From Defluviitaleaceae bacterium (lineage in GTDB: Bacteria > Bacillota > Clostridia > Lachnospirales > WQUN01): 64,000 nucleotides of DNA. This document shows, piece by piece, positions 1 to 64,000 of this stretch. Numbering within the stretch: position 1 is the stretch's first letter; every line of letters begins with the position of its first letter. The translations under genes and the position numbers were made by a program. A model generated the notes under the pieces. The model saw nothing but the letters and a program-made list of their open reading frames with translations, was not told the origin of the DNA and searched no databases. Location of the stretch: positions 124,001 to 188,000 of the forward strand of contig WRAH01000002.1 in assembly GCA_009780315.1 (NCBI GenBank), in the 5' to 3' direction.

Positions 1-52
1 GGGAAAAAACTCTAAGTTTACTTTTTCTTGCTGCCAATTTTAAAAACCCTTC

Positions 53-805
53 CTATTCTTCCATATCCAGTTCTTCGATATCAATACCAAGTTCTGCATA
101 GTCATCTTTAAACATTTCAAAAACCCGTTCGTAGTCTTCGTGGTCGCCGTCAATCATTTCAAAAGTAATTTCATCCTCACCTGAGGGGGTGCATTTAAAA
201 TGAGAGACAATGCCGTCTTCACCTTCTGCTGCCAGTACATACATGCCGCCTTCAGTTTCACGGCTGGATAGAATCTGCAATGGGATTTCTTCTCCGTCAT
301 CATTTACGATAATAATACTATCATCGTCCTCATCAAATTCATCAATGGGTGTTGGTTCAGTTGTCATAGGTATGACCTCCTTATTATTTTTATAATCTAA
401 AAATCCTTGTAAAATATACACCGCCGCCATGGTATCTACATTATTTTCATAACCTTTGCGATTGCCATTGTATCCTCGTGAGACAGCTTGGGTGCTTAAC
501 CGCTCATCCCATAGGGTTACAGGTTTTTTAAAATATCGCTCAAGTTTTTCCTTAAACAATGCTGTTAACTCGCAACGCAGGCTTTCTTCACCATTCATAT
601 TTTTAGGATACCCAAGTATGATATGGTTTGCCCCATATTCGGTCATGATGGCTTTTAGCTCTTTTAAGTTGAGGCGCAAAGCCGCCGCTTCTTTTCTGCG
701 AAGGGTGCGAATACCTAGGGCAGTTCGCCCATTTGGTGATACTGCCACCCCAATTGTTTTATCGCCATAGTCAAGCCCTATAAAAACTTCTTTGCTTGCA
801 CTCAC
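53..805 (-). CDS. ruvX: RuvX/YqgF Holliday-junction resolvase-like protein fused to DUF1292
   Basis: Residues 1-138 are a YqgF/RuvX RNase H-fold nuclease domain, a family implicated in Holliday junction resolution and pre-16S rRNA processing. The acidic residues expected at the active site are visible: D12 in GLDYG, D100/E101 in WDERLS and D124 in NVDTMAA. Residues 147-250 form a very acidic DUF1292 (YrzB-like) domain. In most Firmicutes these are two adjacent genes; here there is no stop codon between them. The GTG start overlaps the ireB stop by one base (TAGTG). A strong internal ribosome site precedes M147, so a separate DUF1292 protein may also be made. Domain calls are firm; the function of the fusion is unknown. 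Confidence 0.88.
   Translation of the reverse strand: MSASKEVFIGLDYGDKTIGVAVSPNGRTALGIRTLRRKEAAALRLNLKELKAIMTEYGANHIILGYPKNMNGEESLRCELTALFKEKLERYFKKPVTLWDERLSTQAVSRGYNGNRKGYENNVDTMAAVYILQGFLDYKNNKEVIPMTTEPTPIDEFDEDDDSIIIVNDDGEEIPLQILSSRETEGGMYVLAAEGEDGIVSHFKCTPSGEDEITFEMIDGDHEDYERVFEMFKDDYAELGIDIEELDMEE
365..382 (-). promoter_or_regulatory. Internal Shine-Dalgarno and start codon for the DUF1292 half
   Basis: On the minus strand AAGGAGG lies 8 bases before an in-frame ATG that begins MTTEPTP. This is the normal start of a separate DUF1292 protein of 104 residues (53-367). The Shine-Dalgarno bases are themselves read through as codons of the fused frame. This suggests loss of an ancestral ruvX stop codon with the downstream translation start retained. 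Confidence 0.7.
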
Positions 806-1062
806 TATAGCACATCACGCAAAAATTCTCGTACCATCTCTTCCAAAAGTTCGTCCCTTTCAAGCTTGCCGATGAGTGTGCGGGCGTTCCTGTGGCTGGT
901 GATGTATGTAGGGTCGCCAGACAGGATGTAACCAACAATTTGAGTGATTGGATTGTAGCCTTTTTCTTTCAGTGCGGTGTAAACCGTTTCGATGTTTGCT
1001 TTGACTTCGTTTTGGGTTGCGCGTTCAAGATGGTCAAGTTTGTGTGTTGCTGTTTCCATCAT
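805..1062 (-). CDS. ireB: IreB family regulatory phosphoprotein (UPF0297/DUF965)
   Basis: This 85-residue protein has the hallmark IreB core: [17 protein letters not shown], then YITSHRNAR and LERDELLEE. In enterococci IreB is a cytoplasmic target of the Ser/Thr kinase IreK (PrkC type) and affects cephalosporin tolerance; that role is known from the family, not shown here. It lies between tRNA mtaB and ruvX, the usual Firmicutes order. Two adjacent ATGs (1062 and 1059) overlap the mtaB stop as ATGATGA, implying translational coupling; a GGAG motif lies 8 bases upstream of the first. Confidence 0.92.
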
Positions 1063-2303
1063 AATAAACTCTCCTTTATATCTCCAAATAATAATTCGCT
1101 TTTTGATTCAGTTATTTTTACATTTTGTATTGTGTTTGAAAGTGCATTTTCTGCAAGGACTGTGCAATAGTTTTCCGTATGCCCTCTTTGCTTAGATTCA
1201 AATAAAACAGGCAAAGTTTTGCCAACTTGTTTATGCAAAAAGTCTTTTTGTAATGATAAAGCAAGTTCACGCATAAGCTTGCTGCGTTCGGATTTTACCC
1301 CAGAAGAAATTTGCCCTGTAAATGTTGCCGCAGGTGTTCCTTCTCTTTGGGAATATTCAAAAACATGTACTTGTGCAAATTTCATTTCACGCACAAAGTT
1401 TAAACTTTCTTGAAAGTGTAAATCGCTTTCATTGGGAAACCCTACAATAATATCTGTAGTAATGGCAGCATTTGGGCGTAATTTACGTAAATCTTCTATA
1501 GCTTTTACATATTGAACAGTGGTATATCTTCGATTCATGGCTGTAAGTGTTGTATTACATCCACTTTGTAATGACAGATGAAAATGACTACATAAAACAG
1601 GTAAAGTCTTTACCACATCAAGAAAATTATCATCAACAACACAAGGGTCAATACTACTTAATCGTAAGCGTTTAAGCCCCTTTAATGTAGCAATATTTTT
1701 TATCAATATCGCTAAATTTTCACTGCCTAAATCATCTCCATAGGACGCAACTTGTATACCAGTAAGCACGAGTTCTAATGTGCCGCCGGCAATCAGTTTT
1801 TCGGCTTCCTCTAAAATATCTGACATAGGACGGCTTTTAGGCAATCCGCGAACATAGGGCACTATACAATAAGCGCAAAAACGGTCACAACCGTCTTGAA
1901 TTTTAATAAAAGAACGGGTACGTGAAGTCTTAAAAACGATTGATTCGGAATTAATATGACTTTGTACTTCATGTGAAAGGGCTTTCACACGTGTCAAAAA
2001 CATCTCTGGTTCACGGGCATCAAAAACATAATCTGCACCAATGGTTTGCGCAATATTGGGGTCATTTTTTGCCATACATCCACAAACGGCTATAAAAGCA
2101 TTGGCATTTAATTTTCGCGCTCTTCTAATCATCTGGCGCGATTTTTTATCACTGATATGTGTCACTGTACATGTATTGATAATGTAAATGTCAGCCATAT
2201 CAGTAAAAGGCACAGGAATAAAGTCTATCAATCTGCCAAGTAAAGTATCTGTATCATATTGGTTCACTTTACACCCAAGTGTGTGCGTTGCTATTTTTAA
2301 CAT
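1059..2303 (-). CDS. mtaB: tRNA (t6A37)-C2 methylthiotransferase MtaB
   Basis: A 414-residue radical SAM methylthiotransferase that converts t6A to ms2t6A at position 37 of ANN-decoding tRNAs. The N-terminal MTTase domain carries the auxiliary cluster cysteines C11 (LGCKVNQ), C45 (NTCTVT) and the CGCMA motif near 74-76. The radical SAM cluster is C139-x3-C143-x2-C146 (CDRFCAYC), followed by a C-terminal TRAM-like region. Length fits the family. It overlaps the upstream flavodoxin gene by 7 bases and the downstream ireB by 4, so these genes form one operon. It is unrelated to the methanol methyltransferase of the same symbol at 51.8 kb. Confidence 0.95.
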
Positions 2304-2770
2304 GATTCTCCTAAAATAATCTCGCGCATTTGCTCTTTAATCACATCAAGTTCTGGCGGTACTTTGTCAGATGCGGCAAAAATATAAGCCTCACCATGTT
2401 TGCACGGAATTTTATTAAGATAATCAAGTGCTTTGCGTCTATATTTTTCCACGGGAACACTGGCGGTTAAAAGTAAATTGACTTTAGTATCAGAAAGGTT
2501 TGCTTTATCTAAAAAATATCGTGGTGGCCCAACCATTTGCCCGCCATAAACAGGCCCGCATAAATAAATTTCTTGAGGTATACTTGACGGCATGTTAGAC
2601 ACAGGATACCCGTTTCCACCAAAAGCCATACCCAATGCTTTTATCAAAAAAGCAAAACTTGATTTCTCATTCAAATCAGATTTCAGCTCATAAACAGGCA
2701 TGTTTACAACTTCACCCAAGGCTTCTGCAAAAATTTTTGTCTTTTTAGACCGAGAATAGTAGAATATCAC
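2297..2770 (-). CDS. Flavodoxin-like protein
   Basis: A flavodoxin-fold protein: FYYSRSKKTKIFAEAL at the N-terminus fits an FMN phosphate-binding loop, and GPVYGGQMVGPPRYFL matches a second flavin loop. A role as a low-potential electron carrier or flavin reductase is inferred. An upstream TTG would extend the frame by five residues, but GGGAGG lies inside that extension and 7 bases before GTG at 2770, so GTG is taken as the start (157 residues). It is the first gene of the flavodoxin-mtaB-ireB-ruvX transcript, divergent from dtd. Confidence 0.75.
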   Translation of the reverse strand: MIFYYSRSKKTKIFAEALGEVVNMPVYELKSDLNEKSSFAFLIKALGMAFGGNGYPVSNMPSSIPQEIYLCGPVYGGQMVGPPRYFLDKANLSDTKVNLLLTASVPVEKYRRKALDYLNKIPCKHGEAYIFAASDKVPPELDVIKEQMREIILGESC

Positions 2771-2880
2771 TAAGAAGCCTCCCAATATATCTGCATGGCA
2801 ATCAACTTAAACTATCATTAGAAAATGTCAGTGTCCATATCTTACCACTGTATGAGCAAAAAAGAAAGGGGTACAAGCAA

Positions 2881-3321
2881 ATGAAAGTCATTTTACAACG
2901 GGTTACAAAAGCAAATGTGAAGGTAGCCAATGAAAAAATAGGTGAAATCAATCACGGATATGTATTGTTATTAGGCATTGGAGGGCAAGATACCCACGAA
3001 ATTGCCGATAAAATGATAAACAAAATAAAAAACCTTCGCCTATTTGCTGATGATACAGGTAAGACCAATTTGAGTATCAATGATGTGAACGGAGAGGTGC
3101 TAATCATATCTCAATTCACTCTATATGCTGATTGCCGAAAAGGCAATCGCCCAAGCTTTACAGAAGCCGCACCGCCGGCCCTTGCCGAAGCACTTTACAC
3201 ATATTTTATCAAAGCCTCCAAACCTCATTTCACAAAAATAGCCCATGGGCAATTTGCCGCGTCTATGCAAGTGGAATTAGTCAATGATGGCCCATTTACA
3301 GTCGTGTTAGAGATGGGGTAA
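2881..3321 (+). CDS. dtd: D-aminoacyl-tRNA deacylase Dtd
   Basis: At 146 residues this is a full-length DTD. It hydrolyses D-aminoacyl-tRNA (and Gly-tRNA-Ala) for translation quality control. The family motifs are present: [11 protein letters not shown] at the N-terminus, [17 protein letters not shown] near residues 78-94, and the C-terminal NDGPFTV carrying the cross-subunit Gly-Pro active-site motif. A GAAAGGGG ribosome site precedes the ATG. It is transcribed alone, divergently from the flavodoxin operon. Confidence 0.95.
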
Positions 3322-3344
3322 GGACATTTATTTTATTTATACTA

Positions 3345-3512
3345 ATGATAGGCATACTTTCTGGCGGAGAGCAACAAAAAGTTATGCTTGCACGAGCAAT
3401 TGTACAGCAACCAAAGTTATTACTTTTGGATGAACCAACCAGCAACTTAGACCCCAAAAATCAAAACTTTTTAAGCTCTTCACGCAAAAACATATCCTTA
3501 ATACGTATATAA
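3345..3512 (+). pseudogene. Fragment of an ABC transporter ATP-binding subunit
   Basis: Frame 3357-3463 encodes an ABC signature and Walker B pair in correct spacing: [15 protein letters not shown], then [16 protein letters not shown]. This resembles FecE/metal-type ATPases. Walker A and everything upstream are missing, and homology ends where the frame runs into the antisense 3' end of codY; the open frame continues meaninglessly to 3512. It is a relic wedged between dtd and codY. No full-length copy is in the window. Confidence 0.8.
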
Positions 3513-4105
3513 GTGCCTTTCATGCCTAAAGAGCGAGACTCTATTAAGTCTGCGCTTTCAAGTTTGCGGAGCGTGCTGGTAATGACTGAACGAGCAAAAC
3601 CCAACTTGTCTGCAATATGTCCAGCAATTAACAAGCCTTCTTCGCCGCTAAAGGTTTTGAAAATTTCCGTGGCGGCATCAAGTTCTGAAAATGACAAATT
3701 ATTGACAACGGCGCGGACGGTTTGAATGCGCCGTTTTCTATCCGCAGAAAGAACCCCCTCGCGGTGGCGCATAAGTATTGTACATATGGCAAGTGCAAAT
3801 CGTATGGCTAAATTTTCTTCCTGAGAAAATGGCAGTACACGGTGCAAATTTAAACTGCCAATAGTCATATCCCCTGCTAAAATAGGCAGTCTTAACCACG
3901 CAGAATCATCAGATGAAACGGGCATATCTGATGATTCTGCAAATACTTCAATAATTGCCCGTCCGTCACGCCCTTCAATGCATGAGGATGCAGATGTGTG
4001 CATTTTTAATAGCTCACATACGCCTTCTAAGGCTTTGGCATCGCTTTCATTTGCCAGCAGTGTATTAAGTTGTGCCGTAAATAACGACAAATCAATATTA
4101 TTCAT
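3461..4105 (-). CDS. codY: CodY GTP/branched-chain amino acid-responsive repressor, short form
   Basis: The C-terminal half is unmistakable CodY: a winged-helix region with [18 protein letters not shown], then [23 protein letters not shown]. CodY represses transport, biosynthesis and sporulation genes when GTP and branched-chain amino acids are plentiful. The frame is open to 4177, but GAAGG about 8 bases upstream favours ATG 4105, overlapping the topA stop by 8 bases. That gives 214 residues against about 259 in typical CodY. The N-terminal GAF effector domain is therefore compact, and ligand response may differ. Position after dprA-topA matches Firmicutes gene order with xerC and hslVU absent. 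Confidence 0.88.
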
Positions 4106-6209
4106 TGTTTGAACCTTCATCTTCATCAATTTCTGGTGCTTCTGTTGCATAGGTGCATGATGAACAGGCGATGACACGTTTTTTGCGTCCTTTTTCTACT
4201 AAAAACTCGCCGCATTCGGGACAATTTTCCCCAGTAGGTAAATTCCATGAAATGAAATCACATTCGGGATTTTTTTCACAGCCAAAATATTTGCGTCCTT
4301 TTTTTGATTTTTTTATCACGACTTTTCCGCCGCAGGTTGGACAATCTACACCTGCTTCTTCAAAAAGGGGTTTTGCATTGCGGCAGTCTGGAAAACCGGG
4401 GCAGGCAAGAAATTTACCAAAACGCCCGAACTTTATCACCATAAAGCGGCCGCAGTGTTCACACTCAATGTCTGTTTCTTGGTCTTTAACTTCAATGTCT
4501 CCAATTTTCTCTTCTGCTTCTTGGATTTTTTCTGCCAAGGGCGGATAAAACTCACGTACAATGTTTTTCCATTCAACTTCGCCAAGTTCAATGCGGTCAA
4601 GTTCATTTTCCATTCTTGCGGTAAAATCTGCGTCCACAATATTGTCAAAATGCTCATTCATGATTTCATTGACTATTTCGCCAAGCTCTGTTGGATAAAG
4701 TACACGGTTTTCTTTGGTTAGATATCCGCGGTTCATAAGGGTTGTAATGGTTTGTGCAAAAGTACTAGGTCGCCCAATGCCTAGTTCTTCCATTGTGCGT
4801 ACCATGCTACCCTCAGAAAAACGTGGTGCAGGTTGAGTGAAATGTTGGGCAGGCAGAAATTCTACGACAGTCAGTTTTTCGCCTTCAACAAGTGCTGGAA
4901 TCGTGACATCTTTTTCAGAGTCTTCATTTTTGCTGTACACTGCCAAATATCCATCAAATTTTAGCACAGAGCCACTGGTGCGTAAAATCGTTTCAGATTC
5001 GCCACTGGTTGCTGAAATTTTTATAGCCAAAGTATCATAAATAGCAGATGACATTTGACTGCATACAAAGCGTTCCCAAATAAGTTTATAGAGCTTGTAT
5101 TGTTCTCCGCTTAAAGAAGCCTTGAGTAACTCAGGTTTGCGTGCCACATTGGTTGGACGAATTGCCTCATGGGCATCTTGTGTGCGCCCTTTAGACTTGT
5201 ACTGTGGGCGTTCTGTAGGAATATATGTGTCTCCATATTCTGCTTTAATTGCGGTGACTGCATCCTCATAAGCGTCGTCGGAAATACGCGGTGAGTCTGT
5301 ACGAATATAGGAAACAAGCCCAACTGTGCCTTCACCTTTTACGTCTACCCCTTCATACAACTGCTGTGCAATGCGCATGGTGCGGGATGTAGCATAACCA
5401 AACAGTTTACTTGCTTCTTGTTGAAGGGTACTTGTTGTAAATGGGGCAGGTGGTTTTTTAGTGCGTGTGCCATGTTTCACATCACGCACAATAAAATCAG
5501 CTTGCTTTAGTTTTTCTAACAGTACATTTACATCAGCTTCAGTTTTTAGCTCTTGCTTACCGTTGTCACTGGCGTTATATCGGGCGATGAGCTTGCTGGA
5601 TTTTCCTTTTTCGGGATTGAGTTTTACTTCAAGGGACCAATATTCTTCGGGAATAAATTGCTCAATTTCTTCTTCTCTATCACACACAAGTTTTAAAACA
5701 ACAGATTGTACACGCCCTGCGCTTGTGCCTTTTTTTACCTTTTTCCATAAAAGGGGGCTTATACGATAGCCTACAATACGGTCTAAGATGCGCCGTGCTT
5801 GCTGGGCATCCACCAACGCCATGTCAATAGGCCGTGCTTCCTTTAATGATTTTTTGACCGCATCTTTTGTAATTTCATTAAATATGATACGTTCGGTATT
5901 TTTTTCATCAAGTTTTAGAGCGTGCATTAAATGCCAACTAATGGCTTCTCCTTCACGGTCAGGGTCAGTTGCAAGATATACTTTTTTTGCGTTTTTGGCT
6001 TGCTTGCGCAGTGTTGCCAAAATATCCCCTTTGCCGCGGATGGTGATATATTTAGGTTCATAATCATTGTCAACATCAACACCAAAATGACTTTTGGGCA
6101 AGTCACGCACATGACCGACACAGGCTTCAATTTTGTATGTGTTTCCAAGAATTTTACGAACTGTTTTTGCTTTAGAAGGAGATTCTAATATCACTAAATT
6201 TTTAGACAT
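4098..6209 (-). CDS. topA: DNA topoisomerase I
   Basis: A type IA topoisomerase of 703 residues that relaxes negative supercoils. The Toprim domain starts with ESPSKAKTV (E9) and has D82-x-D84-x-E86 (TDPDREGE). The catalytic tyrosine is Y301 in SYIRTDSPRIS. Three C-terminal C4 zinc ribbons follow from about residue 580 (CEHCG...CPGFPDC, CPTCG...CEKNPEC, CPECG...CSSC). The gene is 15 bases downstream of dprA and its stop overlaps the codY start. Start ATG has AAGGTG upstream. Confidence 0.97.
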   Translation of the reverse strand: MSKNLVILESPSKAKTVRKILGNTYKIEACVGHVRDLPKSHFGVDVDNDYEPKYITIRGKGDILATLRKQAKNAKKVYLATDPDREGEAISWHLMHALKLDEKNTERIIFNEITKDAVKKSLKEARPIDMALVDAQQARRILDRIVGYRISPLLWKKVKKGTSAGRVQSVVLKLVCDREEEIEQFIPEEYWSLEVKLNPEKGKSSKLIARYNASDNGKQELKTEADVNVLLEKLKQADFIVRDVKHGTRTKKPPAPFTTSTLQQEASKLFGYATSRTMRIAQQLYEGVDVKGEGTVGLVSYIRTDSPRISDDAYEDAVTAIKAEYGDTYIPTERPQYKSKGRTQDAHEAIRPTNVARKPELLKASLSGEQYKLYKLIWERFVCSQMSSAIYDTLAIKISATSGESETILRTSGSVLKFDGYLAVYSKNEDSEKDVTIPALVEGEKLTVVEFLPAQHFTQPAPRFSEGSMVRTMEELGIGRPSTFAQTITTLMNRGYLTKENRVLYPTELGEIVNEIMNEHFDNIVDADFTARMENELDRIELGEVEWKNIVREFYPPLAEKIQEAEEKIGDIEVKDQETDIECEHCGRFMVIKFGRFGKFLACPGFPDCRNAKPLFEEAGVDCPTCGGKVVIKKSKKGRKYFGCEKNPECDFISWNLPTGENCPECGEFLVEKGRKKRVIACSSCTYATEAPEIDEDEGSNNE

Positions 6210-6224
6210 AAATTCACCTTAAAT

Positions 6225-7310
6225 CTATGGGTTTTTCACAAAGCGTGAACCGGGTAATTTTTTGATTAAACCTTTAATCTCTAGGGATGTACAAATAAAA
6301 TGTAGCCGCCCAGATTCTAAATTGGTAGACTCTGCTAAAATGTCAAAGCTTTTTGGGACAAAGTCCAAGCTATCATACACCTGTTTTTCGTCAGGTGCAA
6401 GATGTGATTTTGTTTCAGTAGTATTTTGTTTTATTTCTTTAGGGGAAATACCCAGTGCATATAAGACATCTTCCGCATTTGAAACAGGGTGCGCACCATC
6501 ACGAATAAGCTGATTTGTGCCTTCACTTAGTTTACTTGAAATATTGCCTGGTACAGCCAACACTTCGCGTCCTTGCTCTATCGCTTGGTCAACAGTAATT
6601 AAAGTGCCACTTCTTTTGCTTGCTTCTGCAACAATAACCCCTTCTGACAAACCGCTGATAATTCTATTTCGTGCCGGAAAAAATGCTGGCTGGGGTTTTG
6701 TTCCCGGAGGATATTCTGAAATGATACAACCCTTTTGCATAATTTCATGACGAAGTGTGCGGTTTTCTGATGGATAGCAAATGTCTGCACCGCAACCCAG
6801 TACGGCGATGGTTTTTCCGCCATGCTTTAGTGCGCCCCAATGTGCCATGCTGTCTACACCACGCGCCATTCCGCTGACGATAACTATACCTGCCTTTGCC
6901 AAAGGCTCTGCCAGTATCCGTGCCGCAATGAGTCCGTATTCTGAACATTTCCTTGAGCCGATGATTGCCACTTTATGAGTATTATCCGCGGGAAGGGTTC
7001 CCATACAAAAAATGCCCAAGGGTGCGTCTGTGATGGTTTTAAGCAATGCGGGATAACGTGGGTTATTGCGTGAGAAATACGCCATTTCCTTGGCTTCCAT
7101 TTCGCTTAACAGCAGTTCTATGTATTGTAAATTGCGGCGTTTAGAAACTATGCTCATGGCTTTGGATGTTAAATTGACTGCACGTCCAATGTCTTTTGCC
7201 TTAAAAACTGCTTTAGCCGTACCAAAGATTTCTAAAAGCATATTTAATTTCCGTGAAGAAATAAATGGCATGAGTGAGGACATCCACAACATGTATATGT
7301 CATCGTGCAT
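6225..7310 (-). CDS. dprA: DNA-processing protein DprA
   Basis: DprA binds incoming single-stranded DNA and loads RecA in natural transformation. The Rossmann-like core shows IGSRKCSEYG, SGMARGVDSMAHWGA and the FFPARNRIISGLS segment; a winged-helix (DprA_WH-like) segment occupies the last 70 residues. An ATG at 7322 sits directly on the AAGGA sequence, so ATG 7310 (MHDDIYML) with GGGA six bases upstream is preferred, giving 361 residues. First gene of the dprA-topA-codY run. No other competence genes are in the window. Confidence 0.92.
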   Translation of the reverse strand: MHDDIYMLWMSSLMPFISSRKLNMLLEIFGTAKAVFKAKDIGRAVNLTSKAMSIVSKRRNLQYIELLLSEMEAKEMAYFSRNNPRYPALLKTITDAPLGIFCMGTLPADNTHKVAIIGSRKCSEYGLIAARILAEPLAKAGIVIVSGMARGVDSMAHWGALKHGGKTIAVLGCGADICYPSENRTLRHEIMQKGCIISEYPPGTKPQPAFFPARNRIISGLSEGVIVAEASKRSGTLITVDQAIEQGREVLAVPGNISSKLSEGTNQLIRDGAHPVSNAEDVLYALGISPKEIKQNTTETKSHLAPDEKQVYDSLDFVPKSFDILAESTNLESGRLHFICTSLEIKGLIKKLPGSRFVKNP

Positions 7311-7372
7311 AAAAATTCCCATCCTTTAATGGCTATTCCATAAATTTTTCTGGCGTTGGGTATGTAACGTAA

Positions 7373-7402
7373 TCAGCGGCGGAAAAACTGCCCCGCCGCT
7401 GG
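7373..7402 (-). terminator. GC-rich hairpin after the secreted protein gene
   Basis: CAGCGGCGG (7374-7382) and CCGCCGCTG (7393-7401) form a perfect 9-bp stem just beyond the stop of the secreted protein at 7428. There is no good T-run, so termination may be weak. Confidence 0.45.
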
Positions 7403-7427
7403 TATACAAAAATTTTTCAATTCTGGC

Positions 7428-8291
7428 TTAGAATAATAGAAAATCAGAGAATATTTCATCAAGCAACGCTGTTAAATCCACATAATTTCCGTCAACAAGT
7501 ACTGGCATAACAGGTCTTACTGCGTTATTGATGTTTATGATTCTGCCGTTAAAAGCTAAATCAAATGAAACAGATTCTCCAGCTTCGGTGATTTCTACAG
7601 ATAGGTTTAAATCTGCATAATATCCATTGTCAAGCCCACCATGGTTAAAATTAAAATCAATGGTGACATAATCACGAAGTTCATCCCATAGTTCGGTTAA
7701 GATAGGTGTGAGTTCTCCAATCATTAGTTCAAGTTCTTCATGAACTATAGAAAGCAATTCATCCATTTCTTCATCACTGATTTCAAAGAATGCTACATCA
7801 AGTGCTTCAAAAATTTCAGCCATCATGACACCCATATCCATCACAATGAATTGATATGAAAGTTCTGGGGCAGTGGCATTTAACATCATGCGAAGAAGCA
7901 AAGGCAGTTCAATTTCCATGATAACGCGCATGGTTGGGTCGCTTAAATCTGAAAAATCAGCATCAATCCAATACCTTAGTGTAACGGTTAGGTCTTCAAG
8001 CTCTGGCAGACGTATGCCAAGTTCATAAAACATGATAAATTCGATGTCATTGCCATAAAAAGTGCCATCAAGGGTAAGTACAACGCCTTCACCGCCAAGG
8101 GCATGAAGTATTTGCTGAACCAGTGCATCATCCATGCTTGGGTCATCTAAATTAACTTCCACGCTGAAACGGAGTTCACTTTCAAAATCATATGACGTTG
8201 GCACTTCAAACGCCTGTACGGGAATGGCTATACCTAAAACCATCACCATCATGAGTGTTGCACTAAGCAACTTTGCTAAAAACTTTTTCAT
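7428..8291 (-). CDS. Secreted acidic protein of unknown function
   Basis: The 287-residue product starts with a Sec signal peptide (MKKFLAKLL, hydrophobic core to residue 25, likely cleavage after VQA). The mature part is strongly acidic, has no cysteine and alternates beta-type segments with DE-rich turns. I recognise no family. A lipoprotein-like or barrel-like secreted domain is possible but not shown. The Shine-Dalgarno AGGAGG lies in the last codons of rarA, so it is co-transcribed and coupled with rarA. A GC-rich hairpin follows the gene. Confidence 0.75.
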   Translation of the reverse strand: MKKFLAKLLSATLMMVMVLGIAIPVQAFEVPTSYDFESELRFSVEVNLDDPSMDDALVQQILHALGGEGVVLTLDGTFYGNDIEFIMFYELGIRLPELEDLTVTLRYWIDADFSDLSDPTMRVIMEIELPLLLRMMLNATAPELSYQFIVMDMGVMMAEIFEALDVAFFEISDEEMDELLSIVHEELELMIGELTPILTELWDELRDYVTIDFNFNHGGLDNGYYADLNLSVEITEAGESVSFDLAFNGRIININNAVRPVMPVLVDGNYVDLTALLDEIFSDFLLF

Positions 8292-8293
8292 TT

Positions 8294-9559
8294 CTAATAC
8301 CTCCTATTGGGTCTTAATTTTTTTAGGGCTTCGCCCATCTTTTTTTCCACCCCATTTTCAGTAGGGCGGTAATATATCTTGTCAGATAATTCCTGCGGAA
8401 GATACTCCTGCGGGACATAATGACCAGGGTAAGCATGGGCATATTTATAACCTATGCCTGGGTCTTTCAAATGGGGCGGGATTGTTTTAATGTGGATTTT
8501 TTCCACATCTTTTAAAGCTTCCCCAATGGCTACAACAGCGGCATTGCTTTTGGGGGCACAAGCAATGTAAGTGACTGCTTGAGACAAAATGATTTGACTT
8601 TCGGGCATTCCTATAAACTGCACCGCTTGTGCCGCCGCCATGGCAACCATCAATGCATGAGGGTCAGCATTGCCTACATCTTCTGACGCACAAATGACAA
8701 CCCGCCTGGCAATAAAACGAGGGTCTTCCCCTGCATATAACATTCTAGCTAAGTAGTATACTGCTGCGTCAGGGTCTGAACCGCGCATACTTTTTATAAA
8801 TGCGGAAATGGTATCATAATGATTATCCCCATTGCGGTCATAAAACAATGACCGCTTTTGAATGCAACTGGATGCAATGTCTAAATCAATCACTAACTTT
8901 CCGCCTTCACTTGGGGTAGTGGTTAACGCCGCAAGTTCTAATGCGTTTAATGCCGCACGGGCATCTCCGTTGGCTTTATCGGCTAAAAAGTCCAGTGCAT
9001 TTTCATGGGCTTCAATCTCCATTAAACCTAAGCCCCGTTCTTTATCTGAAAGGGCGCGCTTCATGAGGGTTATAATATTTTCTTTAGTCAGCGGGTACAA
9101 CTCAAAAAGCATTGAACGGGAAACCAACGCCTTATTGACTTCAAAGTAGGGGTTTTCCGTTGTTGCGCCAATGAGTATTACTATGCCATTTTCCACATGG
9201 GGCAACAGTGCGTCTTGCTGTGCTTTATTAAAGCGATGTATTTCATCCACAAAAAGAATGGTGCGGCGGCCGTACAGTGAAAGTGCGGCTGACGCTTCTT
9301 CCACTGCACGTTGAATGTCCTTTACACCTGCGGTTGTTGCATTGATTTGTGTGAAAATGCCCTGTGTGGCGGCAGAAATAACGGTTGCAAGGGTGGTTTT
9401 TCCTGTGCCTGGCGGCCCATGAAAGACAATTGAAGTCAATTTATCCGCACGAATGGCACGGCCTAATAAGGTATCTTTACCTATGATATGCCCTTGACCT
9501 ACCCATTCATCCAAGTTTCTTGGACGCATTCTTGCCGCCAAAGGACTTGACGCACCCAT
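8294..9559 (-). CDS. rarA: Replication-associated recombination protein A (RarA/MgsA)
   Basis: A clamp-loader-type AAA+ ATPase of 421 residues that acts at stalled replication forks. Walker A is GPPGTGKTT (48-56) and Walker B is [10 protein letters not shown] (D105, E106). Sensor and lid motifs follow ([19 protein letters not shown]), then the RarA-specific C-terminal tetramerisation region with [18 protein letters not shown]. Start codon and the PilZ stop overlap by one base (TAATG), which suggests coupling to the upstream gene. Confidence 0.95.
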
Positions 9560-9918
9560 TATTCTATAAGCAATTCAGGATATTTTGCCACCATTTGCTC
9601 TATCAAAATGCTAAGTTCTACTGCATGAGAGTGGTCGAGGTCAATAAATTTAACGCCATGCAGGAACTTTCCATTGGCTTCATCGCGGCAAAATATAACT
9701 TTAGCCCTGCAACTAATGTCTTCACTTTTGGCGATATAAGAAGATGTGCCTTCTAGCACAATTTCCGAACCCTCTGGGAACGCTTCGCAGGCTGTAAAGC
9801 TCATGCCGCCAGTAGAAATGTCTTCTGCTTTAATGTCTACCCAGTGGCGTGCATCTTTGCTGGCACGTGCATCTACGCTAAGATAACGGCTGCGTACTGA
9901 AATGCGTTGTTCTTTCAT
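9559..9918 (-). CDS. PilZ domain protein (c-di-GMP receptor)
   Basis: A stand-alone PilZ domain of 119 residues. Both c-di-GMP contacts are present: RxxxR as R5-I-S-V-R9 and DxSxxG as DISTGG. It is therefore a likely c-di-GMP sensor, as opposed to a degenerate PilZ. An upstream ATG (9933) contains the GGAGG ribosome site within its first codons, so ATG 9918 (MKEQRIS) is the start. It lies between an adenylate-kinase-like gene and rarA; its output partner is not evident from context. Confidence 0.85.
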   Translation of the reverse strand: MKEQRISVRSRYLSVDARASKDARHWVDIKAEDISTGGMSFTACEAFPEGSEIVLEGTSSYIAKSEDISCRAKVIFCRDEANGKFLHGVKFIDLDHSHAVELSILIEQMVAKYPELLIE

Positions 9919-9935
9919 GGTATTACCCTCCATAA

Positions 9936-10655
9936 TTATTGCTCGTTTAGTTTATTTTGAATGCTTTGTAAAAAACCGCAAATCCAGCGGTTTATTGCAG
10001 GATTGACCGTGGTTTCGTCTTCTGTCACTGCAAAGTTTGTTGCAATGGTGGTCATGTCATAGAAATACAGCATGTCAACAAGCCGCAGTACCCCTAAGAG
10101 GAAGGATGTGAATACAATTTCTGCATCGTGGTTTCCGTCCAAGGTGACAATATCAAACAAGTCAGGACGTGTGCGGATTTCTTCCATAACAGACGGATGA
10201 AGGTTCATATGGTCTGTATGACGTTTATACACGATGGTTAAATTATCATCTTGGCGTTTTCTTGCCAGCAGGCGTTCAATAATCACATCAATACGGCAAG
10301 TTAAATCAACAACCAATACACGCCAACCATTTTCTTTAGCAAAACGAATTAAATCAATTGCCTGTGCGCGGTTACGTGGATAACCGTCAATCAGCCCAGG
10401 AGAATTACTCAAAGCAAATGCTCTAAAAATTTTGCAAGATTTTTCGTTGGGGATAAGAATGCCCTGTGCTGTTAAATCTTTAATTTCAGGGTCTTCTTCA
10501 GACTTTTTGCGAAAGATATCACCCATACTGGCAGTGTGCAAGTCTGGCAGCCAGTAACGCAGGATGTTTTGTACAAGGGTGCCTTTTCCGCCTCCTGACT
10601 CACCAAGCAATACGATAAAATCCCATTTTTCAAGTAATAATGGTTTGCGGTTCAT
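9936..10655 (-). CDS. Adenylate kinase-like nucleoside monophosphate kinase, divergent
   Basis: The N-terminal two thirds follow the adenylate kinase fold. P-loop is LLGESGGGKGTL (family usual GPPGAGKGT); DGYPRNRAQA contains the AMP-binding arginine; RLLARKRQDD matches the start of the lid. No zinc-binding lid is visible and about 90 extra residues follow the core, so this is not the housekeeping Adk. Substrate is unknown. The frame opens at a TTG (10673) whose first codons are the GGAGGT ribosome site; ATG 10655 is preferred (239 residues). It is followed by the PilZ gene. Confidence 0.75.
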   Translation of the reverse strand: MNRKPLLLEKWDFIVLLGESGGGKGTLVQNILRYWLPDLHTASMGDIFRKKSEEDPEIKDLTAQGILIPNEKSCKIFRAFALSNSPGLIDGYPRNRAQAIDLIRFAKENGWRVLVVDLTCRIDVIIERLLARKRQDDNLTIVYKRHTDHMNLHPSVMEEIRTRPDLFDIVTLDGNHDAEIVFTSFLLGVLRLVDMLYFYDMTTIATNFAVTEDETTVNPAINRWICGFLQSIQNKLNEQ

Positions 10656-10806
10656 AATATGTTTAACCTCCAAGAGTGTGTCTATGATGTGTTCATTGTA
10701 CGCCTTTCTGCCTTACACTTCAAGTATAAGTATTAAAAAATGTACATGATGTAAAAAAGTTTGCGCAAAACGACAAATTTGTGTAAATTAAGAGAGGTGA
10801 TGCTAT

Positions 10807-12663
10807 ATGGAAAATATAAAATTTCGTGAATCCTATGTTTTTGATAATCCAGTGTTTTTGTTTATCATGCGCCTTTATGCATTGATATTTCCTTTTATAT
10901 TATTTTTCGCCTTGGAAAGTTTAAACCCTGCTTCTTTGGCATTTAATATGGGGTCATATCTTGTGTCTGTATTTTTAATCATGCTCGCTGTGGTGATGGT
11001 TTATTCAATTGTTGGGTCAGTTGTTTGGGCATATGGCATGGTTTCTGCCATTTGGCTGACCATTTACATTGTCAATCATTTTAGAATTATGATAACAGGC
11101 GGCGTGTTTGTACCCACGGATATTTTTGTTGCAGGTGCGGCGGCACAAATGTTTGACTTTAATGCATTGACCATTGAGCGTATGTTTTTGTTGCGTGTTT
11201 TTATTGTGCTGGTCATTCATTTGCCCCTTATTTTTGCAAAAATTAAAATAAAATCCCTGAAACGGCTGGTCATACTTCCCGTTGCAGGGGTTATTTTTGT
11301 AGTTTTTTTTACGGGTCATTTTGCGGCAGCCCATGTTTTACCTGCCCTTGGGTTGAATGAAGGCACAATATCTGGGCGATACCGTACTCATGGGGTGATG
11401 CTGGGGTTTTATTCTGTGTGGGTTGAACATACTACGCGGACTAATGCAGTAGACGAGGAACTCATTTATGAATTTTTTACCACTGGGTCACGGGAGGTTA
11501 ACACCCCTGACGTAACACCTAATGTGATTGTTATTATGTCAGAAGCTTTTATGAACCCAGCCACATTACCCAATTTAACATTTTCCCGTGAGCCTATTCC
11601 AAACTTTAATCGTTTGGCGGCACAGGCTGGCACGATTAGCGGCAATGTTGTTGTGCCTGTGTATGGCGGGGGAACTGCCAACACGGAATTTGAATTTATT
11701 GGGGGAAGTCCCCATGTGTTTTTTGGCAGTCGGTTTTATATCCCTTTTGAAAATAGGGAGCAGTATTTTAACCGTGAAATACTTACGGCTTTACCGTGGA
11801 TGTTTCGTGCCAATGGGTATAGAACTGTAGGTGTTCATCCTTATTATGAAGCATTTTTTAATCGTCATATGATTTATCCCATGCTTGGTTTTGATGAATT
11901 TATTACGGTGGAGGACATGCCCAATGCACCTATTCATGGGGAGTTTATTTCTGACGAATATTTTACAGACAGAATAATAGAGCAGATAATACTTGCAGAA
12001 ACAGATGATGTGCCATTATTTCTTTTTGGCATATCTATGCAGAATCATTGGGGATTTGACCCGATGAAATACGGCACACTGGATTTGGATGTAATGGCGG
12101 CAAGCCCCTATTTGAATGATGAAGAAATTGGCAGTGTCAATGCATTTTTACAGGGTATTTCAGACGCGGACAAACAGCTTGGACGGCTGGTGGAATTTGT
12201 AGAAAGCCGTGACACGCCTACCATGATTGTTTTCTTTGGCGACCATTTGCCTATTATGGGTCTTCATGCAGACAATATTTTTGAAACCATTGGGTTTGTT
12301 TCTCATCAAGCAGATTTTAACTGGACATTGGAAGACCAAATGGCAATATTTCAAACCCCATATCTTGTGTGGGCAAATTACGACTTGGGGCAAGAGGACT
12401 GGGGGACCCTTTCTGCTTTTGCCCTTGGGGCGCGGGTTGCGGAAGTTTCGGGGGTTCAGCTTAACCGATACTTTACCTATGTATTGCGGGGCTTAGAACA
12501 TTTTAGCGTCATAACCAATGAACTATACCTTGATGTCAATGGGGTTTTTCATCAGGGGTGGACAGCCCGTGAAGAGGAACACATTTTGGCCTTACAGTCC
12601 CTTTGGATTGCTAAAATCCATGGGCATAATGCATTTCATCGGTCATTGGCAGCGTTATATTAA
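10807..12663 (+). CDS. LtaS-type sulfatase-fold phosphoglycerol transferase
   Basis: A 618-residue membrane enzyme. Five hydrophobic helices fill residues 15-180; an extracellular sulfatase-like domain follows from about 235. Catalytic features match the LtaS/MdoB group: metal-binding E246 in VIVIMSEAF, nucleophile T290 in YGGGTANTEFE, NHWGF and FFGDHLPIMG. Such enzymes polymerise glycerol phosphate from phosphatidylglycerol onto lipoteichoic acid or glycans. Substrate specificity cannot be assigned. It is monocistronic with AGAGAGGTGAT as ribosome site. Confidence 0.88.
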   Translation: MENIKFRESYVFDNPVFLFIMRLYALIFPFILFFALESLNPASLAFNMGSYLVSVFLIMLAVVMVYSIVGSVVWAYGMVSAIWLTIYIVNHFRIMITGGVFVPTDIFVAGAAAQMFDFNALTIERMFLLRVFIVLVIHLPLIFAKIKIKSLKRLVILPVAGVIFVVFFTGHFAAAHVLPALGLNEGTISGRYRTHGVMLGFYSVWVEHTTRTNAVDEELIYEFFTTGSREVNTPDVTPNVIVIMSEAFMNPATLPNLTFSREPIPNFNRLAAQAGTISGNVVVPVYGGGTANTEFEFIGGSPHVFFGSRFYIPFENREQYFNREILTALPWMFRANGYRTVGVHPYYEAFFNRHMIYPMLGFDEFITVEDMPNAPIHGEFISDEYFTDRIIEQIILAETDDVPLFLFGISMQNHWGFDPMKYGTLDLDVMAASPYLNDEEIGSVNAFLQGISDADKQLGRLVEFVESRDTPTMIVFFGDHLPIMGLHADNIFETIGFVSHQADFNWTLEDQMAIFQTPYLVWANYDLGQEDWGTLSAFALGARVAEVSGVQLNRYFTYVLRGLEHFSVITNELYLDVNGVFHQGWTAREEEHILALQSLWIAKIHGHNAFHRSLAALY

Positions 12664-12676
12664 TTTTAATTTCCCT

Positions 12677-12705
12677 TTGACAAAGTATGAGGATTCATAT
12701 ATAAT
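12677..12705 (+). promoter_or_regulatory. Consensus SigA promoter upstream of structured RNA
   Basis: TTGACA (12677-12682) and TATAAT (12700-12705) are both exact consensus hexamers separated by exactly 17 bases. Predicted transcription start is near 12712, just after the preceding gene's end. It drives the structured element at 12766-12846 and then mrpE. Confidence 0.85.
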
Positions 12706-12765
12706 TAACTTCATTAAACTACAATTACAGTGGATATAAATAAAAATAAGAGCAAATTTCCGGTT

Positions 12766-12846
12766 GGGCAGATGAGGTATCTCATTGCTTTCAAGATTTT
12801 GAGCTTCAGGGTGGAGAGCTTCTATGAGCGTTTTCTGCCCTTTTTT
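12766..12846 (+). ncRNA. Unidentified structured RNA (candidate riboswitch or small RNA)
   Basis: GGGCAG (12766-12771) pairs with CTGCCC (12835-12840), closing a multi-branched element that ends in TTTTTT. Inside are small hairpins: ATGAG-GTAT-CTCAT, TCAA-GATT-TTGA and an arm with GAGCTTC repeated around GGGTGGA. It has its own consensus promoter and is followed 13 bases later by a second, perfect terminator ahead of an antiporter-subunit gene. I could not match it to a riboswitch class from memory. A cation-responsive class is plausible given mrpE. Confidence 0.6.
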
Positions 12847-12858
12847 ATTGCATAATTG

Positions 12859-12894
12859 AGCGGAGAACTTTCAAATGAAGTTCTCCGCTTTTTT
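12859..12894 (+). terminator. Intrinsic terminator or attenuator before mrpE
   Basis: A perfect 11-bp stem GCGGAGAACTT/AAGTTCTCCGC (12860-12870, 12878-12888) with a 7-base loop and six T residues. The descending arm could alternatively pair with GGAGAGCTT in the upstream structured element (one G-U pair), which would give a switch between read-through and termination. Confidence 0.85.
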
Positions 12895-13002
12895 ATGTCT
12901 AAAAAAGGGGGCATAGCCATATGCTTATCAAATTTTAGGATTATATCAGAGCGCGTAAGTAATAAAAAAATTATCAATTATGATGAGATGAGATGAACAG
13001 TA

Positions 13003-13494
13003 ATGAGAATGGGTAAACATACTATCTTTGTAATGCTGATATTGACAGTTGTTTGGGTTATCTTGGTTGAAGAGCTTTCTTGGCAAAGTGTAGCTGTTGG
13101 CATGTTTATGAGTATGCTTAGTGTACATTTTATGGGTCTGTTCTTTAAATTTGATGAGATAAAAAATGTGAAATTTTATAAACTTGCGATTTATCCATTT
13201 TGGCTTATCGGAAGGATTTATATGGATGCATTTTCTTTAGCTAAGTTGATTTTTACAGGTGCTAAATGGGGTATAGTGAAGGAACGGCTTGAACTGGATA
13301 ACGAAACACTAAATACAATATTGGCTGATTCAATTACACTTACGCCAGGTACAATATTTTTGTATAGAAAAGGCAAAGAAATCACACTTTTATGCATAGG
13401 TGATAAAAAGAAATCAGGATTTCCTTCTACGACAGATGGTTTGCGAGATATTGAAAAAATATTAAAAAAGGCGCATGATGATGAAGAAAAGTGA
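13003..13494 (+). CDS. mrpE: Mrp-type Na+/H+ antiporter subunit E (MnhE), orphan
   Basis: A 163-residue protein with two to three N-terminal membrane helices and the MnhE motif ADSITLTPGTIFLY near residue 105. In complete Mrp antiporters MrpE works with MrpA-D, F and G in the cytoplasmic membrane. Here it is alone: the preceding gene is an LtaS-like enzyme and a bidirectional terminator follows immediately. Ribosome site is weak. The structured leader and terminator about 110 bases upstream suggest control by attenuation. Confidence 0.85.
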   Translation: MRMGKHTIFVMLILTVVWVILVEELSWQSVAVGMFMSMLSVHFMGLFFKFDEIKNVKFYKLAIYPFWLIGRIYMDAFSLAKLIFTGAKWGIVKERLELDNETLNTILADSITLTPGTIFLYRKGKEITLLCIGDKKKSGFPSTTDGLRDIEKILKKAHDDEEK

Positions 13495-13530
13495 AAGCAT
13501 GAAAAAGGTATATGCATTTTTAATCAACAA

Positions 13531-13570
13531 AAAAACACGCCCAACAAATGTCTGTGGGCGTGTTTTTTTT
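13531..13570. terminator. Bidirectional terminator between mrpE and AbrB-like gene
   Basis: ACACGCCCA (13535-13543) pairs with TGGGCGTGT (13555-13563); flanked by A-run on the left and T-run on the right, so it can serve both convergent genes. Confidence 0.9.
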
Positions 13571-13584
13571 TGAGGGGTTTTTCT

Positions 13585-13887
13585 CTAATGGTAAGGGATT
13601 GTTAAAATAACGAGATGTTCAGCGGAGTAAATTGAAATTTCATCTTCTATACTCCAATTGAAACGGCGCATGAGTTCGGCAGGAATCTCTATTCTGCCAA
13701 GTTTGTCGATTTCGCTTGTATAGCAATGGGGGGACGGTTCATCCTTTAAACGCCACATGATGATTGCGTTTTCTACAGGCATGAGGGATACTTGAGTTTT
13801 TTCGCTTAAATCCAAGTCTCGTCTGAGCGCACTGGGTAAAACCATCTTTCCTAGAGGGTCAACCCTCCTGTTATTGTGCCTTTCCAT
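13585..13887 (-). CDS. Tandem SpoVT/AbrB-domain transcriptional regulator
   Basis: Two AbrB-type swapped-hairpin DNA-binding motifs lie in one 100-residue chain: RRVDPLGKMVLPSALRRDL (residues 7-25) and SEIDKLGRIEIPAELMRRF (about 58-76). AbrB and SpoVT normally carry one such domain and dimerise; here the pair could fold within one molecule. AbrB-family proteins are transition-state regulators. An inverted repeat overlaps its ribosome-binding site, so autoregulation is plausible. Target genes are not evident. Confidence 0.85.
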   Translation of the reverse strand: MERHNNRRVDPLGKMVLPSALRRDLDLSEKTQVSLMPVENAIIMWRLKDEPSPHCYTSEIDKLGRIEIPAELMRRFNWSIEDEISIYSAEHLVILTIPYH

Positions 13888-13889
13888 GG

Positions 13890-13925
13890 CTTATTACCTC
13901 TCTTTTCTAAATTTACGGTAATAAG
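13890..13925 (-). promoter_or_regulatory. Inverted repeat covering the ribosome site of the AbrB-like gene
   Basis: CTTATTACC (13890-13898) and GGTAATAAG (13917-13925) are perfect complements. On the transcript the 3' arm contains the GG of the GAGAGG Shine-Dalgarno and ends next to the ATG. It could be an operator for the protein itself or an RNA hairpin masking the ribosome site. Confidence 0.55.
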
Positions 13926-13947
13926 ATAAGCCCGCAAGAATGCACCA

Positions 13948-14145
13948 TTACTCTTCACTCACACGCTTGATATATGTATCATCAAGCTGGGTCTTTCCTT
14001 TTTGCACACACGCGACAAATAACGAATTTGGCAAAACCCCAACGTCTACCCCAGATACTTGTATTGAGTGCTTGAAATGGTGTATAATCGGCTTGCCGCA
14101 GTGGCAGGTTTGACCTGTTCATGTCGAGTAATGGTATTGACCCAT
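13948..14145 (-). pseudogene. Degenerate or recoded small reading frame with in-frame TGA
   Basis: The 402-base gap between the AbrB-like and Dabb genes has a coding-like frame on the minus strand. MGQYHYST is followed by TGA (14119-14121), then 56 more codons beginning TGQTCHCGKPIIHH and ending LDDTYIKRVSEE. A CHCGK zinc-knuckle-like motif is present. The simplest reading is a decayed gene in which a Cys codon became TGA; recoding is not excluded. I recognise no family. Nothing else is seen between 14146 and 14250. Confidence 0.35.
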
Positions 14146-14251
14146 TCCTACGTGAGGCAATGATGTTTCTCCATCATTGTCCCTGCGGCTACATCCCTTC
14201 CGCGTGTACATATTTTATCCTATATTTTCTAATAAGTAAAGCTTTTTTGAC

Positions 14252-14290
14252 AAAAAAACAAAGGACTTGCATCAGCAGTCCTTTGTTTTT
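14252..14290. terminator. Terminator downstream of Dabb gene
   Basis: ACAAAGGACT (14258-14267) pairs with AGTCCTTTGT (14277-14286), flanked by A7 and T7, so it is symmetric and terminates the minus-strand Dabb transcript. Confidence 0.9.
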
Positions 14291-14590
14291 TTATTCGTGG
14301 TAATCTACACAAGCTCTATTTTGTGTCACCGTGCCAACAAATGCACTCACTCTTTTATGTTCAGGGTGGACTTGATACGCGGCTAATGCTTCTTCGCTTT
14401 CAAATACACTATCCAAAACTAGGTCTTTATTACTGGATGGCAGTAAATTGATGTGGACTGTGATTTGGATAATACCCTTGATTGTGTGCTTTAAGGCTTC
14501 TAACTCAAGTTTAACCTTTTTTGCGTTTGCTTGATTTTCACTGGCAGAAAATCCGTCCTTGTAATTCCATGCAACAATGTGCCTTACCAT
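14291..14590 (-). CDS. Dabb (stress-responsive A/B barrel) domain protein
   Basis: This 99-residue protein is a single dimeric alpha/beta-barrel Dabb domain: MVRHIVAWNYKDG at the start, the LVLDSVFESEEALAAYQVHP segment in the second half and a final strand ending CVDYHE. Family members are small stress-associated proteins of mostly unknown reaction. GGAGG lies 8 bases before the ATG. It follows the SDR gene on the same strand by 30 bases and ends at a strong terminator. Confidence 0.88.
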   Translation of the reverse strand: MVRHIVAWNYKDGFSASENQANAKKVKLELEALKHTIKGIIQITVHINLLPSSNKDLVLDSVFESEEALAAYQVHPEHKRVSAFVGTVTQNRACVDYHE

Positions 14591-14620
14591 GTAAATACCT
14601 CCAAATATAAATAATTTTTA

Positions 14621-15433
14621 TTACAAGCAATCTTCACATGAGATAGCAAAGTTTTTAGACATGTCATCAGTACTTTGCAGAACAAGATAAAAATTCCCAT
14701 CAATAGACACTTGCAATGCTGTTATTTCGCAATTCATCATAGTGGCATAACTGGATAGGGTTAAATCTTCAGAAACATATCCATTTTTGCCCATATGGGT
14801 ACATGCCATATCTACAGATATAAAGTCATTGCTGGATAAATGAATCACTCCATGTTTTCCAATATGAATACATTGGATAATGGCTTCTGCTACATTTTGA
14901 GGGGTGTTAAAACTTATATATAGATTTCGATATACAGGTTTACCAAATATTAGATTGTCTGCAACAGATGGTGTCATAATTTTAGGTATTCGTATTATCA
15001 AGCAGCGTTCCCCTAATGCTGATTGTAACAGTTTCTCACATGCAAGTTTAAACTTTCCATATGCACTGACTGGATAAGGGGTATCTAACTCTGTATGAGG
15101 CTTATCTATTGCACCGTCAAATACGTTCGCTGTGGAAATAAAAATCATACGTGTATCCATCGTTTGAATATAGTCGGCTATACATTGGTGGGCAGACAAT
15201 TGCATTTCAAAATCCCCAGTGAGAGAGGAAATAATAATATCTGGTGATACATCAGCAAGTATCTGCTTTAACAGGATAACATCTTTAATGTCCCACTGTA
15301 TTATTCTTTTAGAATCCAAGTCCAAAGGTTTGTTTTTGTTGTATGTTCCCCAGCATTCATATTTGCTTGAGGCACATTTAAAAATGGCATGACCAATGGT
15401 TCCACTGGCACCTAGAATCAATATTCTCTTCAT
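14621..15433 (-). CDS. NAD(P)-dependent SDR, RmlD-like
   Basis: An extended short-chain dehydrogenase of 270 residues. The Rossmann glycine motif is GASGTIGHA at residues 8-16; FISTANVFDG and the catalytic YGKFK (YxxxK) follow. Overall pattern resembles dTDP-4-dehydrorhamnose reductase (RmlD) and related sugar-nucleotide reductases. No rml genes adjoin it, so substrate is not assigned. It lies between ppk and the Dabb gene, probably one transcript. Confidence 0.8.
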   Translation of the reverse strand: MKRILILGASGTIGHAIFKCASSKYECWGTYNKNKPLDLDSKRIIQWDIKDVILLKQILADVSPDIIISSLTGDFEMQLSAHQCIADYIQTMDTRMIFISTANVFDGAIDKPHTELDTPYPVSAYGKFKLACEKLLQSALGERCLIIRIPKIMTPSVADNLIFGKPVYRNLYISFNTPQNVAEAIIQCIHIGKHGVIHLSSNDFISVDMACTHMGKNGYVSEDLTLSSYATMMNCEITALQVSIDGNFYLVLQSTDDMSKNFAISCEDCL

Positions 15434-15451
15434 GTTTTTCTTCCTTCATTA

Positions 15452-17602
15452 CTATATTTTTAAGGGAAAATGTGTTTTGGCGGCGGCGGTATAACTTTCT
15501 GCCGCATTAGCGTGGTGAATCATTTGAGAATGGATGGCAGTTTTCCCTCTGCGGTTGGGTTTGCTGTACGTGCCGTTCGGCTTCATGTCTCGGCGTTTTA
15601 CATTGTCAGACAGGGAAATTTCCATGATGGATATAAGCTCTTCTTGTAAAGTTTCATCTTCAACAGGAAAAAGCACTTCTACACGGCGGTCAAGGTTACG
15701 TCCCATCCAGTCTGCACTGGAAAGATAAATGCGTGGGCGGCCTGCATTTTCAAAGATAAACACACGGCTATGCTCTAGGTAGCGGTCTACTATGCTGGAA
15801 ACGGTAATGTTTTCGCTAATGCCTACAATACCAGGTTTTAAACAGCAGATTCCCCGCACCAATAGGCGAATTTTTACCCCTGCTTGAGACGCTTTGTAGA
15901 GGGCTTGAATCATTACTTTGTCTGAAAGAGAGTTCATGCGGGCAGTAATGGCGGCAGGTTTGCCGTCTTTGGCATTTTTACCTTCTTGGTCAATGAGACG
16001 CAGAAACCCAGGGCGAAGGGTGACAGGGGCAACGGCAAATTTTTGCCAGTCTGTGGTTTTGGAATAGCCTGTGAGTACATTAAAAAGCATAGACGCGTCT
16101 TGCCCTAAAGTTTCACGGCAAGTGAATAAACCAACATCTGTATAAATTTTAGCCGTTGCTTCGTTGTAATTGCCTGTACCCAAATGCATGTAACGGCGGA
16201 TAGCGTCATCTTCACGCCGAACCACTAGGCAAACTTTGCAATGGGTTTTTAGCCCAATAAGCCCGTAAATCACGTGAACGCCTGATTTTTCCATAAGCCG
16301 CGCCCAGTTGATATTATTTTCTTCATCAAAGCGGGCTTTGAGTTCTACAAGTACACTCACTTGCTTGCCATTTTCAGCCGCTTGAATTAAGGATTTTATA
16401 ATGGGTGATTGTCCACTGACTCTATACAGGGTCATTTTTATTGCCAGTACACCTGTGTCAACAGCGGCTTCTTGTACGAAGCGCAAAACACTGTCAAATG
16501 ACATGTATGGATGGTGTACCAGTACATCACGTTCTTTTATGACATCAAACATGTTGTCGCGGTTAACAAAAGGCGGGGCAGGGCAGGGTTGGATGGGTTT
16601 GTTCCGCAGGTGTGCAAAATCTGAATAGGACGTAAATGAAAACCATGCTGTAAAATCCAGCGGCCCATTGATTTCGTATAAAATGCTTTTGTCAAAGGCG
16701 AGTGCGTCTTTTAAAAAGCCCATGGCTTGTTTGCTTATGCCCTTTGAAACCTCAATGCGCACAGGTTCGCCCCAACGGCGGCCTCTGACAGAGCGTGCCA
16801 TTTCATCTAAAAGGTCTTCAGTATCTTCTTCATCTATGGTTAAATCTGAACTGCGCGTGACCCGAAGTAAAGCGGTTTTGGTGACAATATTGCCCAGAAA
16901 AAGCTCGTGAATGTGTGCCAGTATAATATTTTCAAGCAAAATAAAATCTTTTTTTCCATGTTCGGCTTCTGGCAGTTCTACAATACGCGGAACAACTGTA
17001 GGGACGGGTACAACGGCATATTTATGATTTGACGCTAATTCGTCTGTGATATTCCATCGGTTTTCAGCTTCCAGCCATTCTACTTTTCTTACAGCAGGGG
17101 CATCTTTGTCTGCGGCAAGTTCTATAAAAATATTGACTGCGCGGTTGTTTAAATTGGGAAATGGACGGCTTTGGTCAATTGCCATGGGGGTGAGTACTTG
17201 ATATAAAACATCATGGAAATAGCTGTCTATATGGGATTTTTGATGGTCGTCAAGCTGTGCATAAGAAAGAAAACGGATATTTTCTTTTTCCAATGCAGGC
17301 AAAAGACTGCGTGTGAAGCATGAATATTGTTTTGACACCATTTCATGTACACGTTTGTAAATTTCGGCAAGCTGTGTAGTGGGGGTCATGCCTGACAAGT
17401 CAGGAGACATACTTTCGTTGTGCATGAGGGATGACACCCGTACCATAAAAAATTCATCTAAGTTTGAGGCTGTAATGGCTAGAAATTTTAACCGCTCCAT
17501 GAGCGGGTTTGTGCGGTCTACCGCTTCTTCTAAAACACGCTCATTAAATTCCAGCCAGCTAAGTTCACGATTGACATATAAATTAGGGTCTTGTAGGTTC
17601 AT
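15452..17602 (-). CDS. ppk: Polyphosphate kinase 1
   Basis: A full-length 716-residue PPK1, which reversibly polymerises inorganic polyphosphate from ATP. N-terminal domain begins NRELSWLEFNERVLEEA. The autophosphorylated histidine is in YMHLGTGNYNEATA, and a second conserved region is IYLSSADWMGRNLDRRVEVLFP. It lies directly downstream of ppx (14-base gap), so polyphosphate synthesis and breakdown are co-expressed. GGGGG precedes the ATG. Confidence 0.96.
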   Translation of the reverse strand: MNLQDPNLYVNRELSWLEFNERVLEEAVDRTNPLMERLKFLAITASNLDEFFMVRVSSLMHNESMSPDLSGMTPTTQLAEIYKRVHEMVSKQYSCFTRSLLPALEKENIRFLSYAQLDDHQKSHIDSYFHDVLYQVLTPMAIDQSRPFPNLNNRAVNIFIELAADKDAPAVRKVEWLEAENRWNITDELASNHKYAVVPVPTVVPRIVELPEAEHGKKDFILLENIILAHIHELFLGNIVTKTALLRVTRSSDLTIDEEDTEDLLDEMARSVRGRRWGEPVRIEVSKGISKQAMGFLKDALAFDKSILYEINGPLDFTAWFSFTSYSDFAHLRNKPIQPCPAPPFVNRDNMFDVIKERDVLVHHPYMSFDSVLRFVQEAAVDTGVLAIKMTLYRVSGQSPIIKSLIQAAENGKQVSVLVELKARFDEENNINWARLMEKSGVHVIYGLIGLKTHCKVCLVVRREDDAIRRYMHLGTGNYNEATAKIYTDVGLFTCRETLGQDASMLFNVLTGYSKTTDWQKFAVAPVTLRPGFLRLIDQEGKNAKDGKPAAITARMNSLSDKVMIQALYKASQAGVKIRLLVRGICCLKPGIVGISENITVSSIVDRYLEHSRVFIFENAGRPRIYLSSADWMGRNLDRRVEVLFPVEDETLQEELISIMEISLSDNVKRRDMKPNGTYSKPNRRGKTAIHSQMIHHANAAESYTAAAKTHFPLKI

Positions 17603-17616
17603 AGTATCCCCCGCAG

Positions 17617-19182
17617 TTAGAGTTTTTTTATTTTTAGCATGGCTTTAATCCCGAAAACCTCGGCGAAGAATTGCCCTTTGTCTGCAAAAGCCCATTGCTC
17701 AAGTGCCATATTGGCAGATGTGTTTATGGTGATGTTTAACATGCCGTCGGAGAGTTTAACATCTATATTATGACATTTTTGTGCGCGCCCCAAGTCTAAA
17801 GAATCTGCCAGACGCAGCATTGCCGCCAACTTTGAAACCCGTACCCGTGTACTTGCGTTAAGATTGGCATAACAAGGCTCTTTTAAATCAGGCACAGCTT
17901 CCCCAGAATGATAGCGGCATAGTAGTGCCACAATTTCAATTTCCCCATGGGTAAGCCCTACAATGTCAGACCTTCTGACCATTTCATATGAGATTTCATG
18001 ATGGTCTAAGGTGTTAATATATTCGCCAATGTCGTGTAAAAGTGCGGCGGCAGTTAACAGCAGTTTATCGCGCCCTCCAAGCCCGTGAAGCTTTTTGATT
18101 TTGTCATAAATCATAAGCGCGAAGTCACGCACTTGCTCAATATGAGGGATGTTTGCATGATATTTCAGTGCAATTTCTCTTGCAGAAAGTACTGTTCCCT
18201 TATCAAATCGTTTTTCAATGGCGGCAAATCGTTTTGGATATAACATTTCAAATAAAACAGCGTCACAAGGCAACATTCTGCTTGCGGTGATGGCTTTTGC
18301 ACTGGTGCAGTTTAGTAAATTTTGATATATACAAGCGGCAGGTAACAAGGACTCTGCAATGTCCCCATCTAAAGCATAGTCTGAGGCTATTTTATCGGTG
18401 GTTTTACGCTTTATTTTTTCGTAAAACTCGTCAAAGTCTTTTCTTGGAATATCAAAAAGCGGTACACCAAAAGGAGGTGTACCTTTGGAAATAACCAGTT
18501 TTGCAATCAACTCAATTTCAGGGCCGCTGACTATAAAGTGTTGGATTCCCTTAGGCAATTCATTGCGCAATTTATATGTGATTCCTGCCAAATATTCTTC
18601 CATTAAGCGGTAGAACTCTCGTGTAAACTCCTGTAAATCACCAAAGAGTTCACCCATACGAAGAGAACCTACACGAATATTCCAAGTACGTGCCATTTTG
18701 CCGTCAATAAATAGACTAACCCCCATACTTCCTGTGCCAATATACACGATAACTGCTGATTTTTTAAGAAAGTCCTCTGCATGGTGGGTAAGCAACTTGT
18801 AAATATGACGCTTTTCTTCCAAGTCATCAATGACTTGTACGTCAATGCCTGTTTTAATTTTTATCTGGTCAAGGATGAAGTCCATATTTTCTGCTTCACG
18901 CATGGCTGTGCCTGCCACAGTGTAGACATTGCGTACACCATAATCGCGGGAAACATGCAGGAAGTTTTTAATGACATCACAGGCTTGGTCTACTTTGTCA
19001 AAACTCATTTTCCCTTCAAAAAATGTTTCGCGCCCAAGACTTAAAGGGTACACCAGACTTTCTAAGTACTCTATTTTTTCAGAGTCTTTTTCAGTGGGTT
19101 GCTTTGGGGCTTGGGCAATGTGAAGACGCAGTTCATTTGAGCCAATGTCAATGACGGCAGCCGTTGGTGCTTTTTTAGGCAT
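17617..19182 (-). CDS. ppx: Ppx/GppA exopolyphosphatase with C-terminal HD domain
   Basis: Ppx/GppA phosphatases remove terminal phosphates from polyphosphate or convert pppGpp to ppGpp. The ASKHA-type phosphate loops are AVIDIGSNELRLHIA and VYIGTGSMGVSLFI. The C-terminal third is an HD domain with ALLHDIGEYINTLDHHE. The frame extends to 19275 inside fprA, but MPKKAPTAAVIDIGS (ATG 19182) is the natural start, overlapping the fprA stop by 8 bases; length 521. It precedes ppk. Confidence 0.92.
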   Translation of the reverse strand: MPKKAPTAAVIDIGSNELRLHIAQAPKQPTEKDSEKIEYLESLVYPLSLGRETFFEGKMSFDKVDQACDVIKNFLHVSRDYGVRNVYTVAGTAMREAENMDFILDQIKIKTGIDVQVIDDLEEKRHIYKLLTHHAEDFLKKSAVIVYIGTGSMGVSLFIDGKMARTWNIRVGSLRMGELFGDLQEFTREFYRLMEEYLAGITYKLRNELPKGIQHFIVSGPEIELIAKLVISKGTPPFGVPLFDIPRKDFDEFYEKIKRKTTDKIASDYALDGDIAESLLPAACIYQNLLNCTSAKAITASRMLPCDAVLFEMLYPKRFAAIEKRFDKGTVLSAREIALKYHANIPHIEQVRDFALMIYDKIKKLHGLGGRDKLLLTAAALLHDIGEYINTLDHHEISYEMVRRSDIVGLTHGEIEIVALLCRYHSGEAVPDLKEPCYANLNASTRVRVSKLAAMLRLADSLDLGRAQKCHNIDVKLSDGMLNITINTSANMALEQWAFADKGQFFAEVFGIKAMLKIKKL

Positions 19183-20380
19183 GTTTTTGCCAGCTCTCTT
19201 CAATCTCATGGGCAAGGGCGTTGATTTCCTCAAGCTTATCTGCTTTAACAGAAGATTTAATGCTGACTTCACCAATGAAATTTATGTTTTTGCATTTTTC
19301 AAATTTTTCACGCATTTGTTTTCCGCTGGTTGCTACCCATGAACCGTTTTCGATGAAAGCAATGGTACGGTTTTGAATATTGTGAGAGACTAGGTCGTTA
19401 ATTAAAGCTTCCATGGTGACAAAAATCCCTGCGTTGTAGGTTGGGGACGCGAAAACCAAATGGCTCCACTTAAAAGCCGCAGATATAATATCTGAAGCTG
19501 GTGTGACGGACACGTCAAACATCACTGTTTTGATACCTTTTTCCCATAGACGGCTGGCTAAAATTTCGGCGGCATTTTCTGTATTGCCATAGACAGATGC
19601 ATAAGCAATCATGACACCATTTTCCTCTGGTTCATAACTGCTCCATTTTAAATAGGGGTTTATGATTTCATTTAAGTTTTTTCTCCAAACAAAACCGTGA
19701 AGGGGGCAAATCATGGCTATGTCAAGCCCAGACGCTTTCTTTAAAAGTGATTGAACTTGCGCGCCGTATTTGCCTACTATATTTGTATAGTAACGCCTTG
19801 CTTCATCCAGATAGTCACGGGCAAAATCTACTTCATCTGCAAAAATTGCGCCATTTAACGCACCAAAGCTACCAAAACCATCTGCTGAAAAAAGTATCTT
19901 GCTTGTTGCGTCATAAGTGACCATGACCTCTGGCCAGTGAACCATTGGGGCGTTTACAAAATGTAAATGATGCTTGCCTGTTGTTAAGATGTCACCTTCT
20001 TTAACGATAAGTCTTTTTACACTTTCGTCAATATTAAAAAATTGCGACACAAAGGCTGATGATTTTTCATTTAACACCAAAGTCACATCTGGGTATTGGC
20101 GAAGTACATTGATAACTGCCGCACTGTGGTCTGGCTCAATATGCTGCATAATCAAGTAATCAAGGGTGCGTCCATTTAAGCCTTCTTCTAAATTTTCAAG
20201 AAGCCGCTCTTGTACAGCTTTATCAACGGTGTCAAATAAAACTGTTTTTTCGTCCAGCAATAAATAAGCGTTATATGACACACCATCGGGTACAGAATAT
20301 ACCCCTTCAAACATAGCAAGGCGGCGGTCATTTGCGCCAACCCATAAGAGATTTTCAGTAATTTTTTTTATATTATACAT
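19175..20380 (-). CDS. fprA: Flavodiiron protein FprA (O2/NO reductase)
   Basis: A type A flavoprotein of 401 residues. The metallo-beta-lactamase-like domain carries the diiron ligands: HIEPDHSAA (H-x-E-x-D-H), a further ligand region at PMVHWPEV and CPLHGFVW. The flavodoxin domain starts near residue 253 (IAYASVYGNTENAAE). In Clostridia such proteins reduce O2 to water with electrons from rubredoxin; a tiny rubredoxin gene lies directly upstream. GGAGG precedes the ATG by 10 bases. Confidence 0.95.
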   Translation of the reverse strand: MYNIKKITENLLWVGANDRRLAMFEGVYSVPDGVSYNAYLLLDEKTVLFDTVDKAVQERLLENLEEGLNGRTLDYLIMQHIEPDHSAAVINVLRQYPDVTLVLNEKSSAFVSQFFNIDESVKRLIVKEGDILTTGKHHLHFVNAPMVHWPEVMVTYDATSKILFSADGFGSFGALNGAIFADEVDFARDYLDEARRYYTNIVGKYGAQVQSLLKKASGLDIAMICPLHGFVWRKNLNEIINPYLKWSSYEPEENGVMIAYASVYGNTENAAEILASRLWEKGIKTVMFDVSVTPASDIISAAFKWSHLVFASPTYNAGIFVTMEALINDLVSHNIQNRTIAFIENGSWVATSGKQMREKFEKCKNINFIGEVSIKSSVKADKLEEINALAHEIEESWQKHA

Positions 20381-20408
20381 AGTTTAGTTTCCTCCAGTAA
20401 TTTAAGAA

Positions 20409-20433
20409 AGGGGGCTTTTAAAAGAAAGCCCCC
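20409..20433 (-). terminator. Hairpin between rubredoxin and fprA
   Basis: GGGGGCTTT and AAAGCCCCC form a 9-bp stem in the 60-base gap. On the minus strand it is followed only by TTTCTT, so it likely gives partial termination and lowers fprA relative to rubredoxin. Confidence 0.6.
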
Positions 20434-20440
20434 CAAGGAT

Positions 20441-20551
20441 TTACTTCTCTTCTTCAAAAACATCTGCGCCTAATCCACAAACCGGACATTCTTCTGGCGG
20501 GGTTTCGCCTTCATGAAGGTAGTCGCATGGTATGCATCTCCATTTTTTCAT
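20441..20551 (-). CDS. Miniature rubredoxin (36 residues)
   Basis: A gene too short for usual ORF cut-offs: MKKWRCIPCDYLHEG at the N-terminus and PPEECPVCGLGAD in the middle give two CxxC/CPxCG knuckles for one Fe(SCys)4 site. At 36 residues it is shorter than classical rubredoxin (about 52) and resembles the rubredoxin-like module of rubrerythrins. AAGGAG is 9 bases upstream of the ATG. It is immediately upstream of fprA and is the likely electron donor to it. Confidence 0.88.
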   Translation of the reverse strand: MKKWRCIPCDYLHEGETPPEECPVCGLGADVFEEEK

Positions 20552-20589
20552 GGCAATCGCTCCTTTGAATAAGATGTAAAAAATATATC

Positions 20590-21849
20590 CTACTTTGCAT
20601 AAGATTGCAAATGTTCTAGGATTTTGTCATATTCTTTTTTTATCCTATGATAATCCTCGATGACGCGGTTGGCTTCCCGATTGCCAATGTCTACGATTTC
20701 ATCATAGTGCTTTATGGTTAGGGCAACAATTTCTGTATCAATTTTACCTCGGTTTGCCATACCCTCTAATATGCTAATCGTTTTTTCCTTGGGAAATGCA
20801 GATTGATAACTGCGTGTGGCAGTCAATGCACTTAGGATATCTGCCACGCACATGATACGGTCTAACGGCTTTATGTTTTCACCTGAAATACCACGGGGAT
20901 AGCCTTTGCCATCTAATGTTTCATGGTGATTGATGGCGATAAATTTTACCTCTTCATCCACATTGCCATCTAAAATTTCTGCGGAAACCACAATATGATT
21001 ACGCATGATTTTCATATCCTCGTCACTTAACTTACTGCTTGTGCCTTCAAGAATATGAATAGGGGTGCTGATTTTTCCAATGTCATGTAGCAGTGCGCCT
21101 GTGCGGATTTTTTCAATCTCTACATCACTTGCCCCTGCCAGCTTTGCTAATTGTTCGGCAATACATGCCACTGAAATTGTATGAACCACTGTTTGACTGC
21201 TTCGGAAGTCTATTGTGTAGATTATCATTCTAATATAGTCTTCTACTTCTTCTTTGGTGAATGGTATTCCCCGCAAGATTTGATTATAGGCGGTGTCAGT
21301 TTCTATCTCCTTTACAAAAGTTTCAATGACAATGCCTGATTTATAAAATAAATCAATGGCTTCACTCTGGAACTGACTATCGCGCCTACGTTCCAACAGT
21401 CTGTGAAAAGCCCCAGTGTCCCGATTGAGCGTGTAATACATATCTGCGGTGTTTGCAATAGAAATGACTTGTGCCAAAAATGCATTTTGTGGGTCTATAT
21501 CATATACCGTGTCAAAGCGGGCGTGATGGTATAAAATCGCTGGGGCATATGCTTTAAGGGGTGAAAAGTATTTTATAAACAGATATCCATAAATAGAGTG
21601 GGGCCATATGTTATCTGCTTCAAATTGGTGCATGTTGTCAATTTCCTCTGTTTCATAAGCACCGATATCATGAAGCATTGCAAGCATTGAAATATCCCGC
21701 AATGCTTTTTTATCAAACGCTGGATGATTTTTTAGCATTCTGTAGACCAAATATGCAAGCCTTTTACCATGCCCAATGAGCCTTGGGTCAACATAATTCA
21801 ATGTGCGCTCCATGATGTCGATAATTTTTTCATTTGAAGATAGTTTCAT
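20590..21849 (-). CDS. Dual HD / HD-GYP domain protein (putative c-di-GMP phosphodiesterase)
   Basis: The N-terminal half holds one HD domain (HGKRLAYLVYRM, then AMLHDIGAYE). The C-terminal half is HD-GYP: ALLHDIGKIS, then the diagnostic HHETLDGKGYPRG and RIMCVADILSALTATRSY. HD-GYP enzymes hydrolyse cyclic di-GMP. No membrane or receiver domain is present, so it is cytoplasmic. ATG 21849 has GGGGG upstream and is chosen over an earlier ATG at 21891 (419 residues). Divergent from miaA. Confidence 0.85.
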   Translation of the reverse strand: MKLSSNEKIIDIMERTLNYVDPRLIGHGKRLAYLVYRMLKNHPAFDKKALRDISMLAMLHDIGAYETEEIDNMHQFEADNIWPHSIYGYLFIKYFSPLKAYAPAILYHHARFDTVYDIDPQNAFLAQVISIANTADMYYTLNRDTGAFHRLLERRRDSQFQSEAIDLFYKSGIVIETFVKEIETDTAYNQILRGIPFTKEEVEDYIRMIIYTIDFRSSQTVVHTISVACIAEQLAKLAGASDVEIEKIRTGALLHDIGKISTPIHILEGTSSKLSDEDMKIMRNHIVVSAEILDGNVDEEVKFIAINHHETLDGKGYPRGISGENIKPLDRIMCVADILSALTATRSYQSAFPKEKTISILEGMANRGKIDTEIVALTIKHYDEIVDIGNREANRVIEDYHRIKKEYDKILEHLQSYAK

Positions 21850-21927
21850 TGAGATAGTTCCCCCTAGAGCGTAAGTTATATTTGACATCATCTTATATGA
21901 GATTTACAATGTTTTCAAGGTGATTTT

Positions 21928-22827
21928 GTGACAAAGCTTAAAATAATTGCTGGTGCAACGGCCAGCGGGAAAACAAGTGCCGCCGTGCAGTTGGCGCAAA
22001 AGATTGATGGCGAGGTTGTTTCCGCAGATTCTATGCAGGTATACCGCCACATGAATATTGGCACAGCCAAACCAACAAAAGCAGAAATGGGGGGAATCCC
22101 TCATCATTTGCTTGATGTTGTTGACCCAAGCGAGCCTTTTTCTGTCGCTGAATATCAGACACTTGCTGTGGCTGCAATTAAAGATATTCAAGCCAGAGGA
22201 AAGACTGCAATTTTAGCTGGCGGCACAGGGTTTTACATTAACGCAGTGTTAAATGGCGTTGATTTTTCTACAGTAGTTCATGAAAATGAGTTTGCATTAC
22301 GAAAGCATTTTACGGAAGTTGCAAAGGAAAAAGGCGCGGAATATTTGCACAGTCTGCTTGCAGAAAAAGACCCTGTACACGCTGCAATCATTCACGCAAA
22401 CAATGTCAAACGTGTAGCCCGTGCCCTTGCATACTGTGAATCCACGGGAAAGCTTTTTTCCGAATACAATGCACGGCAAAAAACAAGACAACCATTATTT
22501 CATGCAGACTTCTATGTCATATCCATGCCTCGTGAAACTTTGTACAGCCGCATCAATGCCCGTACATTGGCTATGTTTGAAGGGGGCTTGGAAGGGGAAG
22601 TGCGCGGGCTTTTAAAACAAGGCTATCATGAAGCCCTTGCACCCATGCAAGGCATTGGATATAAGGAAGTCATAAAATTTTTGAAAAACGAATACACCAA
22701 AGACGAAACCATTTCTGCAATTCAACAATCCACCCGCAACTATGCTAAAAGGCAAGAAACATGGTTTCGCCACCAAGCACCAACAGCGCGGCTCATTTAT
22801 AAGGAGGATGTATTATGGCAGCAATAA
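21928..22827 (+). CDS. miaA: tRNA dimethylallyltransferase MiaA
   Basis: MiaA prenylates A37 of tRNAs reading UNN codons. The P-loop is AGATASGKT at residues 8-16; DSMQVYRHMNIGTAKP is the second signature; GIGYKEVIKFL and YAKRQETWFR close the C-terminus. 299 residues is typical. The start is GTG with AAGGTG five bases upstream. Its last 13 bases overlap the hfq start, an order common in Clostridia and many other bacteria. Confidence 0.96.
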   Translation: MTKLKIIAGATASGKTSAAVQLAQKIDGEVVSADSMQVYRHMNIGTAKPTKAEMGGIPHHLLDVVDPSEPFSVAEYQTLAVAAIKDIQARGKTAILAGGTGFYINAVLNGVDFSTVVHENEFALRKHFTEVAKEKGAEYLHSLLAEKDPVHAAIIHANNVKRVARALAYCESTGKLFSEYNARQKTRQPLFHADFYVISMPRETLYSRINARTLAMFEGGLEGEVRGLLKQGYHEALAPMQGIGYKEVIKFLKNEYTKDETISAIQQSTRNYAKRQETWFRHQAPTARLIYKEDVLWQQ

Positions 22828-23039
22828 CCCACAATTATCAGGACATGTTGTTAAGTTCGGTACGTAAGGCAAACATGCCAGTCACTATTTATCTTACCAG
22901 TGGTTTTCAACTGCGCGGAACCATTTGTGCATTTGATAACTATGTCATCATCATTGAATGTGATGAAAAGCAGCAAATGGTATATAAACATGCAATTTCT
23001 ACTGTTGTACCACTCAAATCTGTACTTGATTTTTCGTAA
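22815..23039 (+). CDS. hfq: RNA chaperone Hfq
   Basis: At 74 residues this is a minimal Hfq, lacking a long acidic tail. Sm1 covers PVTIYLTSGFQLRGTICAFD and Sm2 is the classical MVYKHAISTVVP. Hfq forms a hexameric ring for sRNA-mRNA pairing. Shine-Dalgarno AAGGAGG lies within the end of miaA. The same transcript probably continues into the PLP enzyme. Confidence 0.96.
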   Translation: MAAITHNYQDMLLSSVRKANMPVTIYLTSGFQLRGTICAFDNYVIIIECDEKQQMVYKHAISTVVPLKSVLDFS

Positions 23040-23055
23040 AAATATGGAGGAAAGT

Positions 23056-24330
23056 ATGTACTATGAATTTTTGCAAAGCCACATGGGAATCAACGCTCAA
23101 GTGGCTTCTTTTGTAGCTGAAACAGAAACCACTTTGAAAGAGAAATTTAATTCTTTAGATACTATAGCTGGTGTAAATCAACTGAAAATCTTACAAGCCA
23201 TGCAAGAGACACGCCTAAGTGATACACATTTTAATGGCTCTACAGGATATGGCTATCATGACGAGGGTAGAGAAGCCCTTGAAGCAATTTTTGCACATAT
23301 TTTTAAAGCCGAAGCGGCACTTGTGCGCCCACAGCTTATTTCCGGCACACATGCCCTTGCGACTGCTTTGTTTGGAAACTTGCGCCCGGGTGATACTTTA
23401 TTCTCTCCTGTGGGAAGTCCTTATGATACCCTTGAATCTGTCATTGGCATTCGTAATGCAACAGGTTCCCTTGCAGAATATGGTGTGATTTATCGCCAAG
23501 CCGACCTTACAAAAGACGGTCAATTTGATTATAACGCAATCCATGAAATACTTGACACAGCACCTAAAATGGTGACGATTCAACGCTCAAAAGGGTATTC
23601 ATGGCGGCCATCATTTACCGTTGCAGACATTCGAGGGTTAATTCAATGTATACGCACTCGTTCTCCGCATACAATAATTCTTGTAGACAACTGTTATGGG
23701 GAATTTGTGCAAACAGATGAACCCATAGAAGCTGACCTTATTGCTGGTTCGCTGATAAAAAACCCTGGGGGTGGTCTTGCGCCTGGGGGCGGATATGTTG
23801 TAGGTAAACAAAAATATGTAAATGGTGCGGCACATCGCTTAACTGCACCCGGATTGGGTGGTGCTGTTGGCCCAACGATGGGTATGACACGCACGTTAAT
23901 GCAGGGGCTTTTTCTTGCCCCGCAAACTGTTTGTGCCGCCATAAAAGGCGCGATTTTAGCGGCAGCCGTATTTTCACGGTTAGGTTTTGATGTAAACCCA
24001 CTGGTGGATGACCAACGCTCGGATATTGTACAAGCCATAAAATTAAAAAACCCTGAAAATGTATTGGCTTTCTGCCGCGGCATTCAAAAAGCTGCCCCTG
24101 TAGACAGCTTTGTAACCCCCGAACCTGCCCCTATGCCGGGCTATGCTCATGGCGTAATCATGGCAGGCGGCACATTTGTACAAGGCTCATCAATAGAACT
24201 GAGTGCAGATGCCCCTATGAGAGAACCTTATACTGTATATTTTCAAGGCGGTTTAACTGCCCCTCATTCATGTGCAGGTGTTGTTTATGCGTTGGATGAA
24301 CTTTATAAACAGGGGCGTATAACTTTGTAA
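23056..24330 (+). CDS. PLP-dependent methionine gamma-lyase-related protein (YnbB/aluminium-resistance family)
   Basis: A fold-type I PLP enzyme of 424 residues. SGTHALATALFGNLRPGD, the Asp/Cys segment ILVDNCYGEF, and the likely Schiff-base lysine in GSLIKNPGGGLAPGGGYV all match the family often annotated as methionine gamma-lyase or aluminium resistance protein. It usually follows miaA-hfq in Clostridia. Its real substrate is not established. GGAGG upstream selects ATG 23056; an open frame extending into hfq is an artefact. Confidence 0.88.
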   Translation: MYYEFLQSHMGINAQVASFVAETETTLKEKFNSLDTIAGVNQLKILQAMQETRLSDTHFNGSTGYGYHDEGREALEAIFAHIFKAEAALVRPQLISGTHALATALFGNLRPGDTLFSPVGSPYDTLESVIGIRNATGSLAEYGVIYRQADLTKDGQFDYNAIHEILDTAPKMVTIQRSKGYSWRPSFTVADIRGLIQCIRTRSPHTIILVDNCYGEFVQTDEPIEADLIAGSLIKNPGGGLAPGGGYVVGKQKYVNGAAHRLTAPGLGGAVGPTMGMTRTLMQGLFLAPQTVCAAIKGAILAAAVFSRLGFDVNPLVDDQRSDIVQAIKLKNPENVLAFCRGIQKAAPVDSFVTPEPAPMPGYAHGVIMAGGTFVQGSSIELSADAPMREPYTVYFQGGLTAPHSCAGVVYALDELYKQGRITL

Positions 24331-24344
24331 GAAAGAGGATTTTC

Positions 24345-25139
24345 ATGAAGCCGATATTTGCAATGATTTTAATGCTTTCCGTAGTTTTACTCAACATAAT
24401 AACAGTGCAGGGGAGTGGGGTTTTGTGGCTAGTCAACAAAGATAATCCACTGCCCGCTGACTTTCATCCTGTGGATTTGGTAGAATATCGCCATGTAAAA
24501 CTCAGTCAACCTGCAAAAGACGCATTTATCAAAATGTTATCTGCCATGGAATCTGAAGGCGTAACAGGGCTTCGTCTACAAAGTGCGTACCGCACACATG
24601 AACACCAAAGTACAATTTTTAATCGAAAAGTAGCAAGTTTAACTGCTCAAGGCAAAGCCTACGAAATAGCCATTGAAGAAGCGTCGCACACAGTGCAACC
24701 TCCAGGTGCAAGTGAACATCAGCTAGGATTAGCCCTTGATGTTAGTATAAACGGTGAGCTTTCTCAAAAATTTGCTGATACGCCAGCGGGACAATGGCTG
24801 GAAGAAAACTGCCATCGATTCGGTTTTATCATTCGTTATCCGCTTACAAAAACAGAAATAACAAATATCGTGTATGAGCCATGGCATTTACGCTATATCG
24901 GTATCCCTCATGCCACAATCCTATACGAAGAAAATCTGACACTGGAAGAATACCATCACTACCTATCTAGTATTTTCATGTATATTGTATGGGGTGATTC
25001 AGATGACTACTATCTCATCAGCTATTCCGATGTTTTTCCAGACAATCTCGATGTTGATGCAGAAGTTTTTGAAACCCACCCGCAAAGCGGCTATGGGTAT
25101 GTTATAATACAGCATAAAATACAAGATACAGAAATTTAG
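24345..25139 (+). CDS. D,D-carboxypeptidase, VanY family (peptidase M15B)
   Basis: An exported 264-residue Zn peptidase acting on peptidoglycan stem peptides. An N-terminal hydrophobic helix (FAMILMLSVVLLNIITV) serves as signal or anchor. Catalytic motifs: SAYRTHEHQ, SEHQLGLALDVS (Zn ligands H and D) and EPWHLRYIG (E and H). About 60 residues after the peptidase core have no recognised domain. Gap to the preceding gene is 14 bases, so it is co-transcribed with the hfq block. Confidence 0.88.
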   Translation: MKPIFAMILMLSVVLLNIITVQGSGVLWLVNKDNPLPADFHPVDLVEYRHVKLSQPAKDAFIKMLSAMESEGVTGLRLQSAYRTHEHQSTIFNRKVASLTAQGKAYEIAIEEASHTVQPPGASEHQLGLALDVSINGELSQKFADTPAGQWLEENCHRFGFIIRYPLTKTEITNIVYEPWHLRYIGIPHATILYEENLTLEEYHHYLSSIFMYIVWGDSDDYYLISYSDVFPDNLDVDAEVFETHPQSGYGYVIIQHKIQDTEI

Positions 25140-25150
25140 GAGGAACGAAA

Positions 25151-25588
25151 ATGGAACTTGATATCCGCAAAGAAGCAATAAAATTGTTTAACGAAACATG
25201 GGACTTGTTTGACAAGCCTGAACGCACGGAAGAAGAAGATATCACAATGCTTCACAAAGTCCACACCAGTCGTTATCTATGGGGGCTTGTAGGGGAGCCT
25301 GTAAATTTTGCACGAGGTGAGTGGCAAGTATCACGGGCCTATGCACTTTTAAAAATGGGTGCGCCAGCATGGTTACATGCCCAATCATCCCTTAAATTTG
25401 CCGAAGAAAATAATCTTGGCGCATTAGATTTAGCTTTCGGGCATGAATCTTGTGCAAGGGCTTTGGCTATACTTGGCGAAAAAGAAAGTGCTGCCAACCA
25501 CATACAAAAGGCTTTATCTGCCGCCGAAAAACTAGAAAAAGGCGATAGAGATTATGCGGAAAGGGAAATAAAAAATATTACGCTTTAG
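25151..25588 (+). CDS. Conserved hypothetical helical protein
   Basis: This 145-residue soluble protein is alpha-helical with TPR-like periodicity (RALAILGEKESAANHIQKAL near the C-terminus). No catalytic motif or family name is recognised. It begins 11 bases after vanY with a GAGG ribosome site. Its stop codon overlaps the convergent VWA gene by four bases, leaving no room for a terminator. Confidence 0.7.
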   Translation: MELDIRKEAIKLFNETWDLFDKPERTEEEDITMLHKVHTSRYLWGLVGEPVNFARGEWQVSRAYALLKMGAPAWLHAQSSLKFAEENNLGALDLAFGHESCARALAILGEKESAANHIQKALSAAEKLEKGDRDYAEREIKNITL

Positions 25589-26844
25589 GCAATATACTTC
25601 AAATGTATTTGCACATTTTCAAACGTAACTGATATTTCAGAACCGATACTTATTGAAATTCCCTTCTCCGCGTCCTGCTGTAGAAAATCCTTTGTCAATT
25701 TAATTTGCGGATTTTTACACCTAATAAAAAGCTTTGGCAAGTGCGAAGGCGATTTAGGACAGGGGAGAAGTTTTACATAATCAAATGCAGGTGCATAATC
25801 ATCACCCACAAGCCTAAGTAGTGTGGTTTTTTTTCCATATTCAATTAAATTGCGATGTATAAGTGGTTTAGCTTCACGATTTTCAATATGGATTACATCA
25901 ATGAAAAGCCGCCCGGTAAAAACCCGTCTTGGTTTTACCCAAAGGCGTATCAAAATTGCCAATAAGAACACACCCAAGCCAATGCCTAAAAGCCATAAAT
26001 GCCCGTTTGTATAGGTTGGTTCTGGTAATATTTCCTCAACCATAAACATTGGCTCTGGGGTAGGGTAGGGTGTTGGCGGTGGTGTTGGCAAGGGTTGTAT
26101 GTCCTCAATCAATGCTTCTGGCGGTGCAGAAATCATTGCGGCAAAGATGGCGCGCATGATTTCAGGCAGGTCTTCTGCATTGGCCGTTTCAAATGTTAAT
26201 CCGCCTGTTGCGTCTGCAATTTCTCGTATGTACTCAATATCTAAATTGCCGTCAAAGTTAAGTCCAATGGTGTAAATAGGAAAGCCATAGGTTTGTGATA
26301 TTAAAATAGCGGTTTCTACGTCTTCTTGTGCCATTGCATTTGACCGTGAGCTGTTTGGGTTGACATTCAAATTACCGTCGGTAAAAAAAATGATGACAGA
26401 TTGACGGTCTTCTTCAAAGCCCTCCTGTAATATCCTTACTGCTTCAATCAATCCAAGTCCATGGTCTGTCCATGAAGCATATTCTAATTCATCAATGAAA
26501 TAGCGAAAAGACGCTCTATCCTCTTGTCCGTAAATCACCTCCAATTCACGACTGCGTTCCACTTGTCCTGCATATGCGACGACACCCACACGGTCACGCC
26601 CATCTGTTAACATTTCGATAAATAAATTCATTGCATCACGAGAAATTCTGTCAGGGTCAGCCGTGCGCATAGAGCGGCTGACATCTAACACCAGTACTGC
26701 ATCAATTGGGATAAGCTCATATGTAAAATCGTTTTCATCTGCAAGGACTGCTTTTCTGCCAAGAAACAAAAGTCCAAGTACGATTATTGCAAGCAATCCC
26801 GCAGACAATAATCGTACTATCCATCGCAAAAATGGGTCAACCAT
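25585..26844 (-). CDS. Membrane-anchored von Willebrand factor A domain protein
   Basis: Layout of the 419 residues: TM helix 11-29; VWA domain about 45-235 with MIDAS motif DVSRSM (D54, S56, S58) and TDGNLN; Pro/Thr-rich linker (PTPPPTPYPTPEP) 247-265; second TM about 279-301; then a 115-residue cytoplasmic beta-rich domain of unknown type. The VWA domain would be outside the cell. Function unknown; such proteins often bind ligands in a metal-dependent way. It follows the methyltransferase by 4 bases. Confidence 0.82.
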   Translation of the reverse strand: MVDPFLRWIVRLLSAGLLAIIVLGLLFLGRKAVLADENDFTYELIPIDAVLVLDVSRSMRTADPDRISRDAMNLFIEMLTDGRDRVGVVAYAGQVERSRELEVIYGQEDRASFRYFIDELEYASWTDHGLGLIEAVRILQEGFEEDRQSVIIFFTDGNLNVNPNSSRSNAMAQEDVETAILISQTYGFPIYTIGLNFDGNLDIEYIREIADATGGLTFETANAEDLPEIMRAIFAAMISAPPEALIEDIQPLPTPPPTPYPTPEPMFMVEEILPEPTYTNGHLWLLGIGLGVFLLAILIRLWVKPRRVFTGRLFIDVIHIENREAKPLIHRNLIEYGKKTTLLRLVGDDYAPAFDYVKLLPCPKSPSHLPKLFIRCKNPQIKLTKDFLQQDAEKGISISIGSEISVTFENVQIHLKYIA

Positions 26845-26848
26845 TTCA

Positions 26849-27580
26849 TCATCCCCTTACAATGAACACCACCCGTGAACTTTTCGGCTTTAAACTTTCT
26901 CCGCTGTACCCATCCCGTATCACAACCGCCTCAAACCCTGCTTCAAGCAGTAATGCTTGCACATTTTCAGGGGTATAAGCCCGCTGGCGATGAAGTTCGG
27001 AAAAGGTTTCGCCATCACTTGTGGTAAACATTATATGATATTCATTTATTTTTGTTTGCGGGTCATACTGATTCTCCCAAACATAGGATTCTCCACCCGC
27101 ACCTTCATCCTCAAAAACACGGTTTTGAAGAATCTCCTTAAATTTATATTCAGTGTTCATATCAAAAATGAAAACTCCGCCATGGTTTAAAAAAAGCCGC
27201 ACCTGTTTAAAGACCGCCAGCAAGTCCTCTTCGTTTAAAATATAACTCATTCCATCGCATACACACACAACAGCATCAATCGTGCCGTAAAGGTCAAGCT
27301 TACGCATGTCTTGTTTAAGAAATAAAATGTTAAATCCTGCTTCATATGACTTGCGTTGGGCCTCTGCCAACATATCTTCTGATACATCCACGCCAATTAA
27401 ATCATATTCCATTTGGGCTAAACGCAAAGTCATATTTCCCGTTCCACAGGCTAAATCAAGCACTAAAATCCCGCGCTTTTTAAACCACTCTAATAACAGC
27501 CCATCTATGTATGCCGCCCAAAGGTCATAGGGCGTGTCAATCATCAAGGCATCGTACATGCTTGCGAATCCACCGTACAT
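26849..27580 (-). CDS. Class I SAM-dependent methyltransferase
   Basis: A Rossmann methyltransferase of 243 residues: motif I is VLDLACGTGNMTLRLA with the acidic residue in DLIGVDVSEDML, and MRKLDLYGTIDAVVCVCDGMSYI supplies motif IV. N-terminal MYGGFASMYDALM is typical of small-molecule or quinone-type methyltransferases. Substrate is unknown. Start overlaps the end of the spore protein gene by 37 bases; AAGGAG lies about 11 bases upstream. Confidence 0.82.
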   Translation of the reverse strand: MYGGFASMYDALMIDTPYDLWAAYIDGLLLEWFKKRGILVLDLACGTGNMTLRLAQMEYDLIGVDVSEDMLAEAQRKSYEAGFNILFLKQDMRKLDLYGTIDAVVCVCDGMSYILNEEDLLAVFKQVRLFLNHGGVFIFDMNTEYKFKEILQNRVFEDEGAGGESYVWENQYDPQTKINEYHIMFTTSDGETFSELHRQRAYTPENVQALLLEAGFEAVVIRDGYSGESLKPKSSRVVFIVRG

Positions 27581-27744
27581 TGTTCTTCCCGCTCCTTTTT
27601 TTTACGGCGGGCTAAAATTCCGCCGATTCTGCCGCTTTCTTTTGCAGTTAAGCTTTTCCAACCAGTTGCATTCACTTTATCAAGCAATCCTAACTCTTCT
27701 GCAATTTCTACTTTCATTATATCATTCCTTCGCCCATCGTCCAT
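27544..27744 (-). CDS. sspF: SspF-like small acid-soluble spore protein
   Basis: A 66-residue minor alpha/beta-type SASP. GRRNDIM at the start parallels the GRRRGVM-type start of SspF. KVEIAEELGL supplies an E-I-A spore-protease (GPR) cleavage site; ESGRIGGILARRKK resembles the DNA-binding C-terminal block. These proteins coat and protect spore DNA. ATG 27744 is chosen because AGGAG lies 9 bases upstream; an ATG at 27753 abuts it. A SigG-like promoter precedes it. It marks the organism as spore-forming. Confidence 0.82.
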   Translation of the reverse strand: MDDGRRNDIMKVEIAEELGLLDKVNATGWKSLTAKESGRIGGILARRKKKEREEQCTVDSQACTMP

Positions 27745-27821
27745 TATTTTCATCTCCTATCTAAAATAAGGCTCTGCCCCAAACTCTGCTTCGGGTCGCA
27801 CTGCGCACTCCTTTTCTGTAT

Positions 27822-27851
27822 AAGTATGAGCAAAATTTATACAAATTATCC
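27822..27851 (-). promoter_or_regulatory. SigG-like forespore promoter
   Basis: On the minus strand GGATA (27847-27851) and CATACTT (27822-27828) are separated by exactly 18 bases, close to the SigG pattern (GHATR, 18 bases, CATnnTA) with two mismatches. It lies about 80 bases upstream of the SASP start. A GTG with AAGGAG in the leader could encode a 14-residue peptide. Confidence 0.5.
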
Positions 27852-27921
27852 GTCAGTTATTGTATAATGGCAATAAATATTGTAAGATAGAATCTATGAT
27901 TATGACAAAGGGGGATAATGA

Positions 27922-28743
27922 GTGCAAAACCAAGGCAGTTCCAGAATACGTCTTGCCACCTCTGACCCCAAACTAAAGGATAAAATACAAATAAACCTTG
28001 GCAATGGGTCACTTGATAGTGTTTATTGGTATATCCGCTTCAACATTCCGTTAGATGAAAAATCCGTCAATGAAAATTCTATGGAAGTAACCGATACAGA
28101 AGGATATATTATGCGTACAGATATATCCTATCAATCGGATGCGAACAGAATTGTTATTTCGCCTCTGGACAGTTATGAAGAAGAACGGTATTATTTGCTT
28201 AAAATATCTAAAAAAGTACGGTCGGCAAAAGGACAGAATTTAAAAACGATAATCAGCATATTATTTAAGTTGTATCAAGGCGCGATTTCGGAATATAAAA
28301 TACTGCGAAAAGATGTGCCTGTGCCACCATCAAGAACCCGCCCGCCCAACTATGATGTAATGCAGAAAAACCGTGTAAAAAACGATTTAGATAACTATGT
28401 GGATAATCTGCCAAAACGCAAGAAAATGGAAACAGACTCAATAGGGATGAATATTTGGTTAGGGCTTTTGGGTTTACCGTTGATTGTTGTAGGCATTGTT
28501 ATTGCAAATATTATTTTAATAATCATTGCGTTGCTTGTGTGCCTTGCAGGGGTTGCACACATTTTTGTGCAGTGGAGCAAAAAAGAATTTCGTGCAAAAA
28601 TTCATTATAATAAAGGCGTACGATTTTTTAATAGAATGCAATACACCGCTGCCAAAACAGCATTTGAAAAATCATTGGAATATTATCCAGAATATCAACT
28701 TGCTAAATATGGCATGGTAAGAATAGGGATTTATAATAAATAG
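27922..28743 (+). CDS. Membrane protein with Ig-like N-terminal and TPR C-terminal regions
   Basis: A 273-residue protein of unknown function. Residues 15-105 resemble a bacterial SbsA/Big_5 Ig-like domain (IRFNIPLDEKSVNENSMEV, RYYLLKISKKVRSAKGQNLK). Residues 175-214 hold two membrane helices. The last 45 residues form a TPR-like helix pair (YNKGVRFFNRMQYTAAKTAF). No signal peptide precedes the Ig-like domain, so both ends may be cytoplasmic. Start is GTG with GGGGG upstream. Followed at 12 bases by the DHH gene. Confidence 0.7.
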   Translation: MQNQGSSRIRLATSDPKLKDKIQINLGNGSLDSVYWYIRFNIPLDEKSVNENSMEVTDTEGYIMRTDISYQSDANRIVISPLDSYEEERYYLLKISKKVRSAKGQNLKTIISILFKLYQGAISEYKILRKDVPVPPSRTRPPNYDVMQKNRVKNDLDNYVDNLPKRKKMETDSIGMNIWLGLLGLPLIVVGIVIANIILIIIALLVCLAGVAHIFVQWSKKEFRAKIHYNKGVRFFNRMQYTAAKTAFEKSLEYYPEYQLAKYGMVRIGIYNK

Positions 28744-28755
28744 GAGGTGCATAAA

Positions 28756-29661
28756 ATGGACTTACTCACAAGGTCTGATTTTGATGGTCTTGCATGTGCG
28801 GTTTTGCTTAGGGAAATTGGGTTAATTGGAAAGTGGCGTTTCGTACACCCAAAAGACCTACAAGATGGAAATGTGCGGGTTACAGCAAATGATATTTTAG
28901 CCAATGTTCCATATGTCGCAGGTTGTGGCATGTGGTTTGACCACCACACAAGCGAATGGGAAAGAATTGGTAAACCAGAGGGTTTTGTAGGTTCGCTTCG
29001 TAAACTAGATAGTGCCGCAAGGGTTATTTATGAATATTTTAAAGACCGATATGACATTTCCCGCTTTGAATCAATGCTTGACCAAGTAGATAGAGTAGAC
29101 AGCGGGAAATTAACTGCTGATGATGTATTGAACCCAACTGGCTGGGTTTTGCTTGGATTTTTAACAGACCCACGTACAGGTCTTGGACGTTTTCGAGATT
29201 TTCGCATAAGCAATTACAGCCTAATGGAAGAGCTAATTGACTCTTGCCGTAATAAATCAATTGAAGAAATTTTAGAAATGCCAGATGTAAAAGAGCGTGT
29301 GGAACTCTATCAAGAACAAGCCGAACTTTTTAAAGATATGCTGCACAAGCATACTGTGACAAAAGGCAATGTCATTATTTCTGACTTGCGTGGTGTTGAA
29401 ACGATTAACGCAGGCAACAGATTTATGATATATAGTCTCTTCCCTAATCAAAATATTTCAATGTGGATTGTAGACGGCAAAAATAAAGAGAATGTGGCAA
29501 TTGCTTGTGGGTATAGCGTGTTAAATCGTACAGCAACAGTGGATGTTGGCTCTGTTATGCTAAGTTTTGGCGGCGGCGGGCATAAGCAAGTCGGTACATG
29601 TCAAGTGTCTTATGATGAAGCGGATAAAATTATTGCAGAAATAGCAGAAAAACTACAATAA
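28756..29661 (+). CDS. DHH/DHHA1 family phosphoesterase
   Basis: A 301-residue phosphoesterase related to NrnA/exopolyphosphatase-like enzymes that degrade nanoRNA or cyclic-dinucleotide products. Metal-binding motifs: SDFDGLACA (residues 6-14), WFDHHTSEW (DHH box) and DQVDRVDSG; the DHHA1 glycine motif is FGGGGHKQVG near the C-terminus. GGAGG sits 8 bases before ATG 28756; an earlier GTG overlaps the ribosome site and is rejected. Confidence 0.87.
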   Translation: MDLLTRSDFDGLACAVLLREIGLIGKWRFVHPKDLQDGNVRVTANDILANVPYVAGCGMWFDHHTSEWERIGKPEGFVGSLRKLDSAARVIYEYFKDRYDISRFESMLDQVDRVDSGKLTADDVLNPTGWVLLGFLTDPRTGLGRFRDFRISNYSLMEELIDSCRNKSIEEILEMPDVKERVELYQEQAELFKDMLHKHTVTKGNVIISDLRGVETINAGNRFMIYSLFPNQNISMWIVDGKNKENVAIACGYSVLNRTATVDVGSVMLSFGGGGHKQVGTCQVSYDEADKIIAEIAEKLQ

Positions 29662-29686
29662 AAATAATATAAAAGGACTGATTAAA

Positions 29687-29830
29687 ATGAATCACATTAA
29701 AACAATTTATGCAGGTGTTTCCGAAGAAAAGCATGATGGTACAGGCTGTGGTGAATGTCAAACATCTTGTCAATCTGCCTGCAAAACATCTTGTACAGTA
29801 GCCAATCAAAACTGCGAAAAAAGCGCGTGA
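29687..29830 (+). CDS. scfA: SCIFF ranthipeptide precursor (six cysteines)
   Basis: A 47-residue precursor missed by normal ORF limits. It begins MNHIKTIYAG and has six cysteines at 21, 24, 28, 32, 36 and 43 in the SCIFF pattern (CGECQTSCQSACKTSC, then C). The family is near-universal in Clostridia and is modified by its neighbouring radical SAM enzyme to form thioether links at non-alpha carbons. AAGGA lies about 10 bases upstream. Its TGA overlaps the maturase GTG start (GTGA), so the pair is translationally coupled. Confidence 0.95.
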   Translation: MNHIKTIYAGVSEEKHDGTGCGECQTSCQSACKTSCTVANQNCEKSA

Positions 29831-31173
29831 TTCACTGTTTTAGTATCATGTCACGCAATTTGGTGCTGGACGTGGAAAGTGGTGCATTGCACCAAGTAGA
29901 TGATGTGACCATGGCTGTGCTTTCATCCATGCAAAACGCTTGCGAAGAAAACTTATCGCAAGCGTTACATGATGTACCTTCAGAAATTTCCCAAGAAATA
30001 CGCGCACTCATCGATGCGGGAAAACTTTTTAGTAAACCAAAGACATCTGTTGTACATGAACACATGAAAAATCGCAAACCTGTTGTAAAAGCACTCTGTA
30101 TGCATATGGCGCATGAGTGCAATTTGCGTTGTGTATATTGTTTTGCCGGCGATGGGAATTATTCATTAACCGACAGGGGGTTAATGTCTTTTGATGTAGG
30201 TAAAAGGGCTTTAGATTTTCTAGTTGCTCAGTCGGGTACACGTAGAAATTTAGAAATAGATTTTTTTGGCGGCGAACCCATGATGAATTTTGACGTAGTA
30301 AAAGCACTGGTGGCTTATGGCCGTTCCATTGAAACGAAAGTAGGTAAAAAATTTCGTTTCACGTTGACTACGAATGGTGCATTGCTGACTGACGATGCAA
30401 TTCACTACATAAATGAACATATGGATAATGTCGTATTAAGTCTTGATGGGCGGCCTGAAATTAACGACCGTATGCGTCTAAGCCATGATGGGCGTGGTAG
30501 CTATGCGCAAGTTTTCCCTAAAATCAAAAAGCTTGCAGATACGCGTATTTTGAATCAAATGAGCCACTATGTACGTGGTACTTTCACGCGGCATAATTTG
30601 GATTTTGTTGACGATGTACTTCATATGGCAGATGAAGGATTTAAAAATATCTCTATAGAACCAGTGGTTGCACCACCTGAAACGGATTATGCCTTACGGG
30701 AAGAAGATTTACCTACACTTTTTAAAGCGTATGAAACACTTGCAAGTGCGCTGATTAAGCGCGAAAAAGAGGGAAATGGTGTGCTTTTTTTTCATTTTGA
30801 AATGAATCTTGATGGTGGTCCTTGTATTGCTAAACGTGTGACAGGTTGCGGTGCAGGTTCAGAATATTTGGCTGTTACACCTTCTGGAAAGCTATATCCA
30901 TGTCACCAATTTGTGGGAGATGAGCGTTTTCAAGTGGGGGATTTGGAAACAGGCGTTCAACAAAGGGAATACACAAAAGATTTTAAAAATTGTCATGTGT
31001 ATGCTAAACCTGAATGTACAAGATGCTGGGCACGGTATTATTGTAGCGGCGGATGTATGGCGACTGCTTATTATGCCAATGATAGTATATTAAAGCCCGA
31101 TAAAATGAGTTGCGAACTGATGCGTAAGCGAATAGAATGCGCATTATATATTTTTGCTGAAAGGATGGACTAG
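29827..31173 (+). CDS. scfB: SCIFF radical SAM/SPASM maturase
   Basis: A 448-residue peptide-modifying radical SAM protein. The N-terminal precursor-recognition (RRE-like) segment shows the family start MIH followed by VLDVESGALHQVDD. The SAM cluster is C-x3-C-x2-C in CNLRCVYCFAGDG. The C-terminal SPASM region has the auxiliary cluster cysteines: GCGAGSEYLAV...LYPCHQF and CTRCWARYYCSGGC. The frame is open upstream to 29755, but GTG 29827 overlaps the SCIFF stop and matches family length. Confidence 0.94.
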   Translation: MIHCFSIMSRNLVLDVESGALHQVDDVTMAVLSSMQNACEENLSQALHDVPSEISQEIRALIDAGKLFSKPKTSVVHEHMKNRKPVVKALCMHMAHECNLRCVYCFAGDGNYSLTDRGLMSFDVGKRALDFLVAQSGTRRNLEIDFFGGEPMMNFDVVKALVAYGRSIETKVGKKFRFTLTTNGALLTDDAIHYINEHMDNVVLSLDGRPEINDRMRLSHDGRGSYAQVFPKIKKLADTRILNQMSHYVRGTFTRHNLDFVDDVLHMADEGFKNISIEPVVAPPETDYALREEDLPTLFKAYETLASALIKREKEGNGVLFFHFEMNLDGGPCIAKRVTGCGAGSEYLAVTPSGKLYPCHQFVGDERFQVGDLETGVQQREYTKDFKNCHVYAKPECTRCWARYYCSGGCMATAYYANDSILKPDKMSCELMRKRIECALYIFAERMD

Positions 31174-31175
31174 TG

Positions 31176-31904
31176 ATGGCTGGTCATTCTAAATTTGCTA
31201 ACATCAAGCATCGTAAAGGAAAAAATGATGCCGCAAAAGGACGGGTTTTTACGCGTCTTGGACGAGAACTTGCCATGGCTGTAAAACATGGTGGCGGTGG
31301 AGACCCTGCTTCAAATATGAAACTGCGTGATGCAATTGCTAAAGCAAAATCTGAAAATATGCCAAACGATAGTATAGAGCGTAGTATAAAAAAAGCCGCA
31401 GGTGATGTAGCGCAAGTTAATTTTGAGGCGATAACATATGAAGGGTATGGACCAGGTGGTGTGGCAATTATCATCAAGGTATTGACGGATAATAGAAATC
31501 GTGCGGCGGCTAGTGTACGCAATGCCTTTACTAAGGGTAATGGCAACATGGGTACACCAGGTTGTGTGGCATTTATGTTTGATGAAGTTGGGCAAATTAT
31601 GATTGAGACAAATTGCGGTATGGATGAAGAGTCGCTTATGCTTCTTACTGTAGATGCTGGTGCAGATGATTTTATTGTTCAAGATGGGGGATATGAAGTT
31701 CTTACGGCTGTAGACGGATTTTCTGTAGTACGTGAAGCCCTTGAGTCTGCGAATATTCCCATGATTTCCGCAGAAGTTACGATGTTACCACAGACATATT
31801 CCACGTTAACTACTTCTGAAGAATTAAAAAGCATGAATAAGCTTTTAGATTTATTGGATGATGAAGATGATGTGCAAAATGTATACCACAATTGGGAGGC
31901 ATAA
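31176..31904 (+). CDS. yebC: YebC/PmpR family protein
   Basis: The 242-residue product begins MAGHSKFANIKHRKG and has KGRVFTRLGREL and YEGYGPGGVAIII, all diagnostic. YebC-family proteins are described as transcriptional regulators and, more recently, as ribosome-associated factors easing proline-rich stalls. A GTG three bases earlier is in frame, but ATG 31176 matches the conserved start. It follows the SCIFF maturase by two bases. Confidence 0.94.
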   Translation: MAGHSKFANIKHRKGKNDAAKGRVFTRLGRELAMAVKHGGGGDPASNMKLRDAIAKAKSENMPNDSIERSIKKAAGDVAQVNFEAITYEGYGPGGVAIIIKVLTDNRNRAAASVRNAFTKGNGNMGTPGCVAFMFDEVGQIMIETNCGMDEESLMLLTVDAGADDFIVQDGGYEVLTAVDGFSVVREALESANIPMISAEVTMLPQTYSTLTTSEELKSMNKLLDLLDDEDDVQNVYHNWEA

Positions 31905-31906
31905 AA

Positions 31907-32686
31907 ATGAGATTTGGAGTACAGCTATCCACTGTGCGTGAGTTTACGCAAACACATAAAGGCTTTGCCAGCACAATTAAAAAATTGTCCGAAATGGGCT
32001 TTGACAGTGTACATGTTGGAAGTGTTAATCCAGTGATTCCTGCATTGGAAATTGCAGAAACTTGCGAAGCTTATGATTTAAATGTAATTTCAACATATGT
32101 AAATCCTATGCGCATTATTGAAGAGACTGAGCTTGTTATAGAAGAAAGCAAGGCAATGGGTGCAAAGTTTGTGGGGATTAACACCATGCCTAATGGATAT
32201 GAACGCAAGAAGGCTGGATTTAGAACTTTTATAACTGATTTTATTCCGGCAGCACGTGCAATAAAAGAAGCAGAGCTGCAATTTGTATATCATAACCATC
32301 ACTTTGAGTTTGAAAAGTTTGATGGTAAGCTTGCGCTTGACTATCTTACAGAAAAATTTGTAGACTGCAATTTTGCGCTTGACCTTTTTTGGATTCAGTC
32401 TGGTGGATGCGACCCTGCACTAACCATTAACAAGATGGCGGGGCGTATCAGTATGTTACATTTAAAAGATTATTCCATTGTAGAGGGTATGCGCCGTATG
32501 ACAGAAGTGATGGAAGGTAATTTAAACTGGAAAACTATTTTTCAAGCAGCTGCTAATGCTAAAGTAGAATATGGTATGATAGAGCATGATGAATGTTATG
32601 GCAAAGACCCATTTGAGTGTCTTCGCATGAGTCTCCATAATATAAAGAATGAGTATCCTAATTTAGGTATCATTACTGCGGGGTAA
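31907..32686 (+). CDS. Sugar phosphate isomerase/epimerase (AP endonuclease 2-like TIM barrel)
   Basis: A TIM-barrel enzyme of 259 residues in the IolE/xylose isomerase-like group. MRFGVQLSTVRE starts strand 1; metal-binding positions are suggested by QFVYHNHHFEFE, CNFALDLFWIQSGG, ISMLHLKDYS and YGMIEHDEC. Substrate unknown. A TTG opening the frame lies on the GGGAGG ribosome site, so ATG 31907 is the start. The first bases overlap none of yebC (2-base gap), suggesting one transcript. Confidence 0.85.
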   Translation: MRFGVQLSTVREFTQTHKGFASTIKKLSEMGFDSVHVGSVNPVIPALEIAETCEAYDLNVISTYVNPMRIIEETELVIEESKAMGAKFVGINTMPNGYERKKAGFRTFITDFIPAARAIKEAELQFVYHNHHFEFEKFDGKLALDYLTEKFVDCNFALDLFWIQSGGCDPALTINKMAGRISMLHLKDYSIVEGMRRMTEVMEGNLNWKTIFQAAANAKVEYGMIEHDECYGKDPFECLRMSLHNIKNEYPNLGIITAG

Positions 32687-32722
32687 AAATTTTTATACTT
32701 TTTTAAGAGGGATGCGGAGTCA

Positions 32723-33577
32723 ATGCAAAGAGTTTTTATTAGTCATTCATCAAAAGATTTGCCAATAGCCGAAGCAATTTGTGATGCTTTGGAGTATGAA
32801 GACATTACTTGTTGGATTGCACCAAGAAATGGCGTTGAAACTTTTAGGGGCATTCGTGAATGTGAAATTTTTGTATTGGTGCTTTCAAGTGAGTCTAACA
32901 CATCCGTTGAAATTTATAGGGAAGTGCAACAGGCTTTTGAAGATGGAAAAATTATTGTTGCCCTAAAAGTTTCTGATATAGATATTTGTGATGAACTTTA
33001 TGATTTTCTTTCAGGATTTCAAATATTTGAATCTAAGCCTGATGATGAATATTTTGATGATTTGATTGATTTTATCCATAAGTCTGCCGTAGATAATGTT
33101 TGGAAACCTAGAAATAAAATGCAAAAGCCAATGAATATGAGAAAAGCCACTACTTATGCAGTGGCTATTGTCATGCTTATTTTTACAGTAAGTGTTGCTT
33201 TTTTTATTTTTTCTGATGGTATGCGTGCGTTTGATTTTGACGAGTATGTATCTATTATTTTGATTACAGACGGCCCAGATTTTAGACTGGATGTGGATAG
33301 GTATATTCGCGTGGTGAATGTCTCTCATTCAGACCAAGCGGGGATGTTACTCTTATCTGAAATTGACCTTGAGGGTACAGGGCTAAATAGTGCAATTGTC
33401 AATTTATTGCGTAGAGCAATGGAAGATGGTGTTCTGCAAAATCATACAAGTATACGCACAGAAATTATACAACCCCAAAATCCAGATGAAATTTGGCTTG
33501 CACGTGTAGAATATGATTTGCACTGGCTTCATTTGGAACTCAATGACTGGCTTTTGGGTGTTTCTCCGACTGTTTAA
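32723..33577 (+). CDS. TIR domain-transmembrane-RsgI-like extracellular domain fusion
   Basis: Residues 1-122 are a TIR domain (MQRVFISHSSKD, ITCWIAPRN, FVLVLSSESN) with a candidate NADase glutamate at E67 in YREVQQAF; the loop after CWIAPRN is about ten residues shorter than usual. A membrane helix covers 144-163. Residues 172-245 resemble the extracellular middle domain of RsgI anti-sigma factors (EYVSIILI, VDRYIRVVNV, then EIDLEGTGLNSAIVNLL). I know of no described protein with this order. It could be an envelope sensor with a TIR output. Its 3' end overlaps mscS convergently by four bases. Confidence 0.75.
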   Translation: MQRVFISHSSKDLPIAEAICDALEYEDITCWIAPRNGVETFRGIRECEIFVLVLSSESNTSVEIYREVQQAFEDGKIIVALKVSDIDICDELYDFLSGFQIFESKPDDEYFDDLIDFIHKSAVDNVWKPRNKMQKPMNMRKATTYAVAIVMLIFTVSVAFFIFSDGMRAFDFDEYVSIILITDGPDFRLDVDRYIRVVNVSHSDQAGMLLLSEIDLEGTGLNSAIVNLLRRAMEDGVLQNHTSIRTEIIQPQNPDEIWLARVEYDLHWLHLELNDWLLGVSPTV

Positions 33578-34404
33578 AGTTGGATTGCAGGGTCAATGAT
33601 TTTGCTATGGGATATGGATATGCCTGCGTCCTTAAAATCTTGAAGAATTGCTTTTCTTACTTCACTGCACGCTGCAAAGCTTTGCCCTATTGTTGCTGTC
33701 CACATACTGGCGCGAAGTTCTACACCATAAAGCCCTAGGGCACGTACAAAAACCGGCACTTTTGGGTCGGTTTCTTTTTGTTCATCAGTGCGGGTGTCTA
33801 CGAAATCCTTATGATTACCAATGACTTGGGCTATTATTTCACTTGCTTGAGACACATTCGCGTCATAGGTAATGATAACGTCAATGAACGCAGAGGCTTG
33901 GGCATTGTAGAAATTAGAATTTTCGATAAGTTCCTGATTCATGACAGAGTTTGGGATAATGATGCGGCTATTCATAAACGTACGAATGACTGTGTGACGG
34001 ATTGTAATGTCTTCGACGAAACCTGTAATGTTTGCATTGATTAGATGGATTCTGTCGCCTACTTCAAAAGGGCGAAAGATTGAAATAAATAGCCCATTAA
34101 ATGCATTGCCAAGAGATTCTTGTGCCGCAAGACCAATAGTTAATGCAGCAATACCAGACCCTGCTAGTAGTGCCATGGCTACATCTGAAAAATACGGAAG
34201 ATGGCTTAGGGCAAAAATAACCCCAACCATCCAAATAATGATACTGAGTACATTTTTTATAAATTTCAAATGGATTGTATCTTTTATAAACTTTCTGCAT
34301 ATTGCCCGAAATATCCGAACAATAACAATAGTGATAAAAATTATCACTGTGGTACGCAAGGCTGCCCAGCCTAAGACTTCACTTGTTAAAAAATGACTTA
34401 TCAT
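33574..34404 (-). CDS. mscS: MscS-type mechanosensitive channel
   Basis: A small-conductance mechanosensitive channel of 276 residues. Three membrane helices occupy 10-125; the pore helix region is ALLAGSGIAALTIGLAAQESLGNAFNGL; the beta domain follows with RPFEVGDRIHL and GFVEDITIRHTVIRT. It releases solutes on hypo-osmotic shock. ATG 34404 overlaps the murJ stop (ATGA) and has GGAGG upstream; an in-frame start 20 codons earlier lies inside murJ and is rejected. Confidence 0.93.
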   Translation of the reverse strand: MISHFLTSEVLGWAALRTTVIIFITIVIVRIFRAICRKFIKDTIHLKFIKNVLSIIIWMVGVIFALSHLPYFSDVAMALLAGSGIAALTIGLAAQESLGNAFNGLFISIFRPFEVGDRIHLINANITGFVEDITIRHTVIRTFMNSRIIIPNSVMNQELIENSNFYNAQASAFIDVIITYDANVSQASEIIAQVIGNHKDFVDTRTDEQKETDPKVPVFVRALGLYGVELRASMWTATIGQSFAACSEVRKAILQDFKDAGISISHSKIIDPAIQL

Positions 34405-35993
34405 GTTTTCCTCCATAATTGGGTTGTGATTTTGCGTAAGGCAGAAACGCGAAATAAGAAACATCCTAAAATATAAAGCCCTGCGCCAAGGATTACTGGA
34501 ATTAAAATGGTAAAAATCCGTGCTAGAAATGTAATTTCGTCAAAAAAGCTTTCTGTAAAGTATAATGTATGCTTTGCTACAAAGAACATTGCAATAGAAA
34601 TTATAATGATTTTAATGGTATCGATAGTCATATCTCGTGTCCAAAATAATTGGTTGGGCAACTTGTGGCGTAGTATGATAAATAGTAATATTGCCGATAT
34701 GCTAATGGATATTGATGAAGCAAGTGCAGGCCCGCCAATCCCTATGATTGGGGCAATCATGACGCTTAAAATAAGATTAATAACCATGGCAATAATCCCT
34801 GTGATAAGTGGGGCGCGTCCATATTGTATTGCATAAAATGCACGGCACAATATCACTTGTAAACCGAAGCCTAAAATACCTAGAGAAAAATAAAAAAGCG
34901 CGGTTGATGTGACCAATGTAGATTCATGTCCAAAATCTCCGCTTTGGAACACTAGGCGTACAAGAGGGTGTGCTATAGCCATCAGTCCAAAAGTCATGGG
35001 AATGAGCAAAAAAAACAGACTTTTTAGACTATCTCGCACAGATTCAGCATATGCGTTCATATTTCCTAATGTAGCAAGCCTTGATAGTTTTGGCAAAATT
35101 ACATTGGCTAAAGATAGTACAAACAGTCCTGCAATAATACTGTAAAGTCCATGTGCTAAATTGATGGCAACATAACCATGTTCACCACCATATATATTTG
35201 ACACTCTGCCGTTTACAAGTAAATTTACTGGTGCAACCCATGTTGCAACCATAACAGGCAAAGAAAGTTGTGCAATTTTGCGGAGTCCTTCATCACGCCA
35301 AGTAAAATTTCTAAAGGACAGCTTAAACCGATGTTTTACTAAGAAAGGGATTTGAATAATAATTTGCGCGCCCCATGCAATTAAGAATGTAATCGCCAGC
35401 CCATATATACCAAAGTAGTCAATGAAAAAGAAATAATACAGTAGAATAATTCCATTGGAGACAATACTCATGGCCGCAGGAATATTAAAATTGCCCAAGG
35501 ATTGCAACATACTTGCCAGTGAAAATGCCAATCCGCTTAAAAACATCAGGGGAAATAAAATTCTAAGCAAATGAACACCCAATGTAGAAATCACGACATT
35601 ATCATATTCAGCCCCTACAAATATATCAAAAATAGGGGAGGCAAGCATAATGAATAAAACGGTCATGGCTAAAGTGATGAAGCCAATCATCATTATAAAG
35701 CGGGCAGCTAAATTAAAAGCTTCCCGCTTTCCTTTTGTTTCTAAATATTCATTAAATACAGGAATAAAACTAGCAGAAAATACGGCGGCAAACATAATAT
35801 CCAAGAAAACCCGCGGTAAAACACTTGCCGCTGTAAAGGCAATGCTTTCCGCAGTGTCTGTGCCATAATGGACAACAAGCATTCGGTCACGAAAAAGCCC
35901 CATAATTTTTCCTATGAAGCCAACCACCATCATTATGCCCACTGTGGCAAAGATGGGTTTATCTTGTTGATTTACTTTGACTTTTTCATTCAT
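34401..35993 (-). CDS. murJ: MurJ/MviN lipid II flippase
   Basis: A MOP-superfamily polytopic membrane protein of about 530 residues with around 14 hydrophobic helices. MviN signature elements include GFIGKIMGLFRDRMLVVHYG near the N-terminus and RVFLDIMFAAVFSASFIPVF. It flips lipid II for peptidoglycan synthesis or a related isoprenoid-linked precursor. The start is uncertain: GTG 36011 is in frame, ATG 35993 (MNEKVKV) has a weak GAG upstream. Coupled to mscS. Confidence 0.9.
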   Translation of the reverse strand: MNEKVKVNQQDKPIFATVGIMMVVGFIGKIMGLFRDRMLVVHYGTDTAESIAFTAASVLPRVFLDIMFAAVFSASFIPVFNEYLETKGKREAFNLAARFIMMIGFITLAMTVLFIMLASPIFDIFVGAEYDNVVISTLGVHLLRILFPLMFLSGLAFSLASMLQSLGNFNIPAAMSIVSNGIILLYYFFFIDYFGIYGLAITFLIAWGAQIIIQIPFLVKHRFKLSFRNFTWRDEGLRKIAQLSLPVMVATWVAPVNLLVNGRVSNIYGGEHGYVAINLAHGLYSIIAGLFVLSLANVILPKLSRLATLGNMNAYAESVRDSLKSLFFLLIPMTFGLMAIAHPLVRLVFQSGDFGHESTLVTSTALFYFSLGILGFGLQVILCRAFYAIQYGRAPLITGIIAMVINLILSVMIAPIIGIGGPALASSISISISAILLFIILRHKLPNQLFWTRDMTIDTIKIIIISIAMFFVAKHTLYFTESFFDEITFLARIFTILIPVILGAGLYILGCFLFRVSALRKITTQLWRKT

Positions 35994-36084
35994 ATGCTCA
36001 TTGTATAACACAGGTTCTTAATTGACAATAACCTGTTAATCAAGCAAAATAGTAGTACAAGAATCCTTGAAAGGCAGATTCAAT

Positions 36085-36933
36085 ATGAAAATAAGTGCAA
36101 AAATATGTAAGAAGCTAAACAATGTGTTCCCACTACCAGCCCATCCATTTAATATGAGTAACGATGGTGTGATGACATATGGTGAGTGGCAGTATGAAAG
36201 AGGTGCTGAAACGATAAAGTTTTATCTTTCTTTTTCAAGTGTAGATGAAATGTTTGTGGGAAAAACAGTTTTAGATATAGGTTGTGGCGCGGCTGGTAAA
36301 ACACTCTATTACGCCTCTCTTGGTGTCAAAAAAATATATGGTGCAGAAATATTAGAAAAGTATCGTGAAGAGGCGAATACTCACGCAGTAAAGCGTTCTT
36401 TACAAGACCGCTTTGAATTTATACATGCCGATGCTGCAAAACTTCCGCTAGAAACGGCAAGCATTGACACCATTATAATGAATGATGCAATGGAACATGT
36501 AGACGAACCGGAAGCGGTGATTCAAGAATGTTTGCGCGTATTGTCGCCTGGTGGAAAGCTTTTTCTAAACTTTCCGCCATATTATCATCCTTTTGGCGCA
36601 CATTTAAGTGATGCCATTGGAATACCATGGGTGCATATGCTTTTCAACGAGGATACACTCATTCAAGTGTATAAAGATGCTGTTGCTAAACATCCAGATG
36701 GTGACGATAGGATTGACTTTCGTATTGCCAAGGATATAAATGGCAAGGAATATTTTTCATATATCAATAAAATGACTATCCAGCGATTTAAAAAAATATT
36801 AAAGGCTATGAATATTCAACCTATTTATTATGGGGAGATTCCTTTGAGAAATATATTAAAACCACTTGTACATGTGCCTGTAGTTAAAGAAGTTGCCGTT
36901 AAGATGGTGGTTTGTGTTATAAGGAAACATTGA
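36085..36933 (+). CDS. Class I SAM-dependent methyltransferase (type 11)
   Basis: A 282-residue methyltransferase. Motif I is VLDIGCGAAGKTLYYASLG; the acidic ribose ligand is in GAEILEKYREE; AAKLPLETASIDTIIMNDAMEHVDEPE supplies motifs II-IV. Resembles methyltransferases near glycan or surface polysaccharide genes, but no glycosyltransferase is adjacent. AAGG precedes ATG 36085; an in-frame ATG at 36067 lacks a ribosome site. Transcribed alone between murJ and the radical SAM pair. Confidence 0.82.
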   Translation: MKISAKICKKLNNVFPLPAHPFNMSNDGVMTYGEWQYERGAETIKFYLSFSSVDEMFVGKTVLDIGCGAAGKTLYYASLGVKKIYGAEILEKYREEANTHAVKRSLQDRFEFIHADAAKLPLETASIDTIIMNDAMEHVDEPEAVIQECLRVLSPGGKLFLNFPPYYHPFGAHLSDAIGIPWVHMLFNEDTLIQVYKDAVAKHPDGDDRIDFRIAKDINGKEYFSYINKMTIQRFKKILKAMNIQPIYYGEIPLRNILKPLVHVPVVKEVAVKMVVCVIRKH

Positions 36934-37012
36934 TATTTATTATAGAATTAAACTGTTTGTGAGGAAAGATTATACACTATCAGTAAATTTAAAATTAAAA
37001 TCAATTGTTCGA

Positions 37013-37052
37013 CAAACAAATGTTTGATTTTTTCTAATAAATGTTTTATAAT
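37013..37052 (+). promoter_or_regulatory. Promoter with overlapping LexA-like box
   Basis: TTGATT (37024-37029) and TATAAT (37047-37052) are 17 bases apart. CAAAC-AAAT-GTTTG (37013-37026) overlaps the -35 and resembles the Firmicutes LexA/DinR box (CGAAC-n4-GTTYG type) with one changed base per arm. It would place the radical SAM/DUF4130 pair under SOS control. Confidence 0.6.
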
Positions 37053-37084
37053 AACCACAAGTCAAAAGATTTGGGGTTATTACT

Positions 37085-38350
37085 ATGGATATGATGGAAA
37101 AATTAACAATTTTAGCAGATGCGGCAAAATATGATGTAGCGTGTACATCTAGTGGGAGTAACCGCAGGGCAAAAAAGGGTATGGTCGGTAATACTGTCGC
37201 ATGTGGCATTTGCCATAGTTTTACAGCCGATGGGCGCTGTATTTCTTTGCTTAAAATTTTGTTGACCAATCATTGCATTTATGATTGTCAGTATTGTGAA
37301 AATAGACGGTCAAAGGACGTTCCACGGGCAGTTTTTACCCCTGATGAAGTTGCAGAGCTGACTATGCGGTTTTATCAGCGAAATTATATTGAAGGGCTTT
37401 TTTTAAGCTCGGCAGTATTTAAAAACCCTGACTATACAATGGAATTACTGATTCAATCTTTAAGAATTATACGGGAAAAGTACAGGTTTAATGGATATAT
37501 TCACGTTAAAGCAATCCCAGGGGCGGACAATGCATTGATTAAACAAGCGGGAATGCTTGCAGACAGAATTAGTACAAATATAGAGCTTCCATCCCGCGAA
37601 AGCTTAGTTCGCCTTGCGCCAGAAAAAACAAAACAAGACATTTTAGCACCGATGAAAACGGTAAAGCATGGCATAATCCAAAGCAAAAATGAACTAACTT
37701 TATACCGCCATGCACCAACTTTTGCACCCGCAGGACAAAGTACGCAAATGATAATAGGGGCTTCGCCAGAAAGTGATAGTAAAATCATAACTCTTGCAGA
37801 AGGGCTATATAATAAATTCAACTTGAAACGGGTTTTTTATTCGGCATATATTCCTGTCGGCACTAATCCGCTATTGCCTGTGGCAGGTCCGCCCCTTAGG
37901 CGGGAACATCGCTTATATCAGGCAGATTTTCTCTTACGGCTTTATGGTTTTACTGCTGGGGAATTATTTAATAGTACAGATGAAAATTTGAGTTTAGAAA
38001 TGGACCCTAAATGTCACTGGGCGATTCAAAATTTAGATAAATTTCCCATGGAAGTGAACACGGCAGACTATACAATGCTTTTGCGTGTACCTGGAATAGG
38101 GCAGCGGTCTGCACAAAAAATTGTGGCGGCGCGGCGTGTAGGCAAACTGGATTTTACAGATTTAAAAAAAATGCGTGTAGTGCTGAAACGTGCAAAATAT
38201 TTTATTACATGTAATGGCAAGGCTTATGAACGCATTGTGCTTATTCCTGATGTATTGAAGTTGAAATTGAGAGAAAATTCTGCTGGCTCGGATTATACCC
38301 AATTAAATTTGCTTGATAACGAACCGGCAAGGATTGCATCATCATGGTAG
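37085..38350 (+). CDS. Radical SAM protein of putative DNA modification/repair system
   Basis: A 421-residue protein of the family described as a putative DNA modification/repair radical SAM protein linked to a uracil-DNA-glycosylase-like partner. SAM cluster: C-x3-C-x2-C in HCIYDCQYCENRR. Extra cysteines lie in CGICHSF and DGRCISLLK. A helix-hairpin-helix DNA-binding motif is near the end (LLRVPGIGQRSAQKIVAAR). The ATG of the next gene overlaps its stop by 7 bases. Reaction is unknown. Confidence 0.9.
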   Translation: MDMMEKLTILADAAKYDVACTSSGSNRRAKKGMVGNTVACGICHSFTADGRCISLLKILLTNHCIYDCQYCENRRSKDVPRAVFTPDEVAELTMRFYQRNYIEGLFLSSAVFKNPDYTMELLIQSLRIIREKYRFNGYIHVKAIPGADNALIKQAGMLADRISTNIELPSRESLVRLAPEKTKQDILAPMKTVKHGIIQSKNELTLYRHAPTFAPAGQSTQMIIGASPESDSKIITLAEGLYNKFNLKRVFYSAYIPVGTNPLLPVAGPPLRREHRLYQADFLLRLYGFTAGELFNSTDENLSLEMDPKCHWAIQNLDKFPMEVNTADYTMLLRVPGIGQRSAQKIVAARRVGKLDFTDLKKMRVVLKRAKYFITCNGKAYERIVLIPDVLKLKLRENSAGSDYTQLNLLDNEPARIASSW

Positions 38351-39099
38351 GCGAAGTGTCTATTTTGTTTGACGGTAGCTTTGATGGGTTTTTAACAGTG
38401 GTTTACGCTGTGTACTATGAAAAAATAGTACCATTAAGTATTCAAGTAGAGACACAAGCGCAACTTTCTTTGGATTTTAAGCCATATTTTATTTCCACGG
38501 ATAGCCAAAAGGCTATTAAAGTTTTTAATGCTATTCGTGAAAAAATTTCAGAAGAAGCCGCCTTAACGGTATACTATGCTTTTTTGGCAGATGAAGATTT
38601 ACAATGTATGGCTTTGCTTAGATATATTCAACTTGGCTTCAAAGTTGGACATATGGTAGACAGCCATTTGCAAAAAGATACTATTCGTGAAGTTTTGCAG
38701 GTTGCCAAGCGCGTAGGGGGCGAAGCACATTTACTTTATGGTTTTTGCCGCTTTGCCGAAACAAAACAGGGCGTGTTTTACTGTCCTGTTACACCCAAAA
38801 ATAATATCTTGCCCTTATTGGCACAACATTTTAGTCAACGGCTGATGAATCAAGCATGGGTGATTCATGATAAAAAACGTGGACAAGCTGCTATTTACAA
38901 TAAAAAAGAATATGTAATCACTAAAGCTCCAAAAAATGCTGAAGTAGTTTACGCTGATGGTGAAGAGGAAATGCAAGAATTATGGGTCGCTTTCTTTAAT
39001 ACCTTGGCAATTGAAGCACGAAAAAACCCAAAGCAACAAAGACAAATGCTCCCTCTGCACTTTCGAGGAAATATGACTGAATTTACACATCGCAAATAA
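38344..39099 (+). CDS. DUF4130 DNA metabolism protein (radical SAM partner)
   Basis: A 251-residue DUF4130 protein. It starts SILFDGSFDGFLTVVY; GFKVGHMVDSHLQKDTIREV and HLLYGFCRFAETKQGVFYCPV are core blocks; MLPLHFRGNMTEF closes it. In other genomes this protein is always paired with, and sometimes fused to uracil-DNA glycosylase next to, the preceding radical SAM protein. No glycosylase domain is present here. A strong bidirectional terminator follows. Confidence 0.9.
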   Translation: MVGEVSILFDGSFDGFLTVVYAVYYEKIVPLSIQVETQAQLSLDFKPYFISTDSQKAIKVFNAIREKISEEAALTVYYAFLADEDLQCMALLRYIQLGFKVGHMVDSHLQKDTIREVLQVAKRVGGEAHLLYGFCRFAETKQGVFYCPVTPKNNILPLLAQHFSQRLMNQAWVIHDKKRGQAAIYNKKEYVITKAPKNAEVVYADGEEEMQELWVAFFNTLAIEARKNPKQQRQMLPLHFRGNMTEFTHRK

Positions 39100-39134
39100 A
39101 AAAGACTGCTCATCACATGTGAGCAGTCTTTTTT
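39098..39134. terminator. Bidirectional terminator
   Basis: AGACTGCTCA (39103-39112) pairs with TGAGCAGTCT (39120-39129), with A-run and T-run flanks; it separates the convergent DUF4130 and FAD oxidoreductase genes. Confidence 0.93.
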
Positions 39135-39164
39135 ATTTGCTAGATATATAAGGGTTTACTTATT

Positions 39165-40385
39165 TTAAACCACCCACTCATATTCCCCATTTACTTTCAT
39201 CCCATAAAAATCAGCAAAGGAAAGGTCAAGGGCTGATTTGTTTATTTGGGAGACATCAATATTATTTTTAATCAAATACTGCCAAAATCCGCTGTGGGAA
39301 ATGTCACCTTGCAAAAGTACACCGTTAACCAGTCCATCATGCAAAATAACTTTAGCATAGCTATTTCTGCTTTCTCGTATTTCTACAATATCGCCATCAA
39401 TAGATTCAACTCTGCCGATGGAAAGTGATGGTATGCCAAAATAGTTGATGGTGTTTTTTATTGCATATACATCCTCATAAACAGTTGAAATACCAACCAT
39501 ATTTTTGGCAGCAACTTCACCTTGCTTTATAGCATTTGGCCATAATCCAGATAATCCAGTCACGTCTCCTGCGCCATAGATACCTTCTACATTGGTCGCA
39601 AGATGTGCATTCACAGTCAATCCATTTTCGCATACTATGCCACTGCCAGACAAAAACTGAACCCCAGGGCGCGAACCTATTGCAACAATGACTAGATTAC
39701 AGGGCAGTTTTTCACCAGAATCCAGCGTAAGTGACACGATATTTCCGCTAGGATTGTCTTCTGCTGTGCTTACTTTTTTTCCAAGATGAAACATACAGCC
39801 AGCTTCTTCAAATTTTTGTCTGTAAACATTAGAAGCATATGTGTCTAAGTTAAGCTGGAGTATAGTATCAGACATATCAACAACAGTTGGCTTTTTTCCA
39901 AGGTCGATAAGGGCATAAGCAACATCAAGACCCACTAGACCAGCACCAACAATGATTATATTTTCAATGGCTTTAGCATGTTCGCGTATCATTTTTGCAT
40001 CAGATAAACTGCGCAGTGCAACCATATTTTTATAGTTTTGCACCCCAATATGGGGCAAGCTAATACTGTCAGAACCTGTTGCAATAAGCAAAGTGTCAAA
40101 GCTTTCTGATGTATTATCCATTACAACCAACTTTTTAATTGTGTCTACGCCTGTGACAGTTTTTCCGTTAATCCATCGAATGTTATTTTTTTGAAAAAAA
40201 TTATCGTCAATAAATGACATTGTTTTTTCATTTCGCTCATCGCTTATATAGTGGTGTAGCATACATCTTGAGTGAACAACATCATCAGTAGAAATGATTA
40301 CAATTTCATCTGTTGGCTTAAATGTGCGTATTGTTTTTGCCGCCGATATGCCAGCAGCCCCTGCACCTATTATCACATGTTTCAT
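39165..40385 (-). CDS. FAD/NAD(P)-dependent oxidoreductase of CODH cluster
   Basis: A 406-residue two-dinucleotide-fold flavoprotein (rubredoxin/ferredoxin-NAD(P) reductase type). FAD site: IIGAGAAGISAAKT (4-17); NAD(P) site: IIVGAGLVGLDVAYAL near residue 147; second FAD contact IYGAGDVTG. With CooS and CooF this gives the known CODH-CooF-FNOR arrangement, in which electrons from CO probably reach NAD(P)+. GGAGG precedes ATG. Last gene of the operon. Confidence 0.9.
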   Translation of the reverse strand: MKHVIIGAGAAGISAAKTIRTFKPTDEIVIISTDDVVHSRCMLHHYISDERNEKTMSFIDDNFFQKNNIRWINGKTVTGVDTIKKLVVMDNTSESFDTLLIATGSDSISLPHIGVQNYKNMVALRSLSDAKMIREHAKAIENIIIVGAGLVGLDVAYALIDLGKKPTVVDMSDTILQLNLDTYASNVYRQKFEEAGCMFHLGKKVSTAEDNPSGNIVSLTLDSGEKLPCNLVIVAIGSRPGVQFLSGSGIVCENGLTVNAHLATNVEGIYGAGDVTGLSGLWPNAIKQGEVAAKNMVGISTVYEDVYAIKNTINYFGIPSLSIGRVESIDGDIVEIRESRNSYAKVILHDGLVNGVLLQGDISHSGFWQYLIKNNIDVSQINKSALDLSFADFYGMKVNGEYEWVV

Positions 40386-40388
40386 GAC

Positions 40389-40838
40389 CTACACCTCCTC
40401 TACATAAATTGTTCCACTAGGGCATACTTTACAACAATTAGGTGCGTCACCATCTTGAGCGCAAAAGTCGCATTTAACTACCCTTGATTTTGTTGCTTTG
40501 TCGGGCTTTAAAACACCATAAGGGCAATTCATGACACACATAAAACATGCTCCACATTTTTCTGCATTATATCTTACATATCCTGATTCAGAATCCTTTG
40601 TCATTGCGCCACTCATACAAGCAGTTGCGCACTCTGGCAGGTTGCAATGCCTGCAAAATAGCGGTTTAGGTTTGCCTTGCGAATCTATTAAAATGATATT
40701 ACGTGATTCATTCACAGGGTCAGTCAAGCCTAAGTTGTAAAAGGTTTCATGGCTATTGCTTCCGTGCGCCCGCATACATGCAATTGAACAGTTTTTACAA
40801 CCCTTGCAATTGTCAGCATTTATCATAATACGCTTCAT
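40389..40838 (-). CDS. cooF: CooF-like polyferredoxin
   Basis: A 149-residue iron-sulfur protein with four cysteine groups: CKGCKNCSIAC, CRHCNLPECATAC, CGACFMCVMNCPYG and CDFCAQDGDAPNCCKVC. This is the electron-transfer subunit between CooS and an acceptor. An earlier ATG (40844) is one base from the AAGGAGG ribosome site; ATG 40838 (MKRIMINAD), seven bases away, is preferred. Lies 12 bases after cooS and 3 before the FAD enzyme. Confidence 0.93.
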   Translation of the reverse strand: MKRIMINADNCKGCKNCSIACMRAHGSNSHETFYNLGLTDPVNESRNIILIDSQGKPKPLFCRHCNLPECATACMSGAMTKDSESGYVRYNAEKCGACFMCVMNCPYGVLKPDKATKSRVVKCDFCAQDGDAPNCCKVCPSGTIYVEEV

Positions 40839-40850
40839 AGCCATGCCTCC

Positions 40851-42737
40851 TTAGTCAAGATTCAATGTTTTACGTTTTTCAACAATGATTTCATCAAGCA
40901 TGTTTGCAGACTCTACAGGGTTTGCATTTATCATCACATGCCCGCCTGTTAATTTTTTCATATCCTCGGTCAGTACTTGAACTGCGATTGGGCTTCCTGT
41001 GACAAATGGTGGTAAACCAAGATGAAGGGGTAAACCAAGGGCAAGTGCAAATGCACCGTCTGCAAGGGCTTGTTCTTCTAGCCATTGGGGCGCGGAAATG
41101 ACAAGTGGAAGTTGTGGAATGTCAATGCCTAATGCCTCTGCAATTTCAGTGGCTACAATCTCCAAGCGGCCTATAGCCAAACATGGACCAAAATTTAACA
41201 CCGGTGGAATACCTAATTGCTTGCACACAGCTTTTAACTTGGGGCCTGCAAATTCTGCCGCATCTGGTGTCATCAATCCACAGTTTTCAATCCCACCGGA
41301 AGAACAACCTGCGGTAAGCACAAGGATATCTTTTGCAATCAGTTCCTTAGTGAGTTCTACAGTAAGCACATCATGCCCGCCTGCGGTAAGACTTGAACAA
41401 CCAACGACACCTGCAAGTCCTTTAATTTGCCCAGAAGCAATAAGGTCAATCAGTGGTTGCCATGTATCGCCTAGGAATGACTTGAGTGAAACTTCACTTA
41501 TGCCTGTCAGTGTATTATCATTGCCGTGGTCTGGAAGTAAATTCATGGTAATATTGCCGCGGCGTGCTTTGTAAGCCATGATAACTTCATCAACGATTTC
41601 ATTTGAAATACGCTCACGCTCATTAAATGAAAATTGCTTTAAGTCAGCATTGGCTTTTTTTGCAATGCTGTCTAAACAAATTTGCTTGATTTGAAGCTGG
41701 TCACAAACTGTCTCTATTCCTGGAAGGGTACAGTTAAACTCTGATAAAACAGCATCAATACCACCAGTGGCTAAAACAGCTTCACTAATATAGTTATTAC
41801 CTGCATGACCGTCAAAAACTTCTGTGTAATGGGCTCCGCGAAGTTGCAAATCTTGTCCAACGCAAGTACATCCTACAATTTTGAAGCCTTTAGCCCCTGC
41901 TGCTGTTGCTTTTGCTATGGCTTCTGGTGTAATAAGTATATCTTGTAAATGTGCAAAAACAGAATGTTGATGTCCAGTAATCATAATGTTAATATAATCT
42001 GGATTGATTACACGTAATCCAACAGGTGCCATACGGATTTGTGCTTCTCCAAGTAAAATATCGTTGAGAAGGTTTGTAAGTTGCAAACCGTATAAACCAG
42101 TGGAAATGCCAAGGCGTAAACAGTGCAATAGCATATCAACAGGGTCTGAACTTAAATTTGTAGAGGTTTTAACAACTCCATTAAAGACTTCTGACTTCGC
42201 ACCGCCTGGCAGGATACCAAGTGCTTCCCAGTTTTTATAACGTGGGGCATAAGTTATTTTTTTCACGAGTTCCATAGGTTCAAAGACTGGTTTATAAAGG
42301 TCAGTTAAAATGGCATCGGCAATTTTAACTGCTTTGTCATAGGTGTCTTCTCCATCTATTTCTAAAAGATTACATAATCTTTCAAGGGTAGCAAGCCCTT
42401 TGAGTTCGCCTTTTGCAAGTGCTGTATTTTTTAAATTTCTGGCTGTGCCTTCCACAACATGAATATAACAACCTGAACCAGCCGCAACGGCACGTAAGAA
42501 ATTGCGGGTAACAATTTGGTCAGCATTTGCACCGCAAATGCCCCTTGGTGAATTGGGTGTGATACGGCATGGCCCATTGGAACAAAGACGGCAACATACA
42601 CCTTGAAGCCCGAAGCCGCACTTTACCTCTTGGGATTTTACCCTATGAAAGGATGTTTCTACAGGTAAATCTGCCATATAACATTCCATTTTCTTATCTG
42701 CACTTAGGCAGCTTGAGCAACTAAATTTTTGACTCAT
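40851..42737 (-). CDS. cooS: Ni-CO dehydrogenase catalytic subunit CooS
   Basis: A 628-residue anaerobic CODH converting CO + H2O to CO2 + 2 e- + 2 H+. The N-terminal D/B-cluster cysteines appear in CSSCLSADKKMEC and GVCCRLCSNGPCRI. C-cluster ligand regions are GHQHSVFAHL, GCTCVGQD, AGVVGCSS, TAGCSSGGIENC and NFGPCLAIGRL; EEQALADGAFAL carries the C-terminal family block. No acetyl-CoA synthase or cooC maturation gene is in the window. Follows rrf2. Confidence 0.96.
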   Translation of the reverse strand: MSQKFSCSSCLSADKKMECYMADLPVETSFHRVKSQEVKCGFGLQGVCCRLCSNGPCRITPNSPRGICGANADQIVTRNFLRAVAAGSGCYIHVVEGTARNLKNTALAKGELKGLATLERLCNLLEIDGEDTYDKAVKIADAILTDLYKPVFEPMELVKKITYAPRYKNWEALGILPGGAKSEVFNGVVKTSTNLSSDPVDMLLHCLRLGISTGLYGLQLTNLLNDILLGEAQIRMAPVGLRVINPDYINIMITGHQHSVFAHLQDILITPEAIAKATAAGAKGFKIVGCTCVGQDLQLRGAHYTEVFDGHAGNNYISEAVLATGGIDAVLSEFNCTLPGIETVCDQLQIKQICLDSIAKKANADLKQFSFNERERISNEIVDEVIMAYKARRGNITMNLLPDHGNDNTLTGISEVSLKSFLGDTWQPLIDLIASGQIKGLAGVVGCSSLTAGGHDVLTVELTKELIAKDILVLTAGCSSGGIENCGLMTPDAAEFAGPKLKAVCKQLGIPPVLNFGPCLAIGRLEIVATEIAEALGIDIPQLPLVISAPQWLEEQALADGAFALALGLPLHLGLPPFVTGSPIAVQVLTEDMKKLTGGHVMINANPVESANMLDEIIVEKRKTLNLD

Positions 42738-42763
42738 TTTTTATCTCTCCTTCAAATAAGTTT

Positions 42764-43159
42764 TTAAACAAATGCGTCCATTGTTTTAGATTTCATCTCA
42801 TCCATAAGTACATTTTGAATACGATTAAGTTCCCCATGAATTATACAAGGCTTATCATCGTTATTAATTGGACATATTGCACCGTCACGCAAGCATTCAA
42901 ACACAAACAGGCTTTCATTTACGGCACTCACAACATCATATATTGTAAATGTATTCAGCGGTTTGATGAGGAAATATCCTCCGTCAGGCCCTCGCTTATT
43001 TTGAACAAGCCCTGCATGTTGTAGTTTTTTTAGTATTTTATATGCATATTTGTGAGGCACATGCTCTTTGTCACAAATGGTCTGAACTGTTCGTTTATGA
43101 CCATCACCTAAAGTGCGAATAATCCTTAAACCATAATCACATTCTTTTGTGAGCAACAT
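42764..43159 (-). CDS. Rrf2 family regulator with cluster-type cysteines
   Basis: A 131-residue Rrf2 protein. It opens MLLTKECDYGLRIIRTL, has a winged helix (PHKYAYKILKKLQHAG, GPDGGYFL) and three C-terminal cysteines in CLRDGAICPINNDDKPC, matching the Fe-S binding pattern of IscR/NsrR-like members. It is the first gene of the cooS operon, suggesting redox-, CO- or NO-linked control. ATG 43159 is taken because GGAGG sits between it and an earlier ATG at 43174. Confidence 0.9.
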   Translation of the reverse strand: MLLTKECDYGLRIIRTLGDGHKRTVQTICDKEHVPHKYAYKILKKLQHAGLVQNKRGPDGGYFLIKPLNTFTIYDVVSAVNESLFVFECLRDGAICPINNDDKPCIIHGELNRIQNVLMDEMKSKTMDAFV

Positions 43160-43211
43160 ATCTACAACCTCCATATGTTATGAGTTTTTATATTCTATTT
43201 GTCTGTGAAAG

Positions 43212-43242
43212 ATAATAATATACTTGACTTGACATGTCAAGT
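43212..43242 (-). promoter_or_regulatory. cooS operon promoter with palindromic operator
   Basis: Minus-strand promoter: TTGACA (43235-43240) and TATTAT (43212-43217), 17 bases apart. The perfect 16-bp palindrome ACTTGACATGTCAAGT (43227-43242) covers the -35. A neighbouring direct copy of ACTTGAC extends it. This is a likely Rrf2 operator and implies autorepression. Confidence 0.75.
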
Positions 43243-43260
43243 ATATTTTAAAATTTATTT

Positions 43261-43629
43261 TCAACTTCCGCTAACTTGTACCAACCACCACAAACTCGCA
43301 TTATTACAGGATTTTAGCGCGGCAACTGCAAGTGATTACGAGTGAAAAAATGCAAATTCAAGCAATAAAAAAGACCAAACAAAGACCAAAAATAAGGCGC
43401 GTTTCCATTAAAAAAGCCCTTGCGGTGAAAAATCCGCAGGGGTTTTTGTGTTGCGTGATTTTCGTTTATGTACTTGATTTTTTCAGATAGCAAAGTTTTA
43501 GGAGAGAACCAATAAAGTGCATTTGCTTAAACAAGCAAGAGAAAATAAAATCCCGCTTGTCGGGAAAATTTTTTTACATTTTGAACGGCAGAAAAGCAAG
43601 GGATAATTTCCCCCTGCTATCTGCGTTTA
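43261..43629. other. Gene-poor stretch at start of the accessory region
   Basis: About 370 bases without a clear gene. Contains a terminator-like hairpin CCCTTGCGG/CCGCAGGGG (43417-43442) followed by TTTTT on the plus strand. A 29-codon frame with GTG start and AGGAG upstream (43517-43606, VHLLKQARENKIPL...) may be a remnant. No integrase or clear attachment site was found. Confidence 0.5.
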
Positions 43630-44142
43630 TTAAATTGTTGCAAATGTTCCGATTTTGGTTATTCCCTTACTATTCATTTCCCCGCTAGTGCCATACATTG
43701 AGCGTATCTCGTCCATTGCATAATCTTTTCTGCTCCGTGGGCGGTAATCTTCGGGGGATAGATACCAACATAACTTTTTAGAGTGCCACTTAAACAGCAA
43801 TTCTTTTAACTTCTCTTTGTGCGGCTTGGTTTCGCCACTCACCCAAACAAAACAGCCGATAACTTCTATTATAATATTATCCATTCTCATCAACTCATCT
43901 ATCAAGTCAATAAAATCCTGCGGCGTTTCGTTGGTTGGATTTTTGGCGGTGTATGTTTCGCCGTCTTTGTTTTGGTGGATGTCTTTAAGTTTTGGGAATA
44001 GGTCTGTATATTCGCTGTTAATTCTTGCCATGATGTCAGTATCGCCCCCATTGTCGGGGTGGTGAATTTTCGTTAATTCGCGATAACGCTTTTTCAATTC
44101 CTCCGCTGTGGCGGGTACTGGGTCGATAAAATATTTTTTCAT
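43630..44142 (-). CDS. J-domain protein of mobile-element type
   Basis: N-terminal 55 residues form a J domain with the Hsp70-stimulating HPD in TKIHHPDNGGDTD. The C-terminal part has the FVWVSGETKPHKEKLK and KKLCWYLSPEDYR block found with J-domain proteins of plasmids, phages and conjugative elements. No zinc finger or DnaJ C-terminal domain is present; 170 residues. A long inverted repeat lies in its 5' leader. Faces the XRE gene through divergent promoters. Confidence 0.85.
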   Translation of the reverse strand: MKKYFIDPVPATAEELKKRYRELTKIHHPDNGGDTDIMARINSEYTDLFPKLKDIHQNKDGETYTAKNPTNETPQDFIDLIDELMRMDNIIIEVIGCFVWVSGETKPHKEKLKELLFKWHSKKLCWYLSPEDYRPRSRKDYAMDEIRSMYGTSGEMNSKGITKIGTFATI

Positions 44143-44165
44143 AATCTTGTTTCTCCTTTCGGTTT

Positions 44166-44195
44166 ATTATTAAGTTATTCAACTAACTTAATAAT
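44166..44195 (-). promoter_or_regulatory. 12-bp inverted repeat in J-domain gene leader
   Basis: ATTATTAAGTTA (44166-44177) and TAACTTAATAAT (44184-44195) are perfect complements around a 6-base centre, downstream of the J-domain promoter and just before its ribosome site; an operator or a leader hairpin. Confidence 0.6.
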
Positions 44196-44198
44196 GCT

Positions 44199-44308
44199 AT
44201 TATACACTATAAAGTGAATATTATCAACACTTATTTATAAAATATTTCATTATTTTTCAAATAAAATATTATTTTAGTGTTGAATTTCACTTTATAATGA
44301 TGTATAAT
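44199..44308. promoter_or_regulatory. Mirror-image divergent promoters with shared operator motif
   Basis: Minus promoter: TTGATA (44222-44227), 17 bases, TATAAT (44199-44204). Plus promoter: TTGAAT (44280-44285), 17 bases, TATAAT (44303-44308). Both have AGTG in front of the -35 and the same spacer element TTCACTTTATArTG. The copies are inverted relative to each other, consistent with coordinated control of the J-domain gene and the XRE gene by the XRE protein. Confidence 0.75.
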
Positions 44309-44349
44309 TAAAGGGCAATAAAAGCGAAATTTAGGAGCGTGATAAGAAT

Positions 44350-44562
44350 ATGTACATGGCAGAAAAAATTAAGATTGCTTTAATCAAGAGAAATATGTCA
44401 TTGAAAGACCTAGCGGAAAAGATAGATACCACACCATCAAATTTAAGCAACAAAATAAAAAGGGATAACTTCCCCGAAAACGAATTACACGAAATCGCAA
44501 AGGCTCTTGACTGCACCTTTAATGTTAGCCTTACTCTTAACGACACTAAAGAACAGATATAA
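44350..44562 (+). CDS. Small XRE-family repressor
   Basis: A 70-residue Cro/CI-type protein that is little more than its HTH: KIALIKRNMSLKDLAEKI and TTPSNLSNKIKRDNFPENEL form helices 1-4. The first ATG (44350) has AGGAG 12 bases away; ATG 44356 is possible but further. It is the likely regulator of the two mirror promoters upstream. Confidence 0.85.
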   Translation: MYMAEKIKIALIKRNMSLKDLAEKIDTTPSNLSNKIKRDNFPENELHEIAKALDCTFNVSLTLNDTKEQI

Positions 44563-44638
44563 AGGCACAAAAACTTGCCCAAAAGGCTTTATGGGTTCAA
44601 ATCGTGCGATATGGTAAGCCTGTCAAGGGGTGCGAAGC

Positions 44639-44687
44639 AGGGATAAAAATATTTTCAAAACTCCCCACCTTGAAAATATTTTTATCC
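44639..44687. repeat. 19-bp perfect inverted repeat
   Basis: GGGATAAAAATATTTTCAA (44639-44657) and its exact complement (44669-44687) flank an 11-base loop. Outer AAGGGG/CCCCTT blocks extend it imperfectly. Not followed by a T-run. Function unknown; it could be a replication, transfer or recombination site, or a long RNA hairpin. Confidence 0.8.
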
Positions 44688-44733
44688 CCTTGCCCCTTTA
44701 CGGGCTGGGGCTATGTACGCCAATAATTGAGAG

Positions 44734-44768
44734 GGGTGTTGTTCTATCGCAGTTTGATAGAACAACAC
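44734..44768. repeat. 14-bp perfect inverted repeat
   Basis: GGTGTTGTTCTATC (44734-44747) and GATAGAACAACACC (44755-44768) with a 7-base loop, about 45 bases after the 19-bp repeat and 50 bases before the RNPP-type regulator. Only TT follows, so it is a poor terminator on the plus strand. Confidence 0.8.
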
Positions 44769-44817
44769 CTTAACTGCGCCTTTTCTTTAAAATTAAAATC
44801 ACATTGGAGGAATTTTA

Positions 44818-45906
44818 ATGTTTCAAATTCACGAAACAGGCGAACTAATTCGCGCCTTGCGTAAGCAAAAAGAATTGACACAGGAAGAATTAGCTGAATA
44901 CGCTAATATTGATGTGGCAACTTTGTCAAAAATCGAAAATGGTCATGCAATGCCAAAACAGGCTACATTTAGAAGATTGCTAGATGTACTTAAATTTGAT
45001 GTGGGCGAAGCTGCACATTTATTTATGGGCAAAGAAGAGAGGGCATATGAAGAAACAATGAGAGAGGGGGCTGTGTTGCTTAAATTGATGCAAACAAAAG
45101 AAGTTGATGGGGTAAATGACTTGACAAAATTTCTTGATAAAATAGAGCAAGACAAAGACTTCTTTAACGTAACCAAAAATCATCAATGGTTTTTGAATAT
45201 GAGATGTAGCACATATACTCGGTTGGCACATCTTGAAACTTTTGAATATAAAAAAGAACATGGTTTTGAAAAACTTTCTCTTGAAGAACAAAGAATTTTA
45301 ATGAAAAAGTTTACACTTTCGGAACAAACCGCCGATGGTGTAAAAAAGGCAGTCGAATTGTATCAACAAGCACTAAAACTAACCATTCCTAAGTTTGAAA
45401 TTGAAAAGATAAGCGAATATTATCTTACCCTGTTGGAAATTTCTTTGATTGGCTCTATGGCAATTGCTTATCGTGAAATGGGCAATGTGGATAAAAACAT
45501 TCAAATATATAAGGAGTTGGCGAAGCTAAAGGGCAACAAAGAACCTTTTGGATTAAGTCGCTATCCCCAAGTCGTTGCAAACCTTGCTTTGGTTCTTAAT
45601 ACGGCAGAGCGATTTGAAGAAGCTATTGAATATGCTAGTGAGGGTATTGCATTTTGCATAACCACTAGAAACACCTCTCAATTACCAAAACTTGTTAATC
45701 AAAAAGCACTCGCTATGTGTTATTTTTTTGGTGTCAACGAAAATGGAAGTGATGAAGAAAAAACAAGGGCAAGTGAAATTAAAAATATGTTTCGCTATGC
45801 TTATTACAGCAATCTCATGGAAAAAGAGCAATATGTATCAACATCTATAAAAGAAACTTTTGCGTTTTGGTTCAAGGAAAATATATACGGAACGCCAAAC
45901 GAATGA
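44818..45906 (+). CDS. RNPP/Rgg-like regulator (HTH plus TPR)
   Basis: A 362-residue cytoplasmic regulator. N-terminal XRE HTH at 9-68 (IRALRKQKELTQEELAEYA, VATLSKIENGHAMP). The rest is a helical TPR array (EISLIGSMAIAYREMGNVDKN, LALVLNTAERFEEAIEYASEG). This is the architecture of PlcR/Rgg-type receptors of exported peptides. No obvious short secreted peptide gene adjoins it. It sits upstream of two secreted proteins and may control them. Confidence 0.85.
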   Translation: MFQIHETGELIRALRKQKELTQEELAEYANIDVATLSKIENGHAMPKQATFRRLLDVLKFDVGEAAHLFMGKEERAYEETMREGAVLLKLMQTKEVDGVNDLTKFLDKIEQDKDFFNVTKNHQWFLNMRCSTYTRLAHLETFEYKKEHGFEKLSLEEQRILMKKFTLSEQTADGVKKAVELYQQALKLTIPKFEIEKISEYYLTLLEISLIGSMAIAYREMGNVDKNIQIYKELAKLKGNKEPFGLSRYPQVVANLALVLNTAERFEEAIEYASEGIAFCITTRNTSQLPKLVNQKALAMCYFFGVNENGSDEEKTRASEIKNMFRYAYYSNLMEKEQYVSTSIKETFAFWFKENIYGTPNE

Positions 45907-45929
45907 AATTCATCAAACCACAAATTTCA

Positions 45930-45994
45930 AAAAGCTCATTGCAAAGCTCGAAAAATTTTCTAAAACTTTCGAGAAACGCAATGGGCTTTTTTAT
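45930..45994 (+). terminator. Compound terminator after the RNPP-type regulator
   Basis: AAAAGCTCATTGC (45930-45942) pairs with GCAATGGGCTTTT (45978-45990, one mismatch or wobble), with an inner CTCGAAA/TTTCGAG stem and a T6 tail. Confidence 0.75.
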
Positions 45995-46080
45995 TTTGGT
46001 GTGATACCATTATTATGTTCGATATGCCGCCCGAAACAAAAAGGGCTGTGCAATCATAAACATAAAAATGGAGGAAAAAA

Positions 46081-47274
46081 ATGAAAAAATTTGCAAGAAA
46101 ATGCGCCGCCTTTATACTGGCTGGTGTAATGATGGTTATGGCTGTGCCTGCAATGACTAATGCGTCTGATGATGGGGGCTGGTTCACGCATGGAATCAAC
46201 GGTGTATTTGCCAACGATTTTCACCATATCCCCTCCCATCTCGTGGACACTTTGGCCGTGAGGGTTCTTCCTCGTGATACAAATTTTGCGGGTATGGGGT
46301 TATTTAGTGAACGTCAAATGGATATGGTTGGTTTGATGCAGGAGGCAGAGCAGGAAGTGCATTGGCTAACTTTTGATACCTTTGTGCGTTTTGATGTGCT
46401 GGATATTACAGGTATCCATGTAGTAGCACAAACCCAAGAACACCAAGAAAGCATAGAGTTTAATCTAAATCGCTTTGAACCTGAATATGAGCCAGGATTT
46501 TATTTACCCCCATCTCATGTTCTTTTAACGCACCCTGGGATATATATTGTCAGAATTAGCAATATTATTCATTCCGATTATATCATTGAAATAGTAGGCG
46601 GCGAAACCACCCAAACCCCACCTACTAGCCAAACACAGACCCAAAACAACGAAATTAACGTAACCATTGGTAGCACCCCTATAAACTTTGCAGACCAACC
46701 ACCAACATTAGTTGATGGGCGTACCCTCGTGCCTGTTCGTGGTGTTTTTGAAGCATTGGGCTTTGAAGTGGACTGGGAGGGTGCTACAAGCACCGCCGTT
46801 ATAACAAATGCTAATTATGAGATACGCATAACAATTGGAAGTAACATATTTACCACAAATGGCATTGAACACACTCTTGACGTGCCAGCTCAAAGCATAG
46901 GCGGCAGAACAATGGTGCCTATCCGCTTGCCGCTTGAAAGTGTAGGCGTTGAGGTTGATTGGGATGGGGCAACATCTACAGTTGTTATAACAACACCCCC
47001 GCCTTCAATATCCCTTGAGAATTGGGATGATTTAGGTATGCCATCAGACCCAAGTATGGAGGAGCTTAGAACTCAAATAGCTAGTAGAGGTATGCGGTAT
47101 GATTTGTCCGTAAATGGTCGTCCCGCATTTAGAGTAACTGCTTCTGAAAGAGCTTCTATTTTAGAGTTTATCGGAAATGGAGCTACTCAAAGATTTGACT
47201 TTTTTGGAACTTTGGGCTATATGCGTGAAATAGATGGAGAAACCATATTTTTGATTTTTAGCGTTATAGAATAA
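46081..47274 (+). CDS. Secreted protein with copper amine oxidase N-terminal-like (stalk) domain
   Basis: Signal peptide at 1-28 (MKKFARKCAAFILAG, cleavage near TNA). Unknown domain 30-180. Residues 195-305 hold the double stalk-domain pattern common in Clostridia surface proteins: LVDGRTLVPVRGVFEALGFEVDW and IGGRTMVPIRLPLESVGVEVDW, each followed by STxVIT. The family binds or scaffolds the envelope; enzyme activity is unlikely. The C-terminal 80 residues are unrecognised. Strong GGAGG ribosome site; next gene is 22 bases downstream. Confidence 0.82.
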   Translation: MKKFARKCAAFILAGVMMVMAVPAMTNASDDGGWFTHGINGVFANDFHHIPSHLVDTLAVRVLPRDTNFAGMGLFSERQMDMVGLMQEAEQEVHWLTFDTFVRFDVLDITGIHVVAQTQEHQESIEFNLNRFEPEYEPGFYLPPSHVLLTHPGIYIVRISNIIHSDYIIEIVGGETTQTPPTSQTQTQNNEINVTIGSTPINFADQPPTLVDGRTLVPVRGVFEALGFEVDWEGATSTAVITNANYEIRITIGSNIFTTNGIEHTLDVPAQSIGGRTMVPIRLPLESVGVEVDWDGATSTVVITTPPPSISLENWDDLGMPSDPSMEELRTQIASRGMRYDLSVNGRPAFRVTASERASILEFIGNGATQRFDFFGTLGYMREIDGETIFLIFSVIE

Positions 47275-47296
47275 TATAAAAATGGGGGCATTATAA

Positions 47297-48811
47297 ATGC
47301 TTAAAAAATACACCGCCATAGTTATGGCATTAGTTATGATTTTGGTGCTAGTTGTGCCAGCTTATGGGCAAGACACACCAATAATGCGCCCTTTGGGTGA
47401 GGGTACAGCGGAAGAACCTTTTTTGATGCGCACAGCAGAGCATTTTAGGTGGATGGCTTCTTTGAACCACAGCGGAGCTAGAAACCGTTATCACTATATA
47501 TTATTGAATGATGTTGTGCTTGATTTTTCACTCGGCACTTTTTCTGGTATCTTTTGTGGGGGTGGCAACACAATCTACATTGAAAATATGCAAAGCTCTT
47601 TAATTCGCTATGTTAGAAGCACAGGGGTTATAGCTAATTTGAATGTAGTGGGAGAAATTAATGCCGTTGGTGTGCGAAATGCAGACGGAATTGGCGGAAT
47701 TATAGGAGGTAACCACGGAACTATAATAAATAGTGCGGCTCATGTTGATATTACAACTGGAATGTATCCAGAGGATAGAGTAATATCAAGTGTAAACGAA
47801 CTTAGATATTTAGGAAATACTATAGGCGGTTTGGTTGCTCTTAATGGCGGTCTTATCGTTAATAGCTATGCCAGCGGAAATATAGTCGGTCATAGTGATG
47901 TTGGGGGTTTGGTTGGCTCAAACTCATCTGGGCAAATAATCAATAGTTTAGCCAGCGGCAATGTATTAGGCGATGTTCGTGAGGGTGCTTTGGTGGGGAA
48001 TAATAGCGGAGAGGGACTTGGAAGTTTCCGAGGTATTGTAGGGCGTATTCATCACAGCTTTGCTACTGGTGAAGCCACATGGAGCGGCTTTGAAGCTAGA
48101 CAAGGCGACAACATGAATGTACGTCTTGGCACAGGTGGAATGGTGGGGCAAAATAATGGCATTGTAGGTCAAGAGCCGTTATTGTGGATTGTTGTAGGGC
48201 CGCCAGCACCACGAAACATTTTTCGCATTGAATTTCCCGAGCTACCACCAGACATACAAGCCATGAACCAGCTACACAACTTCACAAGGCGCATGGGGTT
48301 TGATTATGATAATCTTGAAGAAGCCTTTGAAGCCCCGCTTACAGATATTGAGCTTAGGGAAATAGAGCGATTTCGAGAGTTTCGAGAATGGTTGAATGTG
48401 CGAGAGGAAGAGCAAGAACAACAGCGGCAAGAAAGGGCAAATCAATCCGCTAGAGTGCCTTATATAAATACAAACTGGACTTTCGACCCATACGACGGCT
48501 GGGGAGCTTCTTACACACATCTCCCTATTACGGGCGACCCTATCATTACAGGCAGGTCGCCTATCTGGATGCACCAAAACAACAGCCAAAATAATAATAG
48601 CCAAGGAAACGTTGGGGATATGATAGGAGATGCGGGTGTTGGCATAATAGGTAATGAAGCTGACCCTTGGATACCTGATTCTTTTGTAACGGCTGCAATT
48701 AATTTTGCCTTGTTATCGGCAGACTGGAATATAGCAAATTCTAGGCATCTTAGAAGCAACCATTACTCTGGACTTCTAAACAGCCTTATACGTGATGCAA
48801 ATAATAGATAG
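47297..48811 (+). CDS. Secreted GLUG-like repeat protein
   Basis: Signal peptide (MLKKYTAIVMALVMILVLV, cleavage near AYG). A repetitive beta-helix region with GLUG-like units spans residues 125-300 (IGGIIGGNHGTIINS, IGGLVALNGGLIVNSYASGN, VGGLVGSNSSGQIINSLASGN). Then a Glu/Arg/Gln-rich coiled segment (REEEQEQQRQERANQ) and a Trp-rich end. GLUG proteins are often adhesins or proteases; no catalytic domain is seen. No sortase motif. Probably same transcript as the stalk-domain protein. Confidence 0.78.
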   Translation: MLKKYTAIVMALVMILVLVVPAYGQDTPIMRPLGEGTAEEPFLMRTAEHFRWMASLNHSGARNRYHYILLNDVVLDFSLGTFSGIFCGGGNTIYIENMQSSLIRYVRSTGVIANLNVVGEINAVGVRNADGIGGIIGGNHGTIINSAAHVDITTGMYPEDRVISSVNELRYLGNTIGGLVALNGGLIVNSYASGNIVGHSDVGGLVGSNSSGQIINSLASGNVLGDVREGALVGNNSGEGLGSFRGIVGRIHHSFATGEATWSGFEARQGDNMNVRLGTGGMVGQNNGIVGQEPLLWIVVGPPAPRNIFRIEFPELPPDIQAMNQLHNFTRRMGFDYDNLEEAFEAPLTDIELREIERFREFREWLNVREEEQEQQRQERANQSARVPYINTNWTFDPYDGWGASYTHLPITGDPIITGRSPIWMHQNNSQNNNSQGNVGDMIGDAGVGIIGNEADPWIPDSFVTAAINFALLSADWNIANSRHLRSNHYSGLLNSLIRDANNR

Positions 48812-48857
48812 GTTGCAACAACTTAAAGCAAAGCCATATTCGGCTTAAAATTTATGC

Positions 48858-48898
48858 GGTTGTTGGGGTGGTTTTAGTATGCCACCCCAGCTACAACC
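48858..48898. repeat. Hairpin near the right edge of the accessory region
   Basis: TGGGGTGG (48864-48871) pairs with CCACCCCA (48882-48889), with outer GGTTGT/ACAACC arms. No T-run. A seven-codon frame with an excellent ribosome site (48920-48943, MPRLKLF) follows and looks like a truncated gene start. Confidence 0.5.
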
Positions 48899-48953
48899 TG
48901 CACAAAAGGAGCAAAAATCATGCCAAGATTAAAACTGTTTTAAAAATAAAACC

Positions 48954-48990
48954 TTGACAAAATCCTAAATTCTTATATAATAATTATTAT
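48954..48990 (+). promoter_or_regulatory. Promoter with PerR/Fur-like box for reverse rubrerythrin
   Basis: TTGACA (48954-48959) and TATAAT (48976-48981), 16 bases apart. The perfect palindrome ATAATAATTATTAT (48977-48990) overlaps the -10 and resembles a PerR box. Peroxide derepression of the rubrerythrin gene is expected. Confidence 0.65.
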
Positions 48991-49030
48991 CAATAAAAGC
49001 TTGTCTTTATATTTTGAGGGAGGATTTACA

Positions 49031-49576
49031 ATGAAGAAATTTGTTTGTAACATTTGTGGTTTTGTACATGAAGGTGATAGCGCACCTGACCAATGTAAGC
49101 AATGTAACGCACCAGCATCTAAATTTACTGAGCATTCAGGCACAGGTCTAACTTATGCCGCAGAACACGTTATTGGCGTGGCAAAGGATGTAGACCCTGA
49201 AATAATAGAAGGGTTAAGACAAAACTTCTTAGGTGAATGTACAGAAGTGGGCATGTATCTTGCAATGAGCCGTCAAGCTGACAGAGAAGGCTATCCAGAA
49301 GTTGCAGAAGCGTACAAGCGCATTGCTTTTGAAGAAGCAGAACATGCTGCAAAATTTGCAGAACTTTTAGGAGAAGTTGTTGATGTATCAACAAAGAAAA
49401 ATCTTGAAATGCGTGTAATGGCAGAACATGGCGCGACCCAAGGCAAAATGGATATTGCTAAAAGAGCAAAAGAGCTTAACCTTGATGCAATTCATGACAC
49501 AGTACATGAAATGGCAAGAGATGAGGCCCGTCATGGCAAAGCTTTCCAAGGTTTGCTTGACCGTCATTTTAGTTAA
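49031..49576 (+). CDS. Reverse rubrerythrin
   Basis: A 181-residue protein with an N-terminal rubredoxin domain ([24 protein letters not shown]) followed by a ferritin-like diiron domain ([44 protein letters not shown]). This reversed order defines reverse rubrerythrins, NADH-linked H2O2 and O2 reductases in Clostridia. ATG 49031 follows GGGAGG; an earlier frame start is spurious. PerR-like box upstream, terminator downstream. Confidence 0.94.
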
Positions 49577-49592
49577 AAGTTTTCAAAGAACA

Positions 49593-49634
49593 CTAAAAAA
49601 GCTGCTTTCAAAATAATGAAAACAGCTTTTTTAG
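49593..49634. terminator. Bidirectional terminator
   Basis: CTAAAAAAGCTG (49593-49604) pairs with CAGCTTTTTTAG (49623-49634), between the rubrerythrin gene and the minus-strand 49.7-50.3 kb gene. Confidence 0.88.
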
Positions 49635-49674
49635 CGTTGATTATGTTTTATTATCATCCCATTTATATGGAATA

Positions 49675-50325
49675 CTAATGGGATTTTATTTTGTTTATTA
49701 TTCGCAAACAGCCGTCAAGATGTAGCATGAGGTGTCTTGAAAAAGGCATCAGCATTAGCCCAGCATAGGTTTTGTTGCACCAGTAATCAATAAGCCAAAA
49801 AGCACTTTCATCAGTTGATACGACCTTTGACCTTATAATTTCTGCTTTTCGTTCTGTTGAAATCTTTGTTTTGGAATCTTTAAAACCCATGTCTTGAATT
49901 ATCTCATTTGTATTGGTCATAACCGCAAAAACATACGCTCTAAGCTTCTTTATATTCAAGGCTTTGCTAAATTCAATTAATTCATCACGGGCTATTTCAT
50001 TGCCTGTAGTAATGATAGGTGCGTTTAGCAGTTTGTTAAAGTTTTTAGAAAAAAATAATTGGGCTTTACCTGCAATGAGAATATTTGATGTAACATCCTC
50101 AATCCGATTCAAGTGATAAAGGTAGTACGCAATGGTCTTATCCGTTTTAAGCGGTATTTTGCAAAAATCTTCATCACTGCAAACATCAAAAATATAATCG
50201 CATATTTCGGATAACATTTTCCTAAGTGTGAGTAAATTTGCCTTACCTTCATCAAAAGAAACACCCTTCTTTATGTTAGACTGAAATGATTTAAAAATTG
50301 CTGACCGCTCTTGTTTGGTTGTCAT
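49675..50325 (-). CDS. DinB-like helical protein, tentative
   Basis: A 216-residue all-helical soluble protein. YYLYHLNRIEDVTSNIL in helix 2 and the later FWLIDYWCNKTYAG and RHLMLHLDGC blocks give a histidine arrangement like the DinB/YfiT metal-binding fold, but the match is weak. Function is unknown. GTG 50331 lies on the GGAGGG ribosome site, so ATG 50325 is taken. Stands alone. Confidence 0.65.
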   Translation of the reverse strand: MTTKQERSAIFKSFQSNIKKGVSFDEGKANLLTLRKMLSEICDYIFDVCSDEDFCKIPLKTDKTIAYYLYHLNRIEDVTSNILIAGKAQLFFSKNFNKLLNAPIITTGNEIARDELIEFSKALNIKKLRAYVFAVMTNTNEIIQDMGFKDSKTKISTERKAEIIRSKVVSTDESAFWLIDYWCNKTYAGLMLMPFSRHLMLHLDGCLRIINKIKSH

Positions 50326-50365
50326 ATGCACCCTCCATCGAACTTGAGTATATCACGAAATGCGC

Positions 50366-51556
50366 TCATTGACTCACTGCGTCAAATCCATAGAACGCAA
50401 ATGTATCATAGCCTGATAAATCCCAATTAAGTGCGTAATATCTTGTGATACCACTTTCATCATCAAAAGAAATGCCAAATTGCGAATGTGGCCCTGCCGC
50501 CCACCATGTTGTTATGAAGGGTTCTTCGGGTAACAGCATATCCAGTGTATACAACATTTCTGGTATTTCATATACAAACTCTGCGCCATTGGTTCTAAAA
50601 TACCTAAAATTTTTGACAGGAATATTAACAGTAAAGGCAATCAATTGTGTAGTGGTGTGAGTTGTTGCAGTTGCCTCAAGAACGTCATATATGTTGCTAA
50701 AATCTTCATCGCTAAAGAATACATATGAATCATAGTTATCCAAAAATTCATGCCGAAAGCGTTGCCCTGTCAACAGGGCGGCACTTATTTGAAGCGCGTC
50801 TGTTACCTGGATGGTTACAATAGGCGGTCTTGAAACATAGTCCGCTATGTGAATAATAAACTCTGGTAATTCTGACCCAAGTACTATGTCATATATATTC
50901 GCCTCGGTTATTTCGGCAGGCCAAATATTTGCACTCTCATTGAGTATGCTATTCGTCCAAGTGGGTACGAAACTGTTACGTATCTCGGTATATTCTGATT
51001 CTGTAATTTCTATTGAATCTATAAATGAACCCATAAACCAACGAGGGTCATCTGCCCAATACCATGGGCGTTGCAATATGTGTTTAGCCACTAATCTATC
51101 TTCTTCAATGGTTAGTAAATACGTACTTAAATGGGATAACACTACAATGCCTGGCTGATTATTTGATGGTGACAAAGCACTGTTATACGTACTAAATCCG
51201 CCTTGAATCGGCACGACACTATCCTCTCTAAAAGTATAGATAGCTTCAGTGCTAATACGATTTGGAGCGTTAAAAAAAGCTTCGTCTGTGCGTGTAATGA
51301 TAAGCTCAGGGATACCGTTTTTATCAATGTCATACAAGATAAAGCCTCGGGTAGACCATTCGGATAGTGGTGGTTGCTTTGCATAATCATGCAGCAATGT
51401 GGAATAGGCTTCTTGCCATGTTAGGATGTGTATAACAGGTTCTAAAACAGGAGACGGCTCAATCATTGCATATTCTTCTATTTCGCTATTGTAAGTAAGT
51501 GGGGGGGTGCAAGCCGTTAAAATTAAAACAATAGATAGTGTGATAATGACTTTCAT
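50366..51556 (-). CDS. Lipoprotein of unknown function
   Basis: A 396-residue exported lipoprotein: signal helix VIITLSIVLI with lipobox LTAC (lipidated C16). The first domain includes GFILYDIDKNGIPELII, a pattern common in Clostridia secreted proteins with a DxDxNGxPEL loop that may bind calcium. The rest is acidic with aromatic-rich beta segments; no enzyme motif. Expressed alone, divergent from the methanol methyltransferase genes. Confidence 0.75.
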   Translation of the reverse strand: MKVIITLSIVLILTACTPPLTYNSEIEEYAMIEPSPVLEPVIHILTWQEAYSTLLHDYAKQPPLSEWSTRGFILYDIDKNGIPELIITRTDEAFFNAPNRISTEAIYTFREDSVVPIQGGFSTYNSALSPSNNQPGIVVLSHLSTYLLTIEEDRLVAKHILQRPWYWADDPRWFMGSFIDSIEITESEYTEIRNSFVPTWTNSILNESANIWPAEITEANIYDIVLGSELPEFIIHIADYVSRPPIVTIQVTDALQISAALLTGQRFRHEFLDNYDSYVFFSDEDFSNIYDVLEATATTHTTTQLIAFTVNIPVKNFRYFRTNGAEFVYEIPEMLYTLDMLLPEEPFITTWWAAGPHSQFGISFDDESGITRYYALNWDLSGYDTFAFYGFDAVSQ

Positions 51557-51709
51557 TCGCTATACCTCATTATATAATGCTTAAATAAAATGAATGGAAT
51601 TGCCGTTTTTCGGAATTTAATATAGCATAGCTGTAAGAGAAAAACAATAAAGTTTCATGGGGGTTTTCCAAAGTAAAATATAGACATAGAATACTGATAA
51701 ATTACATAC

Positions 51710-51738
51710 TTGCACAATATAGACCAGCATTGTAAAAT
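51710..51738 (+). promoter_or_regulatory. Promoter of mtaBC
   Basis: TTGCAC (51710-51715) and TAAAAT (51733-51738), 17 bases apart. The short leader contains a GTCCT/AGGAC hairpin (about 51755-51772) directly before the ribosome site. I saw no cobalamin riboswitch signature in the gap. Confidence 0.55.
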
Positions 51739-51783
51739 GCAATAAGAAAAAGTCCTGAATACACAGGACAAGGGGAGTATGAA

Positions 51784-53151
51784 ATGAAGCAATTTAATTC
51801 AACAGCGTATGATAATTTATCAAACTTTGTATTTGGCAACGCTTTGCACCCAATACAACTTGCTAATGGTATGTCCATTGGTGGTGGGTTAGTTTATCCA
51901 GAAATCAATTTTACTTTACCTACGATGCTCATTACAAAGGATACGATGCCAGAAGTGATTAACAATTATAAAGAAATTTTAGAAGCCATTTGCACCCGTG
52001 CGCGGGAATTGCAAGTGCCTGGCTTTGTTGCAGAAATTGAAACTTTACCCCCCATGACAGAAACCCCCGCGTGGGGAATAGAAGTGTGTAAAACTGTTGT
52101 AGATATCATAAAAGAACATGAAGCAAAGCATGGAATAAAAGGTGCGGTGCGTATCACACCCAATGATATTCGGGAAGGCAATGGGCTGGAGCATATGTGG
52201 CGTGGCTGGCACTGGGAACAAATGATGAAAACTTTTGAAGGCTGTGCTAATGCCGGTGCAGATTTTCTTGCAATAGAAACTGTAGGCGGAAAAGAAGTAC
52301 ATGATGAAGCGATTATGTATTGTGATATTGCAAAATCTATTTTTGCACTATCAGTTCTTGGCTGTGCTGATATGAATAAAACATGGACAGAAATTGTAAA
52401 TATTGCAAATAAAACAAATACAATAGCTTCCGGTGACACGGCTTGCGGATTTGGAAATACAGCAATGGTCATGGCAGAGAAAAACTACATTCCAAAAGTT
52501 TTTGCAGCAACTGTGCGTGTCATTACTGGGGTTAGAAGTTTAGTTGCCCTAGAATGCGGCGCAAAAGGGCCGCACAAAGATTGTGGTTATGAAGGCGTGT
52601 ATATTAAAGCCATTACAGGAACTCCTATTGCTATGGAAGGCAGAACTGCCGCTTGCGCCCATCTTTCTCCCATAGGCAATATTGCGGCTTGTGTTGCAGA
52701 CCTTTGGAGCAACGAATCTGTGCAAAATATCCATTTGCTGGGCGGCATTGCGCCCCTCGTTTCCTTTGAGCAATTAGCATACGATTGCCGCCTTATGAAC
52801 ACTGCTACAGAAAAAGGACAAGCCTTGATGCTACGTGATATCCATGCTGACAGCGACAGTCGCTTAAACCCCCAAGCCTATGTCCTTCGTCCCGATGTCG
52901 CACTTGATATTTCCAAGGAAATAGTAAAAGTTCATGGTCACTACCCCCGCGCTAAAAAAGCGGCAGAACTTGCACTTGCGTACATGAAAACAGGTTATGA
53001 AAACGGCGAATTAGAATTAAGTGACCGTGAACAAACATGGCTAGAAAAATTAGCAGAAACCGTAGATGACCTTCCAAATGATGTAGAAGCCTTTATTGCT
53101 GAGGTAAAAGATGAGTGCGAAAAATTCGACCCTAAAAAATATGATATGTAA
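51784..53151 (+). CDS. mtaB: Methanol:corrinoid methyltransferase MtaB
   Basis: A 455-residue MtaB that cleaves methanol and methylates the Co(I) corrinoid of MtaC. Zinc ligands of the family correspond to E and C residues in AIETVGGKEVHDEA, SVLGCADMN and ALECGAKGPHKDC. Other core blocks are PEINFTLPTMLIT and AHLSPIGNIAACVADLWSNE. Coupled 15 bases upstream of mtaC. MtaA and the reductive activator RamA are not in the window. Distinct from the tRNA enzyme MtaB at 1-2.3 kb. Confidence 0.94.
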   Translation: MKQFNSTAYDNLSNFVFGNALHPIQLANGMSIGGGLVYPEINFTLPTMLITKDTMPEVINNYKEILEAICTRARELQVPGFVAEIETLPPMTETPAWGIEVCKTVVDIIKEHEAKHGIKGAVRITPNDIREGNGLEHMWRGWHWEQMMKTFEGCANAGADFLAIETVGGKEVHDEAIMYCDIAKSIFALSVLGCADMNKTWTEIVNIANKTNTIASGDTACGFGNTAMVMAEKNYIPKVFAATVRVITGVRSLVALECGAKGPHKDCGYEGVYIKAITGTPIAMEGRTAACAHLSPIGNIAACVADLWSNESVQNIHLLGGIAPLVSFEQLAYDCRLMNTATEKGQALMLRDIHADSDSRLNPQAYVLRPDVALDISKEIVKVHGHYPRAKKAAELALAYMKTGYENGELELSDREQTWLEKLAETVDDLPNDVEAFIAEVKDECEKFDPKKYDM

Positions 53152-53166
53152 ACGAGGAGAAAAAAT

Positions 53167-53820
53167 ATGAGTATATTTAGTGAAATTTCCGAAGCCTTGC
53201 AAAAAGGCAAAAAAAAAGCTGTCATTGAGTTCGTTCAAAATGCATTAAATGACGGAATCTCTGCCAAAGAGATTTTAGATGACGCGCTGCTTTCTGCCAT
53301 GGAAGTAATCGGCGAAAAATTTAAAAACAATGAAATCTTTGTTCCAGAAGTCTTGATGGCTGCCAAGGCAATGAATGAAGCCACAGCCTTATTAAAGCCC
53401 CATTTAGCCGAGCAAGGCGTTGAACCAATGGGCAAAGCTATTATTGGTACAGTCAAAGGCGACATGCACGATATAGGCAAAAACTTAGTTGCCCTCATGA
53501 TGGAAGGCAAGGGGATAGAAGTCATTGACTTAGGTGTAGATGTTTCAGCCGAAAAATTTTATGAAGCCTTTGAGCGGGAGAACGCAAAAATAATTGCATG
53601 TTCTTCTCTAATAACGACCACAATGGGTGAAATGAAAAACGTAGTAGACTACTTTATACAAAAAGGAAAACGTGACCAAGTGCAAATTATGGTCGGTGGT
53701 GCATTAGTAACAGATGCCTACCGTCAATCCATAGGCGCAGACCTATACTCTCCTGATGCCGCAACTGCCGCAGACTTAGCAAAAAGTGTGCTTATGACAT
53801 CGAATCATGCAACCCTTTGA
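53167..53820 (+). CDS. mtaC: Methanol-specific corrinoid protein MtaC
   Basis: A 217-residue corrinoid protein. Residues 1-90 are the methionine-synthase-type cap (LLSAMEVIGEKFKNNEIFVPEVLMA). The B12-binding domain shows DMHDIGKNL, the D-x-H-x-x-G motif with the lower-ligand histidine, then VIDLGVDV and the GGALV loop. It carries methyl groups from MtaB to a MtaA-type enzyme. GAGGAG ribosome site. Terminator follows. Confidence 0.94.
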   Translation: MSIFSEISEALQKGKKKAVIEFVQNALNDGISAKEILDDALLSAMEVIGEKFKNNEIFVPEVLMAAKAMNEATALLKPHLAEQGVEPMGKAIIGTVKGDMHDIGKNLVALMMEGKGIEVIDLGVDVSAEKFYEAFERENAKIIACSSLITTTMGEMKNVVDYFIQKGKRDQVQIMVGGALVTDAYRQSIGADLYSPDAATAADLAKSVLMTSNHATL

Positions 53821-53852
53821 TTTGAGCTTCTTATAATATAGCATTCCCTATC

Positions 53853-53901
53853 GAAAAAAGGTCAATTTGCTAAAATTTTATTGAGCAAATCGACCTTTTT
53901 G
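53853..53901. terminator. Bidirectional terminator after mtaC
   Basis: A 17-base arm AAAAAGGTCAATTTGCT pairs with AGCAAATCGACCTTTTT with one internal mismatch; symmetric A/T flanks serve mtaC and the convergent XRE gene. Confidence 0.88.
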
Positions 53902-53971
53902 ACACTTAATAATTTTCTCACATGAATTAACAGACACTTGCAAAATATTGATGCAAATAGCTGAATATTAA

Positions 53972-54301
53972 CTATTCCTTTGATGTTTCATAATTATCGT
54001 TTAAACTCACGGAATGTGCATACTCTCGTAGCAGTGATTTGCTTTCTTTAGTCATATTTATTGGGAACTTTAAAAAAGCATCTTCATGATAAGCAGGCAT
54101 AGGTTCGTCAATAATACCTAATAGATAATCTAGTGAAATATTAAAATACTGAGCAATCCTAACTTTTATTGCGTCACTAGGGTTACTTTGGTCTGATTCA
54201 TATAGTGACACAGTGGTTTTTTGAACGTTCAGTATTTTTCCTAATTTTTCTTGAGTAAGTCTTTCTTGTTGTCGCAAACGCCTTAATCTTTCTCCTAACA
54301 T
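53972..54301 (-). CDS. XRE-family transcriptional regulator
   Basis: A 109-residue protein with an N-terminal HTH (LRRLRQQERLTQEKLGKIL, VQKTTVSLYESDQSNPS, FNISLDYLLGI) and a short C-terminal tail. Resembles single-domain phage-type or Clostridia XRE repressors. Its own promoter is strong and an inverted repeat lies in its leader, so autoregulation is possible. Targets unknown. Confidence 0.88.
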   Translation of the reverse strand: MLGERLRRLRQQERLTQEKLGKILNVQKTTVSLYESDQSNPSDAIKVRIAQYFNISLDYLLGIIDEPMPAYHEDAFLKFPINMTKESKSLLREYAHSVSLNDNYETSKE

Positions 54302-54750
54302 CTTTCACCACTCCTAATCTCGCCAATATTGTTAGAGGCAGGAATAACAAGAACTCTAATAACAGGCGCAGGGCGTTCTCCAGCTGCATCCATTCCATCG
54401 TCTTTCTTCGACAAAAATCATAATACATACTTAACGCCATATTGTCAAGTAAATATATCAACATAGAGAATTTTAGTAAATTTTAAATTATATAAATGTA
54501 TGTATTAACGATAGAAATAAATACATTTTACTTCTATTGCCAAGAAAATGCAACTAAAAGTTTGATTTGTTATTAAAAATCAAAATGCCCCTTGATTATC
54601 CTTGGTGAAGTACCAAGTAATATTAGAAGGTACTTTGATTAACAATAAAATCCTGTCAATCGTTCTACTATCATTTAGGACATTTTCATAGTATAATTAG
54701 TCAAAGTGATTTCTCACAAAAATTGTGAAATAAAAGGGGGATGATTCATA
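54302..54750. promoter_or_regulatory. Intergenic regulatory stretch between XRE and histidine kinase genes
   Basis: About 450 bases without a gene. Minus promoter for the XRE gene: TTGACA (54443-54448), 17 bases, TATTAT (54420-54425). Its leader has TTAGAG/CTCTAA arms (54332-54359). Two overlapping inverted repeats lie at 54601-54617 (CTTGGT/ACCAAG) and 54608-54635 (AAGTACC/GGTACTT), upstream of a TATAAT (54692-54697) that probably serves the kinase; no good -35 is seen for it. Confidence 0.55.
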
Positions 54751-57009
54751 ATGATAAAATTGGGAAACAATGTGGAGTCAACGCATACAGACATAGCCGG
54801 GATGCAAATAAGGGCATTGCTGGACTCTTCACCTCTGGTTTGTTCCGTTTTTGACAGCAACCACAACATAACAACGGCTAATCAAAAAGTAGAAACATTG
54901 TTTGAAATTGAGGATAGAAGCATATATATCAATGAATTTTTTAAGTTTACACCAGAGTATCAACCTGACGGCGAAAAATCCTATGAAAAAAGCTTTCGTA
55001 TGCTTAATGAGGGGCTTACAACGGGATACAACAAATATGAATGGTTATATCAAACATCCAGTGGAGAACCTATCCCTTGTGAAGAAACCCTTGTACGAGT
55101 AAATTTTAACGGTGTCGATTATATACTTTGCTACACCCGCGACCTTAGAGAAGAAAAAGCCATGATGGCAAAGCTGGAAGAAGCCATAAGGCGGGAGCAG
55201 TTAGCGAACCAGGCAAAAACCAGATTTTTGGCAAAGATGAGTCATGAAATTCGCACTCCAATGAACTCTGTATTGGGAATCACCGAAATAGAGCTTCAAA
55301 AAAATATCCATCCTATTGAAACAGAAGATGCACTCTTACGCATTTACAGTGCATCCAACTTGTTGCTTGCCATCATCAATGACATTCTTGATTTATCTAA
55401 AGTAGAAGCTGGAAAAATGGAAATTATGCCTGTTGTTTATGAAACGGCAAGCATGATTATTGACACCGTGCAGCTTAACATTATGTATATAGGCAGTAAG
55501 CGCATTAAATTTACATTAAATATAGATGAGAATTTACCTTCATATTTGGTAGGTGACGAGCTTCGTATTAAGCAGGTTTTAAATAACTTCTTGTCAAACG
55601 CTTTTAAATATACATTAAGCGGTGCTGTTCACTTGTCTTTTCAAGTAGAACCTACAGAAAATGAACATGATGTCATTATCATCATGAAGATAAAAGATAC
55701 TGGTCAAGGTATGAATCAAGACCAGATAGAAAATTTATTTTCAGGGGATTTTATACGGTTTAATATGGAAAATAACTATGCCATAGAGGGCAGTGGTCTT
55801 GGTTTAAACATTGCAGGACAGCTGATTCACATGATGGACGGCACTGTTAGTGTAGATAGTGAGCCTGGCATGGGAAGCGAGTTTACCATACGCATACCCC
55901 AGTCTATCAAAGATAAAAATGTCATTGGCGCAGAACTTGCAAAAAATCTGCAAAACATAGAAGACACTCAAATATCTCTAAAGCGTTTATCTAAATTAGA
56001 GTGTGAACCAATGCCTTATGGCAAAGTACTGGTTGTAGATGATGTGGAAAGTAATTTATATGTAGCAAAAGGATTTTTAATGCCCTACAAAATTTCTGTA
56101 GACATTGCAGAAAGCGGATTTGAAGCTATCGATAAAGTAAGAAACGGTGCGGTTTACGATATTATCTTTATGGACTATATGATGCCTAAAATGGATGGTA
56201 TGGAAACCACAAAAATATTGCGGGAAGAACTAGGCTATAGCCATCCGATTGTTGCCCTCACCGCTAACGCTTTTAGTGATATGGCAGCAATGTTTATGTC
56301 AAGCGGATTTTCAGGCTATGCGTCAAAGCCCATTGATATAAACCAAATGGATAAATATCTTTTGCGGTTTATACGTGACAAACAACCGTTTTCAGTTATT
56401 GTACAGGCAAGAAATACAAAACTTGCTCAATCCAACGGGAAAGAATGGGAAACAGAAAAAGTAATATCTGAAATGCTTACCACCTCTTTTATTAAAGATG
56501 CACAAAAAGTTATTGATGCTATAAAATCCCTTGATTTTAATAATCTTTCCCATGAGGATTTACAGTCGTATATTGTTCACGTTCACGCAATGAAAAGCGC
56601 GCTGTTTAATGTGGGCAAAAATGAATTATCTGTTACGGCAGGTTTACTTGAACGGGCAGGACGCAATGATGACATGCAAACGATAAAAGCTGAAACCCCT
56701 AGATTTTTAGAACAACTGTCCAAAATCAAAAATAATTTGGAACAAGCTGGAGAGCAAAATCTTTTATTGGTAGACGATGAAGAAAACATGGTGTTTTTTA
56801 AAGCGCAAATGGGCATTATTTATGAGGCTTGCGCACTTCTTGATATAGATGTTGCAAGGGACGCGCTGAAAGCACTTAGTCAAAAAAGCTACTCAAAACA
56901 AATAAAGGAATTACTCAATGAAATTTCAGATAATTTGCTTAGTGGTGATTTTGACGAAGCAAGTATTTTAGCCAAAAAAGCTGCCCATGAAGATGGAGTT
57001 AATGTATGA
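54751..57009 (+). CDS. Hybrid sensor histidine kinase with receiver and HPt-like domain
   Basis: A 752-residue cytoplasmic kinase without membrane helices. PAS-like domain about 20-130; HisKA with phospho-acceptor in MSHEIRTPMNSVLG; HATPase with NNFLSNAFKYT, DTGQGM and GSGLGLNIAGQL; receiver domain about 425-540 (VLVVDDVESN, phospho-acceptor in IIFMDYMMPKMDG); then an HPt-like helical bundle with HVHAMKSALFNVG. All modules of a phosphorelay are in one chain. Its stop overlaps the next start (ATGA). Confidence 0.92.
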   Translation: MIKLGNNVESTHTDIAGMQIRALLDSSPLVCSVFDSNHNITTANQKVETLFEIEDRSIYINEFFKFTPEYQPDGEKSYEKSFRMLNEGLTTGYNKYEWLYQTSSGEPIPCEETLVRVNFNGVDYILCYTRDLREEKAMMAKLEEAIRREQLANQAKTRFLAKMSHEIRTPMNSVLGITEIELQKNIHPIETEDALLRIYSASNLLLAIINDILDLSKVEAGKMEIMPVVYETASMIIDTVQLNIMYIGSKRIKFTLNIDENLPSYLVGDELRIKQVLNNFLSNAFKYTLSGAVHLSFQVEPTENEHDVIIIMKIKDTGQGMNQDQIENLFSGDFIRFNMENNYAIEGSGLGLNIAGQLIHMMDGTVSVDSEPGMGSEFTIRIPQSIKDKNVIGAELAKNLQNIEDTQISLKRLSKLECEPMPYGKVLVVDDVESNLYVAKGFLMPYKISVDIAESGFEAIDKVRNGAVYDIIFMDYMMPKMDGMETTKILREELGYSHPIVALTANAFSDMAAMFMSSGFSGYASKPIDINQMDKYLLRFIRDKQPFSVIVQARNTKLAQSNGKEWETEKVISEMLTTSFIKDAQKVIDAIKSLDFNNLSHEDLQSYIVHVHAMKSALFNVGKNELSVTAGLLERAGRNDDMQTIKAETPRFLEQLSKIKNNLEQAGEQNLLLVDDEENMVFFKAQMGIIYEACALLDIDVARDALKALSQKSYSKQIKELLNEISDNLLSGDFDEASILAKKAAHEDGVNV

Positions 57010-58064
57010 AAGCAGACAAAAAAATAATTTTTATTGTAGATGATAACAAAAGTAACCTGGTGGCAGGCAGTGAGGCACTTTCCGGAACGTATAGAGTATT
57101 TACACTGGATTCTGGTGTCAGATTGCTTAAAATGCTTGAAAAACTCATCCCAGATTTAATCTTGCTTGATGTAGAAATGCCTGAAATGAATGGATATGAG
57201 GCGTTATCACTTATAAAAAGAGACAGTCGCTTTGAACATATCCCTGTTATTTTTCTTACCGCCTTAGACAGTGCTGAAACAGAACTAAAAGGGCTCTCAC
57301 TGGGAGCGGCAGATTATATAACAAAGCCATTTTTCCCAGCTCTCCTTGTAAAGCGCATAGAAAATCATTTAAAATTGGTTGAATACAGTACCAATCTTGA
57401 ACGTATGGTTGAGGAAAAAATCCATGAAGTGATAACACTCAAAAATGCGGTGCTAAAAACCACGGTAGAACTTGTAGAAAGTCGGGATAAAACCACAGGT
57501 AATCATATTGAACGTACCCAAACCTATTTAAAAATCATGCTGGATTCAATGAAAAAACGCGGAATTTATGAAAGAGAAGTCATAAAATTTGATATAGACC
57601 TTGTATTGCAGTCGTCTCAATTGCATGATGTGGGCAAGGTTTCAATAAAAGATACGATTTTATTAAAGCCTGGCAAGCTTACGCCGGAAGAGTTTGAAGC
57701 AATGAAACACCATACAAACAATGGCTCTGAAATTATTTGCCGTATGAAAGAAAGTACCCCCGACAACGGATTTTTAGAATACGCTAGGATTCTGGCAGAA
57801 TCTCATCACGAAAAATGGGATGGGGGTGGTTATCCATACCAGCTAAAGGGTGAGGAAATTCCATTATTGGGCAGAGTCATGGCCATTGCAGATGTTTATG
57901 ATGCATTGGTGAGCAACCGCCCGTATAAAAAAGCATTCTCCCATTCTGAAGCGGTAGACATAATAAAGGAAGGAAAAGGAACACATTTTGACCCATTGTT
58001 AGTCGATTTATTTTTAGAAATACATGAAATGTTTGAAACTGCCGCGGCTAGGCTTAAAGAATAA
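57006..58064 (+). CDS. Response regulator with HD-GYP output (c-di-GMP phosphodiesterase)
   Basis: A 352-residue regulator. Receiver 8-125: IVDDNKSN acidic pocket, phospho-acceptor D in LILLDVEMPEMNG, switch residues in PVIFLTALDS and ITKPF. A coiled linker leads to HD-GYP 165-340: SSQLHDVGKVSI, KHHTNNGSEII and SHHEKWDGGGYPYQLKG, with VMAIADVYDALVSNRPYKK. It would lower c-di-GMP on phosphorylation by the coupled kinase. Confidence 0.93.
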   Translation: MKADKKIIFIVDDNKSNLVAGSEALSGTYRVFTLDSGVRLLKMLEKLIPDLILLDVEMPEMNGYEALSLIKRDSRFEHIPVIFLTALDSAETELKGLSLGAADYITKPFFPALLVKRIENHLKLVEYSTNLERMVEEKIHEVITLKNAVLKTTVELVESRDKTTGNHIERTQTYLKIMLDSMKKRGIYEREVIKFDIDLVLQSSQLHDVGKVSIKDTILLKPGKLTPEEFEAMKHHTNNGSEIICRMKESTPDNGFLEYARILAESHHEKWDGGGYPYQLKGEEIPLLGRVMAIADVYDALVSNRPYKKAFSHSEAVDIIKEGKGTHFDPLLVDLFLEIHEMFETAAARLKE

Positions 58065-58113
58065 CATAAAATAAAAAATCCTATAATCAATTTGTTTGGA
58101 AGAGGGATGTGCA

Positions 58114-58782
58114 TTGAAAAAAATTTTACTTATTGAAGATTGCCCGCAGATAATTTCTGCAAATGCAAAAATACTTGTCAATGCAGGCTATGATGTTAGG
58201 TGTACCTTAACTTTGGAAGATGCTTATGATATGCTGGACATACTGTCTTTAGATTTAATTGTATTAGATGTTATATTTCAGGACGGCAACGGATTAGATT
58301 TTTTGCCAAAAGTAAGAAGTAGCCCCAATGCAGAAGTGCCTGTGTTGATATTATCAGGGTTATCTACTACACAGGACATCGTTAGGGGGCTTAATGCAGG
58401 TGCTGACGATTATTTAATAAAACCCTATCAATTTGATGAGTTTCTTGCACGGGTTGAAGCCTTGATACGACGGTTTGTAAGGATTCCGTCTATCATAAAG
58501 AAAGGGCGTTTGTCTATTAACAGCACAACAGGTATAGCCATGGTGGATGGAAAAGATTTATTGCTTACGGAAAAGGAAAGCATTTTATTACTTATCTTTG
58601 CCCAAAATGAAGCACGTTTTATTCAAGCCCGTGACCTATATCAAAGAGTATGGGGTGTACCCATGGGAATAAACAGTACAGCACTTAGAAGCGCGGTTAA
58701 ACGCTTACGAGCAAAGATTGAGGGCTGTGGCTGGGTAATAGGATGGTCTAGGGGAGAAGGTTATATTTTTGAAAGGGAATGA
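58114..58782 (+). CDS. OmpR/PhoB-family response regulator
   Basis: A 222-residue DNA-binding regulator. Receiver 1-118: LLIEDCPQ, phospho-acceptor in LIVLDVIFQDGNG, and ADDYLIKPYQFDEFLARVEAL. Winged helix about 130-222: LLLTEKESILLLIFAQNE, INSTALRSAVKRLRAKIEG, GWVIGWSRGEGYIFERE. Start taken as TTG 58114 with AGAGGGA seven bases upstream; a TTG 18 bases earlier lacks a ribosome site. Third gene of the signalling operon. Confidence 0.88.
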   Translation: MKKILLIEDCPQIISANAKILVNAGYDVRCTLTLEDAYDMLDILSLDLIVLDVIFQDGNGLDFLPKVRSSPNAEVPVLILSGLSTTQDIVRGLNAGADDYLIKPYQFDEFLARVEALIRRFVRIPSIIKKGRLSINSTTGIAMVDGKDLLLTEKESILLLIFAQNEARFIQARDLYQRVWGVPMGINSTALRSAVKRLRAKIEGCGWVIGWSRGEGYIFERE

Positions 58783-58790
58783 GTTTATCA

Positions 58791-58835
58791 AAAGTGCCGA
58801 GTGTGTCAATTCTGACACGTTCGGCACTTTTTTTG
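58791..58835 (+). terminator. Terminator of the signalling operon
   Basis: AAGTGCCGA pairs with TCGGCACTT (58792-58829), inner GTGTCA/TGACAC stem, T7 tail. Confidence 0.95.
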
Positions 58836-58900
58836 TGTGCATCATATATAATGATAGAGTAAAGCATTAAAATCAGCCAGCAAGTAAGGGAGGGATTCCT

Positions 58901-58927
58901 ATGAGGGTGGTCAGCTTGTTAATCTAG
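58901..58927 (+). CDS. Possible 8-residue leader peptide
   Basis: AAGGGAGGG lies 5 bases before ATG, followed by MRVVSLLI and TAG. The ribosome site is near-perfect but the frame is tiny. It precedes the secreted protein gene by 40 bases, where a translated leader could tune expression. No flanking attenuator hairpin is evident. Confidence 0.35.
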   Translation: MRVVSLLI

Positions 58928-58967
58928 TCATTGCCAATTAAAATACAGATTAAAGGAGATGTTGTAC

Positions 58968-59438
58968 ATGTTTAACGTAAAAACCCTTTTTGCCGCTTTT
59001 GTTGTTGCTTTATTTGTATTTGTTGCCCCATCAGTTGTTATGGCTTGTGACGACCTTTATTGTGAAAAAGATGATGTATACCCATGGGATTATGCTGACC
59101 TTCAACACGAAGTAGTTTATGAAGAATGGGATATCTACATGGAGCGACTATTAAATATAGTTGGATTTGATAGTATTGAAGAATTGTTTTACTTGCTTTC
59201 AACGGGACAGTTATCTGATGATGTTATTTATATAATAACACATTTTGAACTGCCACCTCGAAGGACAACCAGGGCAGAGATTGCTTGTTGTGAAAGCATG
59301 AGAGTTACCACGGTTTTATGGAGCTTGCAAGCTTGGGTTGATTTTTGCGCCAACTGTCGAACAGTTTTTCGTGCAGTTGATATGTGGGGCAGAGATATGA
59401 GATATAGATTACCTCATTATCCTCGTTTCTGGGGTTAA
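58968..59438 (+). CDS. Small secreted cysteine-rich protein
   Basis: A 156-residue exported protein. Signal peptide about 1-27 (TLFAAFVVALFVFVAPSVV, cleavage before ACDD). The mature chain is acidic at the start, has CDDLYC, a CC pair and CANC near the end, and C-terminal aromatic/Arg residues (MRYRLPHYPRFW). No family recognised; disulfides or metal binding are possible. ATG 58968 is preferred because ATG 58959 abuts AAAGGAG. Confidence 0.72.
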   Translation: MFNVKTLFAAFVVALFVFVAPSVVMACDDLYCEKDDVYPWDYADLQHEVVYEEWDIYMERLLNIVGFDSIEELFYLLSTGQLSDDVIYIITHFELPPRRTTRAEIACCESMRVTTVLWSLQAWVDFCANCRTVFRAVDMWGRDMRYRLPHYPRFWG

Positions 59439-59447
59439 TTGTATAAG

Positions 59448-59492
59448 TTTGTACACCAGCTTATTCTATAACAGCTGGTGTACATATATTTT
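59448..59492 (+). terminator. Hairpin terminator
   Basis: TGTACACCAGC (59450-59460) pairs with GCTGGTGTACA (59474-59484); tail TATATTTTTAAT. Separates the Cys-rich protein gene from the duplicated-domain protein gene. Confidence 0.85.
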
Positions 59493-59522
59493 TAATAGAT
59501 TACATGAAAGGGGAGGGAGAAT

Positions 59523-60812
59523 ATGAAAAAAGTAGCAATAGCATGTGTCATACTTGTAGCTCTTCTGATAGTTGTGGGCGCATTTTCTTTTAATGCTATT
59601 GAGAATAATTTAGAATCTTCTCAACCCGTAGAAATTCCTCATGTTGTAGAAATTGAGACAATAGACAATACAGAAGAAATTTTAGCTGAGATTATAGAAT
59701 GGTCTAGGAATGCTTTTAATATATATTTTTCAATAGAGCAAGAAATATCACCAGAGGAAATGTTTGCGAAGGCAGAATCACAGCGTCTGGGGATATATGT
59801 TTCACCAGAAATTTTTGACTTTAACTCTGAAAGTTTTGTTAAATTCACTTGGATGGACTTTATAACTGCTGAACAGCTTGAAATTGCACGTAACTATTTG
59901 GATATTCCACTGGGTATGCTTACAGACAGGCAGTTAGCTATATATCACATAGATAATGTTGATTTTAGTGAAATACCTCCAAATTATGATGTGTTACATT
60001 ATTATGCAAGCCTCCCATTTGATGAAACAGTAGTAGACCCGCGCAGAATTCTTGCTGCTACTTTTGAAGCATACACCATAATTAACATGGATTTATTTGA
60101 GTCGATGTTAGAGCCTAATGACCCTCATTTTCGGCTATTTAACCGAAGATTCTCAAGCCAACTTGGTAGAGATGTATCAGATTGGAGTTGGACTAGAATA
60201 GATGATAGTTCAGAAATGACTCAAGATGTTGAATTTAATGAGATTGGCAATACAGAGGAAATAATGGCAAGTGTTGTAGAAGAAGCTCGCAATTGGACAC
60301 ATTTATTGCTTTCAATAGAGCAAGAGATAACCCCTGAAGAAATGTTTGCTCGTATGCAGTCACTTAATCATGGGATAGATATTTCTGCAAGTCTTTTTGA
60401 CTTTAGACCAGAACAATTGATTGTATTTACATGGATGGATTTTATCACTGCCGAACAGCTTGAAATTGCCCGTGAGTATTTAGGCATTCCTCAAGGTATG
60501 CTTACAGATTTGGATTTATTTCGCTATCATATCAGATATTCATTTGATGAAGAGCCGTGGAATTTTACAGATTTGCATTATTACGGAAGTTTGCCTTTTG
60601 ATGAAACTACGACAGACCCACGCAGGATTCTTGCGCTCACCTTTGAAGGGTATATGGCAATTAACATGGATATTTTTGAAGAAAATCTGCCGCCTAACGA
60701 CCGTCACTTCTTGATACATGATAGAAGATTTACAAGCCATCTAGGCAGAGCGGTTGCCGAATGGGATTGGACTAGAATAGCGTATGACCCAGAAAGTACT
60801 CAAGACGATTAG
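59523..60812 (+). CDS. Exported protein with 194-residue internal tandem duplication
   Basis: One N-terminal membrane helix or signal (VAIACVILVALLIVVGAF), then two copies of an acidic domain, residues 49-230 and 243-420. Shared blocks include NTEEI, SIEQEI-PEEMFA, TWMDFITAEQLEIAR, LPFDET, DPRRIL and GR-V-W-WTRI. No known family or catalytic motif is recognised; no cysteine in the repeats. The ribosome site GGGGAGGGAG is very strong. Its end overlaps the convergent TPR gene by 4 bases. Confidence 0.8.
   Translation: MKKVAIACVILVALLIVVGAFSFNAIENNLESSQPVEIPHVVEIETIDNTEEILAEIIEWSRNAFNIYFSIEQEISPEEMFAKAESQRLGIYVSPEIFDFNSESFVKFTWMDFITAEQLEIARNYLDIPLGMLTDRQLAIYHIDNVDFSEIPPNYDVLHYYASLPFDETVVDPRRILAATFEAYTIINMDLFESMLEPNDPHFRLFNRRFSSQLGRDVSDWSWTRIDDSSEMTQDVEFNEIGNTEEIMASVVEEARNWTHLLLSIEQEITPEEMFARMQSLNHGIDISASLFDFRPEQLIVFTWMDFITAEQLEIAREYLGIPQGMLTDLDLFRYHIRYSFDEEPWNFTDLHYYGSLPFDETTTDPRRILALTFEGYMAINMDIFEENLPPNDRHFLIHDRRFTSHLGRAVAEWDWTRIAYDPESTQDD
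59667..60800 (+). repeat. In-gene duplication, period 582 bases
   Basis: The codons for NTEEI occur at 59667 and 60249. Strongly alike segments include the TWMDFITAEQLEIAR region in both copies. Protein similarity extends over nearly the full unit, whereas many third positions differ, so the duplication is not recent. Confidence 0.85.
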
Positions 60813-62626
60813 AGCGTGTTCTCTGTTGCGTCTAAATCAATATCTAAGTGTTCCTTAACGAAGTCGCGTATCATTGGTATGTGTTTGCCTTGATGATAAC
60901 TGTCAAAGTGCAATGCATATCCATAGGCTTCTTTGAAAAATGGAACACTTTTTTCATGGGCTCCAATCTGAAATATATTCCAAGCCTTATTAAAAATAAT
61001 TTGTCCAAGGTTGCTTATACATTCTGTGCGCCTTGCAAAAGCTTCGACTTCTTCTGCCACCTTGATGGCTATGGTATTGTAGTGCATTAAACCTAAAAAT
61101 TTGATGTAGTTATGCATGACTGTAATAAACATTTGCAGTTTTACTACATCATTATCAAGTCTGCTGTTTAGGTTTTGATATAGCTTTTTGTATATGTCTA
61201 TGGCTTTGCCCATGTCTTCGCTATGACCATAGGCAGTAGCCAATTGGTTCATTATAATGACCTCTTGAATACTATAAATGTAATAATCTGCATTGATGAT
61301 ACCCAAAAAATCACAAGTCATTTTTAAACCTTTATGGGCAAGTTCTATCTGCTCTGATGGTGAGTATTCGGTTTCTCTCGCCTTTGCTTGATGTATAAAT
61401 AAAAATTGGTGGTTGATATTGCTTTGAAAATCTGTATCACTTTCTAAGCAGTTCATAAATTTAATGGCTTTCTCATTATCGCCCAATGTAAGTAGCTGTT
61501 TCACTTTGTCTTTCATTGTTTCATTTAACATATCTACATCATCTAAAATAATACACCCAAACAGGTGTATGTCTATACCAAGTCTTTGAAATAAAGCCGC
61601 CATCAGTAGAGGTCTGTTGTTTATTCTATTGATTTGTAAGTGGATAAAAGTTTCAACGTCACATAGTCCATCTGACACATCTACCTTGGTTTTGCCCAGT
61701 TTCCTGCGCATTTTCAAAAGCAATGCACCTAGGGTATTTGCCTTTGGAAGGTGGTCATAATTTTGTACATAAACGGGTAGATAGGCTTGGCTAAACTTTA
61801 ATCGGCTTGGGTCTTTGGCTATTCGCTTCTGAACGTGAATAAACGCCTTAGTATACCGCCCTTGTAAATAGATTGCTGAAAAATGCCGTGCTTTCTTGTA
61901 AGCGGCATTTGCCTTTTCAAAGTTTCTGCATTTTGCTTGACATACCATTAACAGCATTAACGCCTTTGGTATCAGGCGCATTGCTTCATAATCTTTACTA
62001 GCGATTTTAAACTGGTCGTCTAATACATGTCTTACCACGTGTGATGCTTCCCTATATCTGCCTTTTAGTTCGTACTCCCGTGCAAGTAAAAACAACAATT
62101 CTGCTTCTTGATGAATCAATGTGATATTCTTTATTTCCCGCGCTCGTGTTTTAAGGGTTTCTATGTTGAAGTCGCCTAGGGTAAGTTCAAGCGCTTCTTT
62201 TATGGCGGTTTTAATGTCAGGAAGTGCAACTTTTCTCAATTGCATGAATTTGATTTCTTGGGTCTTAATAAATTGCTGATTGACAGGGGTATCCATGCCA
62301 TCCAATGCGCTTATCTGTTGCAAATATGCTTCTGCCATGCTTATCTCTCGCATATCAATGGCTTGGATAAGTTGGAGTCTAAGTACTTGAACCCAAAAAG
62401 GCTGATATTCTAAATGAAACATAAAAAAACTTTGCCAGCGTCTCGTCCCCAGCATTTTTAATTGTCTTAAATTGTCTGGGGTCAATGGATGACAAGACGG
62501 GTCATAGACATCATCCTCTGCAAGCGGGACATCCTTGTCTTCACTGCGCTCAATCTGTCTCATAATGCCAATGTGTTTTGACCTGTAAAACCTAAAATTT
62601 TCTATATTCTTAAAATATTTAGTCAT
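60809..62626 (-). CDS. TPR protein with a central HTH (XRE-like)
   Basis: A 605-residue helical protein. Residues 60-290 and 355-600 are TPR-like repeats (REYELKGRYREASHVVRHVL, YGHSEDMGKAIDIYKKLYQ). Between them, 299-350, is an XRE-type HTH: LGALLLKMRRKLGKTKVDVSDGLC followed by FIHLQINRINNRPLLMAALFQRLG. It is probably a peptide- or protein-responsive regulator, with HTH in the middle instead of the usual N-terminus. No target is evident; neighbouring exported protein gene is convergent. Confidence 0.78.
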   Translation of the reverse strand: MTKYFKNIENFRFYRSKHIGIMRQIERSEDKDVPLAEDDVYDPSCHPLTPDNLRQLKMLGTRRWQSFFMFHLEYQPFWVQVLRLQLIQAIDMREISMAEAYLQQISALDGMDTPVNQQFIKTQEIKFMQLRKVALPDIKTAIKEALELTLGDFNIETLKTRAREIKNITLIHQEAELLFLLAREYELKGRYREASHVVRHVLDDQFKIASKDYEAMRLIPKALMLLMVCQAKCRNFEKANAAYKKARHFSAIYLQGRYTKAFIHVQKRIAKDPSRLKFSQAYLPVYVQNYDHLPKANTLGALLLKMRRKLGKTKVDVSDGLCDVETFIHLQINRINNRPLLMAALFQRLGIDIHLFGCIILDDVDMLNETMKDKVKQLLTLGDNEKAIKFMNCLESDTDFQSNINHQFLFIHQAKARETEYSPSEQIELAHKGLKMTCDFLGIINADYYIYSIQEVIIMNQLATAYGHSEDMGKAIDIYKKLYQNLNSRLDNDVVKLQMFITVMHNYIKFLGLMHYNTIAIKVAEEVEAFARRTECISNLGQIIFNKAWNIFQIGAHEKSVPFFKEAYGYALHFDSYHQGKHIPMIRDFVKEHLDIDLDATENTL

Positions 62627-62725
62627 GCTTTAACGTCCCCTTTGAATAAAAAGTCTATCTGTTTTGCCATTAGGGTTTGTCATATTTTACGATTTTGTGC
62701 AGAAAAAGTCCATACATTTATACAT

Positions 62726-62752
62726 AAAAAAAGGGACTGAAAAGTCCCTTAA
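62726..62752 (-). terminator. Terminator of DUF3842 gene
   Basis: AAGGGACT (62731-62738) and AGTCCCTT (62743-62750) with GAAA loop; on the minus strand a T7 tail follows. Confidence 0.92.
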
Positions 62753-62765
62753 ATCCTATTGGCGT

Positions 62766-63182
62766 TTACAATATATATTCAGATAGTTTGTCTACAACTT
62801 CTTTGATGAATACTTGCATAGAAGCAGGTTTTACACCAACAACAGTCATATTACACTTGTCAATAGGGATTAGTATTTTATGGGCTGGGCTTGCAGAAAT
62901 GGCTTTTGTCATTTTGGGACTGACTTCGCCATACATAGAGTTTGCAATGATGATACCTGTCACACCAATAATAAAATCAACGCGGGATGCATTGTACACA
63001 ATGGCATTTTCACCTGTTGCACTAGCATCTGCGCCAGCTTTTAACATGGCGGTTGTAGCAATGGCATTGGTTCCTACTGCGGTAATTTTTATATTGGGCA
63101 GTTCAGTTTTTATTCTTTCAATCAAAGCTTTACCTATGCCGCCGCCCATTCCGTCTACAACCAGTATATTGATAAGTTTCAT
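62766..63182 (-). CDS. DUF3842 family protein
   Basis: A 138-residue DUF3842 protein: ILVVDGMGGGIGKALIE gives a Rossmann-like glycine loop; AVGTNAIATTAMLKAGAD, ATGENAIVYN and GIIIANSMYGEVSP are family blocks. Common in Clostridia, no known function; nucleotide binding is likely from the loop. GGAGG is well placed before the ATG. It has its own terminator and lies downstream of the surface protein's terminator. Confidence 0.88.
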   Translation of the reverse strand: MKLINILVVDGMGGGIGKALIERIKTELPNIKITAVGTNAIATTAMLKAGADASATGENAIVYNASRVDFIIGVTGIIIANSMYGEVSPKMTKAISASPAHKILIPIDKCNMTVVGVKPASMQVFIKEVVDKLSEYIL

Positions 63183-63194
63183 TTAAACCTCCTA

Positions 63195-63234
63195 AAAATA
63201 CCCTACAAAGTTTTATCCTTGTAGGGTATTTGTT
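63195..63234 (-). terminator. Terminator of the surface protein gene
   Basis: AAATACCCTACAA (63196-63208) and TTGTAGGGTATTT (63219-63231) form a perfect 13-bp stem; minus-strand T-rich tail. Confidence 0.9.
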
Positions 63235-63272
63235 TTGTAAATAATGAAAGCTGTGAGGACACACCCTAGTGC

Positions 63273-64000
63273 TTAATCTTTCTTTACTTTAAATTTATGA
63301 AGATAAATGGCTGCTATAACTGTAAAAAATGCAGTAATGACAGTACCTATGACTAACAAGTGACGGGAATTTCCCAAGCCTGTTTGCGGCATCATATATC
63401 CTCTTGGTATACCATTGTTAAGCTCATAAATATCAATTCCATCCATGTGTACAAGCGGAATATCGTCTTCAAAATAGAAGAACTCACCATTTAATAAATA
63501 GCCAAGCGGTATTCCATTTTCATCAAAGAAATACCATACACCATTTTCGTTTTGAACCCAACCTGTTGTAGGTACATCTTCTTCTTCAATTTCTTCTTCA
63601 GGCTGACTTATCAATGGTAAATCAGGTTCTATTGGGTCATTAGGCTCTGGAATAGGAGAGGGATTTGGAGATGGAGAAGGTTCCAGTGGTAAATCAGGTT
63701 CTGGTGTTGGCGAAGGACTTGGAGATGGGGAGGGACTTGGTGTTGGTGTTGGCGACGGACTTGGGGAAGGGGATGAGTCTGGTGTTGGTTCTGGATAGGG
63801 TTCTGGCGAAGGACTTGGAGATGGTGCTGGGGGGATAGACCCGCCGCCACCAGGTGGCGGGCTTGGAGAAGGGGAAGGACTTGGAGAAGGATAGGGGCTT
63901 GGAGAAGGATAGGGGCTTGGAGAAGGATAGGGGCTTGGAGAAGGAGAAGGACTTGGAGAAGGATAGGGGCTTGGAGAAGGATAGGGACTTGGAGAAGGAG
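63273..64000 (-). CDS. Surface protein C-terminus: Pro/Ser-rich stalk, wall-binding-like repeat, anchor (5' end outside window)
   Basis: The frame is open from its stop at 63273 to the window edge. From the edge inward it encodes a Pro-Ser-Pro/Tyr-rich stalk with a PPPGGGG break, then EPDLPL repeats, then a cell-wall-binding-like repeat ([17 protein letters not shown]), and finally MPQTG, a hydrophobic helix ([20 protein letters not shown]) and a basic tail KFKVKKD. This is a sortase-type sorting signal with MPQTG in place of LPxTG. No start codon is in the window; an internal TTG at 63614 is not a real start. Confidence 0.82.
63862..64000 (-). repeat. 18-bp tandem repeat encoding Pro-rich stalk
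   Basis: The unit GGAGAAGGATAGGGGCTT (plus strand) recurs several times with small variants, encoding PSPYPS-type hexapeptides on the minus strand. Prone to length variation. Confidence 0.85.

Follow-up and report, generated by a model that had tools for sequence, protein, structure and literature searches.

At positions 32,723 to 33,577 of the window (the whole stretch of 64,000 nucleotides analysed here, from a Defluviitaleaceae genome), we find a gene for a protein of 284 amino acids, in which a TIR_2 domain, one membrane-spanning helix and a domain resembling RsgI_M follow each other. The features to which we refer below are:

32723..33577, + strand, TIR-TM-RsgI_M gene: open reading frame with ATG start, 284 amino acids plus stop
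32723..33088, + strand, TIR_2 domain, predicted cytoplasmic: residues 1-122, from the Pfam match at residues 4-104 and the alignment with TIR domains of the family
32816..32860, + strand, shortened BB loop with the beginning of alpha-B: approximately residues 32-46, IAPRN followed by GVETFRGIRE, from the alignment with five full-loop TIRs
32921..32923, + strand, codon of E67, the Glu of catalytic type: the residue is identical in all seven aligned TIRs, the sister's among them
33158..33214, + strand, single transmembrane helix: approximately residues 146-164, a 19-residue stretch with a mean hydropathy of 2.65
33215..33574, + strand, RsgI_M-like (SEAL-type) domain, predicted extracytoplasmic: residues 165-284, from Pfam, hhalign and a shuffle test
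33269..33280, + strand, DGPD: residues 183-186, aligned with the scissile Asn-Pro of RsgI_M
33574..34464, - strand, convergent MscS-type channel gene (Pfam MS_channel_2nd)

The gene is preceded by yebC and an AP_endonuc_2-type gene and followed by the convergent MscS channel gene and murJ; the neighbours are housekeeping genes and not a defence island. PADLOC revealed no defence system among the ten neighbours checked, and on the protein itself it gave partial matches of 22-28 residues but no full-length match. A viperin match of the same program at 29755-31173 was discarded, the gene being a SCIFF maturase (NCBIfam TIGR03974, 622.5 bits against a cut-off of 425). Together with the peptide gene just ahead of it, this maturase forms a SCIFF-type RiPP pair (29687-31173, + strand); the peptide (29687-29830) is 47 amino acids long and carries six cysteines in its C-terminal half. 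Elsewhere in the genome, the only other TIR_2 match is a distant ORF of 585 residues, which we rejected as a partner.

A full-length relative with the same domain order is encoded on WQSB01000036.1 of Defluviitaleaceae bacterium Co191P1bin70, a metagenome-assembled genome and the one other genome of the genus in the set analysed, and is called the sister (L017) in the following. The MscS gene is the only neighbour common to both loci, in the same place and orientation, while no TIR gene adjoins the MscS orthologue in another 15 genomes of the family. We do not build on MscS as a functional partner; the MscS-TIR pair is kept within the genus only.

The initial annotation, made from the letters of the DNA, had described a TIR domain, a single helix with the TIR domain inside and an RsgI-like domain outside, and all three elements are borne out. 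TIR_2 (PF13676) matches residues 4-104 with 47.6 bits (cut-off 28) and RsgI_M (PF23750) residues 185-244 with 28.1 bits (cut-off 25.3). The 20-residue flanks of the helix carry a net charge of +6 on the TIR side and of -4 on the opposite side, and therefore the predicted topology is N-in/C-out, which puts the TIR domain in the cytoplasm and exposes the RsgI_M-like domain to the exterior. AlphaFold2 models built on the two-sequence alignment were of low confidence (mean pLDDT 45.5 for the full protein and 43.9 for the ectodomain) and were kept out of fold searches, since such models yield meaningless matches; what is said below on function consequently draws on sequence and literature.

As the RsgI_M match covers only half of the profile (positions 10-70 of 133), it was tested further. 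A profile of our own, built from 40 RsgI_M domains with both orthologues left out, yielded 27.5 bits for the window ectodomain, where the highest-scoring of 2000 shuffles reached 7.2, and 16.2 bits for the sister ectodomain, where shuffles reached 5.4 at most. Comparison of the two-sequence ectodomain alignment with ten RsgI_M domains using hhalign gave a probability of 96.6 (E 5.5e-10), and its best PDB match, albeit weak (E 0.57), was the RsgI structure 8hep. In the sister, Pfam recognises TIR_2 (38.9 bits), while RsgI_M stays below its cut-off (20.7 against 25.3 bits). The relation to RsgI, which according to the initial annotation could have been overturned by HMM or structure searches, was upheld by these HMM and profile comparisons, and the ectodomain is, judging from its sequence, a descendant of an RsgI_M/SEAL domain.

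Self-cleavage of RsgI needs an Asn residue. In our alignment of RsgI_M domains from the class and the family, Asn-Pro occupies the site in 38 of 40 domains and Asn-Ala in the remaining two; in the cleaved RsgI structures 8hep, 8her, 8heq, 8hdj and 8u9o, chain B begins exactly at the aligned Pro, so that the placement of the scissile site is based on crystal-chain starts and alignment. The window protein reads Asp-Gly-Pro at this position, its sister Asp-Gly-Thr. With Asn-Pro missing in both orthologues, RsgI-style self-cleavage is unlikely. Two RsgI_M proteins of the same family (L013 and L014, in genomes G010 and G009) carry Asn-Ala for Asn-Pro and constitute a second lineage without the self-cleavage pair.

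This bears on the possibility that the protein signals in the manner of RsgI, its ectodomain cutting itself, an intramembrane protease following and a soluble TIR fragment being released. Helix and RsgI_M are indeed placed as in RsgI (model in PMC12203970), but given the loss of Asn-Pro in both orthologues we regard such a pathway as very improbable. A further point against it is weak: MAFFT places three extra residues just before the site, where the RsgI structure 8t9n, a single uncleaved chain across the site, has Gly-Gly-Gly, which we take to be engineered. Since HMMER places the extra length elsewhere, the insertion point is poorly fixed, and we dropped the insertion and used the loss of Asn-Pro alone.

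On the cytoplasmic side, a Glu residue in alpha-C has a catalytic role in TIR NADases. The corresponding E67 is invariant in all seven aligned TIRs, i.e. in the window protein, the sister and five relatives from the family. The BB loop has fared differently: after CWIAPRN, which is retained in the window protein, 7 residues are missing in comparison to the five same-family TIRs, and in the sister the loop is about 17 residues short and nearly gone, so that neither orthologue has the intact BB loop of TIR NADases. In SfSTING, NADase activity is lost once a glycine linker takes the place of the BB loop, although filament formation persists (PMC9402430), and the study on SpbK concludes that both NADase activity and defence depend on an intact BB loop (PMC12847820). 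Measured against these requirements, which come from distant TIRs, the NADase of the 284-residue protein is likely weak or dead. The shortened loop had already been noted in the initial annotation, and its doubt over catalysis proved right.

The same annotation had proposed an envelope-triggered TIR switch. In its enzymatic form, an outside signal would cluster the protein and start NAD+ hydrolysis or cyclisation as an abortive or stress switch. The Glu kept in both orthologues, the CWIAPRN motif of the window protein and the presence of full-loop TIR-TM-sensor proteins in the same family speak for such an enzyme; the truncated loops, the dependence of SfSTING and SpbK on this element and the housekeeping surroundings, with PADLOC matches that are partial only, speak against it, and we consider it unlikely, albeit worth keeping in mind. 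A switch in the broad sense is possible, but its RsgI-type version is opposed by the absent Asn-Pro and its NADase-type version by the truncated BB loop.

The motif losses in both halves might also indicate a decaying gene, both parts losing function and the gene being on its way out in the lineage. Rarity (two genomes only) and fast divergence would fit, the protein being 47% identical between the two genomes over its full length (TIR 47%, ectodomain 48%), in comparison to 74% for the neighbouring MscS. Neither ORF, however, is interrupted or shortened, the gene has kept its place beside MscS, and dN amounts to 0.40 for the TIR domain and 0.39 for the ectodomain, with dS saturated or 1.85. 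A dN of about 0.4 with synonymous sites near saturation (dN/dS far below 1 for each half) shows that both halves are kept by purifying selection, although this conservation is thinly sampled from two sequences. Decay is thus improbable in our view.

The distribution of the fusion is narrow. Using the membrane and outer half as query on a sample of 295 genomes of the order, no TIR plus RsgI_M fusion was found beyond those of the two genomes, and the whole protein as query revealed no further one in a sample of 398 genomes of the phylum. Viral contigs contained no relative by the protein, the ectodomain alignment or the RsgI_M alignment, while a search with the TIR alignment picked up a single locus, which carries TIR alone; the plasmid collection gave no match, and the phage collection a single record (MT836910.1), in which the match is confined to TIR and helix and the neighbours look bacterial. 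Among the genomes and the viral, plasmid and phage collections searched, the exact TIR plus RsgI_M pairing is therefore seen only in this genus, and the literature searched contained no paper combining 'TIR domain' with 'RsgI'.

Taking together the domains and their order, the orthologue, the purifying selection, the loss of Asn-Pro and the truncated BB loop with its Glu kept, we favour, with a probability of about 0.5, a membrane-anchored, non-cleaving TIR sensor/receptor or scaffold, whose NADase activity has been lost or reduced. The protein would be a single-pass, receptor-like molecule, its TIR_2 domain in the cytoplasm being joined by one helix to an RsgI_M/SEAL-derived ectodomain. The latter would not cut itself and may, as a folded module, serve in sensing or oligomerisation; the TIR domain could presumably not build the usual two-subunit NAD+ site and would have little or no NADase activity, its putative role being that of a scaffold anchored in the membrane or of a platform that binds partners. 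A signal, if any, would travel across the helix by clustering or a change of conformation, and not by proteolysis. Against the scaffold stands E67, kept in both orthologues and unneeded by a pure scaffold, and against the favoured reading as a whole that no partner was found, either as a defence system nearby or as a TIR_2 protein within reach of the gene.

Many animal TIR domains are signalling scaffolds. A bolder and rather doubtful extension would see here a bacterial TIR receptor, whose outer domain, derived from RsgI, would sense the envelope and drive the assembly of a non-catalytic TIR platform inside the cell with no proteolytic step, in plan a counterpart of Toll-like receptors. If true, an anti-sigma sensing domain would have been naturally transferred onto an immunity-type domain, with the chemistry lost in both, and it would become testable whether bacterial TIRs also act as signalling scaffolds, beyond their role as NAD+-consuming enzymes. 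If not, the protein is a rare fusion whose significance is limited.

In comparison with known systems, the protein shares with the RsgI anti-sigma factors of Bacillus subtilis and Clostridium thermocellum the cytoplasmic N-terminal domain, the one helix and the RsgI_M domain outside, but has TIR_2 where these carry RsgI_N, and lacks the Asn-Pro self-cleavage pair found in most RsgI_M domains. No sigma factor gene (sigI) is present among its neighbours, and no RsgI_N scores over cut-off in either orthologue's genome. With the TIR-STING and SpbK NADases it has the TIR fold and the Glu in alpha-C in common, whereas these enzymes require the BB loop that is truncated here (PMC9402430, PMC12847820) and have an architecture that is not based on RsgI_M. 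Proteins of the TIR-FHA type without a membrane helix occur in the same family (L007 and L008, in G021 and G023), FHA being over the Pfam cut-off in L007, a protein whose TIR has the full loop. Closest in plan are the TIR-TM-ectodomain proteins, i.e. TIR-TM-NPCBM (L005), TIR-TM-Sel1 (L003, L072) and the protein of MT836910.1 (L079), found in the same family (NPCBM in L005, Sel1 repeats in L003) or in gut Firmicutes. The gene of L079 (1560-2915) stands in a record filed as Bacteriophage sp.; its bacterial-looking neighbours, which encode a DHH-type phosphoesterase and a hydrogenase-like protein that also shows methyl-accepting features, suggest that the record is probably a bacterial contig. 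All four share the N-terminal TIR_2, the helix and a non-TIR domain beyond, which differs from RsgI_M in each case, and L005, L072 and L079 retain the full BB loop that is shortened in the 284-residue protein; TIR-NPCBM fusions have already been described (PMC8195603). The statement of the initial annotation that this order was not known to it as described hence holds for the pairing of TIR with RsgI_M, but not for the plan. Given the further TIR-TM-ectodomain proteins of the family, the TIR-TM-RsgI_M protein is a variant of a recurring TIR-helix-ectodomain plan, and as a variant it is somewhat unusual and new.
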